Below are positions 1 to 32,378 of a stretch of DNA of 32,378 nt, in pieces. The stretch spans positions 1 to 32,378 of IMG/VR virus record IMGVR_UViG_3300047678_000583; one strand, written 5' to 3'. The first letter of the stretch is position 1. Every line of letters begins with the position of its first letter. Position numbers and translations under genes: made by a program. Below the pieces are notes generated by a model. That model worked only from the letters and a program-made list of their open reading frames with translations, made no database searches and was not told the origin of the DNA. The stretch comes from a virus.

Positions 1-248
1 GTGCTATTCTTTATATATACAATAGTAGGAATGCTTCTAATTCCATAGGAAGTGGCTAATTCTGAATTTTCATCAACATTAACCTTAATAACCTGAACAT
101 CAGGGTTTAATTTAGCAAATTCTTCTAAAATTGGTATTTGGTTTTTGCATGGCCCACACCATGCCGCCCAAAAGTCTACAATTGTTAATTTATCTGATTC
201 TATTAGGTCGCTGAAGTTTTCTTTGGTGCCTATTATTAAATTTTCCAT
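1..248 (-). CDS. trxA: Thioredoxin, 3' part cut by window edge
   Basis: The protein starts MENLIIGTKENF and has the thioredoxin redox site WCGPCK within FWAAWCGPCK, followed by the cis-proline segment RSIPTI. The first 82 residues are visible; the C-terminal part lies outside the window. Thioredoxins reduce disulfides in the cytoplasm; phage copies can serve ribonucleotide reductase or act as a polymerase processivity factor, and nothing here decides which. It is divergent from the gene at 350, with about 100 bases between them. The family call is secure because the CGPC site and the IP motif are both in the expected places. Confidence 0.93.
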   Translation of the reverse strand, partial: MENLIIGTKENFSDLIESDKLTIVDFWAAWCGPCKNQIPILEEFAKLNPDVQVIKVNVDENSELATSYGIRSIPTIVYIKNS

Positions 249-330
249 GTTTTAAAAATTTTAATTATTTATATATGTTGGTTTGAAGATAAATTTATAA
301 AATAGTCTTTCGAAAATCAATTTTTTTAGA

Positions 331-344
331 TATTTATTAATAAA
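331..344 (+). promoter_or_regulatory. Candidate late promoter motif TATTTATTAATAAA
   Basis: This is one of the recurrent TATTTAT-type motifs in the window. It ends a few bases before the ATG at 350. The role as a promoter is inferred from its recurrence upstream of first genes of virion operons. Confidence 0.5.
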
Positions 345-349
345 TTAGT

Positions 350-712
350 ATGAAAAAAATAACTCCATCTAGTATAAAGGCAGCTATCGTAGAAGAGGCG
401 CTTAAAATGAAAAGAAAAAAAGAGCTTTATGAAAGCGTTCTTTCTATCAATACAGAATTAAAACAATTAAATGAAGTGGGATGGGTTGGAACTTTCGGTT
501 TCAATAACCCTCATGATATTTCTAAAAAATCTAAGACTGGCTTTGTAAACGATTTTCAAAACATCTCTCATATTGCACAACTTGAAAGAGATATGCAAAT
601 AAAAGACGATGCAAACACTCTTAAAGAAGAAGAGCTTAATGAAGTTAATAAGCTTAAAGAAGAAATTGCTTCTCTTAAAAAAGAAAACGAGGAGTTAAAA
701 TCACAAAAATAA
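350..712 (+). CDS. Putative internal-head protein with coiled coil
   Basis: I do not recognise a named family. The 120-residue protein has an N-terminal amphipathic helix (IKAAIVEEALKM, residues 9-20), a glycine/aromatic middle (VGWVGTFGFNN), and a long Lys/Glu coiled coil over the last 40 residues. L40-N41-E42 fits the T4 prohead-protease rule (I/L)-x-E, so the first 42 residues may be a targeting peptide that is cleaved off. It is the first gene of a plus-strand run with the genes at 735 and 1600, which share the same type of N-terminus. A virion-internal role is inference. Confidence 0.75.
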   Translation: MKKITPSSIKAAIVEEALKMKRKKELYESVLSINTELKQLNEVGWVGTFGFNNPHDISKKSKTGFVNDFQNISHIAQLERDMQIKDDANTLKEEELNEVNKLKEEIASLKKENEELKSQK

Positions 713-734
713 AAACCACTAAAAAACAAATATT

Positions 735-1607
735 ATGGCAATCAAAACAAACTGGAAAGAAGTTAATCAAATCATTAAGGAAGAATTCCAAAGATTGATG
801 ACTAAAAATAAATTAAAGGCTAGAATTAAGCAGATCAATGAAGAACTTGGTCAAATGGACTCTGAAGATAATTCTTTAGAAGAAGTTGAAGCTGCTGGAA
901 CAGAAAAATTAGCACCAGGTCAATCATTTGGCGGTGGTCAAGGTGAAAAATTTAAGCCTAAATTCGAGAAAAAAGGTTCTCATCTTTTAGAAGATGAAGA
1001 CGAAGAAACTCTTGAAATTGGTATAGAAGGCGGAGAAGGTGAAGCTGAAGAAAAAGGCGAGCTTAGTCTTGCTGATGAATTTGCTGAACTTGGAGCTGCT
1101 ATCGAAGCTAAAATCAGAGCTGTTTTAGGCGGAGAATCTGAAAGTGCTGAAGGTGCTGAAGGTGCTGAAGGTGCTAGTACAGAAGATAATGGCGAAGAAT
1201 TTGAAGAAGTTGAAGTTGATTCAGACGGAGTTGAAGGTAATGTTGAAGGATCTGAAGATGAAAACGCTGAAGAAGTTGATGAATATGCAGAAGTACAAGG
1301 TGGTGTAGGTGCTGAACAAGGCATGACTGCTGACCAAGCTGTGAAAACAGAATCTGTAGAAGAGCCTCTTGAAGGACATAGTGTTGCTCAAGATGCTGAT
1401 GCTGATAAAGTAAATGACAACCTAGAAAAAGATACTCACGTTAAGGAAGGTAAAAATAAGACAGGTAAAGTTATTGCAGAATCTAAAGAAACTAAATCTG
1501 CTTATTTAAACATCCTTTCAGAAGGACTTGACAAAAATCAAAAATCAGCGCTACAAAGCGAAATTGATAGAATGAGAAAACTTGCGAAATTAGACAACAA
1601 TGAGTAA
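735..1607 (+). CDS. Acidic, scaffold-like putative prohead core protein
   Basis: No named family is recognised. The N-terminal helix (residues 8-22, NQIIKEEFQRL core) is followed by I34-N35-E36, a candidate prohead-protease site. The middle is extremely rich in Glu, Asp, Gly and Ala with a short AEG tandem repeat, like phage scaffolding proteins. The C-terminus ends in IDRMRKLAKL, resembling the end of the scaffold at 12940 (ARRMKQLAGL). These features suggest a second core or scaffold protein. Its stop overlaps the start of the next gene (ATGAGTAA), suggesting translational coupling. Confidence 0.75.
   Translation: MAIKTNWKEVNQIIKEEFQRLMTKNKLKARIKQINEELGQMDSEDNSLEEVEAAGTEKLAPGQSFGGGQGEKFKPKFEKKGSHLLEDEDEETLEIGIEGGEGEAEEKGELSLADEFAELGAAIEAKIRAVLGGESESAEGAEGAEGASTEDNGEEFEEVEVDSDGVEGNVEGSEDENAEEVDEYAEVQGGVGAEQGMTADQAVKTESVEEPLEGHSVAQDADADKVNDNLEKDTHVKEGKNKTGKVIAESKETKSAYLNILSEGLDKNQKSALQSEIDRMRKLAKLDNNE
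1146..1172 (+). repeat. Triplicated 9-base tandem repeat GCTGAAGGT
   Basis: Three exact copies of GCTGAAGGT encode AEG-AEG-AEG in the acidic protein. Such a run can gain or lose units in frame. Confidence 0.9.
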
Positions 1608-2244
1608 AATCAATATTAATACTTTGAAAGAACACATAAAAAACGAAGGTCTGAAGCTTATGAAAGAGTCTCAGGCTTTCGAGCATTTAGAAGATGTTAT
1701 CGGAGATATTGATGCTGGTTTAATTACGTTATATAATAAGAAATTCGACAAGCTTAAATCTGATGAAGATAAGGCTGTAGAGAAAGAAGATTATGTTGAA
1801 CTTAAAAGAGTAAAAGAAGAACAAGTTACTGTACTTAGAAAACTTATTATGTTTTACGAAAAGAAAGTAGAATATCTTAATAAACTTGGTCAGGAAATAG
1901 AAACTGGAACTCAAGAAATAGGATCTAAAGGCGTTAGTGTGTTTAGCAATAAATCTCTTAATGAATTTAAAAACGAAGAATTCTTAAAAGGAAATAAAAT
2001 TAAGATTCAAGGCGGAGGTAAATATTTCATTGCAGAAAAACTTTCTGACAACAACGTCTATAAAGTAATAGAGACAAACATTGAAGGTATTCAAAGTGGT
2101 GATGCCTTAAAAGTGTCCGATATGAAACTTGGCGGACCTGGAACAATTACTGTTTACAGAAAGCCAGAAGGTGGCGAAAGATTTGAAGAGTTAAAAACCT
2201 CCAAGTTTAATAATGTCAGAGAAATAATTAAGAACCCTTCTTAA
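1600..2244 (+). CDS. Putative virion protein, helical N-terminus
   Basis: A 214-residue protein without a recognised family. It begins with the shared type of amphipathic helix (LKEHIKNEGLKLMKE, residues 9-23) and continues as a Lys/Glu-rich helical region to about residue 105. It then changes to a beta-rich C-terminal part containing GNKIKIQGGGKYFIAEKL and GPGTITVYRKPEGG. The gene overlaps the previous one by eight bases and is closed by a strong terminator, so 350-2244 reads as one transcription unit. A head-internal or head-associated location is inferred from the N-terminus and neighbours only. Confidence 0.75.
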   Translation: MSKININTLKEHIKNEGLKLMKESQAFEHLEDVIGDIDAGLITLYNKKFDKLKSDEDKAVEKEDYVELKRVKEEQVTVLRKLIMFYEKKVEYLNKLGQEIETGTQEIGSKGVSVFSNKSLNEFKNEEFLKGNKIKIQGGGKYFIAEKLSDNNVYKVIETNIEGIQSGDALKVSDMKLGGPGTITVYRKPEGGERFEELKTSKFNNVREIIKNPS

Positions 2245-2246
2245 AA

Positions 2247-2277
2247 AACAAAACCCCTTAAAAAGGGGTTTTTTGTT
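2247..2277. terminator. Bidirectional rho-independent terminator
   Basis: A CCCC/GGGG hairpin with A-tract on one side and T-tract on the other (AACCCCTTAAAAAGGGGTT) lies between two convergent genes, so it can serve both. Confidence 0.9.
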
Positions 2278-2475
2278 TTAGATATTTTCTTGTTTGTCTT
2301 CGTTTAGAACAGCTCTTCCATCGTTTGTTAATAGAATGCCTGACTTTTCAACAATATCATTTTTTGGCTTCTTAAGATTAGCTTGATTAACAGCTTCTTT
2401 AAGAGCCTCATCTGGATTCATAAGTTCGTTTACAAACTTTTTTCCAGTTGGATTTAATTCATTTGGATTACTCAT
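2278..2475 (-). CDS. Small hypothetical protein downstream of phoH
   Basis: A 65-residue protein starting MSNPNELNPTGKKF. A longer frame exists upstream but it overlaps phoH and is not protein-like. The chosen ATG lies 12 bases after its own TATTTATA motif, which decides the start. It has an Asn/Glu/Lys-rich sequence with ILLTNDGRAVLNED near the end. No family is recognised. Confidence 0.7.
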   Translation of the reverse strand: MSNPNELNPTGKKFVNELMNPDEALKEAVNQANLKKPKNDIVEKSGILLTNDGRAVLNEDKQENI

Positions 2476-2486
2476 AACTTTTTGTT

Positions 2487-2494
2487 TATAAATA
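2487..2494 (-). promoter_or_regulatory. Candidate late promoter motif TATTTATA (minus)
   Basis: Read on the minus strand, CTATTTATAAACAAAA precedes the ATG at 2475. It lies in the short gap after the phoH stop. Confidence 0.45.
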
Positions 2495-2506
2495 GTTTGA
2501 AATTTT

Positions 2507-3295
2507 TTAATTTCCTTTCTGGGTGGCTGGCAACTTACCTTCATCCTCAAATTTCTCAAATCTATCAACGATATCAATAAGGATTTGATCACGTACAATA
2601 TCAGCTCTTTCAAACTCAAATGTTGCACATCCCTTGATTGGTTTTATTATCTCATTAAATACATCTATAGCAACAAATTCTTTTTTAATATCATTTTGTC
2701 TTGTGTCTCCCATAAATATCATTGTACTGTTACGACCAAGACGAGTAACGATGCTTTTAAGAGCCTTTATATCAAAGTTTTGAAACTCATCAATTATAAT
2801 AAAAGAATCTTTTAGAGTTCTTCCTCTTAAAAACTGAGCAGGTTTAAACTCTATTACTTTATCACTCCATAGGTGTTTAAAATCTTTTTTATCAAGAATC
2901 TCATCAAATGAATCAATAAAAGACTCTGCGTAAACAGACATTTTTTCTTCTAATGATCCTGGAAGAGCACCTGGGTCTTTTGTCCCTGATAATATCTCTG
3001 TGGGTTTAGAAAGAATTATGTTTTTACACTTACCTGACATGTATGCTTGTACAGCTGCGTAACACGCAATGAATGTTTTTGATGTTCCTGGAGGTCCTGT
3101 AATTGTAATTATTTTATTGCTGTGCAATAATTTTACTAATTCCTTTTGTTTCTTAGTTAATTCAAATGCTAGTTTTTTTACAGATATGAACTCATTAGTT
3201 CCATTTCTAATAGATTGTGAGTTGTTTTTGTAAGACTCAATTTCTTCTTGTTCATACCTTGGTATTCTTTTACCAGACCTTTTTTTATCTCCCAT
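2507..3295 (-). CDS. phoH: PhoH-like ATPase
   Basis: A 262-residue P-loop protein with Walker A GPPGTSKT (residues 67-74), Walker B FIIIDE (165-170) followed by FQN, and a later GDTRQ segment, which is the standard order for PhoH family ATPases. The GALPGSLEEKM segment between them is also typical. The family hydrolyses ATP and is linked to RNA metabolism or phosphate stress; its job in phages is not settled, although it is common in T4-like phages. The start ATG follows a TATTTATA motif on the minus strand. Confidence 0.92.
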   Translation of the reverse strand: MGDKKRSGKRIPRYEQEEIESYKNNSQSIRNGTNEFISVKKLAFELTKKQKELVKLLHSNKIITITGPPGTSKTFIACYAAVQAYMSGKCKNIILSKPTEILSGTKDPGALPGSLEEKMSVYAESFIDSFDEILDKKDFKHLWSDKVIEFKPAQFLRGRTLKDSFIIIDEFQNFDIKALKSIVTRLGRNSTMIFMGDTRQNDIKKEFVAIDVFNEIIKPIKGCATFEFERADIVRDQILIDIVDRFEKFEDEGKLPATQKGN

Positions 3296-3308
3296 GCAAT
3301 GCTTTTTT

Positions 3309-3316
3309 TATAAATA
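3309..3316 (-). promoter_or_regulatory. Candidate late promoter motif TATTTATA (minus)
   Basis: The motif lies 13 bases before the phoH ATG on the minus strand. It is back to back with the plus-strand copy at 3366, so the 90-base gap feeds two divergent units. Confidence 0.45.
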
Positions 3317-3365
3317 TACCTTTTTTTTCTTTAAAATAAAGAACTTAAGAATGAAAAAAACTAGA

Positions 3366-3374
3366 TATTTATAA
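3366..3374 (+). promoter_or_regulatory. Candidate late promoter motif TATTTATAA
   Basis: GATATTTATAAGTAAA lies upstream of the ATG at 3388, matching the motif before the gene at 350 including the GA on its left. Confidence 0.5.
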
Positions 3375-3387
3375 GTAAATTCAAAAC

Positions 3388-4605
3388 ATGGCGGAAAAGA
3401 TTAATATAGAGGAACTTAAAGTTATGATTGCCAACGAAATAAAAAACGAAGGCCTTAATGAAGTTTTAGATGGTGCCACTATAGACAAAATAGTTAAAGA
3501 CATTTTATACAAACAAAACATGGACAACGCTAGAAATGCAATTCCTGAAATTATACCTGAGCAAACAGAAGGGCCACCTATGGCAGCTCCTACTAATGCA
3601 ATGCCAACAGAAACAGGTGATGTAGAAGTGCCTACAAACAAATATTATACTCCATCTATAGATGCTGATAATTTTGGAACAGGAATCACAAATTCAACTA
3701 CGCAAATCGATCAAAGCACTTCAGGAAACATTCCTGCATATACACCTGAATTACCATCATTCTTAAACAAAATAGAACCTGCAAAGGTTATTGTATTTGA
3801 TATGAATGAACTAAGTCATGGTGGAGAAAATTTGACCAATGCGCCTCTTAGAACTTTTGAAAATCCTGATGTTAAAAAATCTATGAATGATTTCTGGGTT
3901 AATGAAGGAAAAAAGAAAGCTGAAGTTTATATGGCCAAATTTGAAAAAATTGGTGAGATTGAATTCAATTATGTAAATGGGACTTCTCAGTTTGTTGAGA
4001 AAAGATTTGACCCTGATTTTGAAGCTCAGGCGAAATATAAAGAGAATCCTTATGGAGCTCCATCTTTACCTCAAACAACAGGAACAGACAATTCTAATAT
4101 AATGGCTCAAATATCAACTGCGGTTGATCTTGAAGCTATTGTTACAAAGATTGTAAAAGACCTTATTCAAAAAGGAATGATGGGTGGTTCTACAGTTGAT
4201 TCTAGTCCAAAGAAATATGCTTTCGGCGCATTAGACCCAAACAACCCAAACGTACCAACAGATAATATGGGCCATTATATTGCCCCTAAAGAGAGTTATG
4301 GTTATGATCAATCTCAAGCTGTAAGGCCAATGGAAGAATCTAATAGATTATTTAAAGGCAATGGAGACATTACAGAATTAAATGCTGTTGCATTTGATTT
4401 GAATATGGCTAAGCTAGTTGATGATAATGGATCTTTTGTTAAATCAGAATTACCTGAAGCTCTTAAAGAGTATATAGGCGCTGGAAGAAGAGATTTTTTA
4501 AAGAATGAAAATCAAGAAGTGGAAGAATGGCACTTCGATGGCACAAGTTATTTCTTGCCAAAAAATAGAATATCAAAAAACAAAGGATATATCGTTAAAA
4601 AGTAA
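3388..4605 (+). CDS. Putative virion protein with prohead-targeting-like N-terminus
   Basis: A 405-residue protein of no recognised family. The N-terminus carries the shared helix (LKVMIANEIKNE, residues 10-21) ending in L23-N24-E25, a candidate cleavage site. A Pro/Ala/Thr-rich linker follows (about residues 53-90), then a mixed region, and a C-terminal domain ending in EEWHFDGTSYFLPKNRI. A virion-internal or head-associated role is inferred from the N-terminus and late-type promoter. Confidence 0.75.
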   Translation: MAEKINIEELKVMIANEIKNEGLNEVLDGATIDKIVKDILYKQNMDNARNAIPEIIPEQTEGPPMAAPTNAMPTETGDVEVPTNKYYTPSIDADNFGTGITNSTTQIDQSTSGNIPAYTPELPSFLNKIEPAKVIVFDMNELSHGGENLTNAPLRTFENPDVKKSMNDFWVNEGKKKAEVYMAKFEKIGEIEFNYVNGTSQFVEKRFDPDFEAQAKYKENPYGAPSLPQTTGTDNSNIMAQISTAVDLEAIVTKIVKDLIQKGMMGGSTVDSSPKKYAFGALDPNNPNVPTDNMGHYIAPKESYGYDQSQAVRPMEESNRLFKGNGDITELNAVAFDLNMAKLVDDNGSFVKSELPEALKEYIGAGRRDFLKNENQEVEEWHFDGTSYFLPKNRISKNKGYIVKK

Positions 4606-4630
4606 TTTACTTTTAAGTAGATAAAGGATA

Positions 4631-4638
4631 TATTTATA
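4631..4638 (+). promoter_or_regulatory. Candidate late promoter motif TATTTATA
   Basis: ATATATTTATAAAAAAC lies about 13 bases before the ATG at 4652. Confidence 0.45.
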
Positions 4639-4651
4639 AAAAACTAAAATT

Positions 4652-4924
4652 ATGTGGAAAGTAACAAACATCGCTAAAGTGGCTCAAGATATTAAAATCG
4701 CTGCTGCAAAAAGTAACACCGTAACGGTTGGTGTAATATTAAAACCTGGCCAATTTTGTATTGTAAGTGATCATATCACTTCATCTATGGATGCACAAAG
4801 AAGAAGAAACTTTATTTCTATTGAAGAAAATGTTGACAATAATTTAAAATTAAATCTTTGTGAGGCATACGATCAAACAGATATCGAAAAAGCCAGACAA
4901 GAAGCTACTGATTATAAAGGTTAA
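4652..4924 (+). CDS. Small beta-rich hypothetical protein
   Basis: A 90-residue protein. The core VGVILKPGQFCIVSDHITSS followed by RRRNFISIEEN looks like a small beta domain, with a short charged helical tail. It weakly resembles the protein at 25941 (IIPGGSVVSLVD then FNRGWFEVVSE), suggesting two paralogues of a small virion or accessory protein. It is monocistronic between a late-type motif and a terminator. Function is unknown. Confidence 0.7.
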   Translation: MWKVTNIAKVAQDIKIAAAKSNTVTVGVILKPGQFCIVSDHITSSMDAQRRRNFISIEENVDNNLKLNLCEAYDQTDIEKARQEATDYKG

Positions 4925-4943
4925 AAAACGACCTTAAAATTTA

Positions 4944-4971
4944 AAACCTGCCTAAAAAGCAGGTTTTTTTG
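4944..4971 (+). terminator. Rho-independent terminator
   Basis: The hairpin AACCTGC-ctaaaaa-GCAGGTT is followed by a T-run, just after the gene ending at 4924. Confidence 0.9.
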
Positions 4972-5027
4972 TTTTTACTTTACTTTTATTTTTTATAGGG
5001 ATATATTTTCATTAAAATTAAAAGCAA

Positions 5028-6320
5028 ATGAGCAAAAAAATTAAAATTTTAATGGCACCCTCTGATAGTCAAGGTGTGGGGCATTTTCGTAATATCTGGC
5101 CTGCACAGGCTCTTTCTAAGTATCATGGAGAAGAGTTTGATGTAGAGATTAATCTAGCGCCAGCGTTTGATAATTTTGAATATCTAAAACAGTTTGATAT
5201 CATACATTTTCATAGACATTTTGGTCCACATGAAAAAATGGGAGAAATTTTTTCTAAACTAAAAGAACTTGGTGTAACGTTAATCATGGATATAGATGAT
5301 TTTTGGGAACCACCTACAACTCACCCTTTGTATGAGCTTGTTAAAAAAGAGGGGTTAACAGAAAAAATAAAAGAAGTTATTGCACAATCTGATTATGTCA
5401 GTACAACAACAAATATCTTTGCTGGCTATATAAAACCAATAAATTCAAATGTTTTGGTTATACCAAATGCATTAAATATGAATGATAAGATGTGGACCTC
5501 AGAAGCCGTTCCTAATGAAAGTGGAAAATGTAGAGTTTCTTGGATTGGTGGTTCATCTCACTTTAATGACTTAAAACTTATGGAGAATTCAATGAGAATG
5601 CTTTATAACAACAAAGATCTAAAAGATAAGTTCCAAATGATTATGTGTGGTTATGATATAAGAGGTACAATCACAGAAATTAAACCTGATGGTTCTAGAA
5701 CCACTAGATCAATTCAGCCGCACGAAACTATTTGGAATAAATTTGAGGAGATTTTTACAGCAAACTACAGAGAAGAAAGCGAAGATCCTGAATATTTCAA
5801 ATGGCTTAAAAAAATTAAGAGAGAAGATTATCCTGAACAATATAAGAAAAATTATATAAGAAGATGGACACTGCCTCTTACTCAGTATGCAAAGCATTAT
5901 GACTATTGTGATGTGTGCTTGGCCCCAATTGATGCTATAGATGTTTATAAAACAGATAAAGGCCAAATAATTAATAGAGTAAATTATTTTAACGAAGTTA
6001 AATCAGAGCTAAAAATTATTGAGGCTGGAATGAAAAAGAAAGTTCTAATCGCTCAAAACTTTGGTATATACAAGGAATTGTTGAAAGATGGTGAGACAGG
6101 TATATTAATCAAAGATAATAAAGATGATTGGTATAAGGCTATTAAGAAAGTTATCCAAGATCCTGTATATAGACAAATGCTTGCAGACAACCTTCATAAC
6201 TACGTTAAAGAAAAGTATGATTTAAAGATTGTTACTGCACAAAGAGCTGAATTGTATAAGGAAATAATAGCTAAAAAAGAAGCAAACAAAAAACAAAAAG
6301 AATCAATTGTTTCAATTTAA
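5028..6320 (+). CDS. GT-B fold glycosyltransferase (GT4-like)
   Basis: A 430-residue protein with the two-domain layout of GT-B enzymes. The N-terminal Rossmann part contains FDIIHFHRHFG and LIMDIDDFWEPP; the C-terminal part contains VSWIGGSSHFNDL, then the acceptor/donor region CLAPIDA, and IIEAGMKKKVLIAQNFGIYKELL with GETGIL, the usual family 4 C-terminal signature. The insert between about residues 205 and 275 is charged and unusual. These enzymes transfer a sugar from a nucleotide sugar; the acceptor cannot be read from the sequence. It is followed after nine bases by a GNAT acetyltransferase, so the two may modify the same product. Confidence 0.85.
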   Translation: MSKKIKILMAPSDSQGVGHFRNIWPAQALSKYHGEEFDVEINLAPAFDNFEYLKQFDIIHFHRHFGPHEKMGEIFSKLKELGVTLIMDIDDFWEPPTTHPLYELVKKEGLTEKIKEVIAQSDYVSTTTNIFAGYIKPINSNVLVIPNALNMNDKMWTSEAVPNESGKCRVSWIGGSSHFNDLKLMENSMRMLYNNKDLKDKFQMIMCGYDIRGTITEIKPDGSRTTRSIQPHETIWNKFEEIFTANYREESEDPEYFKWLKKIKREDYPEQYKKNYIRRWTLPLTQYAKHYDYCDVCLAPIDAIDVYKTDKGQIINRVNYFNEVKSELKIIEAGMKKKVLIAQNFGIYKELLKDGETGILIKDNKDDWYKAIKKVIQDPVYRQMLADNLHNYVKEKYDLKIVTAQRAELYKEIIAKKEANKKQKESIVSI

Positions 6321-6329
6321 ATTATAAAA

Positions 6330-6680
6330 ATGTCTGAAATTACACTTAAAAGAGATGATTACTATAGTCTAGACGTAGACGGAGTCTATGTTGGAGGTGC
6401 CTGGATTGGAAATACCGATTTTGTAAAACCAAAAGAGTCAATGTCTGAAAATGATAAAGTGGTTATGATGTTTTCTATTGGTGAACAATTTAGAGAAAAA
6501 GGATTTGGTAAAACTTTAATGGAAAAAGTAATAGAAGCCGAAAAAGAAAAAGGAACAAAAACTCTTAGACTAGCGGTGTTAATAGAAAATGAAACCGCAA
6601 TTAATTTTTATAAAGAACGTGGATTTGTTATAGATGGAAATGTCGATGATACGATGTACTACATGTGGAGAGAATTATAA
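6330..6680 (+). CDS. GNAT family N-acetyltransferase
   Basis: A 116-residue protein with the acetyl-CoA binding motif A, FREKGFGKTL (residues 54-63, pattern R-x-x-G-x-G), and motif B, ETAINFYKERGF. It transfers an acetyl group from acetyl-CoA to an amine; the substrate is not evident. It is shorter than the usual 140-170 residues, with a compact N-terminal part. It is cotranscribed with the glycosyltransferase upstream and ends at a terminator. Confidence 0.88.
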   Translation: MSEITLKRDDYYSLDVDGVYVGGAWIGNTDFVKPKESMSENDKVVMMFSIGEQFREKGFGKTLMEKVIEAEKEKGTKTLRLAVLIENETAINFYKERGFVIDGNVDDTMYYMWREL

Positions 6681-6683
6681 TAA

Positions 6684-6706
6684 AAGGGCCTGTTAAGGCC
6701 TTTTTA
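6684..6706 (+). terminator. Rho-independent terminator
   Basis: AAAGGGCCTGTTAAGGCCTTTTT lies directly after the GNAT stop. Confidence 0.8.
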
Positions 6707-6755
6707 ATTTAAAAATATTTTTATCTAAACTGCCATTATTAAAAAAAGGTGTTTC

Positions 6756-6767
6756 TATTTATAATAA
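6756..6767 (+). promoter_or_regulatory. Candidate late promoter motif TATTTATAATAA
   Basis: CTATTTATAATAAAC lies 16 bases before the ATG at 6784. Confidence 0.5.
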
Positions 6768-6783
6768 ACAAAAACACACAATT

Positions 6784-7119
6784 ATGGTAATTTTAATCAA
6801 TTTTTCGCAAAACCCATTTAAAATAGAATATAGAGATGGGTCTAAGGCTTTAGTAAAAGTTATTCCTAGTAATAAATTTGTTGCTATGAAAGGCTTAAGA
6901 GTTTCTGAACAAATTACAAATCGTGCTGCTCTTGCAAAACAAGGCGTTACTATTTTTGATTATGAAAGAAATTCTTATTACTTCAGAAATACTGCAACTC
7001 CAACAGGAGCTACTTTAGGTTTTGAATTTATTGGTAACAATGTTAAACCAGGAGAGCACACAATTTTTAACTCAACAGGATTAACAGCTGGCTACACAAT
7101 ACTACAAGGATTAGTATAA
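6784..7119 (+). CDS. Small hypothetical protein, possible virion component
   Basis: A 111-residue protein with alternating hydrophobic and polar residues that suggest beta strands (IEYRDGSKALVKVIP; GATLGFEFIGNN). No family is recognised. It has its own late-type motif and its own terminator, as many of the virion genes in this window do, but that is the only clue to its role. Confidence 0.7.
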   Translation: MVILINFSQNPFKIEYRDGSKALVKVIPSNKFVAMKGLRVSEQITNRAALAKQGVTIFDYERNSYYFRNTATPTGATLGFEFIGNNVKPGEHTIFNSTGLTAGYTILQGLV

Positions 7120-7138
7120 TCTTTGATTTATGAAAATA

Positions 7139-7169
7139 AAAAAGGGGCCTATATTGAGCCCCTTTTTTT
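7139..7169. terminator. Bidirectional rho-independent terminator
   Basis: The AAAGGGGC / GCCCCTTTT hairpin with T-runs on either strand lies between the convergent genes ending at 7119 and 7192. Confidence 0.9.
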
Positions 7170-7191
7170 GCTATAACCGTTTTGATATTTT

Positions 7192-9495
7192 TTAGATTTT
7201 AACTGTTTCCATCTTATCTTCAACCTTAAACTTTAACTCTTTAGAGTCAATAGTTAAAGTCATTTCATTTTGACTTCTATCAGTAAATTCTACGAACCAA
7301 TTTTTGCCTACAATCGTTAAAAATTTAGCCTTAGAGATATCAGACATCAATTTATTCTTTTGACTTCTGAATGCTTTAGATTTATCGTAAAGCCAATTCT
7401 CAAGCATTTTATCCTTATCCTTAACATCTTTGATCAGCCCAAGGAATTGATTGAATTCTCTAATAGCATTTTCTGTTAATGCTTCTTTTGGAGATAAGTC
7501 TTTGCTTTCTGCAAGAATTTTTTTCTCAGCAGTTTCAATATCTTTCTTAATGATTGAAGAACTTAATTTTTCTATTTTAACTTCTAAAACGTTAACATCA
7601 ATTTCTTCTCCTGTTTTTTCAGTCTTAGACGGAGGAGTAAATCCATATTCTTTAAGACCAAGTTCTGCAAGCCACTTAGCCGCATCAACACCATAAGTCT
7701 CAGAAAATTTCGCACCAAGATTTTCGAAATGTTTTTTCTTATAAAAATTATAAACAGCATTTGCAGCTTTTAATTTTGTAAGTTCCCATTCGTTTGTAAA
7801 CAATTCTTTTGCAGAAAGAGTCTTAGCCATTTTTCTATTAATAACAGGGATCTTAGAGAAGTCAAGAACATAAATTTTATTAGCTTCAAAAGATTCTCCT
7901 TTTAACAATCCATTAGATTGAAGTTTGTCAAAAGTTTCTTTTGATAAAGAAATAGGAAGCGTATAATTATAAACAACACCATCTTTAATCAAAGTATAAT
8001 TTCTGAATTGATTAGTTTTAAATTCAGCTGGAAGATTAAATGAATTTGTAGGAAGTACAACGTGGCCCTTATAGTTTACTTGAACTGATAGATTAGCTCT
8101 TGATTCATTCCAAACAAGATCAGAAATTGGGAAAGGTTGTAAATCTCCATCATAAACAAATTTAAGTTGCACAGGCATGTTCTTTTGAATTTCTTCAAGA
8201 AGTTTGTGTGCCTCATCTAATTTATTTTGATCAAGGAGATCATTAACTCTGTTTCTGTCTTCTTCCGAAAGCTCTGCTAGTTTAGCAACAGTCTTACTTC
8301 CAATTCTTTTGTAGTTGAAAGCTTCGTGTTGTGGGTACCATAAGTTTTCATCTTTAGACATAAGGTCCTCAAGTAGGTCTAGAACGCAATAAGCGTCTTC
8401 TGCTGGTTCTAATTTAGGATTATACCCTTCAGTATATCTTTTTGATTTATCGTTAACAGCGTCTTTAAATTTTTGTTCTAACTCATTAATTTTTTGAGTT
8501 CCGAATGTGTTTGCTTTTTCAACGATTAAATAAGCATCTCCTAAATATTTTAAAACTTCAGAAACAGTATTGTAGTCGCCTTTTCTGCTTAATGCAAACA
8601 ACGAAGCATATAATCCTTTCATCATTGAATGGTCTTGGCCTTTACTAGCCATATCTTCTGCAAAATTAGGATCCATAGGAGTACCTACAGCTTTATCGGT
8701 AAAATAAAAAATATTTGTCTCACCATCAATACTTACTAAAATTTCATTGTTTTCGTTTGACTTATAAAGAACGATATCGTTATCAACAACATTAAAAACA
8801 AGGTCAAATTTTGCAGTATTATCAAGTTGGATATATTTTCTCTTTCCTTTATTATCTCCTGTAAATTGCTTTGTAAGATACGGCTCATAATCCTGGAAGT
8901 TTTGGCTGAACGTGTGAACACCACCAACTTCTTGAGCCATTTGGGCCATTAATTCTTTATTGCAATACCACCCATATTCAACCATTGTGGCACTATTTAA
9001 ATATTCCTTAAGATCAGATGTTGCTTTTAATATTTCTTTTGTAGAATATTGATTATCACATCCATCAGTAAGGAAAAACATAGAATGTAGCATTTCAGGG
9101 TTGTTACTACGAACTCTATTAACCACTTCTTTAACTTCAACCAAAGAGTCTTTAAAAGCTGTAAGTCCTTGAGGTGTTAAGTGTTTGTTAATAACATCTC
9201 TCACTTTTTCAAGAGAAATACCGCTACTAATATTATAATCTTCTAATAACACACCATATTGACCTCTTCCTGAGAACCAAATAATGGTAACAGAGTCTTT
9301 TGGTTTAAGCATGGTTGAAATTTTGTTATACAGATCCTTGCGGATGGTAGATAGTTCGCCTGACATTGATCCAGAACAATCAATTACGAAGATGTGTTGA
9401 GTGTGGAGCTCTACAGCTTTCTCTTTTTGCGCTTCTAGCGCAACGGTCTGATTTGCTAAAAATAGGCCGTCTTTAATTTTTAAATAGTTGATCAT
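7192..9495 (-). CDS. von Willebrand factor A domain protein
   Basis: A 767-residue protein. Its VWA domain covers about residues 30-220 and carries a complete metal site: D39-x-S41-x-S43 in DCSGSMSG, T112 in GLTAF, and D144 in LTDGCD. The remaining 550 residues are unrecognised, with coiled-coil-rich stretches toward the C-terminus. VWA domains with this site bind a divalent metal and protein partners. I chose ATG 9495 over an upstream ATG at 9567 because a good host-type promoter lies between them, so a transcript from it would not include the upstream start. No MoxR-type ATPase partner is visible nearby. Its target is unknown. Confidence 0.85.
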   Translation of the reverse strand: MINYLKIKDGLFLANQTVALEAQKEKAVELHTQHIFVIDCSGSMSGELSTIRKDLYNKISTMLKPKDSVTIIWFSGRGQYGVLLEDYNISSGISLEKVRDVINKHLTPQGLTAFKDSLVEVKEVVNRVRSNNPEMLHSMFFLTDGCDNQYSTKEILKATSDLKEYLNSATMVEYGWYCNKELMAQMAQEVGGVHTFSQNFQDYEPYLTKQFTGDNKGKRKYIQLDNTAKFDLVFNVVDNDIVLYKSNENNEILVSIDGETNIFYFTDKAVGTPMDPNFAEDMASKGQDHSMMKGLYASLFALSRKGDYNTVSEVLKYLGDAYLIVEKANTFGTQKINELEQKFKDAVNDKSKRYTEGYNPKLEPAEDAYCVLDLLEDLMSKDENLWYPQHEAFNYKRIGSKTVAKLAELSEEDRNRVNDLLDQNKLDEAHKLLEEIQKNMPVQLKFVYDGDLQPFPISDLVWNESRANLSVQVNYKGHVVLPTNSFNLPAEFKTNQFRNYTLIKDGVVYNYTLPISLSKETFDKLQSNGLLKGESFEANKIYVLDFSKIPVINRKMAKTLSAKELFTNEWELTKLKAANAVYNFYKKKHFENLGAKFSETYGVDAAKWLAELGLKEYGFTPPSKTEKTGEEIDVNVLEVKIEKLSSSIIKKDIETAEKKILAESKDLSPKEALTENAIREFNQFLGLIKDVKDKDKMLENWLYDKSKAFRSQKNKLMSDISKAKFLTIVGKNWFVEFTDRSQNEMTLTIDSKELKFKVEDKMETVKI

Positions 9496-9525
9496 GGTTA
9501 AATTATTTGATTTTAAATTAGAAAA

Positions 9526-9557
9526 CAAATATATTATTTCTTTACCAATTAACCAAA
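9526..9557 (-). promoter_or_regulatory. Bacteroidota-type promoter for the VWA gene
   Basis: On the minus strand, TTTG (9557-9554), a 20-base spacer and TATATTTG (9533-9526) match the Bacteroidota consensus TTTG-N19/20-TAnnTTTG exactly. The predicted transcript starts about 20 bases before ATG 9495. Confidence 0.6.
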
Positions 9558-9584
9558 TTTGAAACATAATTATCTTTTTTTGAA

Positions 9585-9598
9585 TATTTATATATAAA
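9585..9598 (+). promoter_or_regulatory. Candidate late promoter motif TATTTATATATAAA
   Basis: The motif is nearly palindromic here and lies 11 bases before the ATG at 9610. Confidence 0.45.
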
Positions 9599-9609
9599 TC
9601 TTACCAATA

Positions 9610-10425
9610 ATGAAAGAAAACATATCATTTAACTTCGGGGCTATTAGAGATACTGTAGCTAGACTATCAGCTTCAGAACTCATAAAAGAAGAAAAAAGCA
9701 AAACTTTAGATAAGTTTTTAACAGCTGTTAAGAAAAGTCCAATCTTGACCAAACAACATTATGCTTATAAAAATTTCGAAAACGCAAAACCTTTTTCAAA
9801 AGAAAGATTAGCAGAGAGATTTATAACACAAAATCTCCACCTTTTCATTAATGAAAGATGGGATAATATATTATCTGAAAACAAAACATTAAGAAGAGAA
9901 TTGCTTGATGATATTCATATTGCATCTAAATTTAATGCAAAATTAGCTGAAAGCGTAAATACTTTGATCGAGTCTATTTCTAAGCCAGGTTTTTCTGATT
10001 TCGAAAGAGAGCAAGAAGCTTATGAATATGTTTTAGGACATCTAACTAGACCTGTGGTTAATGAGAGTGAAAAGATTGAAGAAAAAACTGACAGTCCTAA
10101 ATTAGTAGATGATGCATGGAAGTTTGTTACAAAAGTTGCAATAAACAATTTTAACGAAAGATATAAACACCTAAACGAAGAAGAGAAAAAAATATTCTCT
10201 ATTTTAGTGGCTGATGAAAAAGTAAAAATTAGTTATTTAAATGAAATTAAAGAAGAAAATCTTTCTACAATAAAATCTAAACTATTAGAAGAAAAAGAGC
10301 CTGTAACTATTGAACTTTTAGATACATTTAAAAACAAAATAGAAAACATGAAAAATGTAAATTTTGTGAACGTTGATGAGTGTATAATTTCGAATTTAGA
10401 ATTAAAAGAAGTATTAAGTAAATAA
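9610..10425 (+). CDS. Helical protein, possible internal-head protein
   Basis: A 271-residue, almost wholly helical, charged protein of unknown family. Its N-terminus (FGAIRDTVARLSASELIKEE) resembles the shared prohead-targeting-like helix but less closely than the others, with LIKE as a possible (I/L)-x-E site. Further candidate sites (HLNEEE, YLNEIKEE) lie in the C-terminal half. It is monocistronic, between a late-type motif and a strong terminator. Confidence 0.75.
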   Translation: MKENISFNFGAIRDTVARLSASELIKEEKSKTLDKFLTAVKKSPILTKQHYAYKNFENAKPFSKERLAERFITQNLHLFINERWDNILSENKTLRRELLDDIHIASKFNAKLAESVNTLIESISKPGFSDFEREQEAYEYVLGHLTRPVVNESEKIEEKTDSPKLVDDAWKFVTKVAINNFNERYKHLNEEEKKIFSILVADEKVKISYLNEIKEENLSTIKSKLLEEKEPVTIELLDTFKNKIENMKNVNFVNVDECIISNLELKEVLSK

Positions 10426-10444
10426 CACTAAAAGCCTTACTATG

Positions 10445-10475
10445 AGAGCCTCCAAGAAATTGGGGGCTTTTTTTT
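10445..10475 (+). terminator. Rho-independent terminator
   Basis: AGCCTCC-aagaaatt-GGGGGCT is followed by a T-run after the gene ending at 10425. Confidence 0.9.
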
Positions 10476-10484
10476 GTTCATTAT

Positions 10485-10515
10485 TTTGTTTATAAGTCAT
10501 TTTTTATTATATTTT
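10485..10515 (+). promoter_or_regulatory. Possible Bacteroidota-type promoter
   Basis: TTTG (10485-10488), a 19-base spacer and TATATTTT (10508-10515) match the consensus with one mismatch. The gene at 10534 lacks a TATTTATA motif, so this may be its promoter. Confidence 0.35.
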
Positions 10516-10533
10516 ACAAAATTGTTTTAATGT

Positions 10534-11043
10534 ATGTCAAATAATAAGAGAACAGCAAGAGAAATTAAAATAAGTGATAAGTTATTAGGAAATAACAATA
10601 TCAGTGTAAAAGTAGGAACTGTAGAGAACAGGGAGGCCCCTGATACTATTTACATTTTTGCAAGTTTTTGGTTAGAACCTAAAGATAATTATAAAAATAA
10701 GGATCAGAAAACTCTAAAAGATTTGCTTGATAAAGAACTTAGTAAAATATATTCTCACAACTTAAGAAAAGAACTCGTAAAAAATAAGTTTTTTCCGAGA
10801 GAAAATGATAATATATTTATAAAAAACATACCTGAAAACTTCAATTATAACAACAAGAGAAACTACATATCTGTAGAGTTATATTTACATACCTGCAATA
10901 TAAATAATTTAGTTAAAATACCTATCAGCCCAAAGAAGAATACTGATCTTTTTGATGAGACTATAAGACTAAGTAAAATCATGTCTAAATCTGATGTGTT
11001 CACAAATTCAAAATGCTTTACAATCTATAAAAAATCCTCCTAG
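10534..11043 (+). CDS. Hypothetical protein
   Basis: A 169-residue protein, rich in Lys and Asn, with no recognised family. It has a central segment predicted as beta (DTIYIFASFWLEP) and a Lys-rich helical part (KTLKDLLDKELSKIY). Its promoter appears to be host-type rather than the late-type motif, so it may be expressed earlier than its neighbours. No terminator is visible directly after it; the next late-type motif follows within 20 bases. Confidence 0.7.
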   Translation: MSNNKRTAREIKISDKLLGNNNISVKVGTVENREAPDTIYIFASFWLEPKDNYKNKDQKTLKDLLDKELSKIYSHNLRKELVKNKFFPRENDNIFIKNIPENFNYNNKRNYISVELYLHTCNINNLVKIPISPKKNTDLFDETIRLSKIMSKSDVFTNSKCFTIYKKSS

Positions 11044-11059
11044 TTTTGGTTTTCTTAGC

Positions 11060-11069
11060 TATTTATTGG
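11060..11069 (+). promoter_or_regulatory. Candidate late promoter motif TATTTATTGG
   Basis: GCTATTTATTGGAAAC lies 16 bases before the ATG at 11086. This copy departs from the consensus on its right side. Confidence 0.4.
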
Positions 11070-11085
11070 AAACATTTAAATTGCT

Positions 11086-12084
11086 ATGAAAAAACAAATT
11101 TCCAAAAAAGATCTTGCAAGCTATATCCAGGAACAAGTACAAAATCTTTACAAACTTCATACTCTAAATGAAGAAAAAACTAAAATTGAGAATGATTTAA
11201 AAGTTCTCAGTGAAAATAAATACACTAAAAAAGCTAGTAATTTTATTGGAAAAGAAATCTCTCATTTACAGAAAGATAAAGGTTATAAGCATGATAGGGC
11301 TGTAGCCGCAGCTTTAAATGTTGCAAAAGACAAAGGCTATAAAGTCCCTGCTCCAACAAATGAGATTGATAAGAGTGCAATGGATATTGCTAAAAAAGAT
11401 ATTAAGAATGATGGTCAAAGATTTGACCCTTTAGGGAAAAATAGTTTTGAAGATGGTATTAATAAAAAAAGTCTTTATAAAGCAATGAGCCCAGAGAAAA
11501 AACTAAACGAAGGTCTTACAGAAAAAGGAATCGCAACTCTTCAAAAATGGATTGCAGAAAAAGGTGCTAGAGGCGCAGGTGTAAAAATGATTGATCAAAT
11601 GCTTAATAATATAATTGGACTTTCTAGTTCTGATTTACCTGACTCAGCAACTTTTGCTAACGGATTAGATGATATAGAATCATTATTAGAAAGCGGAAAT
11701 TATGACGGAGCTTTAGAAGTTGCAAGAGATACTGCTAAAGAAATGGTAGAAGAAGAAGGTGGCGGAGATATGTTTGGTGAATCTAAAAAATTAAATGAAG
11801 GAATGCCAGCTATGAGCAGAGATGAATTAATGGCTGTTCTTAAACAAAAATTTCCAAAAGCATGGTTTAAACCAGGTGAAGATTTTGGTAGTGATTATAG
11901 TGAAAATTCTATATGGACAGGAGAAGGAAGTTATGCAAATAATGGAATGGAATTATTTAATGATTATGCTGAAGGAGAAGGTTATGAAATGGGTGTATAC
12001 AAGCCATTAAATGATTTAGTAGAATCTCTTGGTTATTATTTTGAGCCGTATGATTCAGGAACATTTTTTATAATTCCTGGCTAA
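11086..12084 (+). CDS. Putative prohead core polyprotein
   Basis: A 332-residue protein. It opens with the shared helix (LASYIQEQVQNL, residues 10-21) and has three LNE tripeptides at 27-29, 140-142 and 236-238, the last two in the near-identical context KKLNEG. These sites would cut it into a leader and three pieces of about 95-115 residues. The first piece contains a basic helical segment (GKEISHLQKDKGYKHDRAV) of a kind seen in several phage proteins. The last has an aromatic, acidic domain ending FFIIPG. It sits just upstream of the protease, where T4 has core genes 67 and 68. A core role is inference. Confidence 0.75.
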   Translation: MKKQISKKDLASYIQEQVQNLYKLHTLNEEKTKIENDLKVLSENKYTKKASNFIGKEISHLQKDKGYKHDRAVAAALNVAKDKGYKVPAPTNEIDKSAMDIAKKDIKNDGQRFDPLGKNSFEDGINKKSLYKAMSPEKKLNEGLTEKGIATLQKWIAEKGARGAGVKMIDQMLNNIIGLSSSDLPDSATFANGLDDIESLLESGNYDGALEVARDTAKEMVEEEGGGDMFGESKKLNEGMPAMSRDELMAVLKQKFPKAWFKPGEDFGSDYSENSIWTGEGSYANNGMELFNDYAEGEGYEMGVYKPLNDLVESLGYYFEPYDSGTFFIIPG

Positions 12085-12103
12085 TAAAGACATAATAAAT
12101 ATT

Positions 12104-12131
12104 AAACCCTCGAATTTTCGGGGGTTTTTTG
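12104..12131 (+). terminator. Rho-independent terminator
   Basis: AAACCCTCGAATTTTCGGGGGTTTTTT lies after the gene ending at 12084. Confidence 0.9.
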
Positions 12132-12173
12132 TTGTTAATTATCAAAGAATCAAGAAAATGAAAAAAAATTCAA

Positions 12174-12186
12174 TATTTATATTAAA
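12174..12186 (+). promoter_or_regulatory. Candidate late promoter motif TATTTATATTAAA
   Basis: The motif lies 15 bases before the protease ATG at 12202. Confidence 0.5.
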
Positions 12187-12201
12187 TCAATTTACAATAA
12201 C

Positions 12202-12870
12202 ATGATTAATAGCGGTAGATGTATCATCACAGAATTCTACGAATTCAAGGCAAGTCCTGATTTAATTAAAGAATTCGAAGAAAAAAAGAAGCCTTTAGTA
12301 ATGACAGGTATTCTTCAGAAAGCCGATACTTTAAACAGAAATGGTAGAGTATATCCTTATGAAATTCTTAAGAGAGAAGTTGATAAATACATGGAACTTG
12401 TTGAAAGTGGTACTGCTGGTGGTGAATTAGATCATCCAGATAGCGCTGTTGTTTCTTTAGCTAATGTATCACACAGGGTAACTGACATGTGGTGGCAAGG
12501 AAAAGATTTATACGGTAAAGTATTGATCGCCGAAGAAACAGATGCTGGTGGCACATTAAAAGGCCTTTTAAAAGCAGGTTTTATGCTTGGTATATCATCA
12601 AGAGGTGTTGGATCTGTTAAAAGTGTTAGTGGAAAAGATGTGGTTCAAGAAGATTTTGAATTAATCGCATTTGACTTTGTTTCATCACCATCAACTCCAG
12701 GGGCCTATTTATTCAAAGAAGGTAAGGAAATGGGCAGAAGAGGAATGATTCCTTTAGATGAAGATAGCGCAAAAATAATGAAGCTAGACAACACATTTAC
12801 TAAAGAACAAAATGAATTTTACGAAAAGCTAAATAAGTTAGCTGGAAATAATTTTTGGAAAAACGTTTAA
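12202..12870 (+). CDS. gp21: Prohead core protease (T4 gp21-like)
   Basis: A 222-residue protein with the gp21 family signature: NRNGRVYP (residues 45-52), the catalytic histidine in GGELDHPD (H78), and the catalytic serine in LGISSRGVG (S132 or S133). The length matches T4 gp21 (about 212). The enzyme matures the prohead by cutting core, internal and capsid proteins after (I/L)-x-E. In this phage the visible target motif appears to be mainly LNE, present at residue 60 of the capsid protein. It is followed by scaffold and capsid genes, as in T4, each with its own late-type motif. Confidence 0.93.
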   Translation: MINSGRCIITEFYEFKASPDLIKEFEEKKKPLVMTGILQKADTLNRNGRVYPYEILKREVDKYMELVESGTAGGELDHPDSAVVSLANVSHRVTDMWWQGKDLYGKVLIAEETDAGGTLKGLLKAGFMLGISSRGVGSVKSVSGKDVVQEDFELIAFDFVSSPSTPGAYLFKEGKEMGRRGMIPLDEDSAKIMKLDNTFTKEQNEFYEKLNKLAGNNFWKNV

Positions 12871-12906
12871 ATATTAAAATTTAATCGGTTTTTAGAAATT
12901 TTAAAA

Positions 12907-12920
12907 TATTTATTAATAAA
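12907..12920 (+). promoter_or_regulatory. Candidate late promoter motif TATTTATTAATAAA
   Basis: Identical over 14 bases to the copy before the gene at 350. It lies 19 bases before the scaffold ATG. Confidence 0.5.
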
Positions 12921-12939
12921 TCTTATATAAAAAGATAAT

Positions 12940-14361
12940 ATGAGCAACAACATTAACAGGTCATCTCTAGAACAAGCCAAAGCTGATTTCGAAGAAATCA
13001 GAACATTTGCTCAAAGCCAAGCTGAAAAAAAGCTTCAAGAAGAGGTTGATAAAAAACTTTTAAAAATCATCAACGAAAAATTAAACGAAGATGTAAATAT
13101 CTCTGTTGATGTTGAAGGTAATGTAGCCATTTCAAAAGATGGTGAAGAAGTTGCTTCTGTAAACGCTGCTGAAGATTCTAGCACTACATCATCTGATATT
13201 GAATCAGATATTGATGGTGCTCATGATGAAGATGCAGATGGAGAATTTACAGTTTCTGATGATGAAGAACCTATTAGTGTTTCTGATGACGAAGAGTTAG
13301 ATGAAATGATAAATAATGACGAATTAAATAATCAAACAAGTATGCAAAATAATGATATGAAAATGGAACAAGATGCTATTGCAGCTCCTGCTCCTGCAGC
13401 AACTACTGCCCCAGCACCTGATGCTTCTGCACCAGCTCCTGCTATTGATGCTTCTGCACCAGCTCCAGAAGGAACTCCTGAAGAAGGTGGTTCTGATGCT
13501 GCTATAGAAAGTCTTGTGTCTAAAATGGATACACTTATTAATCTAATGATGCAACAACAAGGCGCAACAGGAGATCAAACTGCTGGACAAGAATTTGAAG
13601 TTATTGATGACGAAAATGCTGGCGCAACTGCACCTGCACCTGAAGCTGGCGCACCTGCTCCTGCTCCTGCGGCTGAAGTACCTGTTCAAGAAGAAATGGA
13701 ATTTGAAATTACAGATTTTGAAGAACCTAATGATAGTGTTCTAGAAATCGTTGATGATATGGGTTCTGAAGATGTAGAAATCGTTGATGAATATGAAGAG
13801 ACTAATAATGGTCCAGCAATGGAAGAAACAAGAGGTCTTGGATTTACTTCAAAAAGAACTGGAGATAAAACATTAAAAATGGATGTTATGCAAAAAAATA
13901 AAGGTCATCACGCACCTGTAACATCTTTAGAAGAAAATAAAAAAGCTCAATATGAGTCTACAATAGACGAGCTCAAAAAGGAAAACAATGGTTTAAAATC
14001 AGAACGTAAAGAATTCGAAGAAGCTTTCGTTCAACTAAGAGAACAATTTGATGAAATGCAAACTTTCAACGGAAAGCTAGCACTGGTAAATAAGTTGTTG
14101 ATGAATGGTGGTTTATCATTTGATGAGAAACTTAAAGTATGCGAACAATTTGATAGTGCAGACACTATTGAAGAAGCTCAAAAAATTTACAAGAGTATCA
14201 TTAAAGAAAATAACATTAAAGTAAATAATGTTGATTCTAAGATTAAATCTACTACAACTCACACAGCTAAGCCAACTACAGAGGCAAAACCTTTGTACGA
14301 AAGTGATGAAGCTAGAAGAATGAAACAGCTTGCAGGATTATCAAAAAACTCTGAAGAATAA
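12940..14361 (+). CDS. gp22: Prohead scaffold protein (T4 gp22-like)
   Basis: A 473-residue acidic protein between the protease and the capsid gene, the place of T4 gene 22. It has an N-terminal helix, candidate cut sites I44-N45-E46 and L48-N49-E50, long Asp/Glu and Ala/Pro (APAPA) linkers, and a C-terminal coiled coil with a segment typical of gp22 (NGKLALVNKLLMNGGLSFDEKL, then TIEEAQKIY). The end reads EARRMKQLAGL. It is much longer than T4 gp22 (about 270) because of the low-complexity middle. It forms the core around which the capsid assembles and is then degraded. Confidence 0.88.
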   Translation: MSNNINRSSLEQAKADFEEIRTFAQSQAEKKLQEEVDKKLLKIINEKLNEDVNISVDVEGNVAISKDGEEVASVNAAEDSSTTSSDIESDIDGAHDEDADGEFTVSDDEEPISVSDDEELDEMINNDELNNQTSMQNNDMKMEQDAIAAPAPAATTAPAPDASAPAPAIDASAPAPEGTPEEGGSDAAIESLVSKMDTLINLMMQQQGATGDQTAGQEFEVIDDENAGATAPAPEAGAPAPAPAAEVPVQEEMEFEITDFEEPNDSVLEIVDDMGSEDVEIVDEYEETNNGPAMEETRGLGFTSKRTGDKTLKMDVMQKNKGHHAPVTSLEENKKAQYESTIDELKKENNGLKSERKEFEEAFVQLREQFDEMQTFNGKLALVNKLLMNGGLSFDEKLKVCEQFDSADTIEEAQKIYKSIIKENNIKVNNVDSKIKSTTTHTAKPTTEAKPLYESDEARRMKQLAGLSKNSEE

Positions 14362-14401
14362 AAATATTTTACAAAAAAATCGAAAAAAGAAAATTTGTAG
14401 A

Positions 14402-14413
14402 TATTTATTTAAA
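14402..14413 (+). promoter_or_regulatory. Candidate late promoter motif TATTTATTTAAA
   Basis: GATATTTATTTAAAC lies 31 bases before the capsid ATG. The long A-rich leader that follows is free of G and may favour strong translation. Confidence 0.5.
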
Positions 14414-14444
14414 CAAAAACAAACAAAATTAAAAATTAAAAAAA

Positions 14445-16095
14445 ATGAGTGAACTTTTAAATAGTGGTAAGGTAGGTCTAACAGTGTTTAGAAACCTTGC
14501 AGAACAAAGACAAGCTATCGTAAGAAATTGGGACGACTCAGGTCTTCTTGAAGGTCTTAAAGGTATGAAGAAAGCAAACACTGCTCAGTTGATGGAAAAT
14601 CAAGCTCAAGCAATGTTAAACGAGGTAACTCTTGACTCTTCAGCTGGTAGATTTGATACAGTTGCATTTCCAATTGTAAGAAGAGTATTCTCTAGATTGT
14701 TAGCTAACGAGATTGTATCAGTACAGCCTCTTGCTTTACCTTCTGGTTTATTATTCTACATGGATGCTAGAGTATCTTTCAACGGTAACGATACAACATT
14801 TAACAACCCTGTAATTCCTAACTTCCCTGATAACTCAGGTCCTGGTTCTTACAGCAAGGTTGCTCCTGCTAACACAGCAAACGGACAAGCTGGTCCAATT
14901 TTCGCAGATACTACTGCATACGAAAGATTCTATAACAATAGAGGTTTTGACCTTTCTTTCGGTACAGGTGAAACTGCTTTAGGTACAGCGCTTCCAATTG
15001 TTTCTAACACATTCACAAACGGTATATTAGCTGCAAACTTCACTTTAGGTGCAGGTTTCAACTTCTCAATCTTCAGTTACTTTAAGATTCTCTGCTGGTA
15101 CTGCAATTTATTATTCAGGTGCTAACGGAAATACTTTATTAGTTGCTGCTGGTGGTAGAGTACCTTTCTTCTCTCAAATCCAAAACTGGACTAGCGATCT
15201 TTATGCTAACGGAACTGCGAAAGTTGTTCTTGATCTTAGACCTGCTGGTGTTTACGGTGCAGATTTCAACCCTGCAATGGTTAACAACGGTGCTGGTTTA
15301 TTCGGAGCTGCTTATACAGTTACTGTTACTCCTGCTTACGAAGTATTCAGTAACATGGAAGCTAAGTCAGAAATGGGTGAAATCACTATTAGATTCTCTT
15401 CTGTTACAGTTAACACTGAAACTAGAAAGTTAAGAGCACACTGGACTCCAGAATTAGCTCAAGACTTAGAAGCATACCACTCAATTGATGCTGAGGCTGA
15501 ATTAACAGCTTTATTATCTGAGCACGTTGCTGCTGAAATCGATAGAGAAATCATCATCGACCTTATTAACCAAGCTCCTTTCAGAGCTAGATGGGATTAC
15601 AAAGGTCTTTCTAACAACGCTAACTTCTTCGGAACTCAGAAGGATTGGAACCAAACATTAATCACTAGAGTTAACGAGCTTTCTGCTCAAATCCATAAGT
15701 CTACTTTAAGAGGTGGTGCTAACTGGATCGTATGTTCTGCAGAAGCTGGTGCTATATTTGATGACTTAGAGTATTTCCACGTTGATGGTTCTGCTCAACC
15801 AGAGTCAGAAAAATACAACTTAGGTGTTGAGAAAATTGGTAACTTAGGTTCTAGATATGTAGTTTACAAAGATCCTTATCTTCCTGCTCCATTAGTATTA
15901 CTTGGACACAAAGGTAACACGTTCTTAGAAGCTGGTTATATCTACGCTCCTTACATTCCATTACAATTAACTCAGACTATCTACGATCCAAATGATTTCA
16001 CTCCTAGAAAGGGTATCATGACTAGATATGCTAAGAAAATGGTTAACAACAGATTCTACGCTGTTATCTACATCGATAACATTAATACTTACTAA
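14445..16095 (+). CDS. gp23: Major capsid protein (T4 gp23-like), split by a +1 frame change
   Basis: Two overlapping frames together make one gp23-like protein of about 549 residues (T4 gp23 is 521). The first frame runs 14445-15125 (226 residues); the second is open from 15049 to 16095. The N-terminal part has the gp23 start with M57-L58-N59-E60, a candidate maturation cut near T4's residue 65, then GRFDTVAFPIVRRVFSRLLA. The C-terminal part has the typical KMVNNRFYAVIYIDN end. The join needs one base to be skipped between 15049 and 15122; dropping a T from GGTTTCA at 15054-15060 gives a smooth LGAG-STSQSS join. It may be a real mutation, programmed frameshift or sequencing error. Confidence 0.88.
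15049..15125 (+). other. Frame-change window in the capsid gene
   Basis: The second frame has a TAG at 15046-15048 and the first stops with TAA at 15123-15125, so the shift must occur between them. After 15060 the first frame reads an unlikely Phe/Tyr/Cys-rich tail, which places the shift near the TTT run at 15056-15058. Confidence 0.75.
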
Positions 16096-16111
16096 TCGAA
16101 AGATTGGTTAT

Positions 16112-16146
16112 AAAAAAAGGCTCTCTTATGGGGGCCTTTTTTGTTT
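16112..16146. terminator. Rho-independent terminator after the capsid gene
   Basis: AAAAGGCTCTCTTATGGGGGCCTTTT has A and T flanks on both sides, so it can also stop minus-strand transcripts coming out of the cassette array. Confidence 0.85.
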
Positions 16147-16169
16147 TTATATACAGACATTAAAACGTC

Positions 16170-16231
16170 TGATAACGGTCAATTATCGCAATGCTCATTA
16201 TTCGCACATGACGACAATTTTTGCGTTATAT
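16170..16231 (-). repeat. attC-like recombination site, short type (site A)
   Basis: On the minus strand the site begins with ATATAAC and ends with GTTATCA. The arms GCAAAAATTGTCG and CGATAATTGACC pair imperfectly, as in folded attC sites. At 62 bases it is near the minimum attC size. Its left core and flank (CCCTATTTCATATAA) is complementary at 14 of 15 positions to the start of the same cassette (TTATATGAAGTAGGG at 16687-16673), a diagnostic relation in integron cassettes. Confidence 0.65.
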
Positions 16232-16270
16232 GAAATAGGGCGGTAGAGCTTTGATTGAACATTTCGTTTA

Positions 16271-16637
16271 GAAATTTAAAATAAAAGCCCACCGCACATA
16301 TTAATTAAAACAAATCACCATTATACCATTTCTTTTCAGTCTTGTCGGGTTCATTGATGTACTCTGTTAGCTTAGTTGTTAATTCTGCTTTAGTGCTGAT
16401 AGCAAATGTGTGGCAACCAACTCTAACAATGAAACCCCTGTTCACTTCTTCAATGTTGATTTGTCTAATTTTGTTTCCTCCTCTGTCTGGAGTTGGCGTA
16501 GCTGCTCCATTTTCGCATCTGTCCATTGGTTGTTCGGGTCTGCAATCTGATAATATTGCACCTCTTAATTCTTGATTTTCCATCTTATTTTTATGTGGGT
16601 TTTACGAAGCCCGCCCAAGGCTTTTATTTTAAATTTC
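16271..16637. repeat. Perfect 19-base inverted repeat flanking the small cassette gene
   Basis: GAAATTTAAAATAAAAGCC at 16271-16289 recurs inverted at 16619-16637. The copies bracket the gene at 16305-16583. Each is joined to a GC-rich hairpin (CGGTAGAGC/GCCCACCG and GGGTTTTACGAAGCCC). Function is unknown. Confidence 0.85.
16305..16583 (-). CDS. Small cassette-borne hypothetical protein
   Basis: A 92-residue protein. The N-terminal third is Pro/Gly/Asn-rich and likely disordered; the rest (VNRGFIVRVGCHTFAIST, then LTTKLTEYINEPDKTEKKW) looks like a compact alpha/beta domain of a kind I associate with small Bacteroidota phage proteins, without a named function. It occupies a 512-base integron-like cassette and is flanked by a 19-base inverted repeat. 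No promoter of the late type precedes it, so it probably depends on transcription from upstream. Confidence 0.7.
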   Translation of the reverse strand: MENQELRGAILSDCRPEQPMDRCENGAATPTPDRGGNKIRQINIEEVNRGFIVRVGCHTFAISTKAELTTKLTEYINEPDKTEKKWYNGDLF

Positions 16638-16680
16638 TTTTCGTGTTCCAAATTAAGTTTCTGCTAAATAATCCCTACTT

Positions 16681-16780
16681 CATATAACAGCGGTTTTGTG
16701 CTATTTGCCCCATCAACATTTGTGGTAAATTGAAACTTTGTGCAAGGGGCAAACAGACACAAAGCCGCAAAGCGTTAGGC
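16681..16780 (-). repeat. attC-like recombination site, long type (site B)
   Basis: Read on the minus strand it starts GCCTAACGC (R'' consensus RYYYAAC, perfect) and ends GTTATAT (R' consensus GTTRRRY, one mismatch). Between them GCGGCTTTGTGTCTGTTTGC and GCAAATAGCACAAAACCGC are long imperfect arms with unpaired bases, and the tip contains a second small repeat. It starts seven bases after the methyltransferase stop codon, the usual place of an attC in a cassette. Confidence 0.75.
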
Positions 16781-17698
16781 GTAATGCTAAGACAGTCCTC
16801 CGAAAATATGAGCGATTGTATCAACATTCCAACCATTTCCTATCATTTTTCTAATTTGGTTCTCACTTGCCACGCCATCAAAGTAAGTTTCAGGCACGGT
16901 TTGTAATCTGCAATATTCCTTTATTGTGTAATAGCGGAAAGGCAAATTGTTTTTGAATGCGTCAGGGTGTCGTCCTATTGGCATTGTAGTTAAAACATTG
17001 TCTTTTGCTACTGTGGTTAAACAGTTGCTTTTATCTCTGTTTGTGGCTCTCACTTCAAGGCATTGAGTAATTGGTATTTCTTTATTGTAATCCTCTTGTT
17101 TGCCTTTGTCGTTCAATCTTCTGCCCAAAATAGTAGCCTTATTCAATCTTCGTCCTCTTATTGCACTTGGTCCAATCATTTCAGTATCTTCTAAAATATC
17201 AATCAGCTTTATGCCTTTATCGTTTGGTTGTTCAATCGGAAAGTTTGCCCAGTATAATCGTTCTCTATTTTGGGCAGAAACCAAAGCACTGTTTATCTTC
17301 ACAGGCTCAACTCCTAAATGTTCGGTTATCACTTGCTCAAATTCCTTTTTCATAACCACATTTTCCAAAAGCCAATATTTAGGTTTGCATTCTTTAATTA
17401 GCCTTACAAATTCAAAAAACAATTTGCTTCTTGGGTCGTCAAAGTTCAGTTGCTTTCCGCTAAAACTAAATCCTTGGCAAGGGCTTCCACCTATCAATAA
17501 ATCAATTTGCGGTAAATCCGCTCCTTTAATTTCGGTAACACTTCCAAGTTGTATAGTGTCGGGGTAATTGTGTTGTGTTACTTTGATGGCGTGTTTATCA
17601 ATCTCCGAAGCATAATATTTGCCATAGGAAATGCCTGTTCTGTTGAGTGCTATTTGTCCGCAACTCATACCATCGAATAACGAAAGCACTACGCCTAA
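16688..17698 (-). mobile_element. Integron-type gene cassette carrying a DNA methyltransferase
   Basis: The unit is bounded by crossover points G|TTAGGC (17699/17698) and G|TTATAT (16688/16687), 1011 bases. Its first 13 bases, TTAGGCGTAGTGC, are complementary at 12 positions to the bases around its own attC left core (GCATTACGCCTAA). In integrons the first bases of a cassette are complementary to the left core of its own attC, so this match argues strongly for a real cassette. The gene fills almost the whole unit. Confidence 0.75.
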
Positions 17699-17740
17699 CA
17701 TCGGCTTTATGCAAGTGGGGGTTTCTACTATATTCATCAT
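16787..17740 (-). CDS. DNA (cytosine-5) methyltransferase on a cassette
   Basis: A 317-residue protein with C5-methyltransferase motifs in order: I (LSLFDGMSCGQIAL, residues 19-32), IV with catalytic Cys88 (GGSPCQGFS), VI (ENV), VIII (QNRERLYW) and X (MIGNGWNVD). It transfers methyl from S-adenosylmethionine to cytosine in DNA; the target sequence is unknown. No partner endonuclease is visible, so protection of phage DNA is a reasonable guess. The first 13 residues are encoded by the attC-like site upstream. The family normally begins two or three residues before VLSLFDG, so Met14 (17701) or GTG at 17689 may be the original start. The gene is richer in G and C than its phage neighbours. Confidence 0.92.
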   Translation of the reverse strand: MMNIVETPTCIKPMLGVVLSLFDGMSCGQIALNRTGISYGKYYASEIDKHAIKVTQHNYPDTIQLGSVTEIKGADLPQIDLLIGGSPCQGFSFSGKQLNFDDPRSKLFFEFVRLIKECKPKYWLLENVVMKKEFEQVITEHLGVEPVKINSALVSAQNRERLYWANFPIEQPNDKGIKLIDILEDTEMIGPSAIRGRRLNKATILGRRLNDKGKQEDYNKEIPITQCLEVRATNRDKSNCLTTVAKDNVLTTMPIGRHPDAFKNNLPFRYYTIKEYCRLQTVPETYFDGVASENQIRKMIGNGWNVDTIAHIFGGLS

Positions 17741-17822
17741 TTGTATTTCAATTAAACATTAGTGGTGGGTTGAACATTTGAGCCTTGAAGCCCCACCTGC
17801 ACAAAGCCGAGAAACGTTAACT
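17693..17822 (-). repeat. attC-like recombination site overlapping the methyltransferase start (site C)
   Basis: On the minus strand it runs from AGTTAAC to GTTAGGC (the latter a perfect R' core). The arms CGGCTTTGTGCAGGTGGGG and CCCCACTTGCATAAAGCCG pair with few mismatches, and share the motif CGGCTTTGTG with site B. The apex contains a further GTGGG/CCCAC pairing with TTGAACATTTG between. The 3' end lies inside the coding sequence of the methyltransferase. Confidence 0.7.
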
Positions 17823-17862
17823 TCAAGTTTGCGAACAAAGAACATAAACAACGGCTAAATTC

Positions 17863-17946
17863 ACCTAACAGTTGCCATTACGCTGTGTTTTTCGGGGTTA
17901 CTGGTCTATGAAGATACTATTAACCCTTTTTCCCGCCACTGTTCAT
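17863..17946 (-). repeat. Possible outer attC-like or boundary site (site D)
   Basis: On the minus strand the ends are ATGAACAGTGGC and GCAACTGTTAGGT; GTTAGGT matches the R' consensus. Inner arms GGGTTA and TAACCC pair. The left core is a poor match, so this may be a decayed attC, an array boundary, or chance. The unit between it and site C would be 170 bases with no gene. Confidence 0.35.
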
Positions 17947-17957
17947 GTTTTAATCTG

Positions 17958-18215
17958 TTATAAAACAATTTGTAGTCCTAGTCTTTTACCACAATCTCTG
18001 CATAATTCAGCTTGTGTACTACCTCGCCATTTTTCACCACAACTGCAAACCGATTTTATAACATTTGATTGTGTGAAATTTTTAACATTTAATTCTTGCA
18101 AGTGTCTTAATACTATTCTCGGTGATGTATTCCACCATAAAAACACCTTGCCAAATATTTTAATTTTTGTATAATGTCTGTTAAGTAACTGTATTTCTTT
18201 TTCTGTAAATTTCAT
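17958..18215 (-). CDS. Small zinc-ribbon-like hypothetical protein
   Basis: An 85-residue protein. The N-terminal half is basic and helical (FTEKEIQLLNRHYTKIK), and the C-terminal half has CSCGEKWRG and CRDCGKRLG, a CxC/CxxC arrangement that could bind zinc. The stop lies 11 bases before the candidate boundary site of the cassette array. It is the last gene of the compact minus-strand accessory run, and its AT-rich base use matches that run rather than the cassettes. Function unknown. Confidence 0.65.
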   Translation of the reverse strand: MKFTEKEIQLLNRHYTKIKIFGKVFLWWNTSPRIVLRHLQELNVKNFTQSNVIKSVCSCGEKWRGSTQAELCRDCGKRLGLQIVL

Positions 18216-18234
18216 ATTTGTCTATTTAAGTTGA

Positions 18235-18417
18235 TTAAGAATTATGAATGGCACATCCAATTAGAAATGATGCTATTATAGCTATCCAATAAAATACGCT
18301 TCGGATTCTGAATTCATGATGTTTAAATTTTTCATTTTCAATTTTTGTGGCAACTGCAAATAGCCATAATGAAACTGAAAGAATAAGCCAAATTGCTATT
18401 AATAATAATGTATTCAT
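18235..18417 (-). CDS. Small membrane protein, two predicted helices
   Basis: A 60-residue protein with two hydrophobic segments (LLLIAIWLILSVSLWLFAVA and YWIAIIASFLIGCAI) separated by a charged loop. It would sit in the inner membrane. No family is recognised. It lies within the minus-strand accessory run with short gaps on each side. Confidence 0.65.
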   Translation of the reverse strand: MNTLLLIAIWLILSVSLWLFAVATKIENEKFKHHEFRIRSVFYWIAIIASFLIGCAIHNS

Positions 18418-18421
18418 AACT

Positions 18422-18613
18422 TTATCTTACTTTTTCTAAATCAGGTTCAACAAGTCCAAGGCCTCTTATTGGGCCTTTTGTATAGCTTATATATGGCTTT
18501 CTAGCGTCTTCTAAAACTCCTAATCTCCAATTATAATCAGCAATCATTCCTATTATGTGATTTTTTAATTTCCACAATTCAATATCTTCTTTTTTTTGTT
18601 GTTCAGGTGTCAT
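18422..18613 (-). CDS. Small hypothetical protein
   Basis: A 63-residue protein with a charged N-terminal helix (PEQQKKEDIELWKLKNHI) and a Gly/Pro-rich C-terminus. No family is recognised. Four bases separate its stop from the start of the membrane protein gene, consistent with cotranscription. Confidence 0.6.
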   Translation of the reverse strand: MTPEQQKKEDIELWKLKNHIIGMIADYNWRLGVLEDARKPYISYTKGPIRGLGLVEPDLEKVR

Positions 18614-18628
18614 TTTTTATTGATTAAA

Positions 18629-18829
18629 TTATCCATGAGTACCATCAGTCAAAGAAATACCATGTTTTATTCCATGGAAAAAATCATCTTTAGTATTATT
18701 ATCATCAAAATATTTAGCAATAATAATACCTATTTCATTTCCAATATCAGACAAATCACCGCTTTCATAAGTGATGTTTAATAATTTATCTGCTATTTCT
18801 TTATTTACTTCTTTAAAATTTTCCATCAT
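18629..18829 (-). CDS. Small hypothetical protein
   Basis: A 66-residue acidic protein, starting MMENFKEVNKEIADKLL. An upstream TTG at 18838 is open but ATG 18829 (or 18826) is more likely. It contains DIGNEIGIIIAKYFDDNN. No family is recognised. Confidence 0.6.
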   Translation of the reverse strand: MMENFKEVNKEIADKLLNITYESGDLSDIGNEIGIIIAKYFDDNNTKDDFFHGIKHGISLTDGTHG

Positions 18830-18839
18830 AAATTGCAAT

Positions 18840-19103
18840 TTAAAACCTTCGGCCCATGAAATTTACCTTATGTCTAGGCTTACACAGTTGCTTTATTTCT
18901 TTAATTGTTTCAGTTTTATCATTATAAGAGTTCCAGGAAGCATACATTCTCTCTTTAGCAACTCTTTTTACACGCTCTTTCTTGGTTTCGGGTTTTATTT
19001 TTGCTTGTTGATATCCTATACCATTAGCATAAGTTTCAGATCCTGTAATCCTAATTTGCGTAACTGCAAGCGGTCCTTGTGTTATATAAAATCCTGGCGC
19101 CAT
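18840..19103 (-). CDS. Small basic hypothetical protein
   Basis: An 87-residue protein with a beta-like N-terminus (GFYITQGPLAVTQIRITG) and a strongly basic helical middle (KKERVKRVAKERM). It starts one base after the stop of the preceding gene, so the two are cotranscribed and probably coupled. Function unknown. Confidence 0.65.
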   Translation of the reverse strand: MAPGFYITQGPLAVTQIRITGSETYANGIGYQQAKIKPETKKERVKRVAKERMYASWNSYNDKTETIKEIKQLCKPRHKVNFMGRRF

Positions 19104-19104
19104 A

Positions 19105-19455
19105 TTATTGTTTTGGTAACATTTGTTTAGCTTTTTCTACTGCTATCTGACACACAGAAACTTGTCTAGATAAAATTTTTATTCTTCTTTCATTTCTTTT
19201 TATGAAATTATTTAAAGCTTCTTCTTTCGTTGGATATGCATAACGCTTTCTTGCAGTTTTAGACACCCATCTTTCACCGCTATGAAGACTATTAATATCA
19301 CCATATCCAATCCAATATCCTTTAGGAGTTTCTTTAAATAAGTTTAGAGTTATTAAATTTATTTTAGGATCAGGAAATGTTGGCGACATAAACTCTCCAT
19401 TAATATCCGTTGAGGCATATTCAATGGATTCATATCTAAAAAATTCGTTATTCAT
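19105..19455 (-). CDS. Hypothetical protein with WVSKTARKRYAYPT motif
   Basis: A 116-residue protein. The segment GYWIGYGDI, then RWVSKTARKRYAYPTKEEALNNFIKRNERRI followed by a coiled-coil tail, is of a kind I have seen in small conserved phage proteins of unknown function. The start overlaps the previous stop (ATGA), indicating translational coupling. Confidence 0.7.
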   Translation of the reverse strand: MNNEFFRYESIEYASTDINGEFMSPTFPDPKINLITLNLFKETPKGYWIGYGDINSLHSGERWVSKTARKRYAYPTKEEALNNFIKRNERRIKILSRQVSVCQIAVEKAKQMLPKQ

Positions 19456-19694
19456 ATTGTTTTTTTATTACAATCTCCATTACATAAATCGTTTATATAA
19501 TATTTTCTATACATGATCTCGGCCACATCATCCTGGCTCACTCTGAAGCGTTCAGGGCCACAACATTCAGTAAAATACCCAGCATTTGGATATACATGCT
19601 TAACTATAGTTCCACTTTTTAATTTAATGTCGCATTCATTTTTCTCATATTGAGTAAAAGGAAGCCACTCTTCATATGTTAGATTTCTGCTCAT
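19452..19694 (-). CDS. Small hypothetical protein
   Basis: An 80-residue protein with a small beta-like core (CDIKLKSGTIVKHVYPNAGYF) and several cysteines (ECCG; CNGDC) that might bind a metal. No family is recognised. It is coupled to its neighbours by an ATGA overlap on one side and a one-base gap on the other. Confidence 0.65.
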   Translation of the reverse strand: MSRNLTYEEWLPFTQYEKNECDIKLKSGTIVKHVYPNAGYFTECCGPERFRVSQDDVAEIMYRKYYINDLCNGDCNKKTI

Positions 19695-19695
19695 A

Positions 19696-19902
19696 TTATT
19701 TTATTTCTGTACCATTATCAAAAATTGTAAAAGATTCATTATTTGATAAAATTACTTTGTAATAAACATACCCACCATCACATGAAATATGAAGGTCTTT
19801 TATCCATTCGTCAGAGCCGCCCATATCTTCTAATTTGCTCTTAATTTTAGCTCTAGCATCATTATGCTGTATAAAGTCTAATGTAATTCTGTTGGCCCAC
19901 AT
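19696..19902 (-). CDS. Small hypothetical protein
   Basis: A 68-residue protein with an N-terminal helix (ARAKIKSKLEDMGG) and a C-terminal beta part (GGYVYYKVILSNNESFTIFDNG). No family is recognised. One-base gaps to both neighbours mark it as part of the operon. Confidence 0.65.
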   Translation of the reverse strand: MWANRITLDFIQHNDARAKIKSKLEDMGGSDEWIKDLHISCDGGYVYYKVILSNNESFTIFDNGTEIK

Positions 19903-19903
19903 A

Positions 19904-20263
19904 TTATTTCTTTTTCTTTATTACTAAATGTTTAGGAATTGGACTGCCACAACATCCACATTTTGTATTATATTTCCATTCTTCTTCATTATCATATCCT
20001 TCACCACACGCACCACAACATCCTCTACTTTTACTTCTTTTATCGTCTTCTATATATTCATCAATCTCTTTATCAAAATCTTCTTTTAAATATATTATAC
20101 GATCATCTTTACAATTGCCATTAACTATGATTGAAAAAGATTTTTTCATTGATATAGTGTCAGTCTTAATGATGTTTCCGACCATTATAATCTCCTCTAT
20201 CATGCCTTTGTTTATTAGACTATTGACTAATAATAGTAAATTTTTATTTCTTTCTACTTCCAT
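19904..20263 (-). CDS. Small protein with C-terminal zinc ribbon
   Basis: A 119-residue protein. The last 45 residues contain CCGACGEGYDNEEEW and KCGCCGSPIPKH, two paired-Cys knuckles as in zinc ribbons. The N-terminal part is mixed helix and strand. It overlaps the upstream gene by 20 bases. A nucleic-acid or protein-binding role is possible but not shown. Confidence 0.68.
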   Translation of the reverse strand: MEVERNKNLLLLVNSLINKGMIEEIIMVGNIIKTDTISMKKSFSIIVNGNCKDDRIIYLKEDFDKEIDEYIEDDKRSKSRGCCGACGEGYDNEEEWKYNTKCGCCGSPIPKHLVIKKKK

Positions 20264-20558
20264 TCTTATTGTCGTGGTATTTTTTTAAAATATTTTCTTT
20301 ATTCTTTAAATAAAACTTTTGATAGGATTCTTTTTTTCTTTGTTTTCTTTCTTCATCATTCTGAGGAGGAACCCAATCAGGTTTTTTCCTTTTTTTAAAT
20401 TTAGACTTTTTAGCTATCTCTTTAATCTTTTTTTTATATTTTGGATCATTTTTATTCTCATGATATTTTTTAAGAATTTTTTCTCTATCTTTTAAATATT
20501 TTTTTCGTTGAGATTCCTTTTTTCTTTGTTCTCTCTCTTCATCATTTTTAGGCCTCAC
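20244..20558 (-). CDS. Lys-rich repeat protein, apparently truncated at its 5' end
   Basis: A 104-residue very basic protein from a GTG start. It contains two copies of a unit of about 55 residues beginning RKKPDWV-P-NDEER-QRKKES and continuing YLK-(D/N)-(R/K)-E-(K/N)-ILKKYH-(E/D)-NKN. The same frame stays open for a further 59 codons upstream with a third, more diverged unit but no usual start codon. Restoring one GA in the run at 20724-20731 would join it to an ATG at 20751. The true gene is probably longer and broken by a small indel. Function unknown. Confidence 0.55.
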   Translation of the reverse strand: MRPKNDEEREQRKKESQRKKYLKDREKILKKYHENKNDPKYKKKIKEIAKKSKFKKRKKPDWVPPQNDEERKQRKKESYQKFYLKNKENILKKYHDNKNGSRKK

Positions 20559-20751
20559 CCAATCAGGTTTTTTTCTAATTTTTAACCACCTACGTTTTGA
20601 AGATTCTCTGCAGCTTTCTTTATACTTTTCAGGATTTAATTTTCTCCACTCCTCATTCCTTTTTAATTGGTCCTGCTTGTGATTTAAATAATAAACCTTG
20701 GATTGGTCAAGCCAATACTTATATCTCTCTCCTAATTATTCTAGAGAGCAT
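20559..20751 (-). pseudogene. Upstream frame-shifted part of the Lys-rich repeat gene
   Basis: ATG at 20751 begins MLSRIIRRE and ends at TAA after ten codons. The shifted frame from 20735 reads through KYWLDQSKVYYLNHK and EKYKESCRES to join the downstream gene. Adding one GA unit to GAGAGAGA unites them. The ATG lies 12 bases after the previous stop, as expected in this operon. Confidence 0.5.
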
Positions 20752-20763
20752 TCAGAAGGTTTT

Positions 20764-21000
20764 TTAAGCTTTCGTCTTGTCCTCATGTGTAATATCTGTC
20801 CAATTTCTTAAGAAAGCTGATAAGGATTGGTATATGCACATTCCTTCTCCGTCTGTTTTACTAATAGTCATAGCACCTCGTTCTAATAACATTAAATCAT
20901 ATTCTTTTCCAGGTTTATAACCAAGAATATCATTTTCGGATCCTTTAAATTTGGCTCTGATTTTCATCATGCCGTTTTTTGAAAAACGTGAATTACTCAT
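20764..21000 (-). CDS. Small hypothetical protein
   Basis: A 78-residue protein. The segment MMKIRAKFKGSENDILGYKPGKEYDLMLL resembles a small beta-barrel-like start, and the end is charged. No family is recognised. It is part of the minus-strand accessory run. Confidence 0.62.
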   Translation of the reverse strand: MSNSRFSKNGMMKIRAKFKGSENDILGYKPGKEYDLMLLERGAMTISKTDGEGMCIYQSLSAFLRNWTDITHEDKTKA

Positions 21001-21017
21001 ATGTTTTGTTTTTTTAA

Positions 21018-21245
21018 TTATCTTTTTTCTGGGCCCTGATTTAAGAAATCTATATTTTCTGGGAGTACATATTTTTTAGTAGACTCTTCAGGAACTTCTT
21101 TTGGACCACTTTCTGATTTTATAGGTTGTTTCTTTTCTTTCAACATTTCAGGTCTATTCTCTTTAATCCACGCTATATAGCTAGGTTCAATTCGTTGAAC
21201 TTCTTCAAGAGTTTTTCCTGTATGTTTGCCTGAGCGTAGTATCAT
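21018..21245 (-). CDS. Protein with ExoX C-terminal-like domain
   Basis: A 75-residue protein whose first 35 residues, LRSGKHTGKTLEEVQRIEPSYIAWIKEN, match the pattern of the small domain found at the C-terminus of exodeoxyribonuclease X-like proteins (G-K-(H/Y)-x-G-K-x-x-E-E-V, then P-x-Y-(I/L)-x-W). Here it stands alone, followed by a Lys/Pro-rich tail, with no nuclease domain. The start overlaps the previous stop (ATGA). A DNA-related role is plausible but not shown. Confidence 0.68.
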   Translation of the reverse strand: MILRSGKHTGKTLEEVQRIEPSYIAWIKENRPEMLKEKKQPIKSESGPKEVPEESTKKYVLPENIDFLNQGPEKR

Positions 21246-21457
21246 TTATTTATTTCTTCTAATTTTTTTTCCCACAAATGTGTCCAATTTGCTAGTTTTT
21301 TATGAAGTTCAAAAAACTCGTCAATGGCGATTATATCTTTAAACTCAGGATCATAATGTGAACAATAAGCACTGCTAAAAGTAATATCCCCAAGTAAAGA
21401 TGTAGCGTTTTTAAGAGCTTTTAATTGATCTTCTCTACTTCTTACTATCATTTTCAA
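21242..21457 (-). CDS. Small hypothetical protein
   Basis: A 71-residue helical protein (SREDQLKALKNATSLLGD; FFELHKKLANWTHLWEKKLEE). ATG 21457 or 21451 could be the start; both overlap the end of the HD gene. No family is recognised. Confidence 0.62.
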   Translation of the reverse strand: MKMIVRSREDQLKALKNATSLLGDITFSSAYCSHYDPEFKDIIAIDEFFELHKKLANWTHLWEKKLEEINK

Positions 21458-21971
21458 TAAGATTTGTTAAGTAATTAAATCTATTGATAAAATTTTTCTT
21501 AGCCTCCTCAGGGGTCCAAAATTTAAAGAAAGAATCTGGTTCTTCAAAGAAGGATTTATATTCAAACTTCAATACATCATCATCAACTTTTTTTACATTT
21601 GCAGATAAAGGAAAGTTGAGTTTAAATTTTTCGAAAATAAGTTTTAATAGTTTATCTTCAATTACAATGTAGTTTGGCATATTTTTCTTGATAGGTCTAG
21701 GTAAATCAGCTAAATAAGCTTCTGATGCATCATGCATTAAATATTCTAACTGTTCTTTTGGAGTTCCATCTGCATATGAACAAAATACAGAATGCTGAGC
21801 AACTGAGTAAAATTGTGGAGAATGACCGCCATACCTACAAATATTTGATAAACCATGGACAATATCTTCAAACAAAATGTCCTCAATTTTAGGATTGAAT
21901 ACATCAAATATAACCCCAGAATGTACTAATATCGCATTTGGGTTTGCTTTGGAAACGTCTTCTAATTTCAT
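21435..21971 (-). CDS. HD-domain phosphohydrolase
   Basis: A 178-residue protein with the HD metal site: VAQHSV (H60), then LMHDASEAYLADLP (H80-D81), as in the YfbR-like nucleotidase family and related phage proteins. These enzymes remove phosphate from nucleotides using a divalent metal; in phages this would tune nucleotide pools. Exact substrate is unknown. I chose ATG 21971 rather than an ATG at 22109 because the extra sequence is not protein-like and a host-type promoter lies at 21992-22023. It heads the minus-strand accessory run down to 17958. Confidence 0.85.
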   Translation of the reverse strand: MKLEDVSKANPNAILVHSGVIFDVFNPKIEDILFEDIVHGLSNICRYGGHSPQFYSVAQHSVFCSYADGTPKEQLEYLMHDASEAYLADLPRPIKKNMPNYIVIEDKLLKLIFEKFKLNFPLSANVKKVDDDVLKFEYKSFFEEPDSFFKFWTPEEAKKNFINRFNYLTNLIENDSKK

Positions 21972-21991
21972 AATATTTTTTTTAATGTCAG

Positions 21992-22023
21992 TAAATGTAA
22001 GATTTTTATTGCTATTTGACAAA
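21992..22023 (-). promoter_or_regulatory. Bacteroidota-type promoter for the accessory operon
   Basis: On the minus strand TTTG (22023-22020), a 20-base spacer and TACATTTA (21999-21992) match TTTG-N19/20-TAnnTTTG with one mismatch. The ATG at 21971 follows about 20 bases later. Confidence 0.45.
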
Positions 22024-22026
22024 TAG
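22012..22026. repeat. Perfect palindrome CTATTTGACAAATAG over the promoter
   Basis: Seven-base arms with a one-base centre cover the TTTG element of the accessory-operon promoter. A repressor operator is one possible reading; the TTTG alone does not require the symmetry. Confidence 0.5.
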
Positions 22027-22051
22027 AATCTTAAAAGAAGGTTTTTTAAAG

Positions 22052-22060
22052 TATTTATAG
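22052..22060 (+). promoter_or_regulatory. Candidate late promoter motif TATTTATAG
   Basis: GTATTTATAGATAAGG lies 29 bases before the ATG at 22090 and points away from the HD operon promoter. Confidence 0.45.
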
Positions 22061-22089
22061 ATAAGGTATTATGTACTTTTATTAACAAA

Positions 22090-22734
22090 ATGAATCTAAG
22101 AAAAATCATAAGAGAAAGTATAGAAAGTCTTGTAAATCAAGATGTTAACGCATTAGATATACCTGAATTAAATAATTTTAAGTTTGTTGATAAAAAAAAG
22201 GATAGCAAGGATAATGATGTTTGGAAATATTCTTTGAAAGAAGAAAACTATACGATCAATTTTTACATAGCAAAAAATAAAAGCAATAAATGGTTTTATA
22301 AAGTTTTTGTTTATTGGAAAGCATTATCAAAAAGTTTAACAAGTGGTAGAGGTAAGGATTTCGAAATAAAATTTGGACCATTTGAAAGTTTTGAAGAATT
22401 AAAAAAGAGTATTAAAGAGGCGGTTGATCATAATGTATTATTCGCATTTCAAAACTATCATGACAACAATAAAATTCAATTAGATGATGAGGTTTTTAGA
22501 GTGATAGAAAAATTAAAAACACATAAAGAAGATATAGAAAATAGCACAGGAAGTTATTTTAAAGACCTTAAAAAATTATTACCAATTTTCTCAAAATCAA
22601 AAGAGGAAATTAAGAAATTTTTAGATGATGAATACCCTGACGAAGAAGATAAACAGTTCTTACTTTTAACTCTTCAGAAGATGGATAAAGTCAAGTTGCA
22701 CAATCAGATAAACTCAATCAAATCAATATTTTAA
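22090..22734 (+). CDS. Putative virion protein with prohead-targeting-like helix
   Basis: A 214-residue protein of no recognised family. It opens with MNLRKIIRESIESL, close to the shared helix pattern (I-x-x-E-x-x-x-x-L), and I24-P25-E26 fits (I/L)-x-E. A beta-rich middle (YTINFYIAKNK; WFYKVFVYWKAL) is followed by Lys/Glu helices. It is the first plus-strand gene after the accessory run and precedes the neck genes. A head-internal location is inference. Confidence 0.7.
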   Translation: MNLRKIIRESIESLVNQDVNALDIPELNNFKFVDKKKDSKDNDVWKYSLKEENYTINFYIAKNKSNKWFYKVFVYWKALSKSLTSGRGKDFEIKFGPFESFEELKKSIKEAVDHNVLFAFQNYHDNNKIQLDDEVFRVIEKLKTHKEDIENSTGSYFKDLKKLLPIFSKSKEEIKKFLDDEYPDEEDKQFLLLTLQKMDKVKLHNQINSIKSIF

Positions 22735-22736
22735 CC

Positions 22737-22750
22737 TATTTATAAATAAA
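22737..22750 (+). promoter_or_regulatory. Candidate late promoter motif TATTTATAAATAAA
   Basis: CTATTTATAAATAAA lies directly after the stop at 22734 and four bases before the ATG at 22755, one of the closest spacings in the window. Confidence 0.5.
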
Positions 22751-22754
22751 AATT

Positions 22755-23051
22755 ATGGCAACATACAATACAAATTATGGAATTGTTTCTTTAACTTCAG
22801 GTACTTATGGGCCAGATGTTTTAGGAGATGGTTTAACAGCAACAACTGTTCATCAAATTTATTGTCTTACTCAAGGAAGTATAACAATTACAGCTCAAGG
22901 AGGAGGAACTGTAATAGTTCCAATGTTAGCAGGTCAAAAAATTGATTGCATGGTTAGACAGGTTGTTGTTGGATCAGGTACTTATATTGGATTTAGAAAT
23001 AAATTAGATTCTAGAGGTCAGCTATATAGTGGTCAACCATACGGACAATAA
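22755..23051 (+). CDS. Small beta-rich protein, possible head decoration protein
   Basis: A 98-residue Gly/Thr/Val-rich protein with clear alternating strands (SITITAQGGGTVIVPMLAGQ; RQVVVGSGTYIGFRNK), like small trimeric beta-sandwich proteins of phage heads. It heads the unit leading into the gp13-like and gp14-like neck genes. A decoration or head-fibre role is only a guess from fold type and position. Confidence 0.7.
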   Translation: MATYNTNYGIVSLTSGTYGPDVLGDGLTATTVHQIYCLTQGSITITAQGGGTVIVPMLAGQKIDCMVRQVVVGSGTYIGFRNKLDSRGQLYSGQPYGQ

Positions 23052-23064
23052 TAAAAAATAAAAA

Positions 23065-24261
23065 ATGGGAATATTTTGCGACGAAGAAGGTTGTTTAGTT
23101 GGAATGCCCGAACAGGACAGAGCCAAGCTTATACGTAGGATCAGAAGATTCTTAGGTGAGCCTGTCATGGGCGTTGAATTAGATGATGAGCAAGTCGAAG
23201 AAGCCATCTGTATGGCTATTGAAGAATATTCTACATTCATAAATAATTGGGTTATCAATAACAGATTGGGTGAAATGCTTGGATTACCATCTGAGTATGA
23301 CTTCACTCTAAAATATGTTTCAAACAGTTTATATTTTGAAAAATCATTTGCTACTGCATATGGTGAACAAGTAGGTGGTGGTGCTGACAGCGTTAGACCA
23401 ATACACATGACAGGAATTACTCTTACTGCTGGAACACAAGATTATGTTATTCCTGCGGGACAAGAGTTAAATGAAGTATTATGGTTCACTCCTAGTTTTG
23501 TAAACTTATTTGGTCTAGATCCTTTTGCAAATACAAATATTGCATATAGTGAATTCGGTGCATCATTTGCGGGTTACACATTGTATCACGTAATGCCTGT
23601 GTTCGACACTTTACTTACAGCGCAAGCTGCCGAGTTAAGAAATAGAGTAAGAGGTTCTGAATATTCTTATGTACTTAAGCCAGGACCAAACGGAACAAAA
23701 ATTTTAAGATTAGTTCCAATACCACATCCAACAAATGCAAACTCAGGTTCTAATATGGGTATTGGTGGTGGATTCGGAACTCCTGGAACTGTGTTTTATT
23801 ATTACTATGATAAAGTTCCTTATTATGGAAATCCTTTATATAGTGGGAACACTGCAAATCCAGGATTCACAGGGTATTCAGGCAGTATGTCTGGAAATCA
23901 AGGTAATGGTTTAGTTTCATCTCCTGCAGATGTAAATTTAAAATTCATCACATGGAATCAATTAAATTCTGTTGCACAAAGATGGGTTAAAAGATATGCT
24001 CTTGCATTATCTAAAGAAATATTAGGTCTTGGTATTAGAGGTAAATTCAATGGTCAATTACCAATTGCAGGTGCTGAACTTACTTTAAATAAAGATGATT
24101 TAATTTCAACAGGAAGAGAAGACCAATCAAAATTAATTGAAGAATTAAGTGCTCAATTAGCTGAATTGAGTTATGAAAAAATATTAGAAAAGAGAGCTTC
24201 AATGCAAGAATCTATTAATAAAACTTTAGGCTTTGGACCAATGGGAATATATACTTTTTAA
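23065..24261 (+). CDS. gp13: Neck protein (T4 gp13-like)
   Basis: A 398-residue protein whose N-terminus, RRIRRFLGEPVMGVELDDEQVEEAICMAIEEY, has the pattern of gp13-type neck proteins of T4-like phages (R-LG-P---ELDDEQ---AI--A---Y). A Gly/Asn-rich insert lies at about residues 225-290, and the C-terminus is helical (SAQLAELSYEKILEKR). gp13 with gp14 closes the filled head and joins it to the tail. Position before a gp14-like gene and the sheath fits. It is longer than T4 gp13 (309). Confidence 0.65.
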   Translation: MGIFCDEEGCLVGMPEQDRAKLIRRIRRFLGEPVMGVELDDEQVEEAICMAIEEYSTFINNWVINNRLGEMLGLPSEYDFTLKYVSNSLYFEKSFATAYGEQVGGGADSVRPIHMTGITLTAGTQDYVIPAGQELNEVLWFTPSFVNLFGLDPFANTNIAYSEFGASFAGYTLYHVMPVFDTLLTAQAAELRNRVRGSEYSYVLKPGPNGTKILRLVPIPHPTNANSGSNMGIGGGFGTPGTVFYYYYDKVPYYGNPLYSGNTANPGFTGYSGSMSGNQGNGLVSSPADVNLKFITWNQLNSVAQRWVKRYALALSKEILGLGIRGKFNGQLPIAGAELTLNKDDLISTGREDQSKLIEELSAQLAELSYEKILEKRASMQESINKTLGFGPMGIYTF

Positions 24262-24265
24262 TTAA

Positions 24266-24835
24266 ATGGCTGACTTAACAGAAATAGGAAAAAATCCAGA
24301 AAATTTTGATGCGCATGAGGCAAAACCTAAGGGCATTAAACTTTTTTTTGGTGAAAAAGAAGCAAAGTTTTTTTCTAATGCTGGTAGAGAAGTTACAGAA
24401 GGAATTTTACAAGAAAGTTTTTTATTATACAGAATTGATCTAGCAAAAACAAAAACACATAAACTTTATGGGGAGGCCAAGAGAAAAGTATGGCTTCCAG
24501 AGATTCAAGTTTTTGGTAGAATTAATGTAGAGACAGAAGCCCCTAGCTATCAAGTAGCTGGAGGTATTGAAAAGAAAGGTATGGGTAAACTTACTGCTCA
24601 CGTTTACATAGACCAATTACAAGAATTAGGTCTGATCACAAAAGAACAAGGAACAAATGTTATTGTTTCAGGAATTAAAATGGGCCACTTTTTAGGATAT
24701 AAAGGACAATTTTATAAAATCGTGGATGACGGTTATTCGCAAATTTCAAACGAATTTTCATGGGCTGGAGATAGAAGATTTTATATCACAATTACAGCTG
24801 TTGAGGTCGATGAGGATGTTTTTCAAGGTCGCTAA
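24266..24835 (+). CDS. Probable neck protein (T4 gp14-like)
   Basis: A 189-residue protein starting four bases after the gp13-like gene. LAKTKTHKLYGEAKRKVWLPEIQVFGRINVE resembles the region of gp14-like neck proteins around their YGE motif, and the rest alternates strands (TAHVYIDQLQELG; GHFLGYKGQFYKIVDD). Assignment rests on this and on gene order. It would form part of the neck to which the tail attaches. An alternative is a head-closure or tail-terminator protein of similar size. Confidence 0.55.
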   Translation: MADLTEIGKNPENFDAHEAKPKGIKLFFGEKEAKFFSNAGREVTEGILQESFLLYRIDLAKTKTHKLYGEAKRKVWLPEIQVFGRINVETEAPSYQVAGGIEKKGMGKLTAHVYIDQLQELGLITKEQGTNVIVSGIKMGHFLGYKGQFYKIVDDGYSQISNEFSWAGDRRFYITITAVEVDEDVFQGR

Positions 24836-25159
24836 AAACTGCGCCTTATTACTACTAGTAATCTGTTTACTAATAGTATAGGAGTTATTACCAGATTTTA
24901 GGAAAAAATTCAAAAAATTCAACGCCCCCCTTACCCCCCAAGGCTTGAAAACCATGAGCTTCTTCTAGAGAAAATCAACTGTTGATCAGTCGATTGGTAA
25001 GGTTTGATTTTGAAAATTTCACATTTAAAGACTTGCTACTACCATCTTCCAGTGTAAAACCCCTACAATCGAAATCAACGCCCCTAAGAAAAACGGATTG
25101 TAGGGTAAAAAAGCTCTCAAATATAGTACAAAAACTTTAACATATCAAGTTTTTAAAAC
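24836..25159. other. Long non-coding gap with inverted and direct repeats
   Basis: No credible gene is seen in these 324 bases. They hold a perfect palindrome ATTACTACTAGTAAT (24848-24862), another, ATCAACTGTTGAT (24974-24986), a 10-base stem CCCTACAATC/GATTGTAGGG (25061-25070 and 25096-25105, loop 25), and a direct repeat TCAACGCCCC (24919 and 25075). C-tracts (CCCCCC twice near 24925-24939) are unusual in this AT-rich genome. A structured RNA, replication signal or remnant of an insertion are all possible. Confidence 0.6.
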
Positions 25160-25172
25160 TATTTATTTGAAA
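25160..25172 (+). promoter_or_regulatory. Candidate late promoter motif TATTTATTTGAAA
   Basis: CTATTTATTTGAAAC lies 13 bases before the ATG at 25186. Confidence 0.45.
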
Positions 25173-25185
25173 CAAGCTTTTTACC

Positions 25186-25905
25186 ATGTCAATTCTTGAT
25201 AATATTGGAAAAAATTTAGATAAAGATTTTCAAAATCATAATTATCTTCCACAAGGATTGTTCTTGGAAGACATTGATTTAGCTATTACTGAATTCATAA
25301 AAAATCTAAACTTAAGTGTTGAAGATGAGACAGGTAACACAAAAAAAGTGCCTGTAATTTATCTTGCTCAAGAATTATGGGCCGAGAGAAAAATGAATTG
25401 GAAAGATATGAGATATGAATTCGGAGAAGAGTTATCAAGACCTTTCATAGCTCTTGTTAGAAAATCAGTAAAACCAGGTACTTCGCCCTTAAAAAGAACT
25501 ATTCCTGTAAATAAAAAATTTACATGGCTAAAAGTTCCAAATTTTGATGGAACTCTGAAGAGTTATTTTCTTTATAAAATTCCTCAACCAACTTGGGTTG
25601 ATGTGGAATACGAGATGATTTTATCAGCTCACTATATGGTTGATGTTAATCTATATTATGAAAAAATCTTGAGAGACGGATATTCAAACGGTCAAGGTTA
25701 TCTGAATGTAAATGGACATCATATGGCTTCTGTAATATCAGATCCTTCTCAGACCATACAAGAAGAGTTGGCTTCAGAGAAACTTTATTCGGTTACAATA
25801 CCAATAATTGTTCATGGAAAATTATTAGACCCCTCTTCTTTTGAGAAGGTTAATACGATTAATAAGATTGCTATTAAAATTTCTGAACAAAAAAGTGGGA
25901 AATGA
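25186..25905 (+). CDS. Probable tail completion/sheath stabiliser (T4 gp15-like)
   Basis: A 239-residue protein. VPVIYLAQELWAERK near residue 53, a loop with proline and basic residues, then PTWVDVEYEMILSAHYMVDVNLYYEKIL and a C-terminal IPIIVHGKLLDPSSF follow the layout of gp15-like proteins, which cap the finished tail and bind the neck. The place between a gp14-like gene and the sheath supports this. The start is set by the late-type motif just upstream. Confidence 0.55.
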   Translation: MSILDNIGKNLDKDFQNHNYLPQGLFLEDIDLAITEFIKNLNLSVEDETGNTKKVPVIYLAQELWAERKMNWKDMRYEFGEELSRPFIALVRKSVKPGTSPLKRTIPVNKKFTWLKVPNFDGTLKSYFLYKIPQPTWVDVEYEMILSAHYMVDVNLYYEKILRDGYSNGQGYLNVNGHHMASVISDPSQTIQEELASEKLYSVTIPIIVHGKLLDPSSFEKVNTINKIAIKISEQKSGK

Positions 25906-25917
25906 TAATTTTTCTAA

Positions 25918-25930
25918 TATTTATAATAAA
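25918..25930 (+). promoter_or_regulatory. Candidate late promoter motif TATTTATAATAAA
   Basis: The motif lies 10 bases before the ATG at 25941 and would also drive the tail sheath gene. Confidence 0.5.
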
Positions 25931-25940
25931 TCTTTAATTA

Positions 25941-26243
25941 ATGACAATAAAGAATAAAAAACACGGAACTAACACAATCGCCTACAGAAACGGAGCTTCT
26001 ATACAAAGAGCGATTATTCCTGGCGGTTCTGTTGTTAGTTTGGTTGATTTGATTGATTTAAGTCAGGTTATAAACACACAAGATTTTAATAGAGGTTGGT
26101 TTGAAGTTGTTAGCGAAGTTAATGTAGTAACAACTAAAATTGAAAAAGAAAAAAATTCTTTAGATAAAGCAAAAAAAGAAGTTGAAGAATATACAGAAGA
26201 AAGTTCTGATACAAAAGATAAAAAAATTAAAAACAATAAATAA
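25941..26243 (+). CDS. Small beta-domain protein upstream of the sheath
   Basis: A 100-residue protein: a short beta core (ASIQRAIIPGGSVVSLVDLIDLSQV, then FNRGWFEVVSE) and a Lys/Glu-rich helical tail. It weakly resembles the protein at 4652. It is cotranscribed with the tail sheath, 11 bases apart. Function unknown; a small virion protein is likely from context. Confidence 0.68.
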   Translation: MTIKNKKHGTNTIAYRNGASIQRAIIPGGSVVSLVDLIDLSQVINTQDFNRGWFEVVSEVNVVTTKIEKEKNSLDKAKKEVEEYTEESSDTKDKKIKNNK

Positions 26244-26254
26244 AAAAATAAAAT

Positions 26255-28972
26255 ATGGCTACAGTTTTTGTTTCACCAGGGGTATATACTAACGAGCAAG
26301 ATTTTTCAATCTTCGCATCAAGAATTGGTATTACTAGATTGGGATTAGTTGGTAAGACCTTAAAAGGGCCTGCTTTCGAACCTATCAAAATCACAACTTC
26401 AGAAGGATATAATTTAAGGTTTGGTGGTACTGATCCAAAATATCCAATGCCTTATGTTGCAAGTGCTTTCTTGTCACAATCAAACGAATTAGTTATAACT
26501 AGAGTACTTGGTAAAACAGGTTTTCAAAACTCTGGCGCTTGGTTAATTGTTGCTGATGACTCTTTAGAATATGGCGGAAGTACAGTTGAGACAGGAATGA
26601 CTCTTACTGTGGCTAATTCACCTATTGTAACTGCTTGGACATTTACAACTACTGTTGATCCAGTAATGTCAAACAATACAGTATCAGCTACTACAGCTGG
26701 TAACAACGTTGCTGTTGGTTTTAGTGGTAACTTAGTTTCTACAACAGCTTGGTATAATGCAATTGTTACAGCTAATCCAACTTTCTTCTCTTCAAATCAA
26801 ATTTCTGTTGTTGGAACAAGTCTTTCAACTTATATTACTTCTGCTGGTACAGAAGTGTTTACTCTTACAGCAGACCAAGTTGAAAACAGAGGTCAATATT
26901 CTGGAGCTACACTTGCTGTTCTTAGAAGTAAAAGAACTCAAACTACTCCATATAATTTTTATTACAATCAAGAAAATCAAATTAAAATTGGCGCAGTATC
27001 GTCTACACTTGGAGCATTTATGTTATCTGCTTCTACAGGTCCTTTAACTGCTGTAACAAATAGTGGTTACACTGTATCTATGGACGAGACTAGTGATAAT
27101 TATATTACTAAAATTCTTGGTAAGAGTCCTGAAACTTCAAGTGGTAATCCTAATTTCTATGTAGAAAGAATTTATCCTCACTTCGTGAGAGAAGCTTCTG
27201 CTAGAGGTGATATACAAAACTTAAAAACTTCTCTTGTTTATTCAACAGAAGCTGCTTATACAGATTTTAATGATTCTTATTCAAACGCAATAACTCCTTG
27301 GATTGTATCTAGAGTTATCGGAACTGACGTAAGAAGAATATTTAGAGTTCAAACTATTTCTGATGGAGATTCTTCATCAAAAGAAATTAAAATCTCTATT
27401 GCAAATCTTGATATCAACAATTATACTTTTGACCTTATTGTAAGAAATTTTGATGATACTGATCAAACAGCTTCTCAAACTGCTCTTGAAAGATGGTCAA
27501 ACCTTTCTTTAAACCCAGATGCCTCAAATTACATCGGAAGAGTAATTGGTACAACTGATGAATCTTTCCCAAGAAAGTCAATGTTTATTACAGTTGACAT
27601 GGAAGAGAATCATCCAGTTAATACTGTGCCTGCAGGTTTTGAAGGTGCTTATCTAAGAGATTCAGGAATAAGCGGTATTACAAATACTAACATATATTAC
27701 AAAACAGAATATTTCTCAGGAGATTCTAAATTTAGAACTTACCTTGGTATTTCTGAACTTGGATATACTAGTTTAACTCAAAATCAAATTTCTGTTAAGA
27801 ATTCAGTTAAATCTGTTGAGCGTGATTTATTCTCTTATGATGGAGGTGTATCTAGTGGAATGAGCCAAATTAAAGGTTTCCACATGGAAAACACAGCAGA
27901 ATCAACTAAATTTTCTAGTGGTAATAAAAATAGTTTAACAGCTTATACAAGCAATAGTGGTTTAGTAGACAAGAGTTTACTTAAATTTACTCTTGCTCCT
28001 ATAGGTGGATTTGACGGATGGGACAAGTATCAACAATATTCTGAATTATATGAAGAATTTACAGGTGCTTATCCATTTGCAGACCCAGGCGCAAACGTAC
28101 AAGCGTTTAAAGATGGTATTGATTTAATGTCTGCACCTGAAGAGGTTGATATTAACTTATTTGCAACTCCAGGCTTAGATTATGAAAACAATGATGATAT
28201 CATAAAATATTCTCTTGAAATTATCGAAGATAGAGCTGACTCTCTTTATATTATTGATGCCCCTAGATTAACAGTTGGTACAGAAAAAGGAACGGCTGAT
28301 GAAGTTGTTGCTACTCTTGAATCTACTGGAATTGATTCTAACTACGCTACAACATATTGGCCATGGGTTCAAATGGTGGATCCTAATACAGGTAAATATT
28401 CATACCAATCTCCTACGTTTATGGCTGTTAGAGCTATTGCTTATACAGACAATGTAGCGAACCCTTGGAATGCTCCTGCTGGTTCACAAAGAGGTCTTGC
28501 AGGTCCTTCAGTAGTTAGAGCTGATATTAAGCTTAAGAAACAAGACAGAGATACATTGTATCAAGGTAGAGTTAATCCTATTGCAACTTACATCCAAGAA
28601 GGTGTTGTTGTTTGGGGTCAAAAAACTCTTCAATCAAAACCTTCTGCTCTTGACAGAATTAATGTTAGAAGATTGTTACTTCAAGTTAGAAGATTAGTTG
28701 CTGCGGCATCTCAAACTCTTGTGTTCGAACAAAACGATCAGACTTTAAGAGATCAGTTCCTTGCAAAAGTAGAACCTATCTTATTACAGATTAAGAACCA
28801 AAGAGGTCTTACAGCTTTCAAGGTTGTAATGGATGATAGCAACAATACAAACGAAACAATTGATAGAAATACTTTAGTTGGTAAGATTCAGTTGAAACCT
28901 ACAAGAACTGCTGAATTCATTGACTTGACATTCCAAGTTCTTCCTACAGGTGCGAACTTCGAAGATTTCTAA
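26255..28972 (+). CDS. gp18: Contractile tail sheath protein (T4 gp18-like)
   Basis: A 905-residue protein. The N-terminus VFVSPGVYTNEQDFS and ITRLGLVGKTLKGPAFEP, and the C-terminal domain GVVVWGQKTLQ, RINVRRLLLQVRRLVAAA and IDLTFQVLPTGANFEDF, are standard for myovirus sheath subunits. Sheath subunits polymerise around the tube and contract to drive it through the host envelope. It is larger than T4 gp18 (659), with the extra length in the middle, where Ser/Thr-rich strands suggest surface-exposed domains. A strong terminator follows. Confidence 0.95.
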   Translation: MATVFVSPGVYTNEQDFSIFASRIGITRLGLVGKTLKGPAFEPIKITTSEGYNLRFGGTDPKYPMPYVASAFLSQSNELVITRVLGKTGFQNSGAWLIVADDSLEYGGSTVETGMTLTVANSPIVTAWTFTTTVDPVMSNNTVSATTAGNNVAVGFSGNLVSTTAWYNAIVTANPTFFSSNQISVVGTSLSTYITSAGTEVFTLTADQVENRGQYSGATLAVLRSKRTQTTPYNFYYNQENQIKIGAVSSTLGAFMLSASTGPLTAVTNSGYTVSMDETSDNYITKILGKSPETSSGNPNFYVERIYPHFVREASARGDIQNLKTSLVYSTEAAYTDFNDSYSNAITPWIVSRVIGTDVRRIFRVQTISDGDSSSKEIKISIANLDINNYTFDLIVRNFDDTDQTASQTALERWSNLSLNPDASNYIGRVIGTTDESFPRKSMFITVDMEENHPVNTVPAGFEGAYLRDSGISGITNTNIYYKTEYFSGDSKFRTYLGISELGYTSLTQNQISVKNSVKSVERDLFSYDGGVSSGMSQIKGFHMENTAESTKFSSGNKNSLTAYTSNSGLVDKSLLKFTLAPIGGFDGWDKYQQYSELYEEFTGAYPFADPGANVQAFKDGIDLMSAPEEVDINLFATPGLDYENNDDIIKYSLEIIEDRADSLYIIDAPRLTVGTEKGTADEVVATLESTGIDSNYATTYWPWVQMVDPNTGKYSYQSPTFMAVRAIAYTDNVANPWNAPAGSQRGLAGPSVVRADIKLKKQDRDTLYQGRVNPIATYIQEGVVVWGQKTLQSKPSALDRINVRRLLLQVRRLVAAASQTLVFEQNDQTLRDQFLAKVEPILLQIKNQRGLTAFKVVMDDSNNTNETIDRNTLVGKIQLKPTRTAEFIDLTFQVLPTGANFEDF

Positions 28973-28992
28973 TCGAATAAAAAATACAATTA

Positions 28993-29022
28993 AGAGGCGC
29001 AATAAAATGCGCCTTTTTTTTT
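28993..29022 (+). terminator. Rho-independent terminator after the sheath gene
   Basis: GAGGCGCAATAAAATGCGCCTTTTTTTT. Confidence 0.93.
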
Positions 29023-29066
29023 GAAGTATAATTTTATTTTTTGCCTTGTTACTTATTTTTAGTTTC

Positions 29067-29079
29067 TATTTATAAATAA
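29067..29079 (+). promoter_or_regulatory. Candidate late promoter motif TATTTATAAATAA
   Basis: CTATTTATAAATAAG lies 11 bases before the ATG at 29091. Confidence 0.5.
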
Positions 29080-29090
29080 GATTTTATTAG

Positions 29091-29555
29091 ATGTCAGGTA
29101 GTTATTTTCAGCCAATAAAGAGAGAGTTTTTAAATTTAAGTGGCGGCACGGTCACTGGTGATACTTTATTTGCTCAAAATTTATCAGCAACAACTTTTTA
29201 TTCTGGAAGTACCAATCTTGAACAAATAATAGCTAATATAGCAACTAATTCAACTGGAATAACAGGGAATTATTTGGCAATATCAGGAGGAACAGGTGGT
29301 CCATATGATTTCATAGGAAACACAACTGCAAGTACTTTATTCGTTTCAACTTTGGTAGAACCAAAAATTGATAATGTTGTTGATGTTGGAACTCCTTTTA
29401 AGAGATTTAGAGATTTAAATACAGTTAACGGTATTGCTGTTAATTTCACAGCAACAACAAGAGTGTCTACTCAAGAACTAGTTTTAGGCAATACAACAGT
29501 AACTGAAAATAATATAATTTTATCTGGATACACGCTAGAAGGAGGAGGTTGGTAA
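29091..29555 (+). CDS. Fibre/baseplate-type structural protein, short
   Basis: A 154-residue Thr/Ser/Asn/Gly-rich protein. It has the module LSATTFYSGSTNLEQII, shared with the large protein at 29983, and KIDNVVDVGTPFKRFRDLNTVNG, a motif seen in phage tail-fibre proteins and repeated in the next gene. The C-terminus is LEGGGW. Fibre or baseplate location is inferred from composition and repeats. Confidence 0.75.
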   Translation: MSGSYFQPIKREFLNLSGGTVTGDTLFAQNLSATTFYSGSTNLEQIIANIATNSTGITGNYLAISGGTGGPYDFIGNTTASTLFVSTLVEPKIDNVVDVGTPFKRFRDLNTVNGIAVNFTATTRVSTQELVLGNTTVTENNIILSGYTLEGGGW

Positions 29556-29556
29556 T

Positions 29557-29943
29557 ATGAATTTAATATTCCCTGATCCAAGAAATAACCCTGAGTATCA
29601 GTATTACCAGGTAATGAGCGGCTACAATTACAATTTCAGTTCAATTACAGCCACTATAGATTCACTTACAGGATCAACACCTACGGCATATTTTAGTTCG
29701 GCTACGGCCAATACTTTCTATGTAGGAGCAGAATTAGATCCTATTGCCGATAATGTGGTAGACATGGGAACTCCTATTAAGAGATTTAGGAGTTTAAATA
29801 TTGTAAATGGTGTGTTTGTTGGATTTACAGCGAGCACTGTAACAGCTCAAACAATCTACTCAGATCAGATATTTTTATCAGGTGTTTCTATAGACGAAAA
29901 ATTCTTAGCAATAAACGATACTTTAAGTGCTGGAACGTGGTAA
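29557..29943 (+). CDS. Fibre/baseplate-type structural protein, short
   Basis: A 128-residue protein starting two bases after the previous stop. PIADNVVDMGTPIKRFRSLNIVNG is homologous to the segment in the preceding protein, so the pair arose by duplication or shares a domain. It ends LSAGTW. A tail-fibre or baseplate role is likely. Confidence 0.75.
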   Translation: MNLIFPDPRNNPEYQYYQVMSGYNYNFSSITATIDSLTGSTPTAYFSSATANTFYVGAELDPIADNVVDMGTPIKRFRSLNIVNGVFVGFTASTVTAQTIYSDQIFLSGVSIDEKFLAINDTLSAGTW

Positions 29944-29959
29944 TATAAAAAAATAAATA

Positions 29960-29973
29960 TATTTATAATAAAA
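29960..29973 (+). promoter_or_regulatory. Candidate late promoter motif TATTTATAATAAAA
   Basis: The motif lies 9 bases before the ATG at 29983. Confidence 0.5.
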
Positions 29974-29982
29974 TAAAATGAT

Positions 29983-32139
29983 ATGGCACAAAGAAATGTA
30001 ACAATAACCCTTAGAGATAAACAGACCACAGGAGGTTCAATCCCAGGAACTGCTTTAATGGGAGAACCATTTATAAATTTATATGATGGTGTTCTTAAAT
30101 TTTCTGCTGTTACAGGCGGTGGTTTCGAACCTTCAACACAGACAGGTGTTTTTGAAGTTGGTTCTGCACTTTATAATCAAAAGATTACAAACCGTTTAAA
30201 CATTAATGATAATTTTATTATCAGTGGTGATACAGGTAAAATTTCTACATATCAAGGAACAAATGTTTTATCTAATAAATTTTTATCAGGTACATCTACA
30301 GGATTTGTATTAGCTGATATCACAGATATCGCAGCTTCAACAGACTCTTATACAACAGGTGCTACATGGGTTCCAAATACATTAACATTAAAATTAAATC
30401 AAGGTAAACCAGATGTAACTGTATCGATAGGAACTTTTAATACTTTAACTGCAACAGGCGCAACAAATTTAAATACATTATTTTCAACAACAGTTTCTGG
30501 CGGAACTTTATTCTCAGGATCAACAAATGTTGGTAGTTTATTTGTAAATACAATTTCAAACGGAACAAACACAACAGTTGGTGGGTCTGCAAATCATAGA
30601 ACAGTAAATCTTGTTGATTCTCCTTCGGTTAATAATATTACTTATTCGGGAACATCAACGGGTGGCAATTCAATTGCAACAAACGTATCTGCAACAACTT
30701 TATATTCTGGTTCAACAAATGTTGATTCATTATTTGTTAAAGGTGTATCAGCAGGTTCAAACACAACAATTGGTGGTTCATCTCAATACCCAATCGTAAA
30801 TATTGTTGCTTCTCCTTCGTTTAATAACATTACTTATTCAGGAACATCAACAGGTGGAAATTCAGTTGCAACAAACGTATCTGCAACAACAGGATTTTAT
30901 TCTGCAGGTACTTCTCTTGAAACAATTATTTATAACATAGCAAATTCAACAGAAAATATTACTTCTATTGGAAATGGTTTAAATACTTACACAGCAGGAA
31001 CAGCTAATGCTCCAACTGTAAATATATCAGCTGCAACTTTAGCTTCATTATCTGTTTCAGGCGCAACAACTTTAAACACTTTATTTGCAACAACAGTTTC
31101 TGGTGGTACTTTATTCTCAGGATCAACAAATATTGGTGGTTTGTTTGTAAACACAATATCAAACGGAACAAATACAACGGTTGGCGGATCTGCAAATCAC
31201 AGAACAGTAAATCTTGTTGATTCTCCTTCTTTAAATAATATTACTTATTCAGGAATATCAACAGGCGGAAATTCAGTTGCAACAAACGTATCTGCAACAA
31301 CTTTCTTTTCAGGAAGCACAAATCTTGGAACAGTTATAAATTCTGCAATAACAGGAATAACTTCAAACTTAACATCAACTAGAGTTCAACCAGGAACAAA
31401 TATTACAACAGGAGGCACTGCAAATAATCCAACAATAAATCTTGTTGATTCTCCTTCGGTAAATGGATTAACAGTTTCTGGAACAGGAAACTTTACAGGG
31501 TTATTACAATCAGGTGGAACAACTTTAGGTAATTTATTTGTAAATGATGTAACGGCAGGAACAAACATTTCTATTGGCGGATCAGCAAATCACCCAACGG
31601 TTAATGTAATTTCTTCTCCTGTATTCGCAGGATTAGTTTCTGCAACAGGTTTCACAGATTCAAGTTTAACTGCAGGTAGAGTTATCTATGCTGGAGTAGG
31701 CGGAAGATTGACTGATGAGGCTGGATTTACATATGATGCAAATGCAGACACATTAAACACAAAACATATTACAGTTGGTGCTCCTGGACAATCAGGTACA
31801 TCTGCAACAATTTATGGTGATGTATTGATAATTGGACAAGCAATAAGTGGATTTACTTCAGAATTATATATTGAAGATAATAATATTTTCTTAAACTACA
31901 ATCCAACAGCATCAACAGTTTCAACTTCTCTTGGAGCAGGTTGGTCAATTCAAGATGGTGATGGTGTTGCTGCTGGAGACGTATTCTTTGATATTAGAGG
32001 TACAGCTACAGGTGTTGATAATAGATCATTTGCCACAAACTTAAATGATTTAAGAATTAGAGAAACAGGTACAGTATCAGCCCCTAACGGTGTAAGAGTG
32101 TTGGCCGAGCTGGATTTGCTAGATGGCGGATCATATTGA
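29983..32139 (+). CDS. Large repeat-rich tail fibre protein
   Basis: A 718-residue protein. Residues about 150-560 consist of repeated beta units built from modules such as VSATT-(F/Y)-SGSTN, GTNTTVGGSANHRTVNLVDSP and NITYSGTSTGGNS. The N-terminal 100 residues (NVTITLRDKQTTGGSIPGTALMGEPFINLYDG) look like an attachment domain, and the C-terminal 150 (SELYIEDNNIFLNYNP) a tip-proximal domain. Fibres bind host surface receptors. The frame ends DGGSY-stop; a neighbouring frame continues DGGTY-stop, so the true end may be 32155 if one T is extra. Confidence 0.82.
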   Translation: MAQRNVTITLRDKQTTGGSIPGTALMGEPFINLYDGVLKFSAVTGGGFEPSTQTGVFEVGSALYNQKITNRLNINDNFIISGDTGKISTYQGTNVLSNKFLSGTSTGFVLADITDIAASTDSYTTGATWVPNTLTLKLNQGKPDVTVSIGTFNTLTATGATNLNTLFSTTVSGGTLFSGSTNVGSLFVNTISNGTNTTVGGSANHRTVNLVDSPSVNNITYSGTSTGGNSIATNVSATTLYSGSTNVDSLFVKGVSAGSNTTIGGSSQYPIVNIVASPSFNNITYSGTSTGGNSVATNVSATTGFYSAGTSLETIIYNIANSTENITSIGNGLNTYTAGTANAPTVNISAATLASLSVSGATTLNTLFATTVSGGTLFSGSTNIGGLFVNTISNGTNTTVGGSANHRTVNLVDSPSLNNITYSGISTGGNSVATNVSATTFFSGSTNLGTVINSAITGITSNLTSTRVQPGTNITTGGTANNPTINLVDSPSVNGLTVSGTGNFTGLLQSGGTTLGNLFVNDVTAGTNISIGGSANHPTVNVISSPVFAGLVSATGFTDSSLTAGRVIYAGVGGRLTDEAGFTYDANADTLNTKHITVGAPGQSGTSATIYGDVLIIGQAISGFTSELYIEDNNIFLNYNPTASTVSTSLGAGWSIQDGDGVAAGDVFFDIRGTATGVDNRSFATNLNDLRIRETGTVSAPNGVRVLAELDLLDGGSY
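30457..31306 (+). repeat. Long imperfect direct repeats inside the fibre gene
   Basis: A segment of about 247 bases starting at 30457 recurs at 31060 (offset 603, in frame) with scattered, mostly third-base differences. Shorter pieces recur near 30677, 30860 and 31281. Recombination between copies could change fibre length. Confidence 0.85.
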
Positions 32140-32167
32140 CGGAGGAACTTACTAAATTAATAATAAT

Positions 32168-32204
32168 GAAAAAAGCGGGTTTTAAGCCCGCTTTTTCTTT
32201 TTAA
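32168..32204. terminator. Bidirectional rho-independent terminator
   Basis: AAAAAGCGGGTTTTAAGCCCGCTTTTT lies between the fibre gene and the convergent gene ending at 32216. Confidence 0.92.
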
Positions 32205-32215
32205 GGTAATTTGTG

Positions 32216-32378
32216 TTAGTAAGGATTTACATCGTTCTCTATTTCGATTTTTATGGCCCCTATTTGAGGAATTGAGAGTCTCTTTCCGTCGTTGTATAAC
32301 AATTGAAATTCCCCATAAAAAATACCAGAATCGGTTGTATCATCTGCCTCCCAATTGTATTGGATGGTTCCTCCGCTA
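32216..32378 (-). CDS. C-terminal end of a structural protein (partial)
   Basis: Fifty-three residues are visible, ending in IEIENDVNPY. The pattern Y-x-W-x-A-D-D-T-x-x-S-G-x-x-Y-G-E-F with a later DGKRLSIP is that of a small beta domain common in phage baseplate and receptor-binding proteins (BppU-like). The 5' part lies outside the window. Confidence 0.65.
   Translation of the reverse strand, partial: SGGTIQYNWEADDTTDSGIFYGEFQLLYNDGKRLSIPQIGAIKIEIENDVNPY

Follow-up and report, generated by a model that had tools for sequence, protein, structure and literature searches.

Apparent loss of one 8-base tandem unit divides the major capsid gene of an uncultured T4-type phage fragment between two reading frames

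The DNA analysed here, called the window, is a complete IMG/VR virus record (32,378 bases) and represents a 32-kb fragment from an uncultured T4-type phage. Its major capsid gene lies on the plus strand and occupies two open reading frames (ORFs). ORF A (14,445-15,125; 226 amino acids) contains the 5' portion of this Gp23-type gene and ORF B (15,049-16,095; 348 amino acids when counted from a GTG), in the +1 frame, contains the rest, the two ORFs overlapping by 77 bases (15,049-15,125). Residues 69-155 of ORF A match positions 3-81 of the PF07068 (Gp23) profile (E 1.7e-10) and residues 88-337 of ORF B match positions 111-354 of the same profile (E 8.6e-60), both above the curated cut-off, and both halves match phrog_138 (major head protein). 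Relatives of the capsid protein in the PDB are T4-type capsid proteins. A sequence-only reading of this DNA had proposed that the major capsid gene is split by a frame change with a 77-base overlap; the ORF coordinates and the Gp23 matches in both halves bear this out, and we confirm that, in the sequence as given, one capsid gene is divided between two frames.

The surroundings of the gene are those of a phage head module. An intact prohead protease gene, recognized by its profile match (Peptidase_S77), lies at 12,202-12,870 on the plus strand, followed on the same strand by a probable scaffold gene (12,940-14,361), which has no family match and is designated by its position, and whose indels relative to the close relative L102 preserve the frame. 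Protease and probable scaffold beside the capsid gene form a layout as in T4-type head modules. The window thus resembles the Gp23 family of T4-type phages (PF07068, phrog_138) in the consecutive family matches of its two halves and in the adjoining protease, but each relative has a single open frame of about 515-640 codons, whereas in the window a net loss of 8 bases leaves two frames. The AlphaFold model of one intact relative (L001) was poor, with a mean pLDDT of 60 and a pTM of 0.40.

In order to locate the break, the window was aligned with its relatives. Their homology follows frame A up to the junction, at about 15,068, and frame B from about 15,067. Beyond about 15,068, ORF A is an out-of-frame tail that ends at the stop codon at 15,123-15,125.

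We then examined the continuity of the gene in these relatives. A search with ORF B gave at least 80 loci with at most 83% identity over the full length, one of them a partial locus at 92%; the matches listed were mostly relatives at 50-83% identity and did not include the closest contigs. Both halves are covered in 79 of these listed loci, each of which carries the gene as a single open frame free of stops. Using the N-terminal half as query led to much closer contigs, namely L102, L103, L104, L105 and L120. L102 (IMG/VR 3300032046_005453) shares 98% amino acid identity with the N part and 99.7% with the C part, and 96.2% DNA identity over 3.8 kb; the four others are 80-83% identical to the window in DNA, and their genes are intact. 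In this second set, made up of the N-terminal search and of genome-contig relatives, the gene is continuous in 34 of the 34 spanning loci. Both sets combined, the split arrangement occurs in none of the 113 spanning loci among the matches listed (79 plus 34), a number that counts loci and not independent genomes, since some contigs are common to both sets. Exact IMG/VR searches with the junction sequence and with an upstream stretch gave no match. Related capsid contigs (L144-L151) also occur in MAGs labelled Deltaproteobacteria, Bacteroidota, Euryarchaeota and others; these are probably phage contigs binned by chance, and they indicate nothing firm about the host.

That the capsid protein now consists of two separately made pieces which assemble together, the second begun at GTG 15,049 or nearby, appears to us barely credible. 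The GTG does lie just past the upstream stop of frame B, and the region around the break, which varies in length among relatives, cannot be aligned to T4 gp23. However, none of the spanning relatives listed has such an arrangement, an overlap of this kind is expected by chance from a frame-breaking loss, and the start site is not conserved. The GTG is an artefact of the ORF list and is unsupported as a start.

The sequence-only reading had also called for a comparison with close relatives, and this comparison identified what is missing. All five intact close relatives (L102, L103, L104, L105 and L120) are 8 bases longer than the window at the junction, L103, L104, L105 and L120 being equal to L102 in length there, and the more distant ones among the close relatives keep the same spacing, from a conserved F to a QSS motif. 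The alignment with L102 puts the gap at 15,061, its placement being ambiguous within about 15,055-15,070 on the plus strand. At this site the window has a single GTTTCAAC unit (15,055-15,062), where L102 has two adjacent 8-mers of the same kind, identical at 6 of 8 bases. L105 and L120 spell the second 8-mer as the window does, and combining them with L102 suggests that the immediate ancestor carried a perfect 8-base tandem pair.

The earlier suggestion that skipping one T in GGTTTCA (15,054-15,060) repairs the gene, an extra T having split it, is hardly tenable in view of this deficit. The two frames do join when one base of this motif is skipped, but a protein joined in this way remains three residues short and is without the conserved F present in all close relatives; a further 9-base deletion would be required. 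Compared with one gap of 8 bases, the one-T insertion gave the poorer alignment in 8 of the 8 relatives tested and was rejected, and L102 displays the 8-base gap directly. Of the proposal that the split is an error in a T-run or a real lesion, the kind of event (lesion or error) therefore stands, and the one-base T-run cause gives way to the removal of 8 bases from a tandem repeat.

Tandem repeats commonly lose a unit by spontaneous mutation, and the missing length is here that of exactly one unit of the pair, which is imperfect in L102 and would be perfect in the deduced ancestor only. We infer that slippage was the mechanism: one unit of the tandem 8-base repeat would have been lost at about 15,055-15,070, putting the downstream gene out of frame, so that ribosomes in frame A would halt at 15,123-15,125. 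Compared with other slippage deletions of short tandem-repeat units, this case shows nothing distinctive. The slippage may have taken place while the DNA was replicated or while the library was amplified; alternatively, the assembly may have picked up a minor variant or may itself be at fault. For assemblers, 16 bases make a short repeat, so that pure assembly collapse is not an obvious route, and the 8-base loss was probably present in some molecule or read.

Another explanation could be that ribosomes shift into the +1 frame within the overlap, by a programmed or corrective event, and so make a full-length capsid protein as well as a short one. The frames overlap, a +1 slip anywhere in 15,049-15,122 would join them, and frame B is well preserved. 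A precedent exists: Listeria phage PSA uses a programmed +1 shift in its capsid gene, at a proline codon that immediately precedes a stimulatory pseudoknot (PMC5009743). The window is like PSA in that the gene encodes the capsid and the second frame is +1; it differs in having neither such a codon nor such a structure, and its relatives need no shift. Indeed, inspection of the frame A junction revealed neither the stop nor the proline codon of known +1 sites, and RNA folding of 15,040-15,160, with a program that does not cover pseudoknots, gave no unusual structure (z = 0.05). A split conserved among relatives, as expected for programmed frameshifting, is seen at 0 of the 113 loci among the matches listed, and is absent even from a relative at 96% DNA identity. 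In addition, the product of a slip would still be about three residues short of all relatives, and the 8-base loss fully accounts for the split. Titles and abstracts of the literature contained no report of a gp23 frameshift that we could find. The programmed shift giving a truncated and a full product, put forward in the sequence-only reading, is thus not supported, given the intact relatives, the ordinary RNA fold and the lack of a stop or proline codon, and we regard frameshifting of either type as very improbable. Equally improbable is a real 8-base loss in a thriving population whose capsid is made by efficient corrective +1 frameshifting; if true, it would make an essential structural gene dependent on corrective frameshifting.

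To estimate the age of the lesion, codon differences after the break were analysed. Between the window and L102, 22 are synonymous and 1 is nonsynonymous; on the window's own branch, polarised with four outgroups, the numbers are 9 and 1. Random changes would be synonymous in a fraction of 0.25 under neutrality, and the binomial chance of at least 9 synonymous changes in 10 is about 3 in 100,000. Strong purifying selection thus acts on frame B. The nearly all-synonymous changes indicate that frame B was translated and selected until very recently, and hence that the lesion is very recent or confined to this record. The break is also isolated within the record, as judged from the sequence: among the genes shared with relatives, no other frame-broken gene was found, either against the 23.6-kb L102 contig or against wider relatives, and coding indels elsewhere hold the frame, singly or in compensating groups. 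One stretch inside ORF 3,388-4,605 (4,186-4,290) is locally hypervariable relative to the L102 contig; it contains several small indels, which in sum leave the frame unchanged.

We therefore consider it very likely that the split arose from an unprogrammed and very recent 8-base loss. The allele probably exists in few molecules or in the record only, because the phage needs its capsid protein and the downstream frame is well kept. An essential capsid gene cannot be absent from a spreading lytic phage. Within this unprogrammed explanation, we lean towards a library or assembly artefact or a minor variant. That the loss is genuine and widespread, the genome being that of a defective phage (either a capsid-null variant maintained only by co-infection or a decaying remnant), is a possible but distinctly less likely alternative. 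Such a loss would be an ordinary mutation, and the remainder of the record is clean and hence not generally error-ridden. However, the other genes show no decay and frame B bears the mark of strong purifying selection, which together leave no time for decay, and a lytic phage that cannot make its capsid would not be expected to dominate its population. The favoured recent loss is a change ordinary in kind, of little significance unless the allele is common in reads. It calls for caution, since a split essential gene in an uncultured virus contig resembled programmed frameshifting until close relatives revealed a plain 8-base loss; annotators would otherwise record a pair of capsid genes and give one of them a spurious GTG start.

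Several other regions of the window were noted during the comparison. Between the capsid gene and the next plus-strand gene (22,090) lies a minus-strand cassette (16,305-20,558) with a C-5 cytosine DNA methylase (16,787-17,740) and many small ORFs, none of which matched in the relatives compared. In L104 the homologue of the 22,090 gene comes almost directly after the capsid gene, and in L001 a different, shorter insert is found there; from these layouts, the interval seems to be a head-module hot spot where genes are gained. At the cassette end, a deoxyribonucleoside 5'-monophosphate phosphatase-like gene (phrog_318; 21,435-22,109) is in the same place in L001 and L002 and was not found in the four next-closest contigs. 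Past the tail sheath gene, the region 29,091-32,139 is mosaic: only the first ~45 residues of ORF 29,091-29,555 match long proteins of the relatives, and other stretches of these proteins match ORF 29,983-32,139 in another frame, with internal repeats, possibly representing a rearranged fibre-type gene. Finally, a 791-amino-acid minus-strand protein (7,192-9,567; phrog_2426, unknown function) that contains a von Willebrand type A domain is conserved in place in five of the five relatives with sequence there.
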